Positions 1 through 64,000 of a stretch of DNA of 64,000 bases are shown here, in pieces (the stretch's first letter is position 1; every line of letters starts with the position of its first letter). The position numbers and the translations under genes are program-made. Below the pieces are notes generated by a model. The model was not told the DNA's origin. It saw only the letters and a list, made by a program, of their open reading frames with translations, and did not search any database. Source of the stretch: Pseudoalteromonas sp. Scap06 (GTDB lineage Bacteria > Pseudomonadota > Gammaproteobacteria > Enterobacterales > Alteromonadaceae); NCBI RefSeq assembly GCF_013394165.1, contig NZ_CP041330.1, positions 2,906,501-2,970,500 on the forward strand. Reading direction: 5' to 3'.

Positions 1-990
1 TCTACCAAGTAATGCCATAGCAGCTGCTTTCATGCCTTTATTCTCATAAAGCACTTTGTATATTTGCTCAGTGATTGGCATTTCAACGCCCGCACGCTGC
101 GCAAGTAAATACACTTCTTTGGTATTTCTGAAGCCTTCAACTACTTGGCCGATTGATGCAATCGCATCATCAACACTTTCACCTTGACCTAAGGCTAAAC
201 CAAAACGGCGGTTGCGCGACTGATTATCGGTACAGGTTAGAATTAAATCGCCTAAACCAGCCATCCCCATAAAGGTCTCTGGTTTCGCACCTAGGGCACA
301 ACCCAAACGCGATAACTCTGCTAAACCACGAGTAATAAGCGCGGTACGTGCATTTGCACCAAAGCCGACACCATCAGAAATCCCTGCACCAATAGCAATC
401 ACGTTTTTAACCGCACCACCAAGCTGTATGCCAATAAAGTCGTCATTGTTGTACACTCTAAACGATCGACCGCAATGTAATAAATCGGCAATTTGTTTCG
501 CAAATGCTGATGACGTTGATGACACCGAAATGGCAGTTGGTGAACCCTTCGCCATTTCTTTAGCAAAAGTTGGCCCCGAAAGCACCGCTAATGGCACTTC
601 TTCACCGAGTTCTTGCACTGCCACTTCTTGCAATAAACGCCCAGTATCAGGCTCAAGTCCTTTAGTAGCCCACGCTATTTTTGCATCAGAGCGCAAAGCC
701 GGTTTAATTTGCTTTAACGTGTCAGCAAACGCATGACTCGGCACAACAACTAAAACAATATCGCTAGCTGCTGTTGCATGCTGTAAATCAGCTTCAAGAG
801 TTAAGGTGTCAGGAAAAGGAATATCAGGTAAGTAACGTTGATTTTTTCGCTCAGCTGCAAGCGTCGCAACGTCTTGACTATTGCGTCCCCATAAAGTCAC
901 TTTGTGACCATTTCGGGCTAAACAAATAGCAAGGGCGGTGCCATATGACCCCGCCCCTAAAACAGTAACAGCTGATGTTGCTGTATTCAT
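1..990 (-). CDS. gpsA: Glycerol-3-phosphate dehydrogenase [NAD(P)+], partial (3' end outside window)
   Basis: GpsA reduces dihydroxyacetone phosphate to sn-glycerol 3-phosphate for phospholipid synthesis in the cytoplasm. Translating the minus strand from the ATG at 988-990 gives 330 codons without a stop, so only the last few residues are missing (the family is about 335-340 residues). A Rossmann dinucleotide-binding motif, [10 protein letters not shown], lies near residue 10, and the conserved catalytic-lysine segment [11 protein letters not shown] is present. The start lies 3 bp after the secB stop, so translation is probably coupled. The order yibN-grxC-secB-gpsA is the same as in E. coli. 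Identification is firm. Confidence 0.96.
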
Positions 991-993
991 AAA

Positions 994-1482
994 TTATGCG
1001 TCTGCTGAAGCCTGCTCAGCTTGCGCTGTGCGTTGCTGCATGTACTGTGCAAATAATGCGTCAAAGTTAACTGGCGCAAGATTAAGTTGTGGAAACGTAC
1101 CACGATTTACTAAGTTCGATACCGCTTCACGTGCATATGGGAATAACACGTTAGGACAGAATGCACCCAGCATGTGTGCTAATTGCATTTCTTCAACTTC
1201 AGCAATAGTAAAAATACCTGCTTGCTGAATTTCACACAAAAACGCAGTTTCTTCACCGATAGATGCCGTCACAGTTAATGCTAAAACAACTTCGTATACA
1301 CCTTCATCAAGCTTATTAGAGCGTGTATCTAAATCTAATTTTACTTCTGGAGCCCACTCTTTTTGAAAAATAGCTGGTGAATTTGGCGTTTCAAACGACA
1401 CATCTTTAGTGTAAATACGTTGAATAGTAAACTGTGCGCCTGCATCAGCTTCTGCTGCTGCGTTTTGATTTTGTTCGTTCAT
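994..1482 (-). CDS. secB: Protein-export chaperone SecB
   Basis: SecB is a tetrameric cytoplasmic chaperone that holds preproteins unfolded and hands them to SecA. The 162-residue product matches the family length. It has the conserved acidic [14 protein letters not shown] region near residue 25 and the core segment around [19 protein letters not shown]. Its C-terminal tail is alanine- and glutamine-rich, as is usual. It lies between grxC (38-bp gap) and gpsA (3-bp gap) in one minus-strand operon. Confidence 0.97.
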
Positions 1483-1520
1483 TGTTATTCCTAACCTGTT
1501 ATTTATTATAATTAATTAAA

Positions 1521-1778
1521 TTAAGCACTCAGCTTAGCGTCAAGGTGACCTTGTGCTTCTAGTGCCATCATGTCGTCACAGCCACCGATGTGTTCATCGT
1601 TAATAAAAATTTGTGGAACCGTGCTTGCGCCACCGGCTTTGGCGATCATTTCATCGCGAAGCTCTGGCTGAACGCCAATATCAATGTTTGTGTATTCTAC
1701 ACCTTTGCTGTCTAACAGCGCTAATGCGCGATGACAAAAAGGACAATATCCTTTGGTGTATAAAACAACGTTACTCAT
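1521..1778 (-). CDS. grxC: Glutaredoxin 3
   Basis: This is a small (85-residue) glutathione-dependent thiol-disulfide oxidoreductase of the cytoplasm. The active-site motif is CPFC at residues 12-15, where E. coli GrxC has CPYC; Phe is a common alternative. The glutathione-binding TVPQIFINDEHIGGCDD region is intact, with the cis-Pro TVP motif near residue 53 and GGCDD near residue 66. It is the second gene of the yibN-grxC-secB-gpsA operon. Confidence 0.95.
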   Translation of the reverse strand: MSNVVLYTKGYCPFCHRALALLDSKGVEYTNIDIGVQPELRDEMIAKAGGASTVPQIFINDEHIGGCDDMMALEAQGHLDAKLSA

Positions 1779-1810
1779 AATTAATCCTTAATCGGTTTAG
1801 CTAAGAGATA

Positions 1811-2242
1811 TTAGCGACCGCTTGTTGTTGGCAGACTTGCTGATTGCCACGCACCCATACCGCCAGATAAAACATAAACCTGTTCATAGCCTGATTTATG
1901 CATTGCAGTTGCAACACCTGAGGCAGTCATGCCTGCAGCACATACCACTATAATGGGTTTGCTCTTATACTTTTCAAGGGTTGAGAAATCAGATTCTTTA
2001 GCTTTTTCTGGGTTTAAGTGCACAGCACCGGCAATATGACCTGTTTTAAACTCTTTTTGCCCGCGCATATCAACAACCTGACCGTCTTCGCGGTTAATAA
2101 GTAACGTTAACTGCTGAGGATTGATCTGACGAATTGCTGAAAATTTACTTTTTATTGCGCCACTAACAATAAGAAACGCAATCGCAACCCAAGCTAGGCT
2201 TAGAATTGGATGATTTGAGACAAATTCAATATATTGATCCAT
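1811..2242 (-). CDS. yibN: Membrane-anchored rhodanese-like protein (YibN family)
   Basis: The 143-residue protein has one N-terminal membrane segment (about residues 12-30, ILSLAWVAIAFLIVSGAI) followed by a single rhodanese domain. The active-site loop reads VVCAAGMTASG, so the catalytic cysteine is present. Rhodanese domains carry persulfide sulfur; the physiological acceptor of YibN is not settled. It is the first gene of the operon with grxC, secB and gpsA. Its promoter must lie in the divergent region above 2243. Confidence 0.9.
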   Translation of the reverse strand: MDQYIEFVSNHPILSLAWVAIAFLIVSGAIKSKFSAIRQINPQQLTLLINREDGQVVDMRGQKEFKTGHIAGAVHLNPEKAKESDFSTLEKYKSKPIIVVCAAGMTASGVATAMHKSGYEQVYVLSGGMGAWQSASLPTTSGR

Positions 2243-2670
2243 TCGACTTCCACTATAAAGTTACATGCTAAAACAGGGTGTTTTAGATATTTAATTCATA
2301 TTTATTGAACTTACACAATGAGCAGTCACTCACCTGTAATTCAATTTAGAGCACTGTTAGGCTACTCTGAATTTTACCTACACATAGGCTTAGCTTACCC
2401 CACAAGCCTATTCAATACTTGAATAAAATAGGGATTAGCCGCGCAAGTATACCCAAATCAGCTAAAAATGCGAGTTTAAGCAGGCTTGTAAGCCACAATG
2501 TAGTGCTCTTTTAACTGAAAAATAACCTAACCCTTTAAAATATTCAATTGAGAGAGTGAGCTCATTGAAAATTTTTAATATCTTCTTTTCATTGCTGATC
2601 CTAGCTATAAAACACGGTATGCTTAAGCTTGGCATGTTGGCATTAATGTTAGCGTGTATTTTAGCAACGC
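2243..2670. other. Divergent intergenic region between yibN and gpmI, upstream of the MITE
   Basis: This AT-rich stretch must contain the yibN promoter and at least part of the original gpmI promoter region. A GTG-initiated 68-codon reading frame (2556-2762) starts here with a hydrophobic stretch. It ends inside the inserted element and has no good ribosome binding site, so it is not called as a gene. No other gene or clear regulatory motif was recognised. Confidence 0.5.
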
Positions 2671-2672
2671 TA

Positions 2673-2936
2673 GGGTCTGTTGATCTTTCAAGGTTAAATT
2701 TGCAGCAGTCTGTTTGGTATTTAGGTAAGGCAGAGCCTATGTGGTGTGGTTATTCCCCATAAATAGGCGATAACGCAGCATCAATGCCAAACAGGTGCTG
2801 CCCGAAGGGTTCTGCCTAGGGGCGATTTACTCTTTGTTGCTCGGTTTTTACTTAGCTCACTAGGTTACAAACCTAGCGCCGCGATTAAACCGCCCCTAGT
2901 TTGAACAAATTTTAATCCGCAAAGGTCAACAGACCC
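2673..2936. mobile_element. MITE-like non-autonomous element with terminal inverted repeats and TA duplication
   Basis: The left end begins GGGTCTGTTGATCTTT and the right end, read inward on the other strand, begins GGGTCTGTTGACCTTT. Similarity then continues more loosely to about 30 bp on each side (TTAAA.TTTG). The element is flanked by TA on both sides (2671-2672 and 2937-2938), consistent with a 2-bp target duplication. Inside are a nested inverted repeat (CTAGGGGCG near 2816 against CGCCCCTAG near 2891) and a small hairpin, CTAGGTT/AACCTAG, near 2862. At 264 bp it encodes no transposase, so mobilisation would need an enzyme from elsewhere. The family name is not known to me. Confidence 0.8.
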
Positions 2937-2950
2937 TAATAGGAGTGACT

Positions 2951-4495
2951 ATGACAGAGCATAAAAAACCACTGGTATTAATGATTTTAGATGGCTGGGG
3001 ATACAGAGAAGATGAGCAAAGCAATGCCATTTTAGCTGCTAATACCCCTGTATTAGATGAGCTTTGGGCAACTCGCCCTCATACATTAATTTCAGCATCG
3101 GGTTTAGATGTGGGTCTTCCTGGTGGTCAAATGGGTAATTCTGAGGTTGGCCACGTTAATTTAGGTGCTGGTCGTATTGTGTATCAAGATTTTACTCGCA
3201 TCACAAAAGCCATTGATGATGGCGAATTTGATACAACCCCTGCACTGGTTGAAAACATTGATAAAGCTGTTCATGCCAACAAAGCCGTTCATATTATGGG
3301 ACTGCTAAGCCCTGGTGGCGTTCATAGTCACGAAGATCATATTGTGGCGAGTATACAATTGGCTGCAAAACGCGGCGCTAAAGAGGTGTACTTTCATGCC
3401 TTTTTAGATGGCAGAGATACTCCCCCGCGCAGCGCTAAAGCATCAATTGAGCGTATTGAAGCCTTGTTTAGCGAGCTTAAATGTGGCCGTTTAGCCTCAT
3501 TAATTGGTCGTTACTATGCCATGGACAGAGACAACCGCTGGAACCGTGTTGAAAAAGCGTATAATTTAATCACCCTAGGTGAAAGCGACTTTGATTATGA
3601 AGATGGCGTAAACGCACTTAACGCGGCTTATGAGCGCGATGAAAATGACGAATTTGTAGCAGCAAGTACTATTACCCCAAAAGGTAGCGAATCTGTAAAA
3701 GTAAATGATGGCGACACCATTATATTTGCCAACTTTAGAGCAGACCGCGCACGCGAAATCACTCGCGCCTTTGTCGAACCTGATTTTGACGGCTTTAATA
3801 AGAAAAAATCGCCCGAGCTTAGTGCCTTTGTGATGATGACTGAATACGCTGCTGATATTGATGCGCCAGTGGCTTTTGGCCCAACGCCGCTTAATAACGT
3901 ACTTGGCGAATGGTTTGAGAAACAAGGTAAAACTCAGCTACGTATATCAGAAACTGAAAAATATGCTCACGTTACCTTTTTCTTTAGTGGCGGACGCGAA
4001 AATGAGTTTGACGGCGAAACTCGCGAGCTAATCCCATCTCCTCAAGTAGCAACGTATGATTTACAGCCAGAAATGAACTCACAAATGCTTACCGATAAAC
4101 TCGTTGCAGCAATAAAAAGTGGAAAGTATGATGCCATTATTTGTAACTACCCTAATGGCGATATGGTCGGCCACTCAGGTGTATTTGAGGCGGCAGTTAA
4201 AGCCTGTGAAGCAGTAGATAGCTGTATTGGTCGTGTAGTTGATGCCCTTAAAGAATACGGTGGAGAAGCACTAATAACTGCTGATCATGGTAATGCAGAG
4301 CAAATGGCAAACCTTAAAACAGGCCAAGCGCACACAGCACATACTAGCGAGCCAGTACCCTTTATTTATGTAGGTCGTGACGCACAAGCGCATACCGGTA
4401 AAGCCTTGAGCGATGTTGCACCTACTATGCTGCATTTAATGGGTTTGGAACAACCTGCAGAAATGACCGGTTCGCCAATTATGGTGTTGAAATAA
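2951..4495 (+). CDS. gpmI: 2,3-bisphosphoglycerate-independent phosphoglycerate mutase
   Basis: GpmI interconverts 3- and 2-phosphoglycerate in glycolysis using two Mn ions and a phosphoserine. The product is 514 residues, the usual length. DGWG near residue 14 supplies a metal ligand, and the catalytic serine is S64 in MGNSEVGH. The C-terminal metal site shows as [11 protein letters not shown] and [11 protein letters not shown]. The ATG at 2951 is preferred over the GTG at 2945 because AGGAG at 2941-2945 is a ribosome binding site 5 nt before it. The right end of the MITE lies only about 15 bp upstream, so the promoter is either within the element or beyond it. The gene leads an operon with envC, an S41 protease and yibQ. 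Confidence 0.97.
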
Positions 4496-4498
4496 TTT

Positions 4499-5638
4499 AT
4501 GAATAAAAGCGCATGCCGCATCATTGCGTGTATATGTGTACTAAACTCATTAGCCACTGGCGTTGCAGTGGCTAATGAAGATCGTACCAAAAAAGACCTA
4601 TCCCAAGTACAAGTTGCTTTAGAGCAAAGCCAAGCTGAGTTTCAACAACAGCAAAAAGAAATAGCTAAACAGCAGCAAAAACTAAAAACACATGAGCTAG
4701 CTATAGCGAAAAACGCTAAAGCACTTAATATGGCTGAGCAATCCGTTAAAAAAACACAACAACAGCAAGCAGAGCAACAACAACGCGCGGCAAAGCTTGA
4801 AAAACAACAAGCCCAATTTCAACGTATTTTAGCAGCACAGTTAAAAAGTGCTTATATGGCAGGTAGCGATGACTATTCAAAAATGCTACTTAACCAAGAA
4901 GATACCGCCAAATTTGAACGCACACTTAGCTACTATAACTACCTGAATAAAGCTCGTATAAAGCAACTTGATGATCTTAAAGCACTGCAAGTTGAGATTG
5001 CAAAAAATCAAGCTGAGCTTGCGAAAACAAAAGAGAGGCTCGTTGCTTTATTTGAAGAACAAAAAAGACGACAAGCAGCACTTCTTGGGGCTAAAAATGA
5101 GCGCCAAGCAAGCTTACAAAACCTAAAAAAGCAGTTAAATAAAACCAAAAATTCCATTAGCTATTTAGAAGAAAACGAACAAACTCTGATCGCCACTATC
5201 AAAGAACTTGAAGAAGAAAAAGTTACAAAAATTGAACTACTTGGCTTAAATCGTAATAAAGGAAAATTAAACTGGCCGAGCAAAGGAAAATTAGCGCATA
5301 GGTTTGGTCAACGTAAGCACGGCGGAATAAACTGGAAAGGTGTATTAATTTCTGCATCTGAAGGGACTTCAGTTAATAGCATTGATAATGGCCAAGTAGT
5401 ATTTGCCGACTGGTTAAAAGGCTATGGCTGGGTAATCGTACTTGACCATGGTCAAGGTTTTATGAGCTTATACGGACACGCACAAACCTTGCTAAAAGAC
5501 GTGGGTGATATGGTCAGAAAAGGTGAAAGTGTTGCATTAGTTGGGCAAAGCGGTGGACAAGCCGATTCTGGTCTATACTTTGAAATACGTCATAAAGGAC
5601 GTGCTGTTAATCCCATAAAATGGTGCAGGCGTATTTAA
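4499..5638 (+). CDS. envC: Murein hydrolase activator EnvC
   Basis: EnvC is a periplasmic LytM-type protein that activates the amidases AmiA/AmiB at the septum under FtsEX control. The 379 residues comprise a signal peptide (to about residue 26, ending AVANE), long coiled-coil segments (about 30-235) and a C-terminal LytM/M23 domain (about 255-375). The LytM domain is degenerate, as in known EnvC: GINWKG stands where the metal-binding Asp would be, and LYFEIRH replaces the usual HxH arrangement. It is therefore predicted to activate rather than cut. It starts 3 nt after the gpmI stop, which suggests coupling. Its partners FtsE and FtsX are encoded at 11.1-12.8 kb. Confidence 0.93.
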   Translation: MNKSACRIIACICVLNSLATGVAVANEDRTKKDLSQVQVALEQSQAEFQQQQKEIAKQQQKLKTHELAIAKNAKALNMAEQSVKKTQQQQAEQQQRAAKLEKQQAQFQRILAAQLKSAYMAGSDDYSKMLLNQEDTAKFERTLSYYNYLNKARIKQLDDLKALQVEIAKNQAELAKTKERLVALFEEQKRRQAALLGAKNERQASLQNLKKQLNKTKNSISYLEENEQTLIATIKELEEEKVTKIELLGLNRNKGKLNWPSKGKLAHRFGQRKHGGINWKGVLISASEGTSVNSIDNGQVVFADWLKGYGWVIVLDHGQGFMSLYGHAQTLLKDVGDMVRKGESVALVGQSGGQADSGLYFEIRHKGRAVNPIKWCRRI

Positions 5639-5671
5639 TATCAAAATAGCTGCATCCTGTTAGAGGCAGTT

Positions 5672-6937
5672 ATGATAAACACACACATTTGCCAACAAAA
5701 AACCTCTGTGAAAAAGCGTGCACCCTGCTTTTGTTTTATCTTATTTGTTTTATTAGTGTTTTTTGGCTTTATAAATACAGCCTATGCAAGCTCGGTTAAA
5801 GACTTAGAAAGCCAAAAAATAAATGAAATACTGTTTAATATTCACACCTACTACGTTGATGATTTAGCACTGCAAAACAGTGAGTATATTGAATACAACT
5901 CGTCTCAATTTGAACGCTTATACTCTAAGCTCGACGCCTACTCTAAGTATTTAGATAAAAATGAGCTAAATGCATTATTTAATAACACGAATGGTCGCTA
6001 TACCGGCCTAGGTATAGAAGTAAAAAGCATCGAGCAACGCACCACGATTGTTAAAGTAATTAATAATTCACCAGCCAAACAAGCAGGACTTCGCTCAGGC
6101 GATATAATTACTGCCGTTAATCAGCACTATGTAGAAAATAGTCCGATTGATTTAGTTGCACAATACATCAAAGACAGTGCTAACGGTAAAGTACAGCTAA
6201 GTATTACCCGTAATAACACTCAAACACCGCTAATATTTAATCTCAGTAGAAAACAAATTAAGCTAACGAGTGTAAACAAGCAACTACTTGACTCAGGTAG
6301 CGGTTATATCGCTATTAATAACTTTTCTAATCACACTTTGCATGAAGTTGCCTTGCAAATAGCCGCCATGCAAAACCATTATGGCCATTCATTAAAAGGC
6401 CTAATTATTGATTTACGAGATAACCCGGGAGGCACTTTAAAGAGTGCAGTTGCGGTAGCAGACCTGTTTCTTCAAGATGGCTTAATTGTAACGACCAAAG
6501 GGCGCTTTTATGATTCGAATCAATCTTTTTACGCTAAACGCGGCGATATTTTGAAAGGTGCTCCGATTGTTGTCCTGATTAATGAAAATTCAGCCTCAGC
6601 AGCAGAAATACTGGCTGCAGCGTTAAAAGAAAATCTACGTGCAAAAATAGTAGGGAGTCAGTCGTTTGGTAAAGGAACAGTACAATCACTTATTCCATTA
6701 GGCGACGGCGATACCGCCTTAAAACTAACCACCGCACGTTACTTTACGCCACTGGGAGAGTCTATTGAAGGGATTGGCGTAACTCCAAATGTGGCGATTA
6801 ATCAAACAACACTTCCACAAACAAATAAAGCCGTTATAATAAAAAATGAACAATCAGAACAAAACACCGTTTTTAACGCTGAAGAATTAGCCGATATCCA
6901 GTTAGTAAAAGCAAAACAGCTACTTAGCATGCAATAA
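5672..6937 (+). CDS. S41 family C-terminal processing peptidase (CtpA-like)
   Basis: The 421-residue protein has an N-terminal export or membrane segment (about residues 17-39), a PDZ domain (about 105-185, with YTGLGIEV and the SPAKQAGLRSGD loop) and an S41 protease domain (about 200-375). The catalytic serine lies in NENSASAAE (residues 304-312) and the general-base lysine in FGKGTVQ (K334), so it should be active. Family members trim periplasmic substrates. It lies between envC and yibQ, and the context suggests a link to cell-wall remodelling; that link is an inference. It is shorter than E. coli Prc and closer to the CtpA type. Confidence 0.9.
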   Translation: MINTHICQQKTSVKKRAPCFCFILFVLLVFFGFINTAYASSVKDLESQKINEILFNIHTYYVDDLALQNSEYIEYNSSQFERLYSKLDAYSKYLDKNELNALFNNTNGRYTGLGIEVKSIEQRTTIVKVINNSPAKQAGLRSGDIITAVNQHYVENSPIDLVAQYIKDSANGKVQLSITRNNTQTPLIFNLSRKQIKLTSVNKQLLDSGSGYIAINNFSNHTLHEVALQIAAMQNHYGHSLKGLIIDLRDNPGGTLKSAVAVADLFLQDGLIVTTKGRFYDSNQSFYAKRGDILKGAPIVVLINENSASAAEILAAALKENLRAKIVGSQSFGKGTVQSLIPLGDGDTALKLTTARYFTPLGESIEGIGVTPNVAINQTTLPQTNKAVIIKNEQSEQNTVFNAEELADIQLVKAKQLLSMQ

Positions 6938-6976
6938 AAACGGTAAACTATTTAAAGATAATAAAAATTATAAAAC

Positions 6977-7747
6977 GTGAAAATTATAAATTTAATGGTG
7001 TTAGCTGGGCTTTTTTTAATCCTATTTGCTGCACCCTATGGTGTTAAAGCCAAACAAATAGCCATAGTGATCGATGACATAGGTTATCATCAACGTGACC
7101 TAGAATTCCTAAGTTTACCTGGGCAATTGTCTTATTCAATTTTGCCTCATACCCCCTATTCTCAAATATTTGCAACCCTTGCTAGTCAGTCAAATAAAGA
7201 GCTCCTGTTGCATGTGCCTATGCAAGCTTTAAATGGTAAAAAGCTAGGCCCTGGGGCACTTACTTTAAATATGGATAAAGCACAACTTCAACAAACACTC
7301 GGTAATGCACTGGCGAGTTTGCCACAAGTTAAAGGGGTTAATAATCATATGGGTTCTGCACTCACTCAGCAAAGCCAAGCAATGAAGTGGACCATGGAAG
7401 TACTTAAAAAGCGTCAGTTGTATTTTCTCGATAGCCGAACAACCGAATTAAGCCAGGCGCAAAATGCAGCTAACTTTTTGGGGGTAGAAAATATTGGTCG
7501 GCATGTATTTTTAGATAATATAACTACCCCTGAGCAGCTACAATTTAGGCTAGAAGAGCTAAAGTCAAAAGCAACTAAATATCAGTTTGCCATTGCAATA
7601 GCACACCCCTACCCCGAAACTATCGATTTTTTACGCCAAGCTTTGCCGCAATTAATCGAGCAAGGATTTGAACTGGTACCAGTATCACAGCTGGTAGAAC
7701 GTAAGTATGTACAAATAGCCCAACAACAAGCCATTTCATTAAACTGA
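6977..7747 (+). CDS. yibQ: Divergent polysaccharide deacetylase family protein (YibQ)
   Basis: The 256-residue exported protein starts with a signal peptide (about residues 1-25, ending YGVKA) and continues with the divergent polysaccharide deacetylase fold. Visible motifs are AIVIDDIGYHQRD near residue 29, LLLHVPMQ near 80, GVNNHMGSALT near 115 and FLDSRTTE near 148. The substrate in E. coli YibQ is not established; a role on envelope glycans is presumed. The GTG at 6977 is used because it keeps the positively charged start of the signal peptide. An internal ATG at 6995 would remove it. It is the last gene of the gpmI-envC operon. Confidence 0.85.
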   Translation: MKIINLMVLAGLFLILFAAPYGVKAKQIAIVIDDIGYHQRDLEFLSLPGQLSYSILPHTPYSQIFATLASQSNKELLLHVPMQALNGKKLGPGALTLNMDKAQLQQTLGNALASLPQVKGVNNHMGSALTQQSQAMKWTMEVLKKRQLYFLDSRTTELSQAQNAANFLGVENIGRHVFLDNITTPEQLQFRLEELKSKATKYQFAIAIAHPYPETIDFLRQALPQLIEQGFELVPVSQLVERKYVQIAQQQAISLN

Positions 7748-7805
7748 TGGAGTAAGCGAACGCCTTACCCCAACAGTTAATTTAACTCAATTATAAGTAT
7801 GGTAT

Positions 7806-9677
7806 TTATAAAACAAATGTCGCTACCTTGGCATTTAGATCTGTAGCTCTGTCTTTTAATACTTCGGCTTGGCTTAAATGCGCGGTAGCTGAGGTAGTTA
7901 TTTCATCGGTTACATCTTTAATAGCAACCGTATTTCTAGTAATTTCATTGGTCACTTGCGTTTGCTCTTCTGCTGCAACCGCTATTTGACCCGCCATATC
8001 AGAAATCTCATTTACCGCCAAAGTAATTTCTTCTAGTGCGTGTGCGGCAGCATTTACATCATCCACACTATTGTTGGCATAGCCCTTACTGCTGTCCATC
8101 AAGCTCACTGCTTTTTTAGTGGTGTTTTGTAAGGTTTCTATAGTGGTATAAATTTCGGCTGTAGAGTTTTGTGTTCTTCTTGATAACACGCGCACTTCAT
8201 CGGCAACCACTGCAAAACCACGCCCCTGCTCTCCCGCACGGGCGGCCTCTATTGCAGCATTAAGCGCTAAGAGATTTGTTTGCTCAGCAATTTCTTGAAT
8301 GGTAGTTAAAATGCTCGATATAGCCTGAGCATGCAAACTTAATTCACCAATAACTGTGGTAGTTTGGTCTATTTCGCCCGCGAGTGAATTAATCGTGTTT
8401 CTGGTTTTATCAACTAACAACTTACCTTCACGGCTACTTTGTGCCGATTGTTGCGATGCGGTTGCAGTGTTTTCTGCATTAGCGGCAATTTCATGGGTTG
8501 CACTCGCCATTTCTGTGACCGCGGTAGCAACCATAGCCACTTCTTGTTGCTGACGCTGCAACTCACTGACACTGCTTTGGTTGGTGATTAAGCTTTTCTC
8601 TGCATCAAAGTCTAAGTCAGTAGCTAATTGACGAATATGACTGATCAGTTCATGTTGGCTGCTAACAAAACGATTAAAACTATCAGCCAGAACCCCAACT
8701 TCATCTTGCGTATCAACAGTTATACGTTGAGTTAAATCACCGTTACCATCTGCAATTGTTGATAAAGCTTGCGATACTCGGCTCAAAGGTGCGAGCAATA
8801 CACCCAATAGCCATGAAATAGCCAACACACTCAGTAAAAGTGCTACCGCAACCAGCACTAATTGAGTCAGCAATAAACTAATAAGCGGAGCCTCTAAAGT
8901 TTGTTTATCCAATACAAACAACAACTGCCAATCTGTATTGTTAATGTTTTCACCCCAAACTAGCTTCTCTCGGCCTTCAACCTCAAAATAAACAGGAGTG
9001 AATTCACCGTTTTGGCTGTTAGATAAAATCAATTGATGATTTATTTTCGAGTCAATACGCGTAATATCTGCCATTACTTTTCTAGCGTCTTTATAGGCAA
9101 TCACAGTGCCATCTTTATGCATCATAATGGCGTATCCATCTGCAGGTAAAGACATTGTATTGACGCTATCGACCAAGGTCTCAATCGACAAATCCCCCGC
9201 AACCACACCGCTTTGCGTGGTTTTAGCAATAGAAACAACCAACTGATTAAACGCGGTATCTAAATAAGGTTTGGTAATTACGGTGCTACTTTGAAGCAGT
9301 GCTTGTTTATACCATGGACGAGTGCGCGGATCGAAGCCGGTGCGATCAATACTGGGATCAGAGTCAGTCATTTTTCCGCTACTATCTCCAAAGTAAGTTA
9401 ACTGAAAGCCACCTGAAAATGCTGCTTGCTGAAGTGCGCTGAGCGTGTTGCCCTCAACCTTATTCGCAACCGATTTAATTATCTGCTGACGACTAGCTAG
9501 CCAATCTTCAATACTCGTAGCCTGTTGCTTACCAGATTGGCTTACGTTATCAATACTGCTTTTTAGCAGTAACGCTTTTTGAGAGGTATAGCTATTCCAC
9601 GACAGCAATAAAATAATAACGGCTAGGGCAAGAACGACCGATAGCAAGATTTTTTTCTTTAGTGAATATGAGTTCAT
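7806..9677 (-). CDS. Methyl-accepting chemotaxis protein with dCache-type sensor
   Basis: This 623-residue chemoreceptor has transmembrane segment 1 (about residues 8-28) and a periplasmic dCache-like ligand domain (about 35-270) with the FDPRTRPWYKQAL signature near residue 115. Transmembrane segment 2 (about 275-300) is followed by HAMP and a cytoplasmic signalling domain. The hairpin tip ([20 protein letters not shown] and the following [12 protein letters not shown]) is the CheA/CheW-binding region. No CheR-binding pentapeptide is seen at the C-terminus. It is a single gene, convergent with yibQ. The ligand cannot be told from sequence; dCache domains often bind amino acids or organic acids. 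Confidence 0.93.
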   Translation of the reverse strand: MNSYSLKKKILLSVVLALAVIILLLSWNSYTSQKALLLKSSIDNVSQSGKQQATSIEDWLASRQQIIKSVANKVEGNTLSALQQAAFSGGFQLTYFGDSSGKMTDSDPSIDRTGFDPRTRPWYKQALLQSSTVITKPYLDTAFNQLVVSIAKTTQSGVVAGDLSIETLVDSVNTMSLPADGYAIMMHKDGTVIAYKDARKVMADITRIDSKINHQLILSNSQNGEFTPVYFEVEGREKLVWGENINNTDWQLLFVLDKQTLEAPLISLLLTQLVLVAVALLLSVLAISWLLGVLLAPLSRVSQALSTIADGNGDLTQRITVDTQDEVGVLADSFNRFVSSQHELISHIRQLATDLDFDAEKSLITNQSSVSELQRQQQEVAMVATAVTEMASATHEIAANAENTATASQQSAQSSREGKLLVDKTRNTINSLAGEIDQTTTVIGELSLHAQAISSILTTIQEIAEQTNLLALNAAIEAARAGEQGRGFAVVADEVRVLSRRTQNSTAEIYTTIETLQNTTKKAVSLMDSSKGYANNSVDDVNAAAHALEEITLAVNEISDMAGQIAVAAEEQTQVTNEITRNTVAIKDVTDEITTSATAHLSQAEVLKDRATDLNAKVATFVL

Positions 9678-9967
9678 ATTGAGTGTAAATACTCGCGTTA
9701 AATGAAATTGAAAGGCAACAAACCAGTAATTAAATGACTTAATTTAGGCTACGATTTGAGCGATAAGTCGCTCAGGTGCGCGAATATTTTCATATACCCA
9801 AATTAAAAACAAACTAAAATCATGTATTTAAATTAAAACCAAACTTATTCATTAATTTTAAATAGCGTATATTTAATTAAAAGATACATAGATGTGACTA
9901 GAGGTAAGCAGAACAAGAAAAACGATACTTTCTATTAACCTTTTTAGTTAGCTTTTTTAGTTAAAAA
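9678..9967. other. Intergenic region between the chemoreceptor and rpoH
   Basis: This AT-rich stretch upstream of the chemoreceptor contains a short palindrome, GAGCGATAAGTCGCTC, near 9758-9773. No gene and no clear flagellar sigma-28 promoter was recognised. The rpoH terminator follows at its right edge. Confidence 0.5.
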
Positions 9968-9997
9968 AAAGCCCCGCATTTTCATGCAGGGCTTTAT
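9968..9997 (-). terminator. Rho-independent terminator of rpoH
   Basis: On the minus strand, AAAGCCCTGC and GCGGGGCTTT form a stem around the loop ATGAAAAT, allowing one G-U pair. A run of Ts follows (seen as A's at 9963-9970 on the plus strand). It lies 16 bp after the rpoH stop codon. Confidence 0.88.
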
Positions 9998-10013
9998 CAG
10001 TTTTTTAGTGCGA

Positions 10014-10877
10014 CTAACTCATCGCGCTTTGTAATTTTTTCATTGCTGTTTTTTCCAGCTGGCGAACACGCTCTGCTGATACGCTGTATTTTTCAGCCAG
10101 CTCTTGCAGTGTTGCTTTATCGTCTGACAACCAACGAGCACTAACAATATCTTGAGAACGCTCATCAAGAGTTTTCAAAGCGCTAAATAAACGCGTATGT
10201 GACTGTTCTTGCCATTGTTGCTGTTCAATGTCGTCAGCTAAATCAGCAGAACCATCGGTTAAGTACTGTACCGGTGAGTAAGTACTAGTTGGCGCGTCAT
10301 CATTATCGTCGCCAGTTAAATCAAAGCCCATGTCTTGGCCGCTCATACGCGATTCCATTTCACGTACTTCTTTTTCACTCACACCTAGCTCGCTAGCTAC
10401 TGTGCTCACTTCAGCTTGGTTAAACCAACCTAAACGCTTTTTATTTTTACGTAAGTTAAAAAACAATTTACGTTGTGCTTTGGTCGTGGCCACTTTAACG
10501 ATACGCCAGTTTTTAAGCACAAACTCATGAATTTCGGCTTTAATCCAATGAACGGCAAATGAAACCAAACGTACACCCACTGATGGGTCAAAACGTTTTA
10601 CTGCTTTCATCAGTCCGATGTTACCTTCTTGAATTAAATCAGCTTGAGGTAACCCGTAACCCGAGTAGCTTTTAGCTATGTGCGCTACAAAGCGCAAATG
10701 CGACATAATGAGTTGCTTTGCAGCACTAAGATCGCCTTCTTCCTGAAGTCTTTTTGCAAGTTCCTGCTCTTGCTCAACTTTAAGCATAGGAATAGTACTA
10801 ACAGCTTGAAGGTAGCCGTCCATACTTGCGCTTTGTTGCCCAACTGTAAGTGCCATTGCGTATAAATCTTTACTCAT
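10014..10877 (-). CDS. rpoH: Heat-shock sigma factor RpoH (sigma-32)
   Basis: RpoH directs RNA polymerase to heat-shock promoters. The 287-residue protein has region 2 ([21 protein letters not shown], about 71-91), the RpoH-specific box [13 protein letters not shown] (about 135-147) and a region 4 helix-turn-helix ([20 protein letters not shown]). A strong ribosome binding site, GAGGTG, lies 5 nt upstream of the ATG. It follows ftsX on the same strand, as in E. coli, but has its own promoter region containing a perfect CIRCE operator at 10911-10937. HrcA repression is therefore likely to be added to the usual control of sigma-32. Confidence 0.98.
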
Positions 10878-10910
10878 TTTTCACCTCGGTGATAAACATT
10901 TGAAACCATC

Positions 10911-10937
10911 TTAGCACTCTTTTAGTAAGAGTGCTAA
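10911..10937 (-). promoter_or_regulatory. CIRCE operator (HrcA binding site) upstream of rpoH
   Basis: TTAGCACTC (10911-10919), a 9-nt spacer, then GAGTGCTAA (10929-10937) is an exact match to the CIRCE consensus bound by the heat-shock repressor HrcA. It lies 34 bp upstream of the rpoH start codon and overlaps the expected transcription start of the candidate promoter at 10943-10971. In the best-known cases CIRCE sits upstream of groESL or dnaK. Here it would place the sigma-32 gene under HrcA. No hrcA gene is in this window. Confidence 0.93.
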
Positions 10938-10942
10938 CTTGA

Positions 10943-10971
10943 ATTTAAAACTTTTTTGAATCATAAATCAA
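10943..10971 (-). promoter_or_regulatory. Candidate sigma-70 promoter of rpoH
   Basis: On the minus strand, TTGATT (10966-10971) and TTAAAT (10943-10948) are separated by 17 nt. The expected start falls at about 10936, inside the CIRCE element, which fits repression by steric block. The boxes match consensus only moderately. Confidence 0.5.
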
Positions 10972-11032
10972 GTGGTTTTTTTAGTGTTAAGTCAGTCTAC
11001 GCTAGGCGACTGAATAACCTATGAATTGATTT

Positions 11033-11070
11033 AGCCAAAACAAAAATAACCTTTTTGCTTTGGCTTTTTT
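11033..11070 (+). terminator. Long hairpin with T-tract on the plus strand, downstream of ftsX
   Basis: AGCCAAAACAAAAA and TTTTTGCTTTGGCT pair over 14 positions (one G-U or A-C type mismatch), with a loop of about 5 nt. A TTTTTT run and an AT-rich stretch follow on the plus strand. The hairpin lies after the ftsX stop, but its U-tract faces the plus strand. It could stop antisense transcription entering ftsX from the rpoH promoter side, or serve as a weak ftsX end. The orientation is what is odd. Confidence 0.5.
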
Positions 11071-11118
11071 ATTATTTTAAACTTAAAACATGACAGTTTT
11101 AAGAATTATATTAGAGCC

Positions 11119-12105
11119 CTAAACCTTATCAGGTTCTATTTCTGAGATGTAACGATTAACCGATAAGTAAGAACCAATAAAACCCAAACTAGTAGCAAGT
11201 AATACCAACGCGCCAAACTCATTAAGACTAAGCCCTATTAGCGTAAAACTGGTTTGATACACCCCTGCAACACTGCTTACTGCAGCAGATAGCCACCACA
11301 TCATTAATGCTACGCATATAAAAGCAAACAATCCGCCAATCACACCATACCAAATGCCAGTCCATAAAAAGGGAGCGTGTATAAAGGTATTAGTTGCCCC
11401 AACTAGCTTCATCACCTGTATTTCTTCTTTTTTATCCATAATAGATAAACGAATTGTATTGCCTATAATTAGCGTCACTGAGGTAAGTAATAGTAGCGCA
11501 ATCGTGATTACACTCTCTTTTAACAAACTTAGTAATGCATTTAGGCGCTCAAGCCAAGCGATATCAAGCTTGCCAAAGTCAACTTCGCGTTCGGCTTCAA
11601 GTTTTTTAAGCAATTGCTTAGCTGCATTAGGTTGGCTATGTCGTTGTGTTGGTGTGACTAAAACTACATTCGGTAACGGGTTGGTATCTAAATACTCTAA
11701 AGCCTGACCAAAGCCAGACATTTCTTTGAACTCATCCAAAGCCTCAGTGCGAGAAATAAAAGTCACAGTTTGTATTTCGGGATATAGCGCTAAGCGTTTA
11801 ACTAAGGTTTGCGTTTCTTTCTCGCTCATATTTTCTTTTACAAACAAGGATATTTCGCTGGCTTGCTCAAAACCACTACTCACTTGCTGCACATTTTTTA
11901 CCACTAAATATAGTGTAGCGGGCAAGGTTAAACTCAAACCGAGTACTGCAATGGTCATCATTGAAGCCAATGGCGTGCGCCACATTTCTCCTAGGCTGTA
12001 CACACCTTGGCGAAAAATATTAATAATAAAAAAGTAACCGCCAGAGAATACTGACTTTTTTTGTTTATCATTACTATTTTGACGGCTTTTGAACAGTAAA
12101 CTCAT
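11119..12105 (-). CDS. ftsX: Cell division protein FtsX
   Basis: FtsX is the membrane subunit of the FtsEX complex, which controls septal amidases through EnvC. The 328 residues show a cytoplasmic N-terminus, transmembrane segment 1 (about 43-68), a periplasmic loop that binds EnvC (about 70-190), and three C-terminal membrane segments (about 195-220, 245-270 and 295-318). The start overlaps the ftsE stop by 4 bp, a typical coupled pair. EnvC is encoded in the same window at 4499. Confidence 0.95.
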   Translation of the reverse strand: MSLLFKSRQNSNDKQKKSVFSGGYFFIINIFRQGVYSLGEMWRTPLASMMTIAVLGLSLTLPATLYLVVKNVQQVSSGFEQASEISLFVKENMSEKETQTLVKRLALYPEIQTVTFISRTEALDEFKEMSGFGQALEYLDTNPLPNVVLVTPTQRHSQPNAAKQLLKKLEAEREVDFGKLDIAWLERLNALLSLLKESVITIALLLLTSVTLIIGNTIRLSIMDKKEEIQVMKLVGATNTFIHAPFLWTGIWYGVIGGLFAFICVALMMWWLSAAVSSVAGVYQTSFTLIGLSLNEFGALVLLATSLGFIGSYLSVNRYISEIEPDKV

Positions 12106-12779
12106 AATCCCCCCTCAGCCAGTGGATCTTGGCTCATTCGTCCATCATGAAGCGTTAAACTGCGGTACTTCATCCGTGACACTAAGCCCAAATCATGAGT
12201 GGCAATTAAAACCGTGGTGCCATGTTTATTAAAGTCTTCAAACAGGCGTAATATTTCCATTGATAATTCAGGGTCTAAGTTACCGGTAGGTTCATCGGCT
12301 AGCAATATAGGTGGCGAATTGACGATGGCTCGTGCAATCCCGACTCGTTGTTGTTCACCACCAGAAAGTGTAGAAGGGTGACAGCGCACTTTATCTAACA
12401 AGCCTACTTTATCAAGCGCTCCATGTACACGTTTGGCAATTTGCTTGTGGTGAGTCCCTTCAATAATTAAGGGCAAAGCAACGTTATCAAATACCGTATA
12501 TCGCTCTAATAATCGATGATTTTGAAAAATAATACCAATGTCGCGACGTGCATACGGAATTTGACGGGAATTTAATTTATTTAAATCCACGCCATTAATA
12601 AACACGTTTCCTGCAGAAGGACGTTCCATTAAGCTAATAAGCTTTAATAGTGTACTTTTACCAGCCCCACTGTGACCAGTTAGAAAGGCCAATTCGCCAG
12701 GCTTTATATGAAAGTTCACTTTTTCAAGCGCACGGTGTCCACCGGCATAGGTTTTACTTACTTGCTGAAAATTTATCAT
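12102..12779 (-). CDS. ftsE: Cell division ATP-binding protein FtsE
   Basis: FtsE is the ATPase of the FtsEX ABC-type complex. The 225 residues contain Walker [10 protein letters not shown] (about 36-44), a Q-loop in IIFQNHRLL, the signature [14 protein letters not shown] (about 138-151) and Walker [13 protein letters not shown] (about 158-169). It overlaps ftsX by 4 bp. ftsY lies 93 bp upstream and is separated by a terminator-like hairpin. Confidence 0.97.
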
Positions 12780-12844
12780 TTTTTATTATTGCCAATTTAT
12801 TGTTAGCCTTAGGCTCTAAAATAAAATGGTATTCCTCGCAATTA

Positions 12845-12866
12845 AAAAGGGAGCAGGCTCCCTTTT
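12845..12866 (-). terminator. Terminator-like hairpin between ftsY and ftsE
   Basis: AAAAGGGAGC and GCTCCCTTTT form a 10-bp stem with a 2-nt loop, which is tight. TTTTTAATT follows on the minus strand, 6 bp after the ftsY stop. It could end or attenuate ftsY transcription before ftsEX. Confidence 0.7.
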
Positions 12867-12872
12867 GGTAAA

Positions 12873-14846
12873 TTAAGCGTCGTCCTCATCTTGACTAAAT
12901 AGCGCGTCAATAAAGTCATCGCTCTTGAAGGTACGTAAATCATCAATACTTTCACCTACGCCAATGTAACGAATAGGAATATTAAACTTATCGGCAACGG
13001 CAAAAATAACCCCACCTTTAGCAGTACCATCAAGCTTTGATAATGTGATACCTGTTAAACCTACACATTGATTAAATAAGTTTACTTGGCTAATTGCATT
13101 TTGGCCTGTACCAGCATCAATAGTCAGCATCACTTCATGAGGTGCATCAGGGTCTACTTTTTTCATTACACGGGCTATTTTTTCAAGCTCTTGCATTAAG
13201 TTATCTTTATTTTGCAAGCGCCCTGCTGTATCAGCAATTAACACATCGACATTACGTGCTTTTGCAGCTTGAAAAGCATCAAATACTACCGATGCACTAT
13301 CAGCACCTGTATGTTGAGCTATTACCGGAATGCTGTTGCGTTCACCCCATACTTGAAGCTGCTCTACCGCTGCAGCTCTAAAAGTATCACCGGCAGCAAG
13401 CATGACCGACTTACCTTGATTTTGGAATTGCTTGGCCATTTTACCAATGGTGGTGGTTTTACCTACGCCGTTTACCCCTACCATTAAAATAACAAAAGGT
13501 TTTTTATCTGCTGGTATTTCTAAAGGCTGCTCTGCTGTTTTTAGCATAGTTGCCATTTCTTGTTTCATAAGCTCATAAAGCGCATCACCATCTTTAAGTT
13601 GCTTGCGATCGGCTGCATCAGTTAAATTATCAATAAGCTTCATGGTGGTATCAACACCGAGATCAGCAGTAAGTAACTGAGTCTCTAGCTCTTCAAATAA
13701 TTCGTCGTCAATTTTTTTACCGCTAAAAATTGACGAAAAACCAGAGCCAATATTAACTCGAGTTTTAAGTAAGCCTTTTTTGAGACGAGAGAAAAAGCCT
13801 TCTTTTTTAGGTTTTTCCGCTTTCTTTGCTTCTTCCTCTGCAAGCTCTGCGGTCAGTCGCTGTTGCTCTAGGCGTTCAGCCTCTTCTTCAGCTGCAATAC
13901 GCTGTTGTTCTAAACGCTCACTCTCTGCTTGTTCTGCTGCAATACGCTGTTGCTCTAAACGCTCATTCTCAGCTTTTTCTGCTGCAATACGCTGTTGTTC
14001 TAAACGCTCATTCTCAGCTTGCTCTGCTGCAATACGCTGTTGCTCTAAACGCTCATTCTCAGCTTGCTCTGCAGCAATACGCTGTTGTTCTAAGCGCTCG
14101 TTTTCAGCTTGTTCTGTTGCAATACGCTGTTGTTCTAAACGCTCATGCTCAGCCGCAATACGCTGTTGTTCTAAGCGCTCATTCTCAGCTTGTTCTGCTC
14201 CAATACGCTGTTGCTCTAAACGCTCATTCTCAGCTTGTTCTGCTGCTATGCGCTGTTGCTCTAAACGCTCATTCTCAGCTTGTTCTGCTTCAATGCGCTG
14301 TTGCTCTAAACGCTCATTCTCAGCTTGTTCAGCCGCAATACGTTGTTGTTCTAGGCGATCATTCTCAGCTTTTTCAGCTGCTATACGCTCTTGCTCTAAC
14401 AACATTTGCGCTTCTTGTTCTGCTAAACGTTGAGCTTGCTCTTGTCTTTGCTGCTCGGCATCTGCCTGTTGTTTAGCCAATAGCTCAGCGTTAGCTTGTT
14501 CAATCGCTTGTTTTTCTGCTGCCGCAGCGCGTTGTGCTTGCGCCTGTTTTTCTTGCTCTAAACGCTCTGTCTCTGCTTTTTCGGCAGCTATTTGTTGTTC
14601 GGCTTTTTCAGCTTGCTCTTGCGCTAAACGTTCTGCTTCAGCTTGTTCAGCTGCAATTCGGGCTTGTTCTAAACGTTCGGCTTCAGCTTGCAAACGCTCT
14701 GCCTCGGCCTTCTCTGCTGCTAAGCGCTCCTGTTCGGCTTTTTCTGCCTGCTCGTTTGCTAATGCTTGTTGTTTATCAGCTTCTGCTTGTTTTTTATCTG
14801 ACTTGCCAAAACCGAGCCACGACATGAATTTACTTTTTTTTGCCAT
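12873..14846 (-). CDS. ftsY: Signal recognition particle receptor FtsY with extended repeat coiled coil
   Basis: FtsY is the SRP receptor GTPase that docks translating ribosomes at the membrane. The C-terminal NG domain (about residues 355-650) is complete, with G1 GVNGVGKTT, G3 DTAGRLQ and G4 SKLDGTAKGG. The N-terminal A domain is very long (about 340 residues) and made of Glu/Gln/Ala/Arg-rich helix. Within it, residues about 142-330 are tandem 15-residue units of the form ERLEQQRIAAEQAEN. The total of 657 residues exceeds E. coli FtsY (497). The repeats probably form one long charged coiled coil that extends the membrane-targeting region. One unit is 3 residues short. Confidence 0.96.
   Translation of the reverse strand: MAKKSKFMSWLGFGKSDKKQAEADKQQALANEQAEKAEQERLAAEKAEAERLQAEAERLEQARIAAEQAEAERLAQEQAEKAEQQIAAEKAETERLEQEKQAQAQRAAAAEKQAIEQANAELLAKQQADAEQQRQEQAQRLAEQEAQMLLEQERIAAEKAENDRLEQQRIAAEQAENERLEQQRIEAEQAENERLEQQRIAAEQAENERLEQQRIGAEQAENERLEQQRIAAEHERLEQQRIATEQAENERLEQQRIAAEQAENERLEQQRIAAEQAENERLEQQRIAAEKAENERLEQQRIAAEQAESERLEQQRIAAEEEAERLEQQRLTAELAEEEAKKAEKPKKEGFFSRLKKGLLKTRVNIGSGFSSIFSGKKIDDELFEELETQLLTADLGVDTTMKLIDNLTDAADRKQLKDGDALYELMKQEMATMLKTAEQPLEIPADKKPFVILMVGVNGVGKTTTIGKMAKQFQNQGKSVMLAAGDTFRAAAVEQLQVWGERNSIPVIAQHTGADSASVVFDAFQAAKARNVDVLIADTAGRLQNKDNLMQELEKIARVMKKVDPDAPHEVMLTIDAGTGQNAISQVNLFNQCVGLTGITLSKLDGTAKGGVIFAVADKFNIPIRYIGVGESIDDLRTFKSDDFIDALFSQDEDDA
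13846..14421 (-). repeat. 45-bp tandem repeat array inside ftsY
   Basis: Units starting at about 13891, 13936, 13981, 14026, 14071, 14116, 14152, 14197, 14242, 14287, 14332 and 14377 are spaced 45 bp apart, except for one 36-bp step at 14116-14152. Each encodes about 15 residues with the core RLEQQRIAAE. All changes keep the frame. The array is prone to copy-number change by slippage or recombination. It is coding and not a CRISPR array: there are no unique spacers. Confidence 0.93.
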
Positions 14847-15051
14847 ACTTGCTAATAACCACTTATAAAAATCTGATAAACTAACGATAATGATAGCGTG
14901 CTTTTAAGCCTAAATAATTGCTTTTTAGCAACACGTTATCCTCGAGGGTGCATAATAGTAACACTTTTAGCGCAGTTGAAAAATGACACGCCGTGATATG
15001 ATTGCAATATTATCTGAGCTAGATCATAGATACCAATTTTTAGTGAGTTAA

Positions 15052-15657
15052 ATGAGAAAAAAAAACACACAAAATAACACCACCCATAAATCAGCCGATG
15101 GCTTTATTAGAATCATTAGCGGCCAATTTCGCGGTCGTAAACTGCCAGTAAAAGACGTTCAAGGCTTGCGCCCTACAACCGACAGAATAAAAGAAACGGT
15201 ATTCAATTGGTTAATGCACGACACCCGCGATGCGCGCACTCTCGATTGCTTTGCCGGCTCTGGTGGTTTAGGATTTGAAGCGCTATCTCGCTTTGCTAAA
15301 AACACCACATTTTTAGAGCTTGATGCGTTAGCAGCAAAACAGCTAACGCAAAATGTTACCACCCTTAATGCGCAAAATGCACAGGTACTCAATACTAATA
15401 CCCTGACCTTTCTTGAAAGCAAAAACACCAGTGAGGCATTTAATTTAGTTTTTATTGACCCGCCATTTCGCAAAAATTTAGCCCAATCATGCTGTGATTT
15501 ATTAGAAAATAATCAATGGCTCGACCCTGACGCACTGATATACGTTGAGGTAGAAACGGAGTTAAGCTCGTTTAAAGCACCTAGTAACTGGTTGTTAATA
15601 AAAGAGAAAAAAGCTGGGCAAGTTTTTTGCAGGCTATACCAACGGTATATAAATTAA
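15052..15657 (+). CDS. rsmD: 16S rRNA (guanine(966)-N(2))-methyltransferase RsmD
   Basis: RsmD methylates G966 of 16S rRNA using SAM. The 201-residue product has the family opening IISGQFRGRKL and RPTTDRIKETVFNWL, the SAM-binding LDCFAGSGGLGFEALSR (about 62-78), and the catalytic DPPF motif near residue 141. It is divergent from ftsY, as in E. coli. No clear ribosome binding site beyond GTGAG near 15041 was seen. The product is soluble and acts on the 30S subunit or its assembly intermediate. Confidence 0.95.
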   Translation: MRKKNTQNNTTHKSADGFIRIISGQFRGRKLPVKDVQGLRPTTDRIKETVFNWLMHDTRDARTLDCFAGSGGLGFEALSRFAKNTTFLELDALAAKQLTQNVTTLNAQNAQVLNTNTLTFLESKNTSEAFNLVFIDPPFRKNLAQSCCDLLENNQWLDPDALIYVEVETELSSFKAPSNWLLIKEKKAGQVFCRLYQRYIN

Positions 15658-15802
15658 CACTGTTTTAGCGGTCGGGTTTCTGTTAATATTATCCTTTACA
15701 TGTGGTGTTGCTTCGGATTACAATACCGCACCATTTTTGAACCACTTGATCAATGTTTGATCAACTTGAGCAACGCTCATAATTTAGGTAGGTGAATTTT
15801 TA

Positions 15803-16018
15803 ATGCCAGTAATTAAAGTAAGAGAGAACGAACCGTTTGACGTAGCACTTCGTCGCTTCAAGCGTTCATGTGAAAAAGCAGGTATCCTTTCAGAAGTTCG
15901 TCGTCGCGAGCACTATGAAAAACCAACAGCTGAGCGTAAGCGTAAAAAAGCAGCTGCTGTTAAACGTCACATGAAAAAACTTTCTCGTGATAACGCTCGT
16001 CGCGTTAAATTATACTAA
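15803..16018 (+). CDS. rpsU: 30S ribosomal protein bS21
   Basis: The 71-residue basic protein matches bS21 over its whole length ([20 protein letters not shown] at the start, a Lys/Arg-rich C-terminus). It helps initiation by base-pairing mRNA to the 30S subunit. It opens the macromolecular synthesis cluster rpsU-dnaG-rpoD, with a yqeY gene placed between rpsU and dnaG. TATTAT near 15687 in the leader is a possible -10 box. A ribosome binding site, TAGGTAGGTG, precedes the ATG. Confidence 0.98.
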
Positions 16019-16037
16019 TATATTAGGTCTTGTATAA

Positions 16038-16484
16038 ATGAGCCTTTTAATAACGCTAAAAGATGCGCAAAAAGATGCGATGAGAGCTAAAGACAAACAA
16101 CGTCTTAATCCTATTCGCATGGTACTTGCTGCAATCAAGCAACGTGAAATTGACGAGCAAATAACACTAGACGACGCAGATATTACCTCCGTTATAGTGA
16201 AGCTTGTTAAACAACGTCGCGACTCTTACACTCAGTACAAAGATGCTGGGCGTGATGATTTAGCTGAAATTGAAGCCAATGAGATTACAGCACTTGAAGC
16301 TTTTTTACCTCAACAATTGAGTGAAGAAGAAATCATTGCTCTCATTGACGCGGCTATTGCTGATACTAACGCAGCAGGTATGCAAGACATGGGTAAAGTA
16401 ATGGGTATAATCAAAAGCAAAGCCGAAGGTCGTGCCGATATGGGCAAAATCTCAGGTTTAATTAAGCAACGATTAACTGCCTAA
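16038..16484 (+). CDS. yqeY: GatB/YqeY domain-containing protein
   Basis: The 148-residue cytoplasmic protein spans the YqeY fold (an alpha-helical domain shared with the tail of the GatB amidotransferase subunit). Recognisable parts are the N-terminal KDAMRAKDKQRLNPIRMVLAAIKQ, the middle EANEITALEAFLPQQLSEEEI and the C-terminal GMQDMGKVMGIIKSKAEGRADM-type region. The precise role is unknown; a link to tRNA-dependent amidation is only inferred from the fold. It starts 19 bp after rpsU and ends at a terminator, so rpsU-yqeY can be a separate transcript from dnaG. Confidence 0.9.
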   Translation: MSLLITLKDAQKDAMRAKDKQRLNPIRMVLAAIKQREIDEQITLDDADITSVIVKLVKQRRDSYTQYKDAGRDDLAEIEANEITALEAFLPQQLSEEEIIALIDAAIADTNAAGMQDMGKVMGIIKSKAEGRADMGKISGLIKQRLTA

Positions 16485-16515
16485 TACTCCCACATACATT
16501 AAGTATGATTGAAGT

Positions 16516-16538
16516 AAACCGAGCCTTGAGCTCGGTTT
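16516..16538 (+). terminator. Terminator after yqeY
   Basis: AAACCGAGC and GCTCGGTTT form a 9-bp stem with the loop CTTGA, followed by CTTCGTTT. It lies 31 bp after the yqeY stop. The T-run is imperfect, so some read-through into dnaG is possible. Confidence 0.75.
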
Positions 16539-16570
16539 CTTCGTTTAGAGCACTTCAAAAAAATATGCAT

Positions 16571-16598
16571 TTGTGTTCCAATCTCTGCGTATTATAAT
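16571..16598 (+). promoter_or_regulatory. Candidate sigma-70 promoter for dnaG
   Basis: TTGTGT (16571-16576) and a perfect TATAAT (16593-16598) are separated by 16 nt. They lie just after the yqeY terminator and about 45 bp before dnaG. This suggests that dnaG-rpoD can be transcribed independently of rpsU-yqeY. Confidence 0.7.
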
Positions 16599-16644
16599 TC
16601 GCTTTTAACACTTTTATATTTACCTTAGGGCTGTACTTTAAACA

Positions 16645-18396
16645 ATGGCTGGAAAGATCCCACGCAACTTTATCGATGATTTATTGGCACGAACCGATAT
16701 TGTCGACCTGATTGACTCAAAGGTAGGGTTGAAAAAAGCGGGCAAAGACTATCAAGCTTGCTGTCCTTTTCACAATGAAAAATCGCCTTCGTTTACTGTA
16801 TCGCAAGATAAACAGTTTTATCATTGCTTTGGCTGTGGCGCTAACGGCAATGCTATTTCTTTTGTTATGGAATATGACAAACTTGAGTTTGTTGATGCAA
16901 TTGAAGAGCTAGCCAGTTTACTTAACCTAGATGTTCCTCGCGAACAAGGAAGTAGTAATGGCCCAGAACGCACCGCAGCACAAAAACGTTCAGACTACGA
17001 TTTAATGCTCCATGCAGCGCGTTTTTATCAACACCAGTTAAAACATCATAGTAATTCTGAAACAGTAATAGACTATGTAAAAGGTCGCGGCTTAAGCGGC
17101 GCAACAGTTAAAAAGTTTATGATGGGCTATGCGCCCAGCGAATGGGAAGGCCTCTGCCAACAGCTTGGACGTAATCAAGAACAAAAAGAGCAATTAGTTG
17201 AGCTGAAGCTCGCATCTGAAAAAACGCCAGGTAAGCAATTCGATTTTTTCCGTGATCGTTTAATGTTTCCTATTCGTGATAAACGCGGTCGCGTAATTGC
17301 TTTTGGTGGCCGTGTAATGCAAGCAGATCAGGGGCCAAAATATTTAAACTCTCCTGAAACACGAATATTCCACAAAGGCTTTGAACTTTATGGCCTTTAT
17401 GAAGCAAAACAAGCACACAAAAAACTCGATCATATACTTATAGTCGAAGGTTATATGGACGTCGTTGCGCTGGCTGAACAAGGAATAGAATACGCAGTTG
17501 CCGCACTCGGCACAGCGACAACCAGCGAGCATATGCACACCTTATTTAGAACCACTGACAAAGTTATTTGTTGCTACGACGGTGACCGTGCAGGTAAAGA
17601 TGCCGCGTGGCGTGCACTGGAAAATGCACTTCCTTACTTAAACGATGGCAAAGCACTGCATTTTGTATTTTTACCCGATGGTGAAGACCCTGATTCACTC
17701 GTTCAACAAGAAGGTAAAGAGGCTTTTGAGCAGCGCCTAGAAAACGCCGATGACTTCACTAAAGTGCTGTTTAATAAACTAAGTAAAGAGATTGATTTAA
17801 CGCTCGATTCCGGTAAGGCTAAGTTACTCAGTGCAGCACTGCCATTAATTGAAAAAATCCCAAGTGAGTTCTATCAAGAAAATATCTTGGAGCAACTTGG
17901 CAGATTAATTGGTCGCACCCGTGAGCAACTCAATAATCACTTAAAAACACCAAAACAGCAGCAGGCAATTGAACGTAAATTTAAAATTACACCGATGCGC
18001 CAAGCGATAGGCATTTTAGTTCAGCACCCTAATTTGGCAAAAAGCGTGCCCTACTTGCCTGATTTAGCACAAATGAATATTGCAGGAATCGGCTTGTTAT
18101 TACGCCTACAACATCAAGCGTTACAAAAAGATGGTATTACCACTGCACAAATTCTCGAATCATTTAGAGACACTGATGACTATGAGCCACTAACTAAGTT
18201 GGCTACATGGCAACATCAAATAAATGAAGAGCGTTTAGAGACTGTTTTTCAAAATACTTTTAAATTTATTGAAGATCAGTGTTTAAATTATCGACTAGAG
18301 ACCCTATTAATAAAAGACAAGACACAGGGCTTAAATAGCGATGAACGACTAGAATGTCATTTGCTAATGACAGCGTTAAAAGCAACGAACAGCTAG
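16645..18396 (+). CDS. dnaG: DNA primase DnaG
   Basis: DnaG makes RNA primers at the replication fork. The 583-residue protein has an N-terminal zinc ribbon (CCPFHNEKSPSF ... FYHCFGCG, about residues 39-65), an RNA polymerase core with the Toprim motif IVEGYMDVVAL (about 266-276) and CYDGDRAGKDAAW (about 310-322), and a C-terminal helical domain that should bind the DnaB helicase. It lies upstream of rpoD in the conserved order, with its own candidate promoter at 16571-16598. Confidence 0.98.
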   Translation: MAGKIPRNFIDDLLARTDIVDLIDSKVGLKKAGKDYQACCPFHNEKSPSFTVSQDKQFYHCFGCGANGNAISFVMEYDKLEFVDAIEELASLLNLDVPREQGSSNGPERTAAQKRSDYDLMLHAARFYQHQLKHHSNSETVIDYVKGRGLSGATVKKFMMGYAPSEWEGLCQQLGRNQEQKEQLVELKLASEKTPGKQFDFFRDRLMFPIRDKRGRVIAFGGRVMQADQGPKYLNSPETRIFHKGFELYGLYEAKQAHKKLDHILIVEGYMDVVALAEQGIEYAVAALGTATTSEHMHTLFRTTDKVICCYDGDRAGKDAAWRALENALPYLNDGKALHFVFLPDGEDPDSLVQQEGKEAFEQRLENADDFTKVLFNKLSKEIDLTLDSGKAKLLSAALPLIEKIPSEFYQENILEQLGRLIGRTREQLNNHLKTPKQQQAIERKFKITPMRQAIGILVQHPNLAKSVPYLPDLAQMNIAGIGLLLRLQHQALQKDGITTAQILESFRDTDDYEPLTKLATWQHQINEERLETVFQNTFKFIEDQCLNYRLETLLIKDKTQGLNSDERLECHLLMTALKATNS

Positions 18397-18520
18397 TCAG
18401 ATTTGATTTAGGCTGTTATACTGTGCTATTCACTGCGTCACATTATTCTGGTTAGCCTTTGAGCAAACTCCATGATGGCGCCTGTTGTATCAACTTATCA
18501 GAGTGGAAGAAACAATCTCT

Positions 18521-20362
18521 ATGGATCCAACTCCTCAGTCACAATTAAAACTTCTGATTCAAAAAGGTAAAGAGCAAGGTTATTTAACTTTTGCAGAAGT
18601 TAATGATCACCTTCCACAAGATATTATCGACTCAGATCAAGTAGAAGATATCATTAGCATGATTAATGACATGGGTATCAAGGTTAGCGAAAACGCGCCT
18701 GATGCTGATGAATTAATGATGCAAGAAACCACGACAGACGAAGACGCAGCGGAAGCTGCCGCTGCAGCCCTTGCTACTGTAGAAAAAGAAATCGGCCGTA
18801 CAACAGACCCTGTTCGCATGTATATGCGTGAAATGGGTACTGTTGAACTTCTTACCCGTGAAGGCGAAATTGTTATCGCTAAACGTATTGAAGAAGGCAT
18901 TAACCAAGTACAGATTTCGGTTGCTGAATACCCAGAAGCGATCACTTACCTACTTGAACAGTGGGATAAATTTGAAGCAGAAGAGATGCGCCTTAGCGAC
19001 ATTATCTCTGGCTTTTTCGATCCTGATGCAGACGAAGCACCACCAATTGCTGCCACTAACATTGGTTCTGAATTAAGCGAAAAACAGCTTGATGACAGCG
19101 ACGATGATGATGACAGCGATGATGAAGACGAAGAAGAAGTAGATACAGGTCCAGATCCTGAAGAAGCGCGCATCCATTTCGAAAACTTACGTGATTTATA
19201 CACTAAAGCACGTGAAACATTCGATAAGAAAGGTCGCTCTCATCCAGAATCTCAAGCCGCTATTTTAGAAATTGGTGAGTTGTTCAGAACCTTTAAACTT
19301 GTGCCTAAACAATTTGACCGCATGGTTAATAACATGCGTGAAATGATGGACCGAGTTCGCGTTCAAGAACGTCTTATCATGAAGCATGCAGTACAAGTTT
19401 CAAAGCTTCCAAAGAAAACCTTTGTTAAGCACTTTGCAAACAACGAAACTGACACAGCATGGCTTGATATTGAAATTGCAGCTAACGAAAAGCATTCAGC
19501 TAAACTTGAAGAAGTGAAGCCTGAAATACTTCGCTGTATTAGCAAACTTTCTTCAATGGAAGAAAGCACTGGCTTAAGCATTGAACGTATTAAAGATATA
19601 AACCGTCGCATGAGTATTGGTGAAGCGAAAGCGCGCCGTGCTAAAAAAGAGATGGTAGAAGCGAACTTACGTCTGGTAATTTCAATCGCTAAAAAATACA
19701 CCAACCGTGGCTTACAGTTCTTGGATTTAATTCAAGAAGGTAATATTGGTTTGATGAAAGCGGTTGATAAGTTTGAATACCGTCGTGGTTATAAGTTCTC
19801 TACTTATGCTACGTGGTGGATTCGCCAAGCAATTACTCGCTCTATTGCTGACCAAGCAAGAACGATCCGTATTCCAGTACATATGATTGAAACGATCAAT
19901 AAATTGAACCGTATTTCACGTCAAATGTTACAAGAAATGGGTCGTGAGCCAAATCCAGAAGAATTAGCTGAACGCATGATGATGCCTGAGGATAAAATCC
20001 GTAAGGTACTTAAGATTGCAAAAGAGCCAATTTCAATGGAAACACCAATTGGTGATGATGAAGATTCGCACTTAGGCGACTTCATTGAAGATACTACTAT
20101 TGATTCGCCTATCGATTCGGCAACAATGGAGTCTCTTCGTGGCGCAACTAACGATGTGCTCGCTGGCTTAACTGCCCGTGAAGCGAAAGTACTACGTATG
20201 CGTTTTGGTATTGATATGAATACCGACCACACGTTAGAAGAAGTAGGTAAGCAGTTTGATGTAACACGTGAGCGTATTCGTCAAATTGAAGCGAAGGCAC
20301 TACGTAAATTACGTCACCCTTCTCGCTCTGATTTACTGAAAAGCTTTTTAGACGCTAAATAA
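18521..20362 (+). CDS. rpoD: RNA polymerase primary sigma factor RpoD (sigma-70)
   Basis: RpoD is the housekeeping sigma factor. From the ATG at 18521 the product is 613 residues and begins [12 protein letters not shown], aligning with the E. coli start [12 protein letters not shown]. The upstream in-frame ATG at 18485 would add 12 unconserved residues. Visible parts are region 1.1, the acidic non-conserved insert (Asp/Glu-rich, about 190-220), region 2 ([20 protein letters not shown]), region 3 and the region 4 helix-turn-helix ([20 protein letters not shown]). A terminator follows at 20389. Confidence 0.98.
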
Positions 20363-20388
20363 TCTAGCGTTACATTATGAGTTAACTC

Positions 20389-20414
20389 AAAAGGCCGCTG
20401 TAGCGGCCTTTTTT
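20389..20414 (+). terminator. Rho-independent terminator of rpoD
   Basis: AAAAGGCCGC and GCGGCCTTTT form a 10-bp stem with the tetraloop TGTA, followed by TT. It lies 26 bp after the rpoD stop. The structure is strong and unambiguous. Confidence 0.93.
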
Positions 20415-20433
20415 CTATTTCAAGGAAATAAAC

Positions 20434-21315
20434 ATGGCTTGGATCCAAATCCGTATCAATGCCAATGCTGCAACCGCAGATGCAGTTAGTGACTTATTAA
20501 TGGAAGCTGGTAGTGCTTCTGTTACTTTTATTGATGCTAAAGACACCCCTATTTACGAACCCAAAATTGGCACAGTCGTTTTTTGGGCTGATACCACAGT
20601 AATTGGTCTGTTCGAAGCTAATCACGATATGAACGCCGTGGTTGCGTTATTAAAGCGCCATGATGAGCTCAAAGACAATTTAGTTTACAAAATCGAGCAA
20701 CTCGAAGACAAAGATTGGGAACGTGAGTGGATGGATAACTTCCACCCTATTCAATTTGGCGAAAAACTATGGATTTGCCCTAGCTGGCGCGATATTCCAG
20801 ATCCAGACGCAGTCAATGTGCTACTTGATCCAGGCCTTGCATTTGGTACTGGCACGCACGCCACTACCGCGCTGTGTTTAAAGTGGCTTGAAAGCCAAGA
20901 CTTAAGCGGCAAAACGGTAGTCGATTTTGGTTGTGGTTCAGGCATATTAGGCATTGCAGCAATTAAACTAGGTGCAGAGCGCATGATAGGAATAGACATT
21001 GACCCGCAAGCGCTAGAAGCAAGCTTAGATAACGCTAACCGTAATGGCGTTGCTGACAAGCTTGAAGTTTATCTACCAGAAAACCAACCTGAATTTACAG
21101 CCGATATTGTTGTGGCAAATATTTTAGCGCAACCTCTGCGTGAGCTTCATAGTGTGATTTTAGGCTTATTAAAACCAGGCGGTAAAATTGCCATGTCGGG
21201 CATTTTAGAAGAGCAAGCAAAATCGGTTGCCGATATATATGCGCCCTTTATTGAACTTGATGAGATTGCCATTGAAGGCGACTGGACCCGAGTCAGTGGC
21301 ATTAAAAAAGCATAA
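20434..21315 (+). CDS. prmA: Ribosomal protein L11 methyltransferase
   Basis: PrmA trimethylates lysines and the N-terminus of ribosomal protein uL11. The 293-residue product has the N-terminal substrate-recognition domain (to about residue 55), a linker with [15 protein letters not shown], and a C-terminal SAM domain with [12 protein letters not shown] (about 139-150), [15 protein letters not shown] (about 162-176) and the [10 protein letters not shown] motif near residue 227. A ribosome binding site, AAGGAA, precedes the ATG. A terminator separates it from dusB-fis, although the order prmA-dusB-fis is the classical one. Confidence 0.97.
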
Positions 21316-21363
21316 TAGTGCGTTTTTAAAAGTTTAGAGTATTAACTCAAAAGTCGTTTCTAG

Positions 21364-21394
21364 AGCCTGTATTTAACAGGCTTTACTATTTTTT
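21364..21394 (+). terminator. Terminator of prmA
   Basis: AGCCTGT and ACAGGCT form a 7-bp stem with a 5-nt loop (ATTTA), followed by TTACTATTTTTTT. It lies 48 bp after the prmA stop, ahead of the dusB-fis promoter. Confidence 0.82.
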
Positions 21395-21519
21395 TACATA
21401 ATAAAAAATAAAGATTTTTTATTATAAAAACAACGACCGTTCAAAATTCACACAAATAAACCGCTTCGTCATACGGTTATCAAATGTCAATACGAAAAGA
21501 GCAAAAAAAAGTCACTTTT

Positions 21520-21534
21520 GTTCAATTTATAGCC
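21520..21534 (+). promoter_or_regulatory. Putative Fis binding site in the dusB-fis promoter
   Basis: GTTCAATTTATAGCC fits the degenerate 15-bp Fis consensus (G at 1, Y-A at 4-5, an A/T-rich centre, T-R at 11-12, C at 15) at every fixed position. It directly abuts the -35 box at 21535. Autorepression by Fis would be expected, as in E. coli. The motif is degenerate, so location is the main support. Confidence 0.6.
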
Positions 21535-21563
21535 TTTGATTTTTGCGCAAAAAGCCGTAAACT
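21535..21563 (+). promoter_or_regulatory. dusB-fis promoter with G/C-rich discriminator
   Basis: TTTGAT (21535-21540) and TAAACT (21558-21563) have 17-nt spacing. TAGCGCCCC follows immediately, a G/C-rich discriminator typical of stringently controlled promoters. The expected start near 21570 leaves a leader of under 20 nt before the dusB start. Confidence 0.75.
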
Positions 21564-21587
21564 TAGCGCCCCTTGAAAAGAGGCCTA

Positions 21588-22568
21588 TTGAATATCGTGC
21601 GTATCGGTTCATACCAACTTGAGAATAATGTCATTGTCGCGCCTATGGCGGGCATAACAGACAGACCATTTAGACAGTTATGTCGTCGTTTAGGCGCTGG
21701 CCTTGCTGTGTCTGAAATGCTGTCGTCTAATCCGAAGGTTTGGAAAACCGAAAAGTCGATGAACCGAATGGATCATTCTGGTGAGTCGGGTATACGTGCG
21801 GTGCAAATTGCAGGAGCAGACCCTGAGCTTATGGCACAGGCCGCACAATTCAATGTTGCAAACGGTGCACAGATCATAGATATCAATATGGGGTGCCCAG
21901 CAAAAAAAGTGAACAAGAAACTTGCAGGCTCAGCCTTATTACAGTTTCCAGAACTCGTGGAAGAGATTATTGATGCCGTCGTTAATGCGGTTGATATACC
22001 TGTAACACTTAAAATCCGTACTGGATGGGATCAGGACAACCGTAATGGTGTAGAGATTGCAAGAATAGCTGAACGTTATGGCATTGCATCACTGGCTGTA
22101 CATGGGCGCACGCGCGCATGTATGTACAAAGGTGATGCTGAGTACGCCACAATTAGGGATATAAAACGTTCAGTGTCGATACCTGTGGTTGCTAATGGTG
22201 ATATTACATCACCTGAAAAAGCAAAGCAGGTTTTGGACTATACGGGTGCAGATGCCATCATGATTGGTCGAGCCGCCCAAGGTCGCCCTTGGATATTTAG
22301 GGAGATAGACCACTATTTGCGAACTGGTGAACATATGCAGCCACCTGCTATTGCAGAGGTGCGCAGTATTTTAATGGAGCATTTAACCAACCTCCATATG
22401 TTTTACGGTGAGCCAATGGGAGCACGAATCGCTCGCAAACATGTATCTTGGTATTTGCAAACCCATGACAGTGACGGTCAGTTTAGGCGAGTATTTAATG
22501 CGCTCGACAATTCCGAGGAACAGGTCGTCGCATTAGAGCAATACTTTAAAACACTAGCAGCTAACTAA
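21588..22568 (+). CDS. dusB: tRNA-dihydrouridine synthase B
   Basis: DusB is an FMN- and NADPH-dependent enzyme that reduces U17 of tRNA. The product is 326 residues from TTG at 21588. Motifs are [12 protein letters not shown], the catalytic-cysteine region [22 protein letters not shown] and the FMN phosphate site [15 protein letters not shown]. The start is uncertain. TTG at 21588 has AAGAGG 5 nt upstream, while GTG at 21597 matches the E. coli start (MRIGxYQL); no ATG is available. It is the first gene of the dusB-fis operon, 19 bp before fis. Confidence 0.94.
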
Positions 22569-22587
22569 GAAAGAAAGAGACTTTATA

Positions 22588-22878
22588 ATGTTCGAACAAA
22601 ACGTGACTTCTCCATTTATCACAAACCCTCATGTTCAGTCACACGAGAAACCGCAGCCATTGCGTGATGCAGTAAAAAAAGCTGTTCACCACTACTTAAA
22701 ACAGCTTAACGGTCAAGATGTGCAAGACGTTTACGACCTTGTTCTTTCTGAGCTAGAAGCGCCATTGCTTGAAGAAGTAATGACTTACACACGTGGTAAC
22801 CAAACTCGTGCGGCAATTCTACTAGGTATCAACCGTGGTACTTTACGTAAAAAGCTTAAAAAATACGGTATGAACTAA
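22588..22878 (+). CDS. fis: DNA-binding protein Fis
   Basis: Fis is a nucleoid protein that bends DNA and activates rRNA promoters. The 96-residue product is close to E. coli Fis (98 residues). The C-terminal helix-turn-helix region [20 protein letters not shown] is essentially identical to E. coli. The N-terminal beta-hairpin and core helix ([20 protein letters not shown]) are also conserved. It is co-transcribed with dusB from a growth-rate-type promoter that carries a putative Fis site. Confidence 0.98.
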
Positions 22879-22955
22879 TACCTAAGGTATTGATGCCGTA
22901 ATTGCTTTACCGCGCTTGCTGATTCAATACACTGAGTGTTTTATAAAACACTCTT

Positions 22956-22982
22956 AAAAAAGCACCTTAGGGTGCTTTTTTT
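22956..22982 (+). terminator. Terminator of dusB-fis
   Basis: AAAAAAGCACC and GGTGCTTTTTT form a stem with the loop TTAG, plus a further T. A second small palindrome, GAGTGTTTTATAAAACACTC, lies just upstream (22934-22953). Confidence 0.92.
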
Positions 22983-23113
22983 ATATGCAACATTTATTAA
23001 CGAAATTGCAAAATGCTCACGCTTTATGGGTCGTTATAAGTCGTTTTTTGAGTCGTAATCAGTTAAAATACGCGCTTCTAAGCTAGCTCATTAACTGAGG
23101 AAATCAAACTACA

Positions 23114-24700
23114 ATGGATACACATCGTCCTATACGTCGCGCACTTTTGAGTGTGTCAGACAAAACCGGTATTGTTGAATTTGCCCGTGCACTAGAAGCA
23201 CAAGGTGTTGAAATACTTTCAACTGGCGGCACTTGTAAACTACTTGCTGATAATGCGATTAAAGTTACCGAAGTATCAGATCACACCGGTCACCCTGAGA
23301 TCATGGATGGTCGCGTAAAAACCCTTCACCCAAAAATTCATGGCGGTATCCTTGCTCGTCGTGGCCAAGATGAAGACGTAATGGCAGATAACAACATTGC
23401 TGCTATCGACATCGTTGTAGTTAACTTATACCCCTTTGCGAACACTGTCGCTCAAGAAAACTGCAGCCTTGAAGATGCTATTGAAAACATCGATATTGGT
23501 GGCCCAACCATGGTGCGTGCAGCAGCTAAAAATCACAAAGATGTGACGATTGTTGTTAACGCAAGCGACTACGACCGTGTTATCAGCGAAATGCAAAATA
23601 ATAACGCCTCAACCACCTACAAAACCCGCTTTGATTTAGCTATTGCCGCCTATGAGCACACAGCGCAATACGATGGTATGATTGCTAACTACTTCGGTAA
23701 AATGGTTCCTGATTACACAGAAGAAGCCGCTGAAGATACTAAGTTCCCACGTACTATTAATATGCAATTCACTAAAAAGCAAGATATGCGTTACGGTGAA
23801 AATTCGCATCAAGATGCCGCGTTTTATGTTGAAAACGACATCACTGAAGCGTCTGTGGCGACAGCGACTCAGCTACAAGGTAAAGCATTATCGTTTAACA
23901 ATATTGCCGATACCGATGCCGCACTTGAGTGTGTTAAAGAATTTGATGTACCTGCGTGTGTTATTGTAAAACATGCTAATCCATGTGGTGTTTCAATTGG
24001 CGACAATATCTTAGAAGCGTACGATCGCGCTTTTAAAACAGATCCAACGTCAGCGTTTGGCGGCATCATTGCTTTTAACCAAGAGCTTGATGCCAACACC
24101 GCACAAGCGATTGTTGAACGTCAATTTGTTGAAGTTATTATCGCACCAAGCGTGAGTGCAGAAGCCGCTCAAATAGTATCAGCTAAACAAAACGTGCGTT
24201 TATTAGAGTGTGGTGAGTTCTCTGCTAAAGGCACAGGCCATGACATTAAACGCGTTAATGGCGGCGTTCTAATTCAAGACCGTGATTTAGGTATGGTAAC
24301 GCAAGGCGACTTAACGGTTGTCTCTAAGCGCCAGCCTTCTGAGCAAGAACTTAAAGACTTACTGTTCTGCTGGAAAGTGGCTAAATTTGTTAAATCAAAC
24401 GCCATTGTTTATGCCCGCGACGGTATGACTATTGGTGTTGGTGCAGGCCAAATGAGCCGCGTTTACTCAGCTAAAATTGCCGGTATTAAAGCCGCTGATG
24501 AAAACCTTGAAGTTAAAGGCTCAGTTATGGCATCAGATGCATTTTTCCCATTCCGTGATGGCATTGATGCTGCAGCCGCAGCAGGTATTACCGCGGTTAT
24601 TCAACCGGGTGGTTCAATGCGCGATGAAGAAGTAATTGCCGCAGCTGATGAAGCTGGTATGGCAATGGTGTTTACGGGTATGCGCCATTTCCGCCATTAA
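23114..24700 (+). CDS. purH: Bifunctional AICAR transformylase / IMP cyclohydrolase
   Basis: PurH catalyses the last two steps of de novo IMP synthesis. The 528 residues have the N-terminal MGS-type cyclohydrolase domain (about 1-195, [37 protein letters not shown]) and the C-terminal transformylase domain (about 200-528, with [28 protein letters not shown] and [11 protein letters not shown]). purD follows downstream but is separated by a terminator and a methyltransferase-like gene. No convincing PurR box was recognised upstream. Confidence 0.98.
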
Positions 24701-24706
24701 TCGCTT

Positions 24707-24737
24707 AAAGAGCTAACTGCTTCAGTTAGCTCTTTTT
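24707..24737 (+). terminator. Terminator of purH
   Basis: AAAGAGCTAACTG and CAGTTAGCTCTTT form a 13-bp stem with the loop CTT and trailing Ts. It lies 6 bp after the purH stop and separates it from the next gene. Confidence 0.92.
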
Positions 24738-24809
24738 GTTTGCATCAAATTCACGTATTCTGCTTATTCTATAACCATGACTAACAATTATAATGTGAAG
24801 GATTAGACG

Positions 24810-25628
24810 ATGAAATTTGCACTAAAATCTCTACTGGTTGCCACGCTGTCATTAAGTTCAACAATGGCATTAGCACACAACCATGGCCACGACTCAGCAT
24901 TAACAAATGCAGTTAAAGCAAGCGAGCGCAGCAGTGAACGCGACCAATACCGCAATCCTGTAGAAACCCTCGAGTTTTTTGGCTTTAAACCAACAATGAC
25001 TGTTGTAGAAATTGCGCCTGGCGGTGGTTGGTATAGTGAAATTTTAGCGCCAGCATTAAAAGAGCAAGGCACCTATTATGCCGCGCATTTTCCTGCTGAT
25101 TCATCGGTAGGTTACTACCAACGTTCTCTTGCTGGCTTTAAAGCTAAAATCGCTGAAGATGCCCGCTTTAGTGACGTTAAACTTACTGAGTTTGCTCCTT
25201 CTACTCATTTAGATATTGCCCCTGCAAGTAGCGCCGATATGGTACTTACTTTTCGTAATGTCCATAACTGGTTCATGAGTAAAGACAAAGACGCAGCAAG
25301 CAATGCATTTAAGTCTTTTTATACAGCACTTAAGCCTGGCGGCACTTTAGGCGTAGTTGAACATCGCCTACCCGAAGAGCAAGCCGATGAAATGCAAAAG
25401 TCATCAGGTTATATGAAGCAGAGTGTGGTTATTGCACTTGCTGAACAAGCAGGTTTTGAACTTGAAGCAAAAAGCGATATTAATGCAAACCCTCTTGATA
25501 CAGCCGATCACCCTAAAGGGGTATGGACCCTTCCACCGAGCCTTAGACTTGGCGAGCAAGATGCCGCTAAATATAAAGCCATAGGTGAAAGCGACCGTAT
25601 GACGCTGAAATTTAAAAAACCGCTTTAA
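24810..25628 (+). CDS. Exported class I SAM-methyltransferase-like protein (COG4798 type)
   Basis: The 272-residue protein starts with a clear Sec signal peptide (MKFALKSLLVATLSLSST-, cleavage after ALA near residue 22). A class I methyltransferase-like fold follows, with motif I VVEIAPGGGWYSEILAPAL (about 68-86) and later LTFRNVHNW and LKPGGTLGVVEH. It resembles a family annotated as predicted methyltransferases with signal peptides. SAM is not known to be available in the periplasm, so the true reaction or ligand is unknown. AAGGA lies 8 nt upstream of the ATG. It ends 14 bp before purD and probably shares a transcript with it. Confidence 0.85.
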   Translation: MKFALKSLLVATLSLSSTMALAHNHGHDSALTNAVKASERSSERDQYRNPVETLEFFGFKPTMTVVEIAPGGGWYSEILAPALKEQGTYYAAHFPADSSVGYYQRSLAGFKAKIAEDARFSDVKLTEFAPSTHLDIAPASSADMVLTFRNVHNWFMSKDKDAASNAFKSFYTALKPGGTLGVVEHRLPEEQADEMQKSSGYMKQSVVIALAEQAGFELEAKSDINANPLDTADHPKGVWTLPPSLRLGEQDAAKYKAIGESDRMTLKFKKPL

Positions 25629-25642
25629 ATAGGATATTCGCC

Positions 25643-26926
25643 ATGAATGTATTAGTCATTGGCAGCGGCGGCCGCGAACACGCACTTGCGTTTAAGGCCG
25701 CTCAAAATACAAAAGTAAACACTGTTTATGTTGCTCCAGGTAATGCGGGCACAGCCCTTGAGCCAAAACTTGAGAACGTAGCAATTAACGTTGAAGATCT
25801 TGATGGGCTACTTAGCTTTGCACAACAAAATAATGTTGAGCTAACCATTGTTGGTCCAGAAGTGCCGCTAGTATTAGGTGTTGTTGATAAGTTTCGTGAA
25901 CACGGCTTAGCTATTTTTGGTCCAACCGCCGGTGCAGCCCAGCTTGAAGGGTCTAAATCGTTCACTAAAGACTTTTTAGCACGTCATGCTATCCCAACTG
26001 CTGATTACCAAACGTTTGAACAAATCGACCCTGCGCTTGCCTATTTAAAAGAGAAAGGCGCACCGATTGTTATAAAAGCTGATGGTTTAGCGGCCGGTAA
26101 AGGCGTGATTGTAGCCATGAACGAGCACGAGGCTGAAGAAGCCATTCGCGATATGCTTGCGGGTAATGCCTTTGGTGAAGCTGGCAGCCGCGTTGTCATC
26201 GAAGAGTTTTTAGAAGGTGAAGAAGCGTCGTTTATCGTAATGGTTGATGGTGAAAACGTACTGCCATTTGCAACTAGCCAAGATCATAAACGTGCTTACA
26301 ATGGCGATGCTGGCCCAAATACTGGCGGTATGGGCGCTTATTCTCCGGCACCGGTAGTGACTGATGAAATTCATCAACGCATTATGAATGAAGTGATTTA
26401 CCCTACGGTAGAAGGTATGGCTAGCGAAGGCCACCCGTACACTGGCTTTTTATATGCAGGCTTAATGATAGATGACACCGGCACACCAAAAGTAATTGAA
26501 TATAACTGTCGTTTTGGCGACCCTGAAACACAACCTATGATGCTACGTTTGCAATCAGATTTAGTTGAGCTGATTGAAGCTGCTAACCGTGTAGAGCTTG
26601 ATAAAACTACCATTGAGTTTGATTCACGCGCTGCTGTAGGTGTTGTTTTAGCTGCCAAAGGCTACCCAGATAGCTACCCGAAAGGCGATGCGATTAGTGG
26701 CCTGAAAGTAACTTACCCTGAAGGCGAAAAAGTTTTTCACGCAGGGACTAAGCAAGATGGCGATAACGTAGTAACTGCCGGTGGTAGAGTATTATGTGCA
26801 ACGGCACTAGGTAATACCGTTACCGAAGCGCAACAACGTGCCTATAAACTGGTTGATGAAATCAGCTGGGACGGCATGGAATACCGTACAGATATAGCCT
26901 ATCGTGCAATTGCTCGTGAAAAATAA
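25643..26926 (+). CDS. purD: Phosphoribosylamine-glycine ligase (GARS)
   Basis: PurD joins glycine to phosphoribosylamine in purine synthesis, using ATP. The 427-residue product has MNVLVIGSGGREHALA at the N-terminus and the ATP-grasp core, with IKADGLAAGKGV (about 143-154), GPNTGGMGAYSPAP (about 222-235) and ECR-type YNCRFGDPETQ (about 288-298). It follows the exported methyltransferase-like gene by 14 bp with ribosome binding site AGGAT. It ends at a strong terminator. Confidence 0.98.
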   Translation: MNVLVIGSGGREHALAFKAAQNTKVNTVYVAPGNAGTALEPKLENVAINVEDLDGLLSFAQQNNVELTIVGPEVPLVLGVVDKFREHGLAIFGPTAGAAQLEGSKSFTKDFLARHAIPTADYQTFEQIDPALAYLKEKGAPIVIKADGLAAGKGVIVAMNEHEAEEAIRDMLAGNAFGEAGSRVVIEEFLEGEEASFIVMVDGENVLPFATSQDHKRAYNGDAGPNTGGMGAYSPAPVVTDEIHQRIMNEVIYPTVEGMASEGHPYTGFLYAGLMIDDTGTPKVIEYNCRFGDPETQPMMLRLQSDLVELIEAANRVELDKTTIEFDSRAAVGVVLAAKGYPDSYPKGDAISGLKVTYPEGEKVFHAGTKQDGDNVVTAGGRVLCATALGNTVTEAQQRAYKLVDEISWDGMEYRTDIAYRAIAREK

Positions 26927-26954
26927 TTATTGAGTTTTACTCATTAAACTTTAT

Positions 26955-26978
26955 AAGCGCAGATTATCTGCGCTTTTT
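26955..26978 (+). terminator. Terminator of purD
   Basis: AAGCGCAGA and TCTGCGCTT form a 9-bp stem with the loop TTA, followed by TTT. It lies 28 bp after the purD stop. Confidence 0.9.
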
Positions 26979-27019
26979 ACTGCTACACTATAAAAAAACA
27001 ATCAGGGCACAGGTTAATA

Positions 27020-29560
27020 TTGGAATTTAAAACCTTGCGCTATCATGCGATAGCGGTCGTAATACTAATTTTTATCTTTTTTATTATCAGCACATTGGCA
27101 ACAAACTTTGTGATGCCATCTCGCTATACCATAGATAAAATAACTCCTGTTTACCTCGATCATGCATATTACATAGACAAGAGTAAAACACAAAACTTCG
27201 CAGAAGTAATGAGTAATAAAGCGCAATTTACAGAGCAAGAATTTAACGATATTCCTTGGAGTTTTCAACAGCAAAATTATTGGTTACGCCTTGATTTAGA
27301 AAACAAAAGCAGCAAAGAAGAAGATGTGGTGGCGCACTTTGATAATCCTATGGTGGATCACCTCACTATATATAGGCTCAATAGTAATAACCAGCTACTC
27401 GAAACTTATAAGCTTGGTGATAAAGAGCCGCGCCTTACTTTATTTAAGTACAGCGTTCCCCATATCCGTTTTAAGCTTGATGGCCAATCTAAACAACAAT
27501 TAGTCATAAAAATAGATACCGTGGGGATTAGTAAAACCCCAATTCACTTATATCGCCATACTGTATTTGTTGACTTAGTGCGCTCTCAAACAGGCATTTG
27601 GGGTATTTTTGCTGGCGTACTACTAATGGCTTCGCTGTACAACTTATTGCTCTATTTTGGTATTAAAGAGCGTGTTTACTTGGTTTATATTGGCTACATT
27701 ATTAGCGCTATTGCATTAATGGGAACCGTGCTCGGATTTGGTTTTTACTTATGGCCGCTTGAATGGCAATTATTTATTCACGAAAAAGTCATTGTGGTCA
27801 ACTACACCATGGCGATTTTTACCCTCGCCTTTTGTACACTATTTTTGCGTTATCACAAAGACGGCTGCTGGCGTTATAAACTAAGCATCGGCTTATTAAG
27901 GCTGATGCTAGTTCTCGGTATATTGAGCTTTTTCATTCCCGAAAACATAGCTGCGCCGATATTTTTTGTAATTCTAGGATCGCAATATATTGTCTGCTTC
28001 ATTTTAATTTATAACAAATTAAGAAGTGGTTTTCGTTGGGCTAAGTTTTACGTATTTTCGTGGGTACCACTGATCATTGGCGCAGCTATCCAACCTCTAG
28101 AGCTCACAGGTGTTATTTCCTATAGTTTTTCAATACGCCATGCATTTTTAGTTGCCATTTTGTGTGAAATTGTCCTAATGGCAATGGCACTTGCTGATCG
28201 GATTCGTTACCAGCGTGAGCAAGTTCTTTATCATGCAACACATACCCAACAAACCAAGCTACTCAATAGCGCCAAGCTAAAATATGCCTTTATGGCACTC
28301 AAGGCGCAGCAGCGCTCTACCACTTTATGTTTGGTGAAAATACGTCATTTTAACTCGCTAAATACCATTATTACCTCTTCGCAAGGATATGAGCTAATTA
28401 AGCATGTTGCTCACGAGCTTGAATGCAAATTAAGCTTTGAACGAGAGTTTTTTCATCTCAACAATGGTATTAATCAGCCAGCTAAAATTGCTGATTTGGG
28501 CAGTGGCGTATTTGCCTGCATTTCTACTAAAAAACAGAGTCAGCACACGTTCGAAGAATTACTCAAACAGATCTTAAATAAGTTACCAAAAACATATCAA
28601 ATTAAAGGTCTAGACTTACAACTTAATTACAGTGTTGGCATTAGTGGTTACGGTAAACGTGATGATTTTGAGTTTTGGTTAAAACGAGGCTATTTAGCAT
28701 TACACGACGCTAAACATAACCTAAGCAAAGTAAGCTCATCACTTGCGCATGACAACTTTACCATGGACGTTGCTCTTGCAGCCAAGCTACAGCAAGCGAT
28801 AAGAGAGGATCAACTTGCACTTTATTATCAACCACAAGTGAGCTTAGAGGAGTGCAGTATACACGGCGCGGAAGCCCTACTACGCTGGCCAGATGCTGAC
28901 TTTAAAAATATTTCGATAGAAAAGCTAATTATACTCGCCGAACACACTGGTATTATTAATGAATTAACAATTTGGGTTATTGAACAAGCCTGTAAAGACA
29001 TTGCAAAGCTGGCATCCGATGACATAAGCAATCATAGTATTAGTATTAATTTAAGTGCAAAAAATCTAGCCATTACTAATTTGACTGAAAAAGTAGAGAA
29101 TATTTTAATTAAATATCAAGTTGCCCCTCACTTATTAAAGTTTGAACTGACTGAATCTGCTTTTGTCGAAAACCAAGATGCATTAGTCACCTTGGTTGAG
29201 GAGCTTGCCACCTTGGGCGTTAAAGTGGTACTCGACGACTTTGGCACTGGTTATTCATCGCTTAGCTACTTGGTTAACTATCACTTTAGCGAACTTAAAG
29301 TAGATAAGTCATTCGTGTTTGATTTAACTGATAACCGTGCGCATCAGGTTATTGTGCAAACAGCCATAGATATGGCACATAATCTGGGCCTAACTATCAC
29401 GATTGAGGGCGTAGAGACTCAAGAGGTTCATCAGCTACTTACAGCTATGAACGCCGACCGTACTCAAGGCTACCTGTATGCCAAAGCACTCTCTTATGAT
29501 AATTATTTAGACTTCTTAAAAAGCCAATACAGCCTAAAAATGTTAAACTCCCCTTTTTAA
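27020..29560 (+). CDS. 7TMR-DISM sensor with degenerate GGDEF and intact EAL domain
   Basis: The 846-residue membrane protein has an N-terminal membrane segment (about 8-30), an extracytoplasmic DISMED2-type domain (about 40-185) and a seven-helix 7TMR-DISM region (about 190-395). A GGDEF-like domain (about 405-570) reads LGSGVFAC at the signature, so it is not a cyclase. The EAL domain (about 590-835) keeps EALLRW, NLSAKNL, ELTES, DDFGTGYSS, KVDKSF and EGVET. It is predicted to be a c-di-GMP phosphodiesterase driven by an external carbohydrate-like or other ligand. The start is TTG at 27020 with only a weak AGG upstream, so the N-terminus is uncertain. Confidence 0.88.
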   Translation: MEFKTLRYHAIAVVILIFIFFIISTLATNFVMPSRYTIDKITPVYLDHAYYIDKSKTQNFAEVMSNKAQFTEQEFNDIPWSFQQQNYWLRLDLENKSSKEEDVVAHFDNPMVDHLTIYRLNSNNQLLETYKLGDKEPRLTLFKYSVPHIRFKLDGQSKQQLVIKIDTVGISKTPIHLYRHTVFVDLVRSQTGIWGIFAGVLLMASLYNLLLYFGIKERVYLVYIGYIISAIALMGTVLGFGFYLWPLEWQLFIHEKVIVVNYTMAIFTLAFCTLFLRYHKDGCWRYKLSIGLLRLMLVLGILSFFIPENIAAPIFFVILGSQYIVCFILIYNKLRSGFRWAKFYVFSWVPLIIGAAIQPLELTGVISYSFSIRHAFLVAILCEIVLMAMALADRIRYQREQVLYHATHTQQTKLLNSAKLKYAFMALKAQQRSTTLCLVKIRHFNSLNTIITSSQGYELIKHVAHELECKLSFEREFFHLNNGINQPAKIADLGSGVFACISTKKQSQHTFEELLKQILNKLPKTYQIKGLDLQLNYSVGISGYGKRDDFEFWLKRGYLALHDAKHNLSKVSSSLAHDNFTMDVALAAKLQQAIREDQLALYYQPQVSLEECSIHGAEALLRWPDADFKNISIEKLIILAEHTGIINELTIWVIEQACKDIAKLASDDISNHSISINLSAKNLAITNLTEKVENILIKYQVAPHLLKFELTESAFVENQDALVTLVEELATLGVKVVLDDFGTGYSSLSYLVNYHFSELKVDKSFVFDLTDNRAHQVIVQTAIDMAHNLGLTITIEGVETQEVHQLLTAMNADRTQGYLYAKALSYDNYLDFLKSQYSLKMLNSPF

Positions 29561-29581
29561 CATCTTTGGGGCCAAGAAAAG

Positions 29582-30397
29582 ATGCAAGGTACACTGCGTA
29601 AATTAAAGTCGAGCTTAACAGAGCCAGTTCAATATCATCTACCTGTAGGTGAGCAGCTGGTTGATTTAAATGCCTTAATTGGCAAACAGCTGACCCTTAC
29701 TTTTAGTGGCACAATTTTGTGCTCTAACTGTGGTAAAAAAACCAAAAAGAGCTACTCTCAGGGGCATTGCTTTGTATGTATGCGCAAACTTGCCAGTTGC
29801 GATATGTGTATCATGAAACCGGAAACCTGCCATTACGACCAAGGCACCTGCCGCGAGCCAGAGTGGGGCGAAGAAAATTGCATGATCCCGCATTATGTTT
29901 ACCTAGCAAATACCTCAGGATTAAAAGTAGGTATTACTCGCCATACACAAATTCCTACCCGTTGGATTGACCAAGGGGCAACCCAAGCTTTACCTATTTT
30001 TAAAGTGCAGACTCGTTTGCAATCGGGCTTAGTTGAAGTAGCGCTGGCACAGTTTATTGCTGATAAAACTAATTGGCGTAATATGCTTAAAGGGCAAAAC
30101 GACACGCTTGATTTAAAAGCCGCGGCCGCTGAACTTATTCCACAAATAAGCGAAAAGCTTACAGAGCTGAGTGAGCTGTTTGGCGCAACCGCCATTGAAC
30201 AACTTGATGAAGACGTAGTAAACCTTGATTTTCCAGTTAGTGAATACCCAACTAAAATTAGCTCATTTAACTTTGATAAAAACCCTGTTGTTAGCGGTAT
30301 TTTACAAGGTATAAAAGGTCAGTACTTAATTTTTGATACCGGTGTGATTAATATTCGAAAATTCACCTCTTATGAAGTGAGCGTAGACTCAGAATAA
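29582..30397 (+). CDS. DUF2797 zinc-finger protein with GIY-YIG-like core
   Basis: The 271-residue cytoplasmic protein resembles the DUF2797 family of unknown function. An N-terminal cysteine cluster (CSNC near residue 48, CFVC, CDMC, then C..C..GTC to about 93) looks like two zinc-binding knuckles. The central stretch HYVYLANTSGLKVGITR, followed by RWIDQGA and a later Glu in GLVEVALAQF, follows the pattern of a GIY-YIG nuclease core. That resemblance is my inference. It starts 21 bp after the upstream EAL gene. Its last 28 bp overlap the convergent CBS-GGDEF-EAL gene. Confidence 0.75.
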   Translation: MQGTLRKLKSSLTEPVQYHLPVGEQLVDLNALIGKQLTLTFSGTILCSNCGKKTKKSYSQGHCFVCMRKLASCDMCIMKPETCHYDQGTCREPEWGEENCMIPHYVYLANTSGLKVGITRHTQIPTRWIDQGATQALPIFKVQTRLQSGLVEVALAQFIADKTNWRNMLKGQNDTLDLKAAAAELIPQISEKLTELSELFGATAIEQLDEDVVNLDFPVSEYPTKISSFNFDKNPVVSGILQGIKGQYLIFDTGVINIRKFTSYEVSVDSE

Positions 30398-32898
30398 CCT
30401 TTTGCTGCTTGGTTATAAAATGCTATCCATTGCTGTCGTGTTAATGGATAGCAATAATGGTAACCCTGAATAATATTGCAGCCTATTGTTGCTAAGTGTG
30501 TCTCTTGCGAGGCATGCTCAACTCCCTCAGCAACCACATCTAACCCTAAACTTGTCGCCATGGCTATAATAGCCGCTACAATTTGGCTATTGCCGTATTC
30601 ATCAGGAATTTTAGCAATAAAACTGGCATCAATTTTTAACGTGTTAAAGGGCAGTTTGGTTAAATAGCTTAATGCCGAATACCCCGTGCCAAAATCATCA
30701 AGCGCAATATGTACACCTAACATTTTAAGCTGTTGTAACTGTTCTTTTGCCTGTGAAAAAGAACCTATAAAGCTACTTTCAGTCAGCTCTATTTCAAGTA
30801 AACTCCCAGGTAATTGATAGCGAGTAAGCATGGCCTTAATGTTATCAGCTAGCTTACCTTGGCTTAGGTGGCAAGCAGATACATTAATCGCTAAACGTCC
30901 GGGATTCATTCCTTGTGCTTGCCAAAGAGTTAACTCCTTACCGGCTTGGTTAATAACCCATAAATCGAGACGAACAACTAAACCTAACTCTTCAGCAAGC
31001 GGGATAAACTGAGCTGGCGAAATAGTGCCTAAATCAGGGTCTTGCCAACGCAGTAGTGCTTCAGCCCCCATAATCGCCCCTGTTTTTAAACACTGTTTAG
31101 GCTGAAAATAAAGCTCAAACTCATCATTTTCAAGCGCATGTTGAAAGCGGCTCATCATCGCTAAGCGCTCAAGGGAGCGGGCATTCATTGAGGGTTGAAA
31201 CAACTGAAACGAATTACGCCCCACATCTTTTGAGCGATACATGGCAATATCAGCATGCTTTAATAATGTTTCACTGTCTAAGCCATCATCTGGATAAACC
31301 GCTGCACCTATAGAGGCGGTAACACCCACTTCAAATCCTTCCAATTTAAAGGGGGTATTTAAGTGATTTAAAATACCCTCTGCAAGTCTGATAACAGCTG
31401 CTACGCTTTCAACCTCACACAAAACAATAAACTCATCTCCCCCTAATCGTGCCAGTGTATCCCCCTCATTAAGGGTGTTAATAATGCGCTCAGAGACTAA
31501 TTTTAATAAGGTATCACCGGCGTTATGGCCCAAGCTGTCATTTACCTCTTTAAAACGGTCAAGGTCAATAAACATTACCGCTAGCATTTGTTTATCTCTG
31601 TGAGCAGAGGCCAGTGCCATAGAGAGCCTATCGTTAAATAAGCGCCGATTAGGTAAACCGGTTAGTTCATCAAAATATGCTAGCTGCACTACTTTTTCTT
31701 CTGCACTCTTTCGCTCTGTTATGTCACTAAAAATAGCAGCGTATATAACATCACTATGACTTGGCTCTTTTATTTCTATAATACTGAGCCACTCAATATA
31801 AATATCGCCAGATTTTTTACGATTATGAATTTCCCCCTGCCATACCCCAGTTTTAGTCAGTGAGTCCCACATTTTTATGTAAAAGTTTTTATCATGACGC
31901 CCTGAGCTCAACATATTAGGCCGCTTACCTATCACCTCATATTCTTTGTAACCGGTTAAATGAGTAAATGCAGGGTTTACTTGCATAATCACTCCATTCG
32001 AGTCGGTGATCATGATGCCATCTAGGGAGGAGTCGATAATTTTATTGGCTAAGAATAAATTACGCTGTGAGTGCTGCAGTGCAATATCTCGCTGCTGAAG
32101 TACCTTTTCAAGCTCGCAGCAATACGCAGTTTCAATTTCATTAATTAGGTTTTCAAGCGATAATACACCGTTTATTTGATTATTTTCGCTTACTACTAAA
32201 TGCCGAATATTACTTTCCGACATCAACCTGTAAGCATCAAAAAGGCTGTCTTGAGGGCTTATTTTATACAAAGGACGGCTCGCTAAATCCCAACAAACAA
32301 GATGGTTATGCTGCTCGGTGATGAGCTTTAGTAAATCACGTTGGGTAATAATGCCATGGGCATTTTCATCTTCATTAAAGACTAAAATCACTTTTTCAGC
32401 GTATTCGCGCATTAAGTTAACCGCGTCATTAATTGCTAATGAGCTGGGGACTACCCTAATATTTTTATTATATTGCTCGTTTATCGGTCTAAATTGCAGG
32501 TAATGCTCTAATCCTTGATTACTCACAATATCAGTAATACTAATCACCCCGCTTGGGTTATCATTCGCATCTGTTACCAGTAAGTGTCTTACGCCATGCT
32601 TATTAAACACCATGGCGGTATCGGTTAATAATTGCTGCCTGGGTACACTCAATACCGGACTCGACATTACCTTTTCAATCATTACTTGTCTAAGAGTCTG
32701 ATCAGAAAAGTTAAGCGTTAAGCAATCAGTTTCAGTCCACACCCCCACTATTTGCTGCTGATGTTTAACAAAAATAGCGCTAACATTGTGCGCACGCATT
32801 AGTTTCACCGCTTCAATTAAAGGGGTATCCTTAGTACAGGCGATCACCTTATTGGTAAAAACATCGCATACTTTTTGATAGCGGCTAGTGTGGGGCAT
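30370..32898 (-). CDS. CBS-CBS-PAS-GGDEF-EAL c-di-GMP signalling protein
   Basis: The 842-residue soluble protein has four CBS motifs in two pairs (about residues 10-125 and 145-260). A PAS domain (about 280-400, NKIIDSSLDGIMITDSNG), a GGDEF domain (about 405-565) and an EAL domain (about 580-830) follow. The cyclase signature is intact (LARLGGDEF, with DLDRFKEVNDSLGH). The phosphodiesterase residues are present (GAEALLRW, NVSACHLS, ELTESSF, DDFGTGYSAL, EGVEH). CBS pairs usually sense adenine nucleotides. ATG at 32898 is preferred over an upstream TTG because GGAAG lies 6-7 nt before it. The 3' end overlaps the convergent DUF2797 gene. Confidence 0.9.
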   Translation of the reverse strand: MPHTSRYQKVCDVFTNKVIACTKDTPLIEAVKLMRAHNVSAIFVKHQQQIVGVWTETDCLTLNFSDQTLRQVMIEKVMSSPVLSVPRQQLLTDTAMVFNKHGVRHLLVTDANDNPSGVISITDIVSNQGLEHYLQFRPINEQYNKNIRVVPSSLAINDAVNLMREYAEKVILVFNEDENAHGIITQRDLLKLITEQHNHLVCWDLASRPLYKISPQDSLFDAYRLMSESNIRHLVVSENNQINGVLSLENLINEIETAYCCELEKVLQQRDIALQHSQRNLFLANKIIDSSLDGIMITDSNGVIMQVNPAFTHLTGYKEYEVIGKRPNMLSSGRHDKNFYIKMWDSLTKTGVWQGEIHNRKKSGDIYIEWLSIIEIKEPSHSDVIYAAIFSDITERKSAEEKVVQLAYFDELTGLPNRRLFNDRLSMALASAHRDKQMLAVMFIDLDRFKEVNDSLGHNAGDTLLKLVSERIINTLNEGDTLARLGGDEFIVLCEVESVAAVIRLAEGILNHLNTPFKLEGFEVGVTASIGAAVYPDDGLDSETLLKHADIAMYRSKDVGRNSFQLFQPSMNARSLERLAMMSRFQHALENDEFELYFQPKQCLKTGAIMGAEALLRWQDPDLGTISPAQFIPLAEELGLVVRLDLWVINQAGKELTLWQAQGMNPGRLAINVSACHLSQGKLADNIKAMLTRYQLPGSLLEIELTESSFIGSFSQAKEQLQQLKMLGVHIALDDFGTGYSALSYLTKLPFNTLKIDASFIAKIPDEYGNSQIVAAIIAMATSLGLDVVAEGVEHASQETHLATIGCNIIQGYHYCYPLTRQQWIAFYNQAAKGYSESTLTS

Positions 32899-32974
32899 TG
32901 CTTTTACTTCCAAAATTAAACCAATGCACGATTATAAATTATTCAGTAAATAACAATTTGATTTAGGACAATAT

Positions 32975-33274
32975 ATGAGCATCAGTTACCCATTAATTAT
33001 TATTTATAATAATGAGATTGAGCTATTAGAGCATGCCGATGAGTTACATGATTTTATTTATACTATGGACCAGCATGAGCAGCAAAACGTGGTTATTTTA
33101 GATAAAGTAAGTGGCTATCAAGGTTTAAATGGCGATGCGCATAATGCACTCAGTGCAATACAATTAGCGCAATTGGTAAAGGAATATTTAGCAAAAGAAG
33201 GGCAATGTTGCCTCAGTAAAATAGAGCAGCTTACTCCTGAACAGGCATTTAGGTTACTCGCCGAAATCAACTAA
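32975..33274 (+). CDS. Small conserved hypothetical protein (possibly DUF4144)
   Basis: This is a 99-residue soluble protein with ribosome binding site AGGA before the ATG. It begins with a hydrophobic beta strand (YPLIIIYNN) and contains an acidic middle and a C-terminal helix (TPEQAFRLLAEIN). It resembles small DUF4144-type proteins from marine gammaproteobacteria, but I cannot confirm this. Its last 21 bp overlap the 3' end of the convergent deacetylase gene. Function unknown. Confidence 0.7.
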   Translation: MSISYPLIIIYNNEIELLEHADELHDFIYTMDQHEQQNVVILDKVSGYQGLNGDAHNALSAIQLAQLVKEYLAKEGQCCLSKIEQLTPEQAFRLLAEIN

Positions 33275-34177
33275 GGCTTTAACGTGTGCAATCGCGCTGC
33301 GCCCGAGGGCAGACAGTGAGTATCCCCCCTCTAGGTAAGAGATAATTCCTAAGCAATCATGTTGTTGGCTAAATTGCGCTAATTGCTCAGTGAGCCATAT
33401 ATAATCACTTTCAACAAACTTTAAACTGGCCATATCATCTTCAAGGTGCGCGTCAAATCCAGCGCTTATAAAAAGTAGCTCAGGCTTAAATTCTGTTAAT
33501 CTTGGTAGCCATTGTTGCTCATAAAGTACCTTTAAATCAGTACCATCACTAGCAATAGGCAAAGGTGAATTTACCAACGTGGCGTTATTTTTAATGGCAG
33601 TATTTGGATAAAATGGATATTGAAATAACGAGCACAGCAACACATTTTCATCATCCATAAAAATATCTTGGGTGCCATTGCCATGGTGTACATCAAAATC
33701 GATAATGGCAATACGTTTAACCCCTTTGCTTTGTGCATATTTAACCGCAATCGCAAGGTTGTTAAACACACAAAAGCCTGAGGAGCTGTCGCGATTAGCG
33801 TGATGCCCTGGCGGGCGTACTGAGCAAAACGCGGCATCCAACTTACCCTCTAAAATCTCATCGACAGCGAGTAACCCTGCCCCTACGGCGCGTTCAATTG
33901 CTTTCAATGAATCAGGGCACAACCAAGTATCACCGTCCAAATCGCTAAGCCCTTCGGTTGGGATCATACTTTCTACATGATTAATGTGTTGTTCACTATG
34001 CGCCAATAAATAGTGCTGACGTGAGGCCTTAGGCGATTGTTTTTGCTCAATAGCGACATCCAGTCCACTTGCAAGTAAACGGTCGTTTATCGCATCCAAA
34101 CGCTCAGGGCACTCTGGATGATCGTCAATCATTTTATGTTTACGACAGTGGGGGTGAGAAATAATCGCAGTGCGCAT
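33254..34177 (-). CDS. Class II histone deacetylase-like amidohydrolase
   Basis: The 307-residue protein belongs to the HDAC/acetylpolyamine amidohydrolase superfamily, which removes acetyl groups from lysine or polyamines using zinc. Catalytic motifs are present: RPPGHHANRDSSSGFCVFNN (the tandem His), AIIDFDVHHGNGTQDIF (Asp and His metal ligands) and AGFDAHLEDDMASL (Asp ligand). The ATG at 34177 is chosen because GGAG lies 6 nt upstream; an in-frame upstream start would add 15 unconserved residues. The bacterial substrate cannot be told. The gene is monocistronic, downstream of the beta-lactamase-fold gene. Confidence 0.92.
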   Translation of the reverse strand: MRTAIISHPHCRKHKMIDDHPECPERLDAINDRLLASGLDVAIEQKQSPKASRQHYLLAHSEQHINHVESMIPTEGLSDLDGDTWLCPDSLKAIERAVGAGLLAVDEILEGKLDAAFCSVRPPGHHANRDSSSGFCVFNNLAIAVKYAQSKGVKRIAIIDFDVHHGNGTQDIFMDDENVLLCSLFQYPFYPNTAIKNNATLVNSPLPIASDGTDLKVLYEQQWLPRLTEFKPELLFISAGFDAHLEDDMASLKFVESDYIWLTEQLAQFSQQHDCLGIISYLEGGYSLSALGRSAIAHVKALVDFGE

Positions 34178-34214
34178 AGCTAACTCCAAAGATAAGTTGC
34201 TTGACGAGTATAAC

Positions 34215-34236
34215 AAAGCCACCTTAGGGTGGCTTT
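34215..34236 (-). terminator. Hairpin after the beta-lactamase-fold gene
   Basis: AAAGCCACC and GGTGGCTTT form a 9-bp stem with the loop CTAA (minus strand), followed only by GTTATAC. The T-tract is poor, so termination may be partial, with read-through into the deacetylase gene. Confidence 0.55.
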
Positions 34237-34280
34237 GCGACTTTGGTTGATACTAAACGACTATTTAACCAAAATAGTGG

Positions 34281-35822
34281 CTATTTAGCTTTTAAGTCGA
34301 GATTTCTAAAATCAAAGCTAAAATCGGTGACCTGCGTTGAAACCGCCTTCATTTTCGCTGATTCTACGCGATTATCTGCACTCACAGAAAAACGAATAAA
34401 GGCATCTGCCTCTAATAACTTTTCGTCCCACTTAACAATAAAGGTATTACCTGTGTAATGCTCCAATTCACCTTTGAGGCGCTTTGTATGGGTAAAATCA
34501 ATGCGTAATTTGCCATCTAACTCTTCAACTATTACATCGCCATACCAATCATCATGCAAAGTACCGGTGTAATTAATGGTTGGCAATGCCGGCTGGATAT
34601 CTGCTGGCACTGATGGAGCCGCGTTAGCATAGGCTTTTTCTTTACCTGCAAAATGCTTTTTAGCTAAATCTTCAACCCAGTCTTTATCTTCAAGCTCTAG
34701 TACATCTTCAAGTACTTCATGAGTCACCGCCGATAATGCAGAAAACGCTTGTTGGTTGCTTAATATCACAATTCCCACATTTTTCTCTGGCAAAAGAGTA
34801 ACCTGCGAGACCATACCTAAAATGCCACCACCATGTGCCAGCTTCTTAACGCCGTGGTAATCCTCTATACTCCAGCCTAATCCATAACCTCTAAACTGCT
34901 GATGATACGCTTCATAGGCACTTTTAGATGCCAGTGAGGTAATATGTGGGTGCCACATTTGTGCTTGCTGCTTTTCACTAAATAGCTGTTCGCCATTAGG
35001 CATTTTGCCACCAGCAAGTTGAGTACGAAGCCATTGGCTCATATCATTTACGCTTGATGCAATGGCGCCTGCCCCTCTAAAATCTTCAAGGTAATTAACA
35101 AAAAAAGGATGTAATTTACCGTCCATTGGGATGTGCCCAATTGCCCAGTTTTTGTTATTTTTAGCGATACGCGAAAAGCCAGCCCGTGAGTTGCTCATAT
35201 TGAGCGGCTGTAAAATATTTTTTTCAATGTAGTCGTTCCAGCTCATCCCCGATATACGGGCAACAACTTCACCAGCGGTAACAAACATTAGATTGTTGTA
35301 CGCATATTGGCTACGAAAACTGCTGGCAGGTTTTAAATATTTCAGCCCCGATAAAATATCGGCTACCGATTTATCAGTACTTGGCCAAATCATTAAATCG
35401 CCTTGACCAAGCCCTAACCCACTGCGGTGGCTTAGCAAATCGCGAATTCGCATTTCACGGGTAACGTATGGGTCATACAATCTAAATTCGGGTAGGTGAT
35501 CAATTACGCGATCATCCCAGCTTAATTTGCCTTCATCCACCAGCTTAGCCAGTGCTGCACTGGTAAATGCCTTGGTATTTGAAGCAATGCCAAATAAAGT
35601 GTCTTTATTCACCTTGCTATTTGTATTGAGGTTGGCAACACCAAAGCCTTTAGCGAATACAACTTTGTCATTTTCAACAATAGCAACGGCCATTCCGGGT
35701 ACATCAAACCGTGTCATTGAAGCGTTGATCACCTCTGAAATTTTATCGGTATCAACCGCTGCAGAGCTCGTGAACGCCCAGCCAACCAATAATGCGGCTG
35801 TGGCTAATTTTGTTAGTTTCAT
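34281..35822 (-). CDS. Serine hydrolase of the beta-lactamase/class C family with DUF3471-like tail
   Basis: The 513-residue protein has a signal peptide (to about residue 22, ending SSAA) and a penicillin-binding/class C beta-lactamase fold (about 25-390). The nucleophile motif is SNTK (S81-K84), with YNN near residue 181 for the YxN motif and HGG near residue 331 in place of KTG. A C-terminal beta-rich extension (about 415-510) resembles DUF3471. Such proteins are often esterases or peptidases acting on D-amino acid or cell-wall substrates, rather than true beta-lactamases. It is the last gene of the creA-led operon, 27 bp after the GGCT-like gene. Confidence 0.88.
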   Translation of the reverse strand: MKLTKLATAALLVGWAFTSSAAVDTDKISEVINASMTRFDVPGMAVAIVENDKVVFAKGFGVANLNTNSKVNKDTLFGIASNTKAFTSAALAKLVDEGKLSWDDRVIDHLPEFRLYDPYVTREMRIRDLLSHRSGLGLGQGDLMIWPSTDKSVADILSGLKYLKPASSFRSQYAYNNLMFVTAGEVVARISGMSWNDYIEKNILQPLNMSNSRAGFSRIAKNNKNWAIGHIPMDGKLHPFFVNYLEDFRGAGAIASSVNDMSQWLRTQLAGGKMPNGEQLFSEKQQAQMWHPHITSLASKSAYEAYHQQFRGYGLGWSIEDYHGVKKLAHGGGILGMVSQVTLLPEKNVGIVILSNQQAFSALSAVTHEVLEDVLELEDKDWVEDLAKKHFAGKEKAYANAAPSVPADIQPALPTINYTGTLHDDWYGDVIVEELDGKLRIDFTHTKRLKGELEHYTGNTFIVKWDEKLLEADAFIRFSVSADNRVESAKMKAVSTQVTDFSFDFRNLDLKAK

Positions 35823-35849
35823 AGTGTTACCTTAGGTTATTATTTTTGT

Positions 35850-36344
35850 TTAATCTTGATGAACCGCAAATTCTATTTCGGCGCGCGCTTTATTCGTATC
35901 TTGCTTACTCGGGTAAGCTAAAATGCGTTGACTGTAGTGTTCGGGTACGCCAGCCTCAAGTGCGCCTCGGTATACATGCTGCACGTACCAATCATAAGGT
36001 AGCAGTGTGTCGTCATGTGTGTTTGCTATATAGCAGTGCACATTAATATCATCGTCATCTAAAAGGCTCACGGTTAAATCAACACAGTCGTAATTAGGGC
36101 CTTCAATTTTATCTAAGATCTCTTTTTCGGCCTCATTAAGCTGATACACCACCCCATATACAACTGCATCGGGTTCGTTGGTGGGCACAATAGTGCATTT
36201 ACCTGAACCATCAGCAAAGGCCATATTAAAAGTTAACTTATAGCCTTTTAAAAGCGCCGTACCCACACGTTTTGCGTTAGGTAAACGTGCCAATAAACGA
36301 TTAGATGACATATTGGAGCCAAACGAAAAATTATATAACGCCAT
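35850..36344 (-). CDS. Gamma-glutamylcyclotransferase-like protein
   Basis: The 164-residue protein has the GGCT/AIG2 fold. The substrate-binding FSFGSNMS near residue 6 matches the YGSN motif, and the catalytic Glu lies in ILDKIEGPNY near residue 79. Family members release 5-oxoproline from gamma-glutamyl amino acids or related conjugates. The substrate is not known. It starts 18 bp after lysE in the creA-to-beta-lactamase-fold operon. Confidence 0.87.
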   Translation of the reverse strand: MALYNFSFGSNMSSNRLLARLPNAKRVGTALLKGYKLTFNMAFADGSGKCTIVPTNEPDAVVYGVVYQLNEAEKEILDKIEGPNYDCVDLTVSLLDDDDINVHCYIANTHDDTLLPYDWYVQHVYRGALEAGVPEHYSQRILAYPSKQDTNKARAEIEFAVHQD

Positions 36345-36362
36345 ACTATTCCTTAGGGTCTA

Positions 36363-36989
36363 TCAAATAACAACTCGCACAGCCAGTGCGATTAAAATAA
36401 TGCCAATGCCACGATCGAACCAATAGCCACTTTGTTGAAAAAAGTTTCGCACCCGTGCTTTTGATAACAATAGCGACAAAATAGAAAACCAAGCCCAGGT
36501 AGCAAGCGCCATATAAACACCATACCCCACTTGCACTATTACCGGTGTCGTTGGGCTAATCACCAAGGTAAACAACGACATAAAAAATAGCGTAGCCTTA
36601 GGATTTAATGCATTGGTAAAAAAACCACGCCGAAACGCACGCCATGATGACTCAGGTGCAAGGCTGGGTTTTGCAGTCTGTTCTGATGAGGTGTTTGAAG
36701 GTTTAGCAGCGCGTAGCGCCTGCACACCTAAATACGCTAAATAAGCACCAGCTATATATTTAAGTGCCATAAACAGCGAAGGCGATTGAGTTAACACCAA
36801 CGCGACTCCCAACACACAATAAGCTATGTGTAATAAAATAGCTGCGCCTACACCTGCACTGGTCCACAGCGCATTATGCCTGCCGTACTGTACGCTTTGC
36901 TTAAGTACCACAGCAAAATCTGGTCCGGGGCTGGCCACTGCAAAAAAGTGAGCAATGGCAATTAATAAAAACTCATCAATATAGATCAT
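36363..36989 (-). CDS. LysE/RhtB family amino acid exporter
   Basis: The 208-residue membrane protein has about six hydrophobic segments and the family signature ASPGPDFAVVLKQS (residues 19-32). The family exports amino acids such as lysine, threonine or homoserine lactone. It lies 2 bp after the upstream 260-residue protein and 18 bp before the GGCT-like gene. Pairing an exporter with a gamma-glutamyl-handling enzyme would make sense for amino-acid efflux, but this is inference. Confidence 0.93.
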   Translation of the reverse strand: MIYIDEFLLIAIAHFFAVASPGPDFAVVLKQSVQYGRHNALWTSAGVGAAILLHIAYCVLGVALVLTQSPSLFMALKYIAGAYLAYLGVQALRAAKPSNTSSEQTAKPSLAPESSWRAFRRGFFTNALNPKATLFFMSLFTLVISPTTPVIVQVGYGVYMALATWAWFSILSLLLSKARVRNFFQQSGYWFDRGIGIILIALAVRVVI

Positions 36990-36991
36990 AA

Positions 36992-37774
36992 TTAACTGGC
37001 TTGCTCTGGCGAAAAAGCCAACAACAATGGGTTAGCCGACTGATTAACCAACGCTTTTATTTCTTTTTGCGCTTTTTTAAATTGGCCTCTTAAATGCGGT
37101 TTTAAATGTTTTTTAGAGTGTTTATCTTGCTTAAAGTAGCTTACTAAAGCATGCATAAATACAGTATGGGTTTCACTGAGCGTGGCTTCGCGATTGGCAT
37201 ATGGGTTGTAACATGAGCCACAACCCCCCTTAAACTGGTACACGGTATTGCTCATCATCACCCCAAAACCTAAAAAGCACGCTAAAGCATCCGTTGCTTG
37301 AGGTAAGAACTCTTTACCACCTGGAGGTAATACGCCTACATGATGAATTAAAATAGTAGCAAGAGTACCTGCAAAGCTAGCTACTAAATCTTGTGGCTGA
37401 TTAATTTGGTTGGGGTTAAACGACACATTAATTGTATGGCTTGGTGGCACCATTAAATGGCAGTGCTCACCACGTAGATGCTCACTAAATTCAAAATGTG
37501 GAAACACCTGAGGTTGTAATTGTTGCGGTGCAACAAGTGTTATAGGCCACTCATCCATACCAGCATAGTGTTTAACACGCGCAAACACTTTACTGGCCAT
37601 TTCTTCAATGCTTGAAACAGAATCAGGAAAAAACTCGACCGTTGGCAAAATAATTTGGCTGTGCTTAGTAAAAAAATTCAGGTCAAAGTTTTCTGCTGCC
37701 CAAATAAAGGTATCAACTAGCCACTGTTGTTCTTGTTCTGCCAATAAGGGCTTTGATTTAAATAGGGTTAACAT
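36992..37774 (-). CDS. Uncharacterised protein, apparent degenerate zincin-like family member
   Basis: This 260-residue soluble protein is not assigned to a named family. Its order of motifs (ILPTVEFFPD near 42, then DLVASFAGTLATIL near 128, then ATDALACFLGFGVMMSNT near 158) recalls an unnamed bacterial family. In my memory of it, the second motif is LVATxAHELxH and the third is a PLTDLLTVFLGFGxFxAN segment. Here the putative metal-binding HE..H is replaced by GT..T, so it would not be an active metalloprotease. A CGSC motif lies near residue 185 and the C-terminus is Lys-rich. It lies 3 bp after creA and 2 bp before lysE. Confidence 0.75.
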   Translation of the reverse strand: MLTLFKSKPLLAEQEQQWLVDTFIWAAENFDLNFFTKHSQIILPTVEFFPDSVSSIEEMASKVFARVKHYAGMDEWPITLVAPQQLQPQVFPHFEFSEHLRGEHCHLMVPPSHTINVSFNPNQINQPQDLVASFAGTLATILIHHVGVLPPGGKEFLPQATDALACFLGFGVMMSNTVYQFKGGCGSCYNPYANREATLSETHTVFMHALVSYFKQDKHSKKHLKPHLRGQFKKAQKEIKALVNQSANPLLLAFSPEQAS

Positions 37775-37777
37775 AAA

Positions 37778-38248
37778 CTATTCTTGCCCCTTCGCCCATT
37801 GCCATGCTTGTGTATTGTATAAAGGCACCGTAGAAAGCGCGTGATGATGACTGCCCGTAGATTCTTTCGTTGAGTACGATAAATACAATAACGTATGGGT
37901 TTTAGCATCATAAATGCGACGAACTTTTAACGACTTAAACAAAATACTCTTAGATGATTTAAACACGACTTCACCCGACTTACTACGGTCAATAGACTGT
38001 AATTGGTCTGCGGTAATTGGCCCTGTTTGGCGACAAGCAATCGACATATCTGATGGGTCTGAAAAGTCTAAATTAGCCTCAATGTGACTAATATGACAAG
38101 TAACCCCTGTAACAATTGGGTCTTGCTGTGAGTTAACCACCACATCTTTAGTGGTAAACAGCCCTAAACTCACTGAAGCAACATCATCAGAACACCCTGT
38201 AAGCCCTGCTAAACACGCAATTAGACTACCCATTTTGAGATACTTCAT
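37778..38248 (-). CDS. creA: CreA family lipoprotein
   Basis: The 156-residue protein begins with a lipoprotein-type signal (MKYLKMGSLIACLAGLTGC), with the lipobox LTGC placing the modified cysteine near residue 19. The rest matches the CreA family of periplasmic proteins of unknown function (the central DPSDMSIACRQTGPI and LVYLSYSTKE-type segments). The ATG at 38248 has AAGGA 6 nt upstream and is preferred over one 18 bp earlier. It is the first gene of a five-gene minus-strand operon ending at 34281. Confidence 0.88.
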   Translation of the reverse strand: MKYLKMGSLIACLAGLTGCSDDVASVSLGLFTTKDVVVNSQQDPIVTGVTCHISHIEANLDFSDPSDMSIACRQTGPITADQLQSIDRSKSGEVVFKSSKSILFKSLKVRRIYDAKTHTLLYLSYSTKESTGSHHHALSTVPLYNTQAWQWAKGQE

Positions 38249-38334
38249 AGCAAGTCCTTCGTTCATATTAAAATTAAGTTATGTCTTATACTAAACACTT
38301 TCACTGCGATAAAACAAATTTTATAAGCAATAAA

Positions 38335-38360
38335 AAAGGCACGCCCGAAGGAGTGCCTTT
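38335..38360 (-). terminator. Terminator of the TonB-dependent receptor gene
   Basis: On the minus strand, AAAGGCAC and GTGCCTTT pair around TCCTTCGGGC, which itself can fold into a CTTCGG-type tetraloop. TTT follows. It lies 24 bp after the receptor stop codon. Confidence 0.9.
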
Positions 38361-38384
38361 GCAAACAAATACAGCTAAAAATTA

Positions 38385-41300
38385 TTAAAAGCTATATTGT
38401 GCACCTAGATAAACATAGCGGCCTGCACCGCCGCCGTAACGGCTATAGAAGTTCCCTCGACCACTTGGGTAAAATGCCCCTTTGTCGTCAAATACATTAT
38501 TAATCCCGCCAAATACACGTAAGTCACTCTTATCAGTCAATGCCATAGTGTAAGACGCTGATAAACTATGCTTTAAAAATGAGCCGTAGTTTTGGTATGC
38601 CAGTGGCTCAGGGTTAGCAATACAACCGGCATCGCCCTCAGCACAGCGCTCATCATTTGCAGCAACATACTCAAGGTAGTCTTTCTCATCTTCTTGGCTT
38701 GCTTTAAATGCGCCTACGTAATTCGTACGCCAGCGGATACGTAAGTCATCCATTTTCCATACAATCGACATAGCGGCTTTATCTTTTGAACGGCCATAAC
38801 CTGCATACTGTGAAGTAACACTGTTACCATCTAACCCTTCATAGGTTTGTGAGTTTTCAATAATGTGATTGTAATCAAGCTTAAATGACAGGTTACCATA
38901 GCTGCCTATGTCATATTTGTAAGTTGCAACTACATCGTAACCGCGCGCTGTTAACTCATCTAAGTTATATTCACGCTGTAGTATTTTTACAATGTTACCT
39001 TCGTCGTTACGGGTAATATCGTTACAGTATTCGTTATCACTACCCCATGACGCTTCTGAGTCATAACATTCACGCATGATGTTTTCGTTACTTATTTCAT
39101 CAATTGCATCAACAATGGCAATGTCGTAGTAATCAACCGCTAAGTTAAAGCCATCTAAAAACTCAGGTGAAACAGTAATACCAAAGGTATAGGTATCGGC
39201 TGTTTCTTCTTTTAAGTTTGGATTACCCGTATTTGGTGAATAGTTATTGTCTTCACTTTCAAATTCAAAGTCAGGATCATCAGCCAGCTTTTGTGCCAAG
39301 GTTGGCTCTAAACGGCAGTTATCGTGCCCTGGGTTTGTTGATGCTGCCGTTAAGCCATCACAAATATCATCAAATGAATCAAAATCGCCACGAGGAGGTG
39401 ACAATAGCTCTGTAATAGTTGGGGCACGCTGTGCACGCGCATAGTTAGCACGTAGCATGTATCCATCAATTGGCTGCCACAATAATCCTAACTTATAACT
39501 GGCTACGGTGCTGATATTATCAATACTGTAATTTGCTAAACGCAACGATGTTTCTGCCGATAAGCTTTTAGCAAATGGCGCATCTTTAAGCAGTGGCACT
39601 GCAAGCTCTGCAAACGCCTCATACACTTCTACTTCACCATAAAAAGAAGGCACAACGTTAAACGTAATACCGCCCGCTTTCATATCATCACTGGTATCTA
39701 GGCTTTGCGAGTCTTTACGATACTCTGCGCCAAATACTGCAGACACATTGCCTGCTGGTAATTCATATAAATCACCGGTGATATAACCCATTACCGTATA
39801 CTGTTGAATCTTCGTATCAATAATTGGATTTGTACGGATCCAGTCAGCCATTTCAGGGGTAATAGACCCTTCACCAAATAAATTAAGTGGGACACATCCT
39901 TGCGCTCGCGCTTCGGCGTCTTTACATTGAATAGTGCCATCGGCTAGCTTTTCAGCTTGCAGGGCTTGGTTAACACGTACCGTGTTTAACTCGTTACTGC
40001 GGATTTGATGCTGTTTAAATTGACCATATCCGGCAGAAATATCCCAATCCCATGTATCATCAAACATCATACCTTGCAGGCCAGCCCAGGTACGAATAGT
40101 CGTACGGTCGTTATCAGTGCTGATATTACCTACTTCACCAAAACGGCGATCCCAATAAATACGGTCTTTGTATGGGTTACTGTCAATAATTTCTTGTGGC
40201 ACATATGGGTTATCAATAGGAATATAACCTGGCGCAATATCATCGATAGGATCCCCTGTCACTGGGTCGTAGCGAGGTACGTAAGCCCCTTCGTATTCAT
40301 CTTCTGGTGACTTATCGTTGAACGAGCCACTCTTACTGTATTGAATTTGGAAATAACTCATGATGTCGTCTGTTACATCATAATCGACTTTTATTGCAGT
40401 CGAAAAGTTATCACTCGGCACATCAAGCATGACGTATTGCTGTGAATTAATACCATAAATTTCTTCATTGCCTTTCCAATCATCACGTAGCGTTTGACCG
40501 TCGTACCAAAACTGAGTGTCGTTATTATTATTCTCTAAAAATACACCACCTAAGGTACCATCGCTTTTGCTTGCCCAATCAGCTTGTGTAATACCGCTCA
40601 TACACTGATAGCCATCAGCAGTGTACATTTGATTACACATCAGCTCATCATCGTAACTATGCGCCGCTTCTATTTGCGCTCGGTCGCGATCGTAAAAGGT
40701 CATACCAAAATCACGATCCCAGTTTGAGCTAACAAATACATAACCGCGATCATCAGCAAATGACGTTCCGTAGTTTAAATCAAGCGTAAACTCGCGACCG
40801 CCACCATCTGTTGTTTCACCGCCTCGGGCTTGAAATTCAAAACCTTCTTTTTTTGACTGGGTAATAATATTAACTACACCAGCAACCGCATCAGCACCAT
40901 AAGTGGCCGATGCACCACCACTGATAATTTCAACGCGCTCTACCATGCCACTAGGAATAGTATTTAAACTGACATAATTACCACCGTAACTATTAGAGAC
41001 AACACGGCGGCCATCAATCAATGTCAGCGTTCTATTAGCGCCTAAATCACGAAGCTGGACTGTTGATAAACCAGTACCCGAAATGCTTGATTGGCTGGTT
41101 GTGTTACCAATACTTTGGCTCAGTGCAGGCATATTATCGATTAATACATCTGAAAGATTGCCTAAGCCTGTATCCTGAATTGATGCTCTGTCCATGGTAA
41201 CCAGCGGAGTCGTAACTGAAAAGCTATCACGCTTTAAACGCGAGCCTGTTACTGTTATTTTCTCTGGTACTTCTTGTACCACTTCTTCGCTTGCTTTAGC

Positions 41301-41405
41301 GGTTGATTGACGAGCAATAGCCTCGTCATTTGCTATTGCATGTCCAGATAAACTCGCTGTTATAGCCAGTGCTAAAGCGCATTTTTTGGTTGATATTTTA
41401 CTCAC
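38385..41405 (-). CDS. TonB-dependent outer membrane receptor
   Basis: The 1006-residue receptor has a signal peptide (to about residue 25), a TonB-box-like segment (EKITVTGSRLKRDSFS, about 48-63), a plug domain (about 65-185, with LRDLGANRTLTLIDGRRV) and a 22-strand barrel that ends in the usual aromatic C-terminus (YLGAQYSF). The size and the GSR-type N-terminus resemble Alteromonadales receptors for oligosaccharides or peptides more than classical siderophore receptors. No siderophore genes are nearby. It is divergent from a membrane-bound winged-helix regulator. The ligand is unknown. Confidence 0.93.
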   Translation of the reverse strand: MSKISTKKCALALAITASLSGHAIANDEAIARQSTAKASEEVVQEVPEKITVTGSRLKRDSFSVTTPLVTMDRASIQDTGLGNLSDVLIDNMPALSQSIGNTTSQSSISGTGLSTVQLRDLGANRTLTLIDGRRVVSNSYGGNYVSLNTIPSGMVERVEIISGGASATYGADAVAGVVNIITQSKKEGFEFQARGGETTDGGGREFTLDLNYGTSFADDRGYVFVSSNWDRDFGMTFYDRDRAQIEAAHSYDDELMCNQMYTADGYQCMSGITQADWASKSDGTLGGVFLENNNNDTQFWYDGQTLRDDWKGNEEIYGINSQQYVMLDVPSDNFSTAIKVDYDVTDDIMSYFQIQYSKSGSFNDKSPEDEYEGAYVPRYDPVTGDPIDDIAPGYIPIDNPYVPQEIIDSNPYKDRIYWDRRFGEVGNISTDNDRTTIRTWAGLQGMMFDDTWDWDISAGYGQFKQHQIRSNELNTVRVNQALQAEKLADGTIQCKDAEARAQGCVPLNLFGEGSITPEMADWIRTNPIIDTKIQQYTVMGYITGDLYELPAGNVSAVFGAEYRKDSQSLDTSDDMKAGGITFNVVPSFYGEVEVYEAFAELAVPLLKDAPFAKSLSAETSLRLANYSIDNISTVASYKLGLLWQPIDGYMLRANYARAQRAPTITELLSPPRGDFDSFDDICDGLTAASTNPGHDNCRLEPTLAQKLADDPDFEFESEDNNYSPNTGNPNLKEETADTYTFGITVSPEFLDGFNLAVDYYDIAIVDAIDEISNENIMRECYDSEASWGSDNEYCNDITRNDEGNIVKILQREYNLDELTARGYDVVATYKYDIGSYGNLSFKLDYNHIIENSQTYEGLDGNSVTSQYAGYGRSKDKAAMSIVWKMDDLRIRWRTNYVGAFKASQEDEKDYLEYVAANDERCAEGDAGCIANPEPLAYQNYGSFLKHSLSASYTMALTDKSDLRVFGGINNVFDDKGAFYPSGRGNFYSRYGGGAGRYVYLGAQYSF

Positions 41406-41727
41406 AGACTTCCCTCATTTTTTATTATCCCATTAGTAGCTTTTTTATTAACTTTTTAGTTATTAAATCTGTTTTGTACTAATTGGTTTGTTTTACTAAT
41501 AACAGGTTGTAAGTAATCGTGAATAAAAGCACAATGAGAGGTGTCTCGTTTATATCCCTATTTTACATCTATTTAATATCTATTTATTTATAATCATGGA
41601 CTTATATTTATTGTGTTAGAATGTTGTAAAATTGAATATTAACTAATTATCGTGTTACTTTGCATTAAACAACACGTACAAACATCGCTAATAACTCATA
41701 CTAGGAAGAGGTTTAAATACACATACT
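41406..41727. other. Divergent promoter region between the TonB receptor and the winged-helix regulator
   Basis: This very AT-rich 322-bp region must hold promoters for both genes and probably the binding site of the regulator. Candidate -10-like A/T runs are too many to assign. No clear inverted repeat was picked out by eye. Confidence 0.5.
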
Positions 41728-43845
41728 ATGAATACTCAACAGCCTTTTTCAATTGGAAATTGCCAAATATCGGCGTTTGAAAATAAGCTGTTTTGTGCTG
41801 ATAAAGCCTGTATTTTACAACCTAAATTTATAGAGCTGCTGACCTACTTAGTAGCGTGTTATCCAAATGCGGTGAGTCGCGAACAACTAATCGAAAACGT
41901 ATGGGATGGTAATCAATATGTGGGTGAGAAAGCGCTCACTAATGCCATATGGCACCTTCGTAAAAGCTTTAAAGAGCTTGACCCCGACAACACCTACATA
42001 GAAACACTGCGTAAAACAGGTTATCGCTTAGTGCAAAAACCGATAATGCCAAACGCGCAGAACAGTATTAATACATCCTCTACTCGCCCTAAATATATTT
42101 TCGCTGTAGTCATGGCTATCGTGGTCTTGTTATTCGCTGGTGTCTGGGGTTATAGCGCTTTTAGCGATGAAAATAAGCCACTTGCGCTATCGCAACAAGC
42201 AGAGCGGTTATACGATCATGTTGAAACCATTACCACCAGCCCAGGACGAGAGTTGTTCCCCGCTATATCCAGCGACAGTCATTTTTTAGCATATTCTTGG
42301 CGCCGCCCTGGTCATAAAGCTAATTTATACTTGCGTGATTTACATTTACCCGAACAAGCAGCCATCGCTCTTACCGACACCCCATTCATTGAAGGTCGAG
42401 CGGTATTTAGCCCCGACTTAACTTTTATTTATTATTATCGCCGCATCTCTGGTCAAGGCTGCGAGGTTATTCAGCAAAATATTGCCTCAGGAAATACCAC
42501 GATTTTAGGGAAGTGTGGTAACAAAGCGAGTACCGATATAGACATAAATGCCCCGGGCACACAACTGGTTTATATTAGTGAAGATCAAACAAATACTCTG
42601 ACTCAACTTAACCTTGTTGATTTAACCTCATCGCCATACACAGTTACTCAGATACCTTGTATTTCAGCATGCCAATATACCGATGAGTCGGTTGTATTCT
42701 CCCCAGATGCAACTCAACTTGTAGTATCGCGTAACTTACCAACGGGGCTTGAAGAACTATTTTTAATAGACATAAAAACAGGTAATGCAAAGCAACTAAC
42801 CACTGGGTTCATTGATATGAGAGGCGTTGATTGGCACCCCTCTAAAGCGCAACTCGTTTTTTCTGGTGTGAAAAAAGGTAAACGCCAAGGGTACTTTTAC
42901 AACCTTAAAACACAACAAATGATTAATGCCCGCATAGATGGCTTAAGCTACCCAGAATTTGCCAGTGATGGCAGTTTGTATTTTCATCAGTGGAATATAG
43001 ACTCGGCTTTAATGCGTTTAGAGGTTAATAATGCGGTTGCAAGCTCTCCTTTCCCAGTATTATCGAGCCATTTTAGTACCCGCTTTCCTAATTACAATAA
43101 AACCAGAAACAAACTCGCGTTTGTCTCTAATGAGTCGGGCTCAATGGAATTGTGGACCGCAAAAAAAGACGGTACGTCTCGAAAGCAGCTCACTAATCTC
43201 AATGCCAATATTTACAACCCGGTATGGTCGCCAGATGGTGATTATATTGTTTTTGTTGCCTCGCATCCTAGTGGTCATGCGTTATACCTGTATGACTTTA
43301 ATAAACAAACCAGTCGATTATTACCTACGGGCTTTAGCGATCATGGTAAACCGAGCTGGGCTGCAGATAGTAAAAGCGTATTAGTTTCTGATGATCAGCA
43401 CGTGTATCGCTTAGACTTAAGCACTAATAAGCTTATACAAGCTGTAGAGGCTCCCACGCTATACGCTTATGAAAACAAGCAAGGCGCTTTAATTTTTGCC
43501 AACCAAGCAACCAATCAACTATGGATCAAAGGCCCTAAAAGCCAAACTGAGCAACTACTGGTTAGCGATATTAATTTATCAAATCATAATTCGTGGTATT
43601 TTTTTGAAGGCGATACCTTAGCGACATCACGTATTTACTATTTTAATGTAAAACAAGGTGATTACCGATTAAGTTATTACGACCTCTCAAAAAAAGATCA
43701 CCATGATGTAATAAAGCTTCCTGAGCGCGCATTTAGCCGTACTTCTGGCTTAACTTATATTACGAGTGCAAACTGGCTGGTGTACTCTTCGTATAAGTCA
43801 CCACAAATTGATATAAAACGTATCAACCATCAATATTTGCCATAA
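41728..43845 (+). CDS. CadC/ToxR-like membrane-bound transcriptional regulator with beta-propeller sensor
   Basis: The 705-residue protein has an N-terminal OmpR/PhoB-type winged-helix DNA-binding domain (about residues 8-105, with SREQLIENVWDG, LTNAIWHLRKSF and ETLRKTGYRL). A single transmembrane helix (about 114-136) and a large periplasmic TolB/PD40-like beta-propeller (about 170-700, repeated W-S-P-D-G-type turns such as VWSPDGDYIVFV) follow. This one-component architecture couples a periplasmic signal to transcription. The adjacent divergent TonB receptor is the likely target. The ribosome binding site is poor, so the start is less certain. Confidence 0.88.
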   Translation: MNTQQPFSIGNCQISAFENKLFCADKACILQPKFIELLTYLVACYPNAVSREQLIENVWDGNQYVGEKALTNAIWHLRKSFKELDPDNTYIETLRKTGYRLVQKPIMPNAQNSINTSSTRPKYIFAVVMAIVVLLFAGVWGYSAFSDENKPLALSQQAERLYDHVETITTSPGRELFPAISSDSHFLAYSWRRPGHKANLYLRDLHLPEQAAIALTDTPFIEGRAVFSPDLTFIYYYRRISGQGCEVIQQNIASGNTTILGKCGNKASTDIDINAPGTQLVYISEDQTNTLTQLNLVDLTSSPYTVTQIPCISACQYTDESVVFSPDATQLVVSRNLPTGLEELFLIDIKTGNAKQLTTGFIDMRGVDWHPSKAQLVFSGVKKGKRQGYFYNLKTQQMINARIDGLSYPEFASDGSLYFHQWNIDSALMRLEVNNAVASSPFPVLSSHFSTRFPNYNKTRNKLAFVSNESGSMELWTAKKDGTSRKQLTNLNANIYNPVWSPDGDYIVFVASHPSGHALYLYDFNKQTSRLLPTGFSDHGKPSWAADSKSVLVSDDQHVYRLDLSTNKLIQAVEAPTLYAYENKQGALIFANQATNQLWIKGPKSQTEQLLVSDINLSNHNSWYFFEGDTLATSRIYYFNVKQGDYRLSYYDLSKKDHHDVIKLPERAFSRTSGLTYITSANWLVYSSYKSPQIDIKRINHQYLP

Positions 43846-43949
43846 GGGTAACAGCTTAAACCAAATTTAAAAAATTAAGCTTCCTAGGGTTAGCGCGTAC
43901 AAACCCGTTTGGTATAATTAAACAAACCAATCTTAAGAGGATACGCTAA

Positions 43950-44279
43950 ATGCCACACATTATTATTGAACACTCAGAAGATCTGCCTTTATTGCCTCAG
44001 GTTCTAGTGGAAAAAATCCACACAACAACATTTGAAAGTGGCTTATTTGATTTAGAAACAATAAAAACTCGTGCTATTGCGTATCAACATTACCAATTAG
44101 GTGTGGGTAAAGAGGGGTTTATTCATATTGCAGTACATATTATGGCTGGGCGCTCTATTGAGCAAAAACAAAAACTAAGTGAGCAGTTACTAGCGTGCCT
44201 ACAAACATATTGTAGAGCTTCTGATAGCTTAAGCGTTAATATTTACGAAATGAATCACGAGATTTATCGTAAAAATTAA
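43950..44279 (+). CDS. 5-carboxymethyl-2-hydroxymuconate isomerase family protein
   Basis: The 109-residue protein has the tautomerase fold with the catalytic Pro directly after the initiator Met (MPHIIIEHS). It matches the CHMI (HpaF) family in length and in the segments RAIAYQHYQLG and FIHIAVHIMAGRS. In E. coli C, HpaF acts in homoprotocatechuate degradation, but no other genes of that pathway are seen here. The true substrate is therefore open. A perfect TATAAT at 43913-43918 lies upstream, and GAGG precedes the ATG. Confidence 0.88.
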   Translation: MPHIIIEHSEDLPLLPQVLVEKIHTTTFESGLFDLETIKTRAIAYQHYQLGVGKEGFIHIAVHIMAGRSIEQKQKLSEQLLACLQTYCRASDSLSVNIYEMNHEIYRKN

Positions 44280-44363
44280 CCGCTGTTAAAACATCATAGT
44301 TATAGGCAAGTGCTCTATAACTATGATGGTATCCCCGCTCTGCTAATTTTTATAAAACCGCGG

Positions 44364-46241
44364 TTAAAGCGTAAACTTACCTAGTAAATCCCTTAAAATA
44401 TTCGACTCTTTATTTAAGCCACTACAAAGCTGCTCTGACTTTTTCATATTTTCTTTGGTTTGCTCTGCCGAGTCGGAAATCATCACAATATTTTGGCTAA
44501 TTTCTGAGGTTGCTAACGTTTGCTCTCTCGTTGCGGTAGCCACTGAGTTATTTAACTCGCTTAACAGTACAATTTCCTGTGAAATACCATTTAATGTATG
44601 GCCTGTTTCTTTTAATCGCTCGGCATTTTCTAAGGTGTTTTTGCTACCCAATTCAATCGCAGTTACCGTGCTTGAAGCTTTAGCATTTAACGAAGCAATC
44701 ATCTCATTAATTTGCTCTGTAGACTCCGCAGTACGCTGTGCAAGCGTTCTCACTTCATCAGCAACTACTGCAAAGCCACGCCCTTGCTCGCCAGCTCTCG
44801 CCGCTTCAATTGCCGCATTTAACGCCAATAAGTTAGTTTGCTCAGAAATCCCTTTAATAACATCCAATACATGAGAAATTGATTTAATCTCTGTCGAGAG
44901 CTCTAACACTGAGGCCACAGAATTGGCCATCGATGCTTCCAGCTGCTCCATTTGTTTAATTGTGCTTTGCACAAAATCAACGCCTTTATGTGTAGTCTCT
45001 TCGGTTTTAGTAGCAATATCTGCCGCATTGCTGGCACTGCCAGAAATATCTTGAACCGTAACTTCCATCTCATTAACCGCTGCCGCCACCGTTTGTGTAC
45101 TCGATGACTGTACCTCAGCTAAATTAGCCGCTCCTTGTACTTGCTCAAGTACATCTTGGGAAATACCTTTAACATGAATTGCCGACTCAGAAACCTGTTT
45201 AAACATATAATGTAACTGCTCTAAAAACAGATTAAACTTAATCGCTAAATCGGAAATTTCATTATTATCGTCAGTAGGAAGTCGCGCCGTTAAATCGCCA
45301 TCTTTTTCTGTTAACGCATTCACTGCTGCAGTAATGCTTTCGATTGGCCTAAATATTTGCCCTACCAACACGCGTGCTAACGCTAAACCTACAAGCGCAA
45401 TAATTACACCAAAAATGATATTAGTACTAATAGCGCTATTAATTGGGCCATATAATTGCTCTTGGGGAATTTCAGCGACTAAGTGCCAGCCTAATGAGTT
45501 TACTGGCGTACTTGAAACAACATAGTCATCACCATCAATTACTTTACTTTGAATTGCCCCATTTTTAATCGGCGCCAAGTCAACTGATTGACCTATTTTA
45601 GTTTTATCACCATGCAGCATAATCTCGCCACTACCAGAGGCCAAATAAACTATACCGCCCTCACCTATTCTATATTCGCTTATGAGATCCACCATAGAAT
45701 CGAGCGAACGGCCTATTCCGGCAATTCCTTGTCGTTGCCCATCAAACTCAATGGCATAATTAATAAATACCATTACCTCAGAGCTGCCTTTATCTATGTC
45801 GAGCGCAACTTCAAATGGCCTATCCGATGCTAAAAAAAAATCAAACCAAGTATCACTGCTGTCTATTTGTCTGGAAATACCCTCATCGGTGTAATAGTTG
45901 CGGGAGTTTTTAGAAATAATAAATGCGTTACTGGCTTGGTTTTTATTTTTTATATGTTTGAGGTAATCAATAAATTTTCCACGGCTTTGCGCATCTTCAT
46001 TATTATTCATCCATTGTTGAACAAATAAGTTTTGCGCTATTTCCTTGCCTACAATAATGGGTGTCGAAAGCTCCAATTCAATTTGGCTTTTCACTTCACT
46101 AAGCGCTGTAGGTAGATCTACTTTAGCTAGCTTTTCTTCTGTATTTGAGCGAATACTATTGGAAAATATTAGAGTAGATATTGCTAAAGGAGCAACAACA
46201 GCCAGAATAAGACTGAGGTATACTTTTCGTTTCAATAACAT
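44364..46241 (-). CDS. Methyl-accepting chemotaxis protein with Cache-type sensor
   Basis: The 625-residue chemoreceptor has transmembrane segments at about residues 8-28 and 275-297, a periplasmic dCache-like domain between them (WFDFFLAS near residue 127), HAMP (about 295-350) and a signalling domain. The CheA-binding tip ([20 protein letters not shown], then [22 protein letters not shown]) is present. It is the second chemoreceptor in this window. It is monocistronic and convergent with the CHMI-like gene. The signal is unknown. No CheR/CheB tether was seen at the C-terminus. Confidence 0.93.
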
Positions 46242-46499
46242 AGAGCACCTAAGAAGTAACTAAGCGAAATTTTATATACTGCACACAATTAACAGTAGCG
46301 ATATTAAAGGTTATTAAGTAAAAATTTTTATAATAAAACCCCATAACACTTTAATAGTAGATTCAACTGTGTTTATTGCAATGTATTCAATAGAATTAAT
46401 ACAAAAATCAGTGCACTGGTAAAAATACGATAGAAATAACAAAAATGAATTTATAAACTAGGAAAATGAGTTTCTATTTACTTGAAAGGCTTTGAAAAG

Positions 46500-46576
46500 T
46501 GGTGGCCCCTCCCAGACTCGAACTGGGGACCTAACGATTATGAGTCGTGTGCTCTAACCAACTGAGCTAAGGGGCC
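46500..46576 (-). tRNA. tRNA-Ile2 (anticodon CAU, lysidine-modified)
   Basis: The 77-nt gene on the minus strand folds as a complete cloverleaf ending in encoded CCA. The anticodon loop CTCATAA gives CAU. The acceptor stem begins GGCCCCU and pairs with AGGGGCC. That matches E. coli ileX/ileY, including the C4-C5-C6 pairs used by TilS, and differs from elongator tRNA-Met (GGCUACG) and the initiator. It should read AUA codons after lysidine formation. It is likely to be mislabelled as Met by anticodon alone. Confidence 0.9.
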
Positions 46577-46643
46577 ATTTTTGTATAACTGTAAACAGTT
46601 AATTTTTGAAGCGTTTAGCCACAGAGCGACTAAAGCGGGTTGC

Positions 46644-46672
46644 AGTATAAAAAGTTTTTAGGGGCTTGTCAC
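46644..46672 (-). promoter_or_regulatory. Promoter of the tRNA-Ile2 gene
   Basis: On the minus strand, GTGACA (46667-46672) and TATACT (46644-46649) have 17-nt spacing. GCAACCCGC, a G/C-rich discriminator typical of stable-RNA promoters, follows. It is about 65 bp upstream of the mature tRNA 5' end. Confidence 0.8.
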
Positions 46673-46853
46673 TAGCAAAAAGCTTTATTTTAACAATCAA
46701 GGGGCTAACTGCTCAAATAGTAGGCTTTTAGATTTATTGATGGTGACTTCGAGGAAACGAACTCATTAAATAATAGTAGTCTGAGTAACTAATACACATA
46801 CCTTACGATGGCAATTAGCAACTCAGTATTAAATGTATTACTGCGATATGGCG

Positions 46854-47012
46854 TTATTTTTTGGCGATAATATAAATCGCATGAATTAGTCCTGGGAAAT
46901 AGCCGAGCAAGGTTAGCAAAATATTTAACCAAAAGTGCATCCCTAACCCCACCTGTAAAAATACACCCAGTGGTGGTAATAAAATAGAAAAAATAATTCT
47001 GATGATATCCAT
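46854..47012 (-). CDS. YqaE/Pmp3 family small membrane protein
   Basis: This is a short gene of 52 codons starting at the ATG (CAT at 47010-47012). The product begins MDIIRIIFSILLPPLGVFLQ and has two hydrophobic helices, with the family motif LLPPLGVFLQVGLG followed by LLTLLGYFPGLIHAIYII. Pmp3/YqaE proteins are stress-induced plasma-membrane proteolipids in yeast and plants; the bacterial role is unclear. A ribosome binding site, AAGGAT, precedes the ATG. It lies downstream of the BON-domain gene, after a strong terminator. Confidence 0.9.
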   Translation of the reverse strand: MDIIRIIFSILLPPLGVFLQVGLGMHFWLNILLTLLGYFPGLIHAIYIIAKK

Positions 47013-47041
47013 AATTTAATCCTTATAATGTTAGCAAAGCA

Positions 47042-47066
47042 AAAAGCCCAGCAGGGCTGGGCTTTT
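47042..47066 (-). terminator. Terminator of the BON-domain gene
   Basis: AAAAGCCCAGC and GCTGGGCTTTT form an 11-bp stem with a 3-nt loop, followed by TGCTTTGC. It lies between the BON-domain stop (47078) and the YqaE start (47012). Confidence 0.88.
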
Positions 47067-47077
47067 AGTATAGTGTA

Positions 47078-47647
47078 TTATTCTGCAATAACAGTTAATT
47101 CATCAACTACTTCGCGAACATCTTCTGCGTTTTTAGCAATTTCCATCGCTAATTGCTTTTCAGCATCAGACTCAACTGAACCTTTAAGAGTTACTACACC
47201 ATTATCGGTATCAACATCAATGTCTGTACCACCTACTTCAGAATCAAATAAGTAACGCGTTGTGATAACTGTTGTGATTTTGGCATCGGTCAAATCACTT
47301 TCCGTGTCGTTACCCATCATTTTAGAATCATGCTTCTTCATGTCGGTGTTTTTTACCACAGTTAGACTGTTTTCAACGTCAGTTACACCATCTAGGCTTA
47401 GCACGAGTTCTTCAGCAAGCTCTTTATCTACGTCGCTGTTTACTTTACCTGTTAGCATTACCTTGCCGTTTTTTACGTCCGTGTTGATATCAAAGTTGTT
47501 TAGATTGGTGTTCATCAGCAGTACTGTTTCTGCCTTTCCATCAATCCAAGCATCTTTGCTTTCGTTTTCCCAACTGCTTGCTTGAGCGCCCATTGCGGTT
47601 GTTCCTAATACTAGGGCTGCAATCATAGACTTATTAAATGTTTTCAT
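47078..47647 (-). CDS. BON-domain periplasmic protein (OsmY-like)
   Basis: The 189-residue protein has a signal peptide (MKTFNKSMIAALVLGTTA, cleavage near GAQA, residue 23) and two BON domains (about 40-105 and 120-188). They are marked by NTDVKNGKVMLTGKV and DVDTDNGVVTLKGSV. BON domains bind phospholipid or envelope surfaces; OsmY is osmotically induced. The ATG at 47647 is chosen because GGAG lies 7 nt upstream; an upstream in-frame start would add 15 unconserved residues. Together with the YqaE peptide downstream it suggests a small envelope-stress group. Confidence 0.9.
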   Translation of the reverse strand: MKTFNKSMIAALVLGTTAMGAQASSWENESKDAWIDGKAETVLLMNTNLNNFDINTDVKNGKVMLTGKVNSDVDKELAEELVLSLDGVTDVENSLTVVKNTDMKKHDSKMMGNDTESDLTDAKITTVITTRYLFDSEVGGTDIDVDTDNGVVTLKGSVESDAEKQLAMEIAKNAEDVREVVDELTVIAE

Positions 47648-47960
47648 AATCGTTCTCCATTTGATTAAAGACACTTTAACTAATGCGAACATCGGGCCAA
47701 TGTTTTTTACGCATTAATTTCAATGACTTAGTCAAAACAAGCCAATGCTGACTTAAACCTACAAAGTAAACATTTACAGACCATTGCGTAAAACTTTCTC
47801 GAATAGCGAAACTTACTAAATAATTGTATATTTGGTTAATCTGTCGTTAATATAATAAAAAACGAAGAAACAAAAAACATAAAGCACTGATTTTAAATAA
47901 ATTAATATTTGGTATAAGGCTTGCTCTGAAATAGCCAGCAACCTTAAAAGGATAATTTAA
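47648..47960. other. Divergent intergenic region between BON-domain and DUF1707 genes
   Basis: This AT-rich 313-bp region carries the promoters of both divergent genes. No RNA gene, inverted repeat or clear operator was recognised by eye. Confidence 0.5.
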
Positions 47961-48626
47961 ATGTCTGTTAAAATTGAAGACCGCCCTATCGAGCAAGTTC
48001 GTGAGCAAGTAATTGATCAACTCATTTATAATTACAGCCATGGTGTCATTTCTGTAGAAGCATTTGAAAGGCGCTTAGACGATGCAATGGCAGCGAGTAA
48101 CAATAACGCGCTTATGGCCCTTGTTGAAGATTTAACCTTAAATACTGATCAGCAATATAAGGCGCAAAAGCACTCGCAGTTTTCACCTAACTATGGTGCG
48201 CAGCATAAGGGGAGTGAAGAGCCACTCACATTAAGAAGCATTCTTGGCTCAAGTGAACGAAGCGGCCAATGGGTCGTTCCTCAAAAAATTTATATAGAAA
48301 ACTACATGGGGTCAATCAATCTTGATTTTACGGATGCTATTTTTACCCACCAACATGTCACTATTCACGTTAATTGTTACCTCGGCAGCGAAGAAATATA
48401 TGTACCTGAGCACGTTAATGTAGTTTCTAAAATGTTTTGTATTTTAGGCAGTTTTGAAAATAAAACAGTTTCACTCAATAAACGCCAAGGGCCAACGATT
48501 CAAATTGAAGGAAAAACTGTTTTAGGCTCTGTGGAAGTTAAAGTTAAACGCACTATTAAAGAAAAATTTATTAGCTTTGCAAATGATCTGAAAACTCAAC
48601 TTGGCATGAATGGTAAACATTATTAA
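47961..48626 (+). CDS. DUF1707 and LiaF-like domain protein
   Basis: The 221-residue soluble protein starts with a DUF1707/SHOCT-like segment (RPIEQVREQVIDQLIYNYSH, about 8-28, then VEAFERRLDDAM). It continues with a beta-helical LiaF C-terminal-like domain (about 85-200) containing EPLTLRSILGSSERSG and repeated G-S turns. LiaF-like domains occur in cell-envelope stress proteins. No transmembrane segment was seen. A ribosome binding site, AAGGAT, precedes the ATG. It is divergent from the BON-domain gene. Confidence 0.8.
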   Translation: MSVKIEDRPIEQVREQVIDQLIYNYSHGVISVEAFERRLDDAMAASNNNALMALVEDLTLNTDQQYKAQKHSQFSPNYGAQHKGSEEPLTLRSILGSSERSGQWVVPQKIYIENYMGSINLDFTDAIFTHQHVTIHVNCYLGSEEIYVPEHVNVVSKMFCILGSFENKTVSLNKRQGPTIQIEGKTVLGSVEVKVKRTIKEKFISFANDLKTQLGMNGKHY

Positions 48627-48672
48627 ATATGCTAAACATTTAATGAAGCCAAAATTGTTGGCTTCATTCATA

Positions 48673-49089
48673 TTATAAGTCGTTATTTCGCTCACTAGGT
48701 ACATCACTCATGTACTCTACAAACTCAACCTCAAACCCTGCGGGATCAATATAATAAATGTTCTTTCTAAATGGATTTACAGCGCCTTGCTTACTTATTT
48801 CAAAGCCCGCATGCTTTAGGCGCGCTATTACTGCATTTAAGTTATTGGTTATATAAGCAAAGTGTGCCAAACCAATTTGATGCCCTGATAAGTCACGGTT
48901 TTTCCCTTCACCGTGATCACTTATAGCAATATATTGATCGTTATCACCAAAATGTACCCAGCGCCTTGCTTTACCATACCAGGTTCCTTCTCCCTCACTT
49001 CTAATTGACCAATAGGGAAACGCTGCTTGGTAAAACTTAAGCATGGCGTTTATATCACTGACAACTAAATTTACGTGTTCTAATTTCAT
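48673..49089 (-). CDS. VOC family (glyoxalase/bleomycin resistance-like) protein
   Basis: The 138-residue protein has the vicinal-oxygen-chelate fold, with LEHVNLVVSDINAMLKFYQ at the start, HFGDNDQYIAISD in the middle and the terminal strand YYIDPAGFEVEFVEYMSD. Metal-ligand candidates are His5 and the Glu in EVEFVEY. The family includes glyoxalase I, dioxygenases and resistance proteins; no specific substrate can be assigned. The ATG at 49089 has GGAAG 6 nt upstream and is preferred over a start 51 bp earlier. Confidence 0.88.
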   Translation of the reverse strand: MKLEHVNLVVSDINAMLKFYQAAFPYWSIRSEGEGTWYGKARRWVHFGDNDQYIAISDHGEGKNRDLSGHQIGLAHFAYITNNLNAVIARLKHAGFEISKQGAVNPFRKNIYYIDPAGFEVEFVEYMSDVPSERNNDL

Positions 49090-49248
49090 AATTTTCTTCC
49101 TGTTAATTGAATATAGAACATCATAAAACCTCAAGCTCACTTTAGGTAAAGCGCTAATTTACAAATTTATTGCTTGTTTTTATTTCAATAAATATATCGA
49201 AAGATCATAGCTGTACAAAAAACACTCATAAGTATTTAGGCTTTATGG

Positions 49249-49276
49249 TTTACTTTATGGCAAAAACCGCTAAAAT
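49249..49276 (+). promoter_or_regulatory. Candidate promoter of suhB
   Basis: TTTACT (49249-49254) and TAAAAT (49271-49276) are separated by 16 nt. They lie 50 bp before the suhB ATG and inside the longer in-frame extension that starts at 49170. This argues against the longer reading frame. Confidence 0.5.
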
Positions 49277-49325
49277 ACGCCGGCTTAAATATATAAACGT
49301 TCTTTTACAACCCAAAGGTAATACC

Positions 49326-50129
49326 ATGCATCCAATGTTAAACATTGCGGTTCGCGCTGCGCGTAACGCAGGCAAACTTATTCTTCGTGCAAGTGAAGAC
49401 TTATCAAAAGTTGAAGTGCAACAAAAAGGCACCAATGATTTAGTTACTAACATTGATAAAGAAGCCGAAGCCGTAATTCGTGACACTATTTTACGTTCTT
49501 ACCCTGATCACTGCATAGTTGGTGAAGAGTTAGGCGAACACAAAGGTAAGGATGCTGATTACCAATGGATTGTTGACCCACTTGATGGCACAACTAACTT
49601 CATCAAGGGTATCCCTCATTTCGCAGTATCTATTGCACTTAAAGTTAAAGGTCGTTTAGACCAAGCCGTAATTTACGATCCAATTCGTGGCGAGCTTTTC
49701 ACTGCTTCTCGCGGTCAAGGCGCACAGTTAAACAGCAAACGTTTACGTGTATCTAAAACTGTTGAACTTGCTGGTTCTGTTCTTGCTACAGGCTTTCCTT
49801 TCAAACAAAAGCATCACTTAGATGCATACTCTGAAGCGTTTAAAGCGTTATTTGTTCACACGGCTGATATTCGTCGTGCAGGCTCTGCTTCGCTAGATAT
49901 GGCGTATGTTGCAGCAGGTCGTGTTGATGGCTTCTTTGAAATTGGTTTAAAACCTTGGGATACAGCAGCAGGCGAGCTATTAGTTAAAGAAGCTGGCGGC
50001 ATGATTGTTGATTTTGCTGGCGGTAATAACTACAACGTGAGCGGTAACGTAATCTGTGGTGCACCTAAGCTAACACAGGCGATTGTTCGCGAAATGCGCC
50101 CAGTATTATCTGAGTCGTTATTACGTTAA
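49326..50129 (+). CDS. suhB: Inositol-1-monophosphatase SuhB
   Basis: SuhB hydrolyses inositol monophosphate in vitro. In E. coli it also joins the rRNA antitermination complex. The 267 residues match E. coli SuhB exactly in length. Metal-binding motifs are GEELGEH (about 66-72), WIVDPLDGTTNF (about 81-92) and WDTAAGELLVKEAGG (about 218-232). The ATG at 49326 has AAAGG upstream and begins MHPMLNIAVRAARNAGK, as expected for SuhB. The longer frame from 49170 carries an unconserved 52-residue extension and is rejected. Confidence 0.96.
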   Translation: MHPMLNIAVRAARNAGKLILRASEDLSKVEVQQKGTNDLVTNIDKEAEAVIRDTILRSYPDHCIVGEELGEHKGKDADYQWIVDPLDGTTNFIKGIPHFAVSIALKVKGRLDQAVIYDPIRGELFTASRGQGAQLNSKRLRVSKTVELAGSVLATGFPFKQKHHLDAYSEAFKALFVHTADIRRAGSASLDMAYVAAGRVDGFFEIGLKPWDTAAGELLVKEAGGMIVDFAGGNNYNVSGNVICGAPKLTQAIVREMRPVLSESLLR

Positions 50130-50144
50130 TCGTAATTACGTACT

Positions 50145-50171
50145 AAAAAAAGGAGCCTAGGCTCCTTTTTT
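50145..50171. terminator. Bidirectional terminator between suhB and the EAL-CBS-GGDEF gene
   Basis: AGGAGCCTAGGCTCCT is a perfect palindrome with A-tracts on the left and T-tracts on the right, so it can terminate both convergent genes. It lies 15 bp after the suhB stop and 8 bp from the stop of the minus-strand gene. Confidence 0.93.
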
Positions 50172-50179
50172 GCTTTTTG

Positions 50180-51967
50180 TTAGCCACTTTTTTTACTATT
50201 GGATAAACGTACAATAGCGGGAGCAGGCCTTCTTCGATTACATATAAATAAGTAGCTGTGACGATAACGTTTTGCTTCTTTTTTAGCATCTGTCGCTAAT
50301 GCCGCTACTTGATGACTATTTTTACACTGCTGCAGATCAGGCTCAACTAAACCTATCGATAATGTAAGTAAAGGTACAAACTGCTTTTCGCCCTCTCGAT
50401 TAGTTGCCCAATACCCTTTTCCAGCAATATGCTCTGGCGTAAAAAACACGCGTGACTGTAGTTCAAATTGCGAGATAATAGTATTACAAATCTCCACCGC
50501 ATCTTTTTTTTCAAACACCACCATAAAGTCATCGCCGCCAATATGCCCGACAAAATTAGCGCTGTGCGCACACGCTTTTACAGTCACATCGGCCAGAAGT
50601 TTTATTACGCTATCCCCACTGGCATAGCCATACAAATCGTTAAATTGTTTAAAGTGATTTAAATCGATGTAGGCTAGTGAAAATGGCTGTTTATGTTGCA
50701 GACGCTGCTCTATTACCTCACTAATTGCTACATTACCCGGTAACATGGTCAAAGGGTTAGCATGTTGAGCGTGGCGGATTTTTTCTGCTGTAATGTGCTT
50801 TAGTATGTCTCTGAGCGGTGCCAAGCCTAAATATTTATTGTTGCAGGTGATAACAATATGGCGACGAATATCAAAGTCTTGCTCTGTTATTTGCTGGGAG
50901 ACAATATCAAGCATTTGATTTTCATCAACCACCAAAGGTTGTTTATCCATTAACTCAGTGACTTCACATTTATCATAAAGTGCATGCCCATAAGGCGCGG
51001 CAAACACTTCTGTTAGCTGATCTTTGTGTAACAGCCCTATTGGCTGCTGACTGCTATTTAATACCGGTAAGCTGATTATGCTTTTGTCTTGCTCAAAAAG
51101 TGCATGAGCTTCTTTACAACGCGTATGACTGCTAATAGCAGGCTGAGCAACAGCAAGCACACCTATTGCCATTGATTGTTCAAACTTTGAGGCGGCTTGG
51201 GTCGAAGTGAGCGATTGTAACTGTTTACAGTTGTAGTCATAACTTGGCTGTTGACTCGGTCTTTCTAACAAGAACCCCTGAACATGACTTATGCCTATAC
51301 TTTTAACTAAATCTAGCTCTTCGGAACGTTCGATTCCCTCTGCAATCACCGCTGTATTTGTTGCCCGTGCTAACACCATAATTGATTTTAGAAATTCTTT
51401 TTTAACTTCGCTTTGATCGCAATGATCAATAAAGTAACGATCAATTTTTACAATATCTGGGCATAACTGCGACCATTGCTTTAGTCCTGAATAACCTGCA
51501 CCGAGATCGTCAATAGCAATAGTAAAGCCTAGCTCTCGATAATGAGCGATGGTTTTTAACAGTAAAAAGCCATCATCTACTTTTTCTTGTTCAGTTACTT
51601 CAATCACCACTCGATTGGCAGCAAGACCAAACTGTTCAATTAAATGTAAGGTTTCGCCTTTAGGGTGGCTCGGATCGAGTAGAATTTTTGGGCTGACATT
51701 TAAAAATAACTTCCCTTGCAGACTGAGTTTTACAAAATTTTCAATGGCGCGAGAACGGCATAAAAGCTCAAGCTCTGAAATCAATTGGTATTTATGAGCC
51801 GCTTCGAATAGCTTATTTGGCATGGCTAATGGACCATTTTTAGGGCCACGGCTAAGCGCTTCATACCCAATAATAGATTGCTTAGCTATATCGAAGATAG
51901 GTTGGAACAAGGTTGTTATTGCTCCTTGTTGTAAAATTGATTCTAAGACTTGTCGTTGCTCAGTCAC
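50180..51967 (-). CDS. EAL-CBS-GGDEF c-di-GMP signalling protein
   Basis: The 595-residue soluble protein has an unusual order: EAL first (about residues 8-245), a CBS-like pair in the middle (about 265-385) and GGDEF last (about 400-570). The EAL residues are present (GYEALSRGP, LNVSPK, EVTEQEK, DDLGAGYSG, KIDRYF, AEGIER). The cyclase signature reads HIGGDDF in place of GGDEF, so cyclase activity is doubtful. It is predicted to be mainly a phosphodiesterase controlled by ligand binding to the CBS pair. It is convergent with suhB and shares its terminator. Confidence 0.9.
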   Translation of the reverse strand: MTEQRQVLESILQQGAITTLFQPIFDIAKQSIIGYEALSRGPKNGPLAMPNKLFEAAHKYQLISELELLCRSRAIENFVKLSLQGKLFLNVSPKILLDPSHPKGETLHLIEQFGLAANRVVIEVTEQEKVDDGFLLLKTIAHYRELGFTIAIDDLGAGYSGLKQWSQLCPDIVKIDRYFIDHCDQSEVKKEFLKSIMVLARATNTAVIAEGIERSEELDLVKSIGISHVQGFLLERPSQQPSYDYNCKQLQSLTSTQAASKFEQSMAIGVLAVAQPAISSHTRCKEAHALFEQDKSIISLPVLNSSQQPIGLLHKDQLTEVFAAPYGHALYDKCEVTELMDKQPLVVDENQMLDIVSQQITEQDFDIRRHIVITCNNKYLGLAPLRDILKHITAEKIRHAQHANPLTMLPGNVAISEVIEQRLQHKQPFSLAYIDLNHFKQFNDLYGYASGDSVIKLLADVTVKACAHSANFVGHIGGDDFMVVFEKKDAVEICNTIISQFELQSRVFFTPEHIAGKGYWATNREGEKQFVPLLTLSIGLVEPDLQQCKNSHQVAALATDAKKEAKRYRHSYLFICNRRRPAPAIVRLSNSKKSG

Positions 51968-52048
51968 TACTAGCTCAAATAAAAATTTAATAAGAGCAAT
52001 AAAATACCAACTGAGTATGACTATTATGTGACTTATATAGGAGGCAAT

Positions 52049-52073
52049 AAAAAACCGCTCACTAGGAGCGGTT
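52049..52073 (-). terminator. Terminator of the queA-tgt-yajC-secDF run
   Basis: On the minus strand, AAAACCGCTC and GAGCGGTTTT form a 10-bp stem with the loop CTAGT, followed by TT and ATTG. It lies 27 bp after the secF stop. Confidence 0.9.
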
Positions 52074-52099
52074 TTGTTTTAAGAATAATTTAATCTCAA

Positions 52100-53047
52100 T
52101 TAAGGTATTGGATCTAAATCAGCGCCTTCTTTTTCAATCACTTCTGGTATTAAATCTTCTTTACTTACGCCCATGGCAATAGCCACCGAGCTGGCAACGT
52201 AAACTGAAGAGTAAGTACCAATAAACACACCAAATAGTAGTGCAGTAGCAAAGCCATGAATGGTTTGACCGCCCCATACAAATAACGCAATCAGTACTAA
52301 AATAGTAGTGATTGAGGTTACTAAGGTACGGTTAAGTGTTTGCGTAAGCGAGATATCAATAATTTCAATCGTGTCGTCAATGCGCACTTTGCGGAAGTTT
52401 TCACGAATACGGTCTGATACAACAATGGTATCGTTTAGTGAGTAACCTATCACGGCAAGTATTGCTGCCAAAATAGTTAAGTCAAACTCTAAACCAAGCA
52501 CCGAGAATAAACCAATCGTAATGATTACATCGTGTAAAAGCGCGCCAACTGCGCCCACAGCAAAACGCCATTCAAAGCGAAACGCCACATAAATTAAGAT
52601 ACAAATAAGTGCAGTTAACATGGCAAGGCCACCCTGCTCTTTTAAGTCTTCACCTACGCTTGGACCTACAAACTCAATGCGGCGCATTACTACGCTATCA
52701 TCAGCTTGTTTAAGGGCAGCAATTACTTGGTTACCAATTACTTCTGCTTTTACATCATCACCGCGAGGGGCTAAACGGACCAGTATTTCTTGGCTTGAGC
52801 CAAAAAGCTGTACCGATGCATCAGCAAAATCATTTTCAGCTAGTACATTACGTACTTTTTTCAGATCGGCTGGTTGCGAAAACCCCACCTCAACCGCTGT
52901 ACCGCCGGTAAAATCTAAGCCGAAATTTAAGCCTTTAACAAAAAGTGACGTCAGCGACGCTATAATTAATAGCGTAGAAAAGCCCATTGCCACTTTTCGA
53001 AGAGACATGAAACGAAGGGTTTTTCCGCCCAATCTTAAAATTTGCAT
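52100..53047 (-). CDS. secF: Protein translocase subunit SecF
   Basis: SecF pairs with SecD to drive late steps of Sec export using the proton motive force. The 315-residue product has six membrane segments, a first periplasmic domain (about 38-135) and the conserved LDFTGGTAVEVGF opening and VIGYSLNDTIVVSDRIREN motif (about 213-231). It lies 9 bp after secD. It is the last gene of the queA-tgt-yajC-secD-secF run and ends before a terminator. Confidence 0.97.
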   Translation of the reverse strand: MQILRLGGKTLRFMSLRKVAMGFSTLLIIASLTSLFVKGLNFGLDFTGGTAVEVGFSQPADLKKVRNVLAENDFADASVQLFGSSQEILVRLAPRGDDVKAEVIGNQVIAALKQADDSVVMRRIEFVGPSVGEDLKEQGGLAMLTALICILIYVAFRFEWRFAVGAVGALLHDVIITIGLFSVLGLEFDLTILAAILAVIGYSLNDTIVVSDRIRENFRKVRIDDTIEIIDISLTQTLNRTLVTSITTILVLIALFVWGGQTIHGFATALLFGVFIGTYSSVYVASSVAIAMGVSKEDLIPEVIEKEGADLDPIP

Positions 53048-53056
53048 GTCTGCTCC

Positions 53057-54916
53057 TTAAATTGAAAGTTTATCAACACGTTTACCGCCAATAAATAGGT
53101 TGATAACCGCACGGGTACCTATAATTGCTGTAAACATAGAGGTTAAAATACCAATTGCTAGGGTTACCGCAAAACCAGCAACAGGACCGGTACCAACAGC
53201 AAACAAGATAATCGCCGCAATTAATGTGGTGATATTGGCATCAAAAATAGTACTAAAGGCGCTATCATAACCAAAATGAACTGCTTGTTGAGGGCTGCGG
53301 CCATCGGCTAGCTCTTCACGAATACGTTCAAATATAAGTACGTTCGCATCAACTGCCATACCAACAGTCAGTACAATACCAGCTATACCCGGTAAGGTAA
53401 GCGTTGCACCAGGAATTAATGACATAACACCAATAATAAGTACTAAGTTGGCAGCCAGTGCAATATTCGCAACAAGGCCAAAACCTTTGTAGTAAATAAG
53501 CATAAAGGCCAGTACAAACGCAAAGCCAAGAGCTACAGCGGTCATACCTGCTTCAATGTTTTCTTGACCTAGGCTTGGCCCAACCGTACGTTCTTCTACA
53601 ATTTGAATAGGCGCAACCAGTGCACCCGCACGTAGTAGTAAACTTAAGTTATGTGCTTCAGCTGGGTTATCAATACCGGTAATGCGGAATGAACGGTCAA
53701 GACGCGCTTGAATGGTTGCTACGTTAATAACTTCTTCCACTTTAATTGGCGGAAGTGCTTTACCGTCACTGTCTTTTTTACCTGATGGCTTGTATTCAAT
53801 AAACACGGTAGCCATACGTTTACCGATAGCACGCTTGGTAAAGGCATTCATTTTTGCCCCACCTTTACTATCGAGTTTAATGCTTACTTGTGGACGCTGG
53901 TACTCATCTGCACCTGACTGCGCACCAGTAATATGGCTGCCTTCAAGAATAATGCGTTTTTTTAGTACCACAGGATAACCATCACGGCTCATGATCATTT
54001 CAGTACCCGGTGGGATACGACCTTGAGCAGCGGCGCTTATGTCAGCATTTTCGTCAACCTCACGAAACTCAAGCGTTGCCGTAGCACCTAAAATTTCTTT
54101 AGCGCGAGCGGTATCTTGAATCCCTGGTAATTGCACAATAATACGTTCAGCACCTTGACGCTGTACGTTTGGCTCTGCAACCCCAATTTGGTTGATACGG
54201 TTACGAATAATAGTTTCGTTTTGCTTGATAGCATAGTCACGAATTTCTTTTAGCTTTAGCTCACTCATAGTGGCAAAGAATGCGTTATCGTTACTGCTAT
54301 CATCAATGTAAACGTTTAATGGGTAACGGCTTTCTAAAAAGCGCTCTGCAGCGTCTTTATCTTCTTCGTTACGCATTTCTACACGCATGCGCTCAGAACC
54401 AGCTACGCGGCGCACACTCCGATAACGTAGTTTTTCTTCACGCAGGTCGCTACGGAAATCTTGCTCCATCTGCTCTAACTGATTATCCACCGCAGTGACC
54501 ATATCGATTTCCATGGTGAAATGTACACCACCACTTAAATCTAGGCCTAACTTCATAGGATTACCGCCCAGCGACTTTAACCAAGCCGGTTGTGCAGGAG
54601 CCATATTAATCGCTGAGATATAATCGTTACTTAGCGAGTTACGCAGTAAGTCTTGTGCTTTTAGTTGGTCTTCAACATTTTTAAAACGAACAAGAATTTG
54701 CCCATCTTCAAGCTTTGTCGATTTAGCGCTTACGTTGTCTTTTTTGAGGATTGCGTTTACTTTGTCTACAACACTGAGGTCAACATCGGTGCCTTTAGCG
54801 CCAGAAACCTGTATGGCCGGATCGCGGCCATACAGGTTTGGTGAAGCATATAAAAGGCCAATGGCTAACACAGCTAAAACAAGTAAATACTTCCAAATTG
54901 GAAACTTGTTTAACAC
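53057..54916 (-). CDS. secD: Protein translocase subunit SecD
   Basis: SecD is a six-span inner membrane protein with a large periplasmic domain that pulls preproteins outward. The 619 residues match the family. Visible motifs are [15 protein letters not shown] (about 123-137), [18 protein letters not shown] (about 234-251), [20 protein letters not shown] (about 513-532) and an N-terminal membrane helix at about 7-26. It lies between yajC and secF, the classical order, and acts together with SecF and YajC. Confidence 0.98.
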
Positions 54917-54935
54917 GGGGTCGTCCTTATTATTT

Positions 54936-55271
54936 TTATAGCGACTTCATTGTGCCTTTAGGCAATACAGCAGATACTGCTGATTTTTGTACTGTTACTT
55001 CTGCTTGCTCATTTAATGAGATCACGATGAAGTCTTTATCTTCAGCAATTTTTACGATTTTACCCACTAAACCACCTTGGGTTAGCACTTCATCGCCTTT
55101 TGCCATCGCACTCATTAAGCTTTTATGCTCTTTTACGCGCTTTGCTTGCGGGCGGTAAATTAAAAAGTAAAAAACCAAACCAAAAATCGCTAACATAATT
55201 AGCATTTCCATACCACCGCCTGCTGCAGGTGCACCAGCGCTTGCATGCGCGTTTGAAATAAATAAACTCAT
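54936..55271 (-). CDS. yajC: Preprotein translocase subunit YajC
   Basis: The 111-residue single-span protein associates with SecDF. A hydrophobic helix (about residues 20-40) is followed by the basic [22 protein letters not shown] segment and the conserved [17 protein letters not shown] stretch. A ribosome binding site, GAGGAA, precedes the ATG. It lies between tgt and secD on the minus strand. Confidence 0.97.
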
Positions 55272-55297
55272 AATACTTCCTCTTTAATTTTTAAATT

Positions 55298-56497
<1,200 letters not shown>

Positions 56498-56564
56498 CTA
56501 TTACTATTAGCAGTGATAAATTCACTGTGCTTAGGAGTAAAATAAAAACCGATAACGCTGTAAA

Positions 56565-57596
56565 TTATTTACGGGTCAAAAACATCGCATCGCCATAGCT
56601 AAAAAAGCGATACTGTTGTTCAATCGCAGTATTGTAAGCACCCATAATATTGTCTTGCCCTGCAAAGGCACTGACCAGCATAATTAGGGTTGATTCAGGT
56701 AAATGGAAGTTGGTGACCATGGCATCAACAACGTTAAATTGATAACCTGGGAAAATAAAAATATCGGTATCACCAAAGTAAGTATCTAACTTGCCGCCAT
56801 GTATTTTTGCTGCCGACTCTAGTGAGCGAACTGAAGTTGTACCTACCGCAATCACACGCCCGCCTTTAGCTTTAGTGTTTGCAACCGCATCCACCACAGC
56901 TTGCGGTACTTCAATATATTCAGAGTGCATGATGTGCTCATCAACACTTTCAACCCTAACTGGCTGGAATGTACCTGCACCAACATGCAAGGTAACAAAC
57001 GCCATTTGTACGCCTTTATTTTCAAGCGCAGCCATGAGTTTATCGTCAAAATGAAGGCCTGCGGTTGGTGCAGCTACGGCGCCTGGCTTTTCACCATATA
57101 CTGTTTGGTATCGCTCTCGGTCCGCTTCATTATCTGGGCGATCAATGTAAGGAGGAAGCGGCATATGGCCAACATCATTTAAAATGTCGAGCACATTTTC
57201 ACTGCGGTCAAACTCAAGCTCAAATAACGTATCGTGGCGTGCCACCATAATGGCTTTTGCTTTGCCCTCTAAAATGAGTACATTGCCCGGTTTTGGCGAT
57301 TTACTAGCACGAATGTGCGCAAGAACCCGGTGTTCGTCTAATACACGCTCTACCAGCACCTCAACCTTACCTCCTGATTCTTTTTGACCAAACATACGCG
57401 CAGGTATTACTTTGGTGTTGTTAAAAACCAATAAGTCGTTTTCGTTAACCAGTTCAAGAATGTCACTAAATATTTTATGCTCAACAGCACCGCTCGGCCC
57501 GTCTAAGCTTAATAAACGGCTACTAGTTCTGTCTGCTTTTGGAAAACGAGCAATTAATTCATCAGGTAAGTCAAAGCTAAAATCAGCTACGCGCAT
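56565..57596 (-). CDS. queA: S-adenosylmethionine:tRNA ribosyltransferase-isomerase QueA
   Basis: QueA transfers the ribosyl moiety of SAM to preQ1 in tRNA, making epoxyqueuosine. The 343-residue product has the family motifs [14 protein letters not shown] at the start, [22 protein letters not shown] (about 178-186), [11 protein letters not shown] (about 204-214) and [19 protein letters not shown] near the C-terminus. It is the first gene of the queA-tgt-yajC-secDF cluster. It stands divergent from the c-di-GMP gene at 57853. Confidence 0.97.
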
Positions 57597-57852
57597 TGTT
57601 AGAATTCCACATCATTTAAAATCGCGCCAAGTGTATATCTATACTTAAACAACCACAAGGTACGTGCTAAATTACACTATAATGGTATTGCTCAATAAAC
57701 TTATTTATTAAATTAAGTCAATTATTACTACAAATAGATTTAAGATTGATCGTTAGATTTAAGGCCGCTCTATAATAAATACGCTTGTTCTTAGCACTAA
57801 ATATCATTACTCTTATAGTTTTACGATCTGCATTTCTCGGAGTGGTACCTAA

Positions 57853-60384
57853 GTGGCAAAACAGCTTAAATTGCTAATATTAAATGCAAGTAATGATGAG
57901 CGCCAGACTATACGTGCCACGCTGGAGAGGCTTAGTGTGTTTGAGTTTATTGAAGCCTCAGACAGCCAAGATGCGTTAAAAATCTTAAAGAACCAAAGCG
58001 TAAATATAATCATAACCGGATTAGATGTAGGTAAAATTGATGGCTGGCGGTTTTCACGTATGATCCGCTCTGGTTTACTTAACACGCCGAAAAATACGCC
58101 TATTTTACTTATTCCGCCCATTTATTGTGAGCGTATCGCCGAAACTACCGCACGTAGCTATGGCATAGATGCAGTACTGCCTTTTGAACGCCAAGATATA
58201 TTGCCGCAAATACTAGCAAATGTGCTGTCGAGTCATTTAGAAAAAAGCAGTCGCTTAAACCTGTTGTTATTAGAACCCTTTACCAGCAGAGCATACGACA
58301 TGAGTGAACAATTAAAGCTTAACTTTGCAATTACTCATGTTACTAACGAAAAAGCCGCGCTCAGTGCCTATAATCAACAGCCGTTTGCTATCGTGCTACT
58401 CGATGCCACTGCAGCACAAGCTGAGAGTTCAAATCAATTAGTAGAAAAGATTTTGCAGCATAACCCTCAGCAAGCCATTGTTACTATTATTGATAAAAAC
58501 GATGCTGATTACGCTGAGCAGTTATTACTTTCTGGCGTTACCGACTTTATTCGCGCCCCTTACGATCCCTCATTTTTAAATAAAGTCTGTGATCATGCAG
58601 CGCGTCGTGAAGATTTTATGGTGAGCTATGCTGAGTTTGCTAACAAAGTGCAGCAATTAAGCATTAGTGAAGTAAAATATCGTGACCTATTTTCAGCGCA
58701 TCAGCGTATTTTATTGCACCTGAACACGGTTGTACTTGAACTAGACCAACAAGGAAGTATTCGCTTTATAAACCCGGCGTGGGAATCTCTAAGTGGTTTT
58801 GGAGTTAAGTCGTCCTTACAACAACCACTCACTGCGTTTTGTACCACAGAATATAAACAGTCATTACAATCAACCATTGATGATATTTTACAAGGTGGCG
58901 CGAACAAACAAAAAATAGAAGTTAAACTGAGCCAAAAAAATGGTAACTCAGTGTGGGTAGAATGTCGGCTTCAGTTAATAAAAAATAGCAGCAACAACGC
59001 CACTATCACCGCCACACTCGATAACATTCATGAGCGCAAACAAGCAGAGTTGCAATTGCGCCATTTAGCCCTGCATGACACCTTAACAGGGCTACACAAT
59101 CGTTATTATTTTGACCAACAGCTTAACTATATTTGCCAGAGCGAAAACACCCATACAAATATTGAACACGCGCTTATTTATATTGACCTTGACCACTTTA
59201 AAATAATAAACGACAGCAAAGGCCACCAACAAGGTGACATTGTTTTAAAAGAAGTGGCGCAGCTATTTATTGCCAATATTAGTAATGAGCATCTAATCTG
59301 CCGTGTCGGTGGCGATGAGTTTGCGGTGATACTTAAAAATACCAATTTATTGGATGCACATTTAATTGCAGAAGGGATTTGTAGTGCCATTGAAGGCAAC
59401 CAATTTAAATCTGAAGAGCAAATCTATTCAATTAGTTGCTCGATTGGTTTAACCCAAATTACCGCTGATAACTGCGATCCAAATGAATGCTTAAAGCAGT
59501 CAGATATTGCGTTATATATTGCTAAAAATTTAGGCCGTAACTTAGTACACTGTTATTCAAAACAAGATGGTGAGAATAATGCGCTGCAAACGGGTTTAGA
59601 GTGGGGCCATGGGGTACGTCAAGCACTCCAACAAGACAGTATAGAGCTTCATTATCAACCCATTTGGGATTTTAAAACAAATCAGGTTGCCTACTTTGAA
59701 GTACTGCTAAGGTTAAAGCTAGACGACGAACTTATTTACCCTAATCAATTTATTCCCTCATTGGAAATGCTCAACGATACCTTTTTAATGGACCAATGTG
59801 TTATTCGTAACAGCATTGCGAGTGTTGCTGCACATCCAGAGCTTCTTCAGATTGCAATAAACTTATCGGCACAATCATTTTTAGATGAACGTTTACTGCC
59901 ATTAATAGAATCGACCCTTGAGAAGTATCAAGTGTCTCCTGCGAAAATTATTTTTGAAATAACCGAATCGGCCAGTATTAATAATTTAGCGGCGACACGA
60001 AAAATGATTGAACGACTAAATAATTTAGGTTGCCACTTTTCAATTGATGACTTTGGCACAGGATTTAGTACCTTTAATTACCTTAAACAATTACCAGCTC
60101 AACACGTAAAAATTGACGGCTCCTTTGTACGCGATATGCTTAATGACTCCATTGATTTAGCGCTAGTAAAGGCCATAAATGACATCAGTCGCTCACTAAA
60201 TAAGCGCTCTGTTGCTGAATATGTAGAAACTGCAGAAGTGTTTTTTGCACTTAAAGAAATTGGTATCGACTATGGGCAAGGCTACTTTATTGCTCGCCCT
60301 GTACCAATTGACAAGGTACTGATTGAGTTAGAAAAAATTAAAAACAACCCTATTTTTTATCAAGACACCCTCACGTCACTATAA
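57853..60384 (+). CDS. REC-REC-PAS-GGDEF-EAL c-di-GMP signalling protein
   Basis: The 843-residue soluble protein begins with two receiver-like domains (about 5-125 and 130-255). In the first, the phosphoacceptor Asp position reads IIITGLDVG (Gly), so it is probably not phosphorylated. The second keeps an Asp in AIVLLDATA. A PAS domain (about 285-395), a GGDEF domain with intact VGGDEF (about 400-565) and an EAL domain (about 585-830) follow. The EAL core reads FEVLLR (EVL for EAL) but keeps NLSAQ, EITES, DDFGTGF, KIDGSF and AEYVE. It starts with GTG at 57853, with GGAG upstream. Both activities are possible. Confidence 0.9.
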   Translation: MAKQLKLLILNASNDERQTIRATLERLSVFEFIEASDSQDALKILKNQSVNIIITGLDVGKIDGWRFSRMIRSGLLNTPKNTPILLIPPIYCERIAETTARSYGIDAVLPFERQDILPQILANVLSSHLEKSSRLNLLLLEPFTSRAYDMSEQLKLNFAITHVTNEKAALSAYNQQPFAIVLLDATAAQAESSNQLVEKILQHNPQQAIVTIIDKNDADYAEQLLLSGVTDFIRAPYDPSFLNKVCDHAARREDFMVSYAEFANKVQQLSISEVKYRDLFSAHQRILLHLNTVVLELDQQGSIRFINPAWESLSGFGVKSSLQQPLTAFCTTEYKQSLQSTIDDILQGGANKQKIEVKLSQKNGNSVWVECRLQLIKNSSNNATITATLDNIHERKQAELQLRHLALHDTLTGLHNRYYFDQQLNYICQSENTHTNIEHALIYIDLDHFKIINDSKGHQQGDIVLKEVAQLFIANISNEHLICRVGGDEFAVILKNTNLLDAHLIAEGICSAIEGNQFKSEEQIYSISCSIGLTQITADNCDPNECLKQSDIALYIAKNLGRNLVHCYSKQDGENNALQTGLEWGHGVRQALQQDSIELHYQPIWDFKTNQVAYFEVLLRLKLDDELIYPNQFIPSLEMLNDTFLMDQCVIRNSIASVAAHPELLQIAINLSAQSFLDERLLPLIESTLEKYQVSPAKIIFEITESASINNLAATRKMIERLNNLGCHFSIDDFGTGFSTFNYLKQLPAQHVKIDGSFVRDMLNDSIDLALVKAINDISRSLNKRSVAEYVETAEVFFALKEIGIDYGQGYFIARPVPIDKVLIELEKIKNNPIFYQDTLTSL

Positions 60385-60571
60385 ACATTAATAAACAAAT
60401 TTAAGCAATTTATTACTTTCAAATTTGCCCATCTAACCTATACTTTGCTTATCGGCAGCACAATGTCATGAAAATTAAGTGATTACCTTGATTTTACGTG
60501 ACATCTTTATTTCTTATCGTCTAGATGTCTATACTGTTAAAGGTGGACATAGGGGCATGAGGAGGACGTTT

Positions 60572-60775
60572 ATGACGCAACTAATCACGTTATTATTGTT
60601 TATACACTTTGCTATTGCGCTTCAATGTTACAAGTATGCCCAGATTAAAGGCTACCCTGTAAAAACCTTCACAGTGCTTGGGCTGGTCCCGTACTTTAAT
60701 GTTGTTGTATGGGTTTACTTACTATTTTTACCGCCGCTAGAGAGCTACCACAGCCAGCATAAGCAGCCTCTATAA
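60572..60775 (+). CDS. Small membrane protein of unknown function
   Basis: The 67-residue product has two hydrophobic segments (about 3-18 and 35-52) and ends in a short polar tail. The ATG at 60572 is chosen because a near-perfect ribosome binding site, GAGGAGGA, lies 6-7 nt upstream; the in-frame start at 60479 would add 31 residues with no such site. No family was recognised. It stands alone between the GGDEF-EAL gene and the convergent oxyR. Confidence 0.75.
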   Translation: MTQLITLLLFIHFAIALQCYKYAQIKGYPVKTFTVLGLVPYFNVVVWVYLLFLPPLESYHSQHKQPL

Positions 60776-60820
60776 TTCCCCGTGTTATTTAGCGTATTAA
60801 TTAAAATACGCTTTTTTTAC

Positions 60821-61738
60821 CTATTTAAAATCAACACTACACTGCTTTTTCAAAAAGACCTCTAATTGTTGGCTAAACAATTTAAAGTCACGAATGCGCC
60901 CTGTTGTTTTACGCCACAATACACCAATATCGCGATAGGCATCACCTTGCGATGGCGTAGCTAGCATGTTTTTGTTTTCTAAAATACCTGCATTAATCGC
61001 CATTTGCGGTAAAAACGTCACGCCAAGTTTATACTCAACCATACTCAATAAAGTATGTAAGCTAGCCGCCTCAAAGGGATTTATACAGCTAGAGCGATTT
61101 AAATGGCACGCACTGAGCGCATGCCCTGTCATACAATGCTCTCGCTCAAGTAAAAATACACTGGCTTCTGGTAATAAATTAAAGTCTTCAATGCCTTTGG
61201 CTGGCGTGTAATCTTTATGGTGCACTAAACTAAAGTGATCTTGTGCTAATACTTGGGTATGAAATTTATCAGTTTCGTAAGGCAGCGCTAATAATGCTAA
61301 ATCAATTTGCCCATGCTCTAACTTATCAAGCAACTTATCGCTGGTGTCTTCAATCAATACCAACTCTAAATCTACAAATGTTTGCTGACAAAAGTGATAC
61401 AAAGGCGCTGCAATAAAGCTCGCAATCGTAGGAATAACACCAACCGTTAATGTACCACTAAGCGGTGTTAAAAAGCTTTTAGTTAACTCTTTTAAACTAA
61501 TAGTATCGTTGATTATTTTTCTTGAACGCTCAACCACCTCTTCACCAATAGTGGTAAACATTAGGCTGCGATTTTCTCGCTCTATAAGCTGACATCCTAA
61601 AGTTTCCTCTAGGTTTTGAATCGCAGTACTGAGCGTTGACTGACCAATAAAACAGGCACTTGCTGCTCGGCCAAAATGTTGATGTTGATGTACTGCTAAT
61701 AAATACTGCAGCTGTTTAATACTAGGGAGATTGGTCAT
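60821..61738 (-). CDS. oxyR: Hydrogen peroxide-sensing regulator OxyR
   Basis: The 305-residue LysR-type regulator has an N-terminal winged helix (about 8-65, HFGRAASACFIGQSTLSTAI). Its C-terminal ligand domain carries the redox pair C202 and C211 in REHCMTGHALSAC. Their spacing of 9 residues is that of C199 and C208 in E. coli OxyR, so peroxide sensing by a disulfide is expected. The ATG at 61738 is preferred over a GTG 12 bp upstream because GGAAAG sits at good distance from it. The leader contains the terminator of the pit operon. No peroxidase or catalase gene is adjacent in this window. Confidence 0.94.
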   Translation of the reverse strand: MTNLPSIKQLQYLLAVHQHQHFGRAASACFIGQSTLSTAIQNLEETLGCQLIERENRSLMFTTIGEEVVERSRKIINDTISLKELTKSFLTPLSGTLTVGVIPTIASFIAAPLYHFCQQTFVDLELVLIEDTSDKLLDKLEHGQIDLALLALPYETDKFHTQVLAQDHFSLVHHKDYTPAKGIEDFNLLPEASVFLLEREHCMTGHALSACHLNRSSCINPFEAASLHTLLSMVEYKLGVTFLPQMAINAGILENKNMLATPSQGDAYRDIGVLWRKTTGRIRDFKLFSQQLEVFLKKQCSVDFK

Positions 61739-61755
61739 GTTTCTTTCCACAAATA

Positions 61756-61790
61756 AAAAGACCCCAACACCAAGGGCATTGAGATCTTTT
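61756..61790 (-). terminator. Terminator of the phosphate transporter operon, in the oxyR leader
   Basis: On the minus strand, AAAAGATCTCAATGCC and GGTGTTGGGGTCTTTT pair over 16 positions (several G-U) with the loop CTT. T's follow. The hairpin lies only 18 bp before the oxyR ATG, so the oxyR promoter must overlap or precede it. Confidence 0.75.
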
Positions 61791-61819
61791 CAAGCTAAAA
61801 GTCTTTTAAGTACTTTTTA

Positions 61820-63088
61820 TTAAACCCCAAAGGCGGTTCTTAGTACGTAGAAAATAACAATAGCAAGGGCAGCACCAACTGGCAATGTAATTACCCAAGA
61901 AACTACAATATTTCTTATTACACCCATGTTAAGTGCGGCAATCCCACGTGCCATACCTACACCCAACACAGCACCTACTAGGGTTTGTGTGGTTGAAATA
62001 GGTAAGCCTGTGCCCGATGCAATAACAACGGTAGAGGCAGCGGCTAATTCAGCAGCAAAACCACGGCTTGGTGTTAAATGAGTAATACCTTCACCAATGG
62101 TTTTAATTACTTTTTTGCCTAAAATAGCAAGACCGGCAACAATACCAAAACCACCTAGTGGTAATATCCACCAAGCAATAGCGGCTTTCTTAGCAATTTC
62201 ACCGTTGTTTTCAACAATGTTTACAACTGCTGCTAGAGGTCCAATTGCATTAGCAACGTCGTTAGAACCATGGGCAAATGCCATACAACAAGCGGTTAGT
62301 ACCATAAGTACCGCAAATACTTTTTCTACATTGTTAAACTGCATTTCTCTATCCGCTTTAGGATCGATATTTAAACGAGAAATAGCAATTTTACCGATAA
62401 CAGCAACCAGTACCGCTATACCAATAGAAATAGCAAAACCTTCAACGGTACCTAAATTAATACCAATGTGCTTTAAGCCTTTCTTAATGGTCACTAGTGC
62501 CATAATAAAGCCAGCTAAACCCATGTATATTGGGACAAAGCGCTTTGCATTTTTAAGTGGAGCGTCGGTATCAAAAATCAGCTTTTGCGCACTCATAAAT
62601 ATTAAGTAAGCTATGAAACCTGATATCGCCGGCGTTACAATCCAGCTACCTACAATACCAGCAACTTTACCCCATTGAATAGCCTCAGTGCCCACAGCAA
62701 CAAGAGCAAAACCAATGATCGCGCCAATGATTGAATGAGTAGTCGATACCGGCCAGCCTAAAAAGGAGGCCATTAATAACCAACTGCCCGCGGCAAATAA
62801 AGAAGCGATCATACCTAGAACCATCAGTTCAGGAATGTCGGCAAATGGGGCAGCATCAATAATTCCTTTACGAATTGTTGATGTTACTTCACCACCGGCT
62901 AAATAAGCACCTGCGAATTCAAAAATCATCGCGATAAAAATCGCTTGTTTAATAGTAAGTGCTTTTGAACCTACTGATGTACCCATCGCGTTGGCAACGT
63001 CGTTTGCGCCAATACCATAAGCCATAAAAAAGCCGACTGCTGCGGCAATTAAAATTAATACCGTGCCGTAAGATGCAATGATATCCAT
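61820..63088 (-). CDS. PitA family inorganic phosphate transporter
   Basis: The 422-residue membrane protein has about ten to twelve hydrophobic segments and the two PiT signatures GANDVANAMGTSVGS (about 27-41) and HGSNDVANAIGPLAAV (about 273-288). Pit systems carry phosphate with a divalent metal, driven by protons or sodium. The gene follows the DUF47 gene by 39 bp; such pairs are common, and the DUF47 partner probably modulates the transporter. Its terminator lies in the oxyR leader. Confidence 0.95.
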   Translation of the reverse strand: MDIIASYGTVLILIAAAVGFFMAYGIGANDVANAMGTSVGSKALTIKQAIFIAMIFEFAGAYLAGGEVTSTIRKGIIDAAPFADIPELMVLGMIASLFAAGSWLLMASFLGWPVSTTHSIIGAIIGFALVAVGTEAIQWGKVAGIVGSWIVTPAISGFIAYLIFMSAQKLIFDTDAPLKNAKRFVPIYMGLAGFIMALVTIKKGLKHIGINLGTVEGFAISIGIAVLVAVIGKIAISRLNIDPKADREMQFNNVEKVFAVLMVLTACCMAFAHGSNDVANAIGPLAAVVNIVENNGEIAKKAAIAWWILPLGGFGIVAGLAILGKKVIKTIGEGITHLTPSRGFAAELAAASTVVIASGTGLPISTTQTLVGAVLGVGMARGIAALNMGVIRNIVVSWVITLPVGAALAIVIFYVLRTAFGV

Positions 63089-63127
63089 TGTGTAACCTTA
63101 ATCTTTCGTGTTTGAACTGATTTTAAA

Positions 63128-63802
63128 TTAACGAGCTAACATCAGCTCAAGACGTGATCCTACGCGCTCTGCAATATCTGCAAGCTCACCGACCCATTCA
63201 ATGATTTTGTATAAAAACATCACATCAACTGGATTTAGCTCACTTTCTACTTTACGTAGCTGGCGGCGTATTCTAATTTGCATTTCATCCGTGTCTTGTT
63301 CTATGGCATCCAATTCTACGAGCATTTTTTCAACCAGAGTTACTTCCCTGCCTTTAAAGCCCGTTTCTAACAATTCTTCTAATTCATTGATCGCTTTAGA
63401 TGCTTGTTTAGTTGCATCGACACAACGAGTGACATATGCCAAAAAGTCTTCTTGGATCTCTTTTGGTATGATCATTTCACGACCAATTACACGCCCAGCA
63501 ATATCTTTTGCTTTGTTAGCAATTTTGTCTTGTTGGGTTACTAATTCGAGCAGATCTGTACGCTCTACTGGCATAAATAGCCCGCCAGGTAGTTGTAAAC
63601 GTATAGTTCTTTTCATTTCATCAGCTTCACGTTCTAAATTACGAATGGTTAAACGTAGCTCTTCTGCTTGTTGCCACTCTTCTTTAAAAACATGATTAAA
63701 AAAAGGTATCAAACTTTCGCTAGCTTGATGAGCCTTCCTGATGTGTTCTTCTATTGGTTTTATAGGGGATTTAGCAAAAACACCTAAAAAATTTGTTGGC
63801 AT
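63128..63802 (-). CDS. DUF47/TIGR00153 family PhoU-like protein
   Basis: The 224-residue cytoplasmic helical protein resembles the PhoU-like DUF47 family (TIGR00153) that is encoded next to Pit transporters. Recognisable parts are PTNFLGVFAKSPIKPIEEH at the start, LERTDLLELVTQQDKIANKA-type metal-binding acidic segments and a long C-terminal helix. It is thought to regulate the adjacent transporter. The ATG at 63802 is preferred over one 18 bp upstream because AAAGGG is well placed. Confidence 0.92.
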   Translation of the reverse strand: MPTNFLGVFAKSPIKPIEEHIRKAHQASESLIPFFNHVFKEEWQQAEELRLTIRNLEREADEMKRTIRLQLPGGLFMPVERTDLLELVTQQDKIANKAKDIAGRVIGREMIIPKEIQEDFLAYVTRCVDATKQASKAINELEELLETGFKGREVTLVEKMLVELDAIEQDTDEMQIRIRRQLRKVESELNPVDVMFLYKIIEWVGELADIAERVGSRLELMLAR

Positions 63803-63905
63803 AACTGACCCTTTAATCAATTCAATATGCTGTTCAGCCTGAATTTTACAGCATTAAGCTAGATTGTGAACGCTTTTTCTCATTCAATTATTTACAAAAA
63901 ATAAA

Positions 63906-63928
63906 AAAGGCAGTGTATTACTGCCTTT
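63906..63928 (-). terminator. Terminator of the truncated gene at the right edge
   Basis: On the minus strand, AAAGGCAGT and ACTGCCTTT form a 9-bp stem with the loop AATAC, followed by TTT and a further T-rich run. It lies 24 bp after the stop codon at 63953-63955. Confidence 0.85.
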
Positions 63929-63952
63929 GATATTTTTTGGTTATTCGTATCA

Positions 63953-64000
63953 CTACAGTGATTTTTCAATATCTTCTTGAGATGTATGACGAATATCTTT
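63953..64000 (-). CDS. C-terminal end of an unidentified gene (5' end outside window)
   Basis: Reading the minus strand from the window edge gives KDIRHTSQEDIEKSL and then TAG, 15 codons with no internal stop. The terminator at 63906-63928 follows at the right distance, which supports a real gene end. Too little is present to identify the protein. Confidence 0.55.
   Translation of the reverse strand, partial: KDIRHTSQEDIEKSL

Follow-up and report, generated by a model that had tools for sequence, protein, structure and literature searches.

In the classical HrcA/CIRCE regulon, i.e. the class I heat-shock response of Bacillus and many other bacteria, the repressor HrcA acts through the CIRCE operator on groESL and hrcA-grpE-dnaK-dnaJ, and is inactivated as GroEL is titrated away; in Escherichia coli, groES belongs to the sigma-32 circuit and is served by a sigma-32-type promoter. 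PMC545781 names groESL and hrcA-grpE-dnaK-dnaJ as CIRCE targets in delta-proteobacteria, and for Geobacter sulfurreducens its Table 8 contains, as a prediction made in 2004, a perfect CIRCE in front of rpoH, at -51. The rpoH locus of Pseudoalteromonas sp. Scap06 described here resembles that of G. sulfurreducens in its perfect CIRCE and in the predicted step from HrcA to sigma-32, but whereas G. sulfurreducens, according to the same source, has further CIRCE copies at both groESL and the hrcA operon, in Pseudoalteromonas the operator is found at rpoH alone. For the HrcA of Campylobacter, PMC8533110 reports an intrinsic thermosensor.

A preliminary description of this DNA had presented control of rpoH by HrcA as a departure from a textbook E. 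coli model that has no HrcA. With respect to E. coli this is sound: both systems have a sigma-32-type promoter at groES (here a sigma-32-like site), but the control E. coli genome gave no HrcA match (seven of 14 control genomes did, E. coli being among the other seven), whereas in this genome rpoH appears to be under a transcriptional repressor. Beyond the lineage of E. coli, however, the arrangement is not unusual. Amongst the best 80 of at least 591 confirmed rpoH loci, 34, many of them from beta-proteobacteria, carry CIRCE with at most two mismatches no more than 400 nt upstream, one has three mismatches and 45 have at least five, these last including Vibrio, Pseudomonas, Idiomarina, Colwellia, Glaciecola and enterobacterial loci. 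Taken with the Geobacter prediction, these 34 loci make CIRCE at rpoH a known, if under-noticed, arrangement. Two Lysobacteraceae loci (Luteimonas; L068 and L053) carry at rpoH a CIRCE variant, TTAGCAGTC-N9-GACTGCTAA, whose two arms bear matching changes. L068 has this variant in full, L053 departs from it by one more change, and HrcA specificity may be altered there. Among the papers listed in a search of the literature on Pseudoalteromonas and its family, for part of which the leading matches were considered, none dealt with control of rpoH by HrcA, and no description was found there of a one-gene regulon, a sigma-32-like promoter at hrcA, a sigma-32-HrcA loop or a remodelled four-cysteine HrcA, although some of the sites may already be listed by Permina and Gelfand (2003), who treat beta, gamma and epsilon regulons.

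The window, i.e. the whole 64-kb stretch of DNA analysed, contains rpoH on the minus strand at 10014..10877, encoding a sigma-32 of 287 aa (NCBIfam TIGR02392 and PRK06596 both above cut-off; 417.9 bits for TIGR02392 against a cut-off of 323.1). As the preliminary description had claimed, a perfect CIRCE precedes it: at 10911-10937, ending 33 nt from the rpoH ATG, the DNA reads TTAGCACTC-TTTTAGTAA-GAGTGCTAA, a 9-bp inverted repeat with a 9-nt spacer (entered without strand) that has 0 mismatches to the CIRCE consensus TTAGCACTC-N9-GAGTGCTAA and is the predicted HrcA operator. No other CIRCE match with up to three mismatches occurs in the window, and 100 shuffles of the window gave a mean of 0.02 such matches and at most 1. 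Across the whole 4.13 Mb genome the rpoH site is the sole match at 0-2 mismatches; nine more places match at three, and seven of these are nearly identical repeats of a single sequence. Chance as the source of the repeat is ruled out by the shuffles, the genome-wide scan and the order-wide co-occurrence with hrcA described below. A terminator scan picked up the repeat as a terminator-like element of the plus strand; this reading was rejected, as none of the plus-strand ORFs of at least 90 aa terminates at the repeat and the site tracks hrcA and rpoH in other genomes. Further along the window, at 12873..14846 on the minus strand, is encoded a protein, presumably FtsY, whose N-terminus is greatly extended by tandem repeats that are almost identical to one another (AEQAENERLEQQRIA and its variants).

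For the region upstream of rpoH, 38 sequences of the genus were taken and, one identical sequence having been dropped, 37 distinct ones were aligned. Beside the ribosome-binding site (10882..10887, minus strand; GAGGTG in 35 of the 38 sequences, including this one, and GAGGTT in three), the main conserved blocks are a pair of the form CTTGATT-17-18 nt-TAxATT and CIRCE itself. The pair reads here CTTGATT (10972-10966), 18 nt and TAAATT (10947-10942), and is the likely housekeeping promoter of rpoH (10942..10972, minus strand), the register of the -10 being our own reading. CIRCE begins about 4 nt past this -10 in the alignment and hence adjoins the candidate promoter of a heat-shock gene; with the conserved -35/-10-like pair directly upstream, it would be placed as an operator over the predicted transcription start. 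The earlier proposal that the operator overlaps the start of transcription fits this layout, but a strict sigma-70 promoter scan did not list the pair, and the start is itself a prediction. Within the alignment the CIRCE arms are fixed save for one base in two genomes, and the spacer varies except for the arm-adjoining T and A, which are fixed in 38/38.

The genome encodes an hrcA, the lack of which the preliminary description had named as fatal to its proposal. Its product matches PF01628, the C-terminal domain, at about 37.4-38.5 bits (37.4 in the domain search; Pfam cut-off 22.2), and the gene lies between nadK and grpE, the order nadK-hrcA-grpE being found in 35/35 loci of the family that were examined. 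The protein is 96% identical to one from Pseudoalteromonas sp. DSM 26666, and its residues 2-84 align, in a comparison of sequence only, to the winged helix of the HrcA in 1STZ, which we take to be that of T. maritima, with an E-value of 1e-12. Against the HrcA equivalog TIGR00331 the match is nearly full-length and scores 118.6 bits, below the cut-off of 197.2; as judged by these profiles the protein is a member of the HrcA family, and we do not assign it as the standard equivalog. Counting matches over the cut-off, PF01628 scores are 22-50 bits in the genus (36/36 genomes), 123-185 in the remaining genera of its family and 164-218 in the order's other families. A comparison of 27 of the 60 listed proteins of the genus clade with 20 of the outside proteins listed gave a mean identity in the winged helix of 73% within the clade and 43% to outside HrcAs, and in the remainder of the protein of 58% and about 15%, respectively. 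Given this low identity past the winged helix and the low equivalog score, sensing or DNA recognition could differ from those of the classical protein.

The presence of the operator follows that of the repressor. Across 247 genomes of the order, CIRCE with 0-1 mismatch occurs in 27, HrcA scores over the cut-off in the same 27, and neither is present in 220 (Fisher p ~1e-36, treating as independent genomes that are in fact related); in 27/27 of the genomes with CIRCE it stands at rpoH. More telling than this p value are the recurrence of the pairing in four families of the order and a split within one genus (g74), two genomes of which (G172, G196) have both hrcA and CIRCE and two (G109, G144) neither, these latter retaining rpoH with best upstream matches at 7 and 5 mismatches, respectively. 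A family sample of 147 genomes included 25 with hrcA, in 25/25 of which CIRCE is present at no more than one mismatch; HrcA also occurs in further family genera, among them Rheinheimera, Psychrosphaera and, as judged solely from protein names, Alishewanella, Arsukibacterium and Alkalimonas. Of the 122 family genomes without hrcA, two have a match at this stringency and seven at up to two mismatches. One of the two (G169) has CIRCE at rpoH in an assembly that is 95% complete, so that hrcA may simply be missing from the assembly; in the other (G182) the CIRCE-like match lies between two genes, away from rpoH, and is a nearly complete palindrome, which we would read as a hairpin. The five further genomes have two-mismatch matches, none of which was seen at rpoH among those examined (G181, G061, G200 and one in G103). 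Those of G181, G061 and G200 sit at the end of one type of coding gene, presumably for L-serine dehydratase, as does a three-mismatch match (L005) in the present genome; of the two matches in G103, one lies where a contig ends.

Retention of the repeat in relatives that keep rpoH, on which the preliminary description had also staked its case, is borne out by the genus sample, in which CIRCE stands at rpoH with up to two mismatches in 35/36 genomes. The exception, G016, has hrcA, and no rpoH was found in it (E up to 1e-30); its assembly is rated 100% complete, and the missing rpoH is probably an assembly gap. One further two-mismatch match, inside a coding region, was seen in G024. When exact arms with spacers of N6-N13 were sought in 60 genus genomes, gene context aside, 58 gave a match, one each except for G034, which has three; G029 has CIRCE with one mismatch, G016 gave no match, and in G017 the perfect-armed copy is one with an N10 spacer. 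Copies beyond the main operator were also observed: G034 (L110) and G017 (L123) carry, ~146 nt further upstream than the main CIRCE, a second inverted repeat that has perfect arms and a 10-nt spacer, of which G003 (L126) has an apparent decayed copy, and the third perfect-armed match of G034 lies elsewhere, with a 13-nt spacer. Tandem CIRCE pairs at rpoH were found in G094, G108, G172 and most genomes of family f7.

Which genes carry the operator differs between families. In the family of this genome (f1), 25/25 genomes with hrcA have CIRCE at rpoH and nowhere else at up to two mismatches, and in family f20 it stands at rpoH alone in 4/4 genomes (at most one mismatch); in families f7 and f14, CIRCE is also present at groES in 19/20 genomes (at most one mismatch; the exception is G352). 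A perfect CIRCE stands at groES in G041 and G048. The preliminary description had suggested seeking additional sites at groESL and hrcA-grpE, but none is present there: upstream of groES in the 25 f1 genomes, and upstream of hrcA in the 35 family loci, no CIRCE was found, the best matches having 7-9 mismatches in each case, so that neither the classical groESL target nor an operator for autorepression was detected in these samples. The locus therefore has in common with the classical regulon the operator, the repressor family and the (here predicted) place of the operator beside the transcription start, but differs in that the classical targets are chaperone operons, whereas here CIRCE is missing from both groES and hrcA, leaving the sigma-32 gene as the sole target found. 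With CIRCE at rpoH only in 25/25 hrcA genomes, and groES devoid of it, the distribution of sites in family f1 suggests that HrcA there represses a single target, rpoH; in the genus sample, the coding-region match of G024 and the third perfect-armed match of G034 weigh against this. At groES, a sigma-32-like site of the CTTG type, with 1-3 mismatches, was located at -87 to -134 in 24/25 f1 genomes (G192 having as its sole match one with three mismatches at -206), a count that has no shuffle control. At hrcA, a sigma-32-like site with 1-2 mismatches occurs in 13/15 genus loci against 2.2% of shuffles, these loci being related and not independent, and at up to two mismatches in 9/20 loci of other families against 1.3% of shuffles; in 11/20 of the latter the best match has four or more mismatches, which limits to the genus the support for a loop from sigma-32 to HrcA.

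We consider it highly probable that the repeat at 10911-10937 is a working HrcA operator and that, in the genus and the related genera sampled, rpoH is the sole gene that HrcA still controls. The main role of the repeat might instead be that of a hairpin in the leader RNA of rpoH, affecting mRNA stability or serving as a thermosensor: it would be transcribed if the start is as predicted, and its RNA can form a stem of 11 bp (z -3.9). Its presence, however, tracks hrcA exactly in the 247 order genomes, other families have this very sequence at groES, and its arms keep to the CIRCE consensus with no pairwise change, the genus variants in G017 and G029 each breaking a pair, all of which makes a primarily RNA-level function very improbable. 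Scarcely more credible is that site and HrcA persist as a relic devoid of heat-responsive regulation, with repression either constitutive or negligible. Such a state would suit a genus whose HrcA has diverged far from the rest of its family and for which a second HrcA target was not found, but it sits poorly with the upkeep of both partners: at least one perfect-armed CIRCE copy is kept in 58/60 genus genomes, and the hrcA frame is open in 36/36 (shorter in G029, at 232 codons). In addition, whole-gene omega lies at 0.03-0.06 in 8/10 species pairs (for the other two it could not be computed; dS is close to saturation), which indicates purifying selection on hrcA among the five species in the comparison.

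An alternative that leaves the operator in place concerns the signal. HrcA may still repress rpoH through CIRCE but now answer to a thiol signal, either redox or metal, in place of GroEL or heat, a proposal that we regard as rather unlikely but distinctly better than the two above. Four cysteines are invariant in 27/27 genus-clade HrcAs and absent at the same columns in 20/20 outside proteins; two of them fall in the winged-helix domain, one replacing a Ser that is invariant in outside HrcAs, and among 22 other HrcAs read from their loci the fourth column holds Cys in three and the other three columns in none. Invariant cysteines may, however, be structural. On the thiol proposal, the Pseudoalteromonas HrcA would be a dedicated rpoH repressor with its sensing half rebuilt round these residues, and redox or metal would gate the sigma-32 response instead of, or besides, heat; we put this forward with low confidence.

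Returning to HrcA as a heat-responsive repressor of rpoH, the two-layer circuit of the preliminary description, with HrcA set over the heat-shock activator, agrees with the presence of hrcA and with the site kept at rpoH across the genus. Its basis, read directly from the sequences, comprises the site, the hrcA gene, their co-occurrence, the sole-target status, the promoter layout, the sigma-32-like sites at groES and hrcA, and the signature of purifying selection; HrcA binding, repression of rpoH, release by heat and the course of the loop in time we infer. In unstressed cells, an HrcA dimer lying over the start of rpoH (about +1 to +27) would block the housekeeping promoter, and heat or misfolded protein would inactivate HrcA and thereby raise rpoH transcription. 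Sigma-32 would then turn on groESL and, in the genus, also the hrcA(-grpE) unit through the latter's own sigma-32-type promoter, such that restored HrcA would shut off rpoH and close a negative loop. HrcA would thus no longer control chaperones directly, and would have become the governor of their activator, sigma-32.

The order holds three states, i.e. HrcA with CIRCE at rpoH and groES, HrcA with CIRCE at rpoH only, and neither, and these look like successive steps from repressor-based heat shock to the sigma-32-only system of E. coli. On this distribution, we infer that rpoH may be the last HrcA target kept during that shift. If true, a one-target repressor driven by the very activator under its control would constitute, in marine bacteria that do not cause human disease, a clean natural two-gene feedback circuit.
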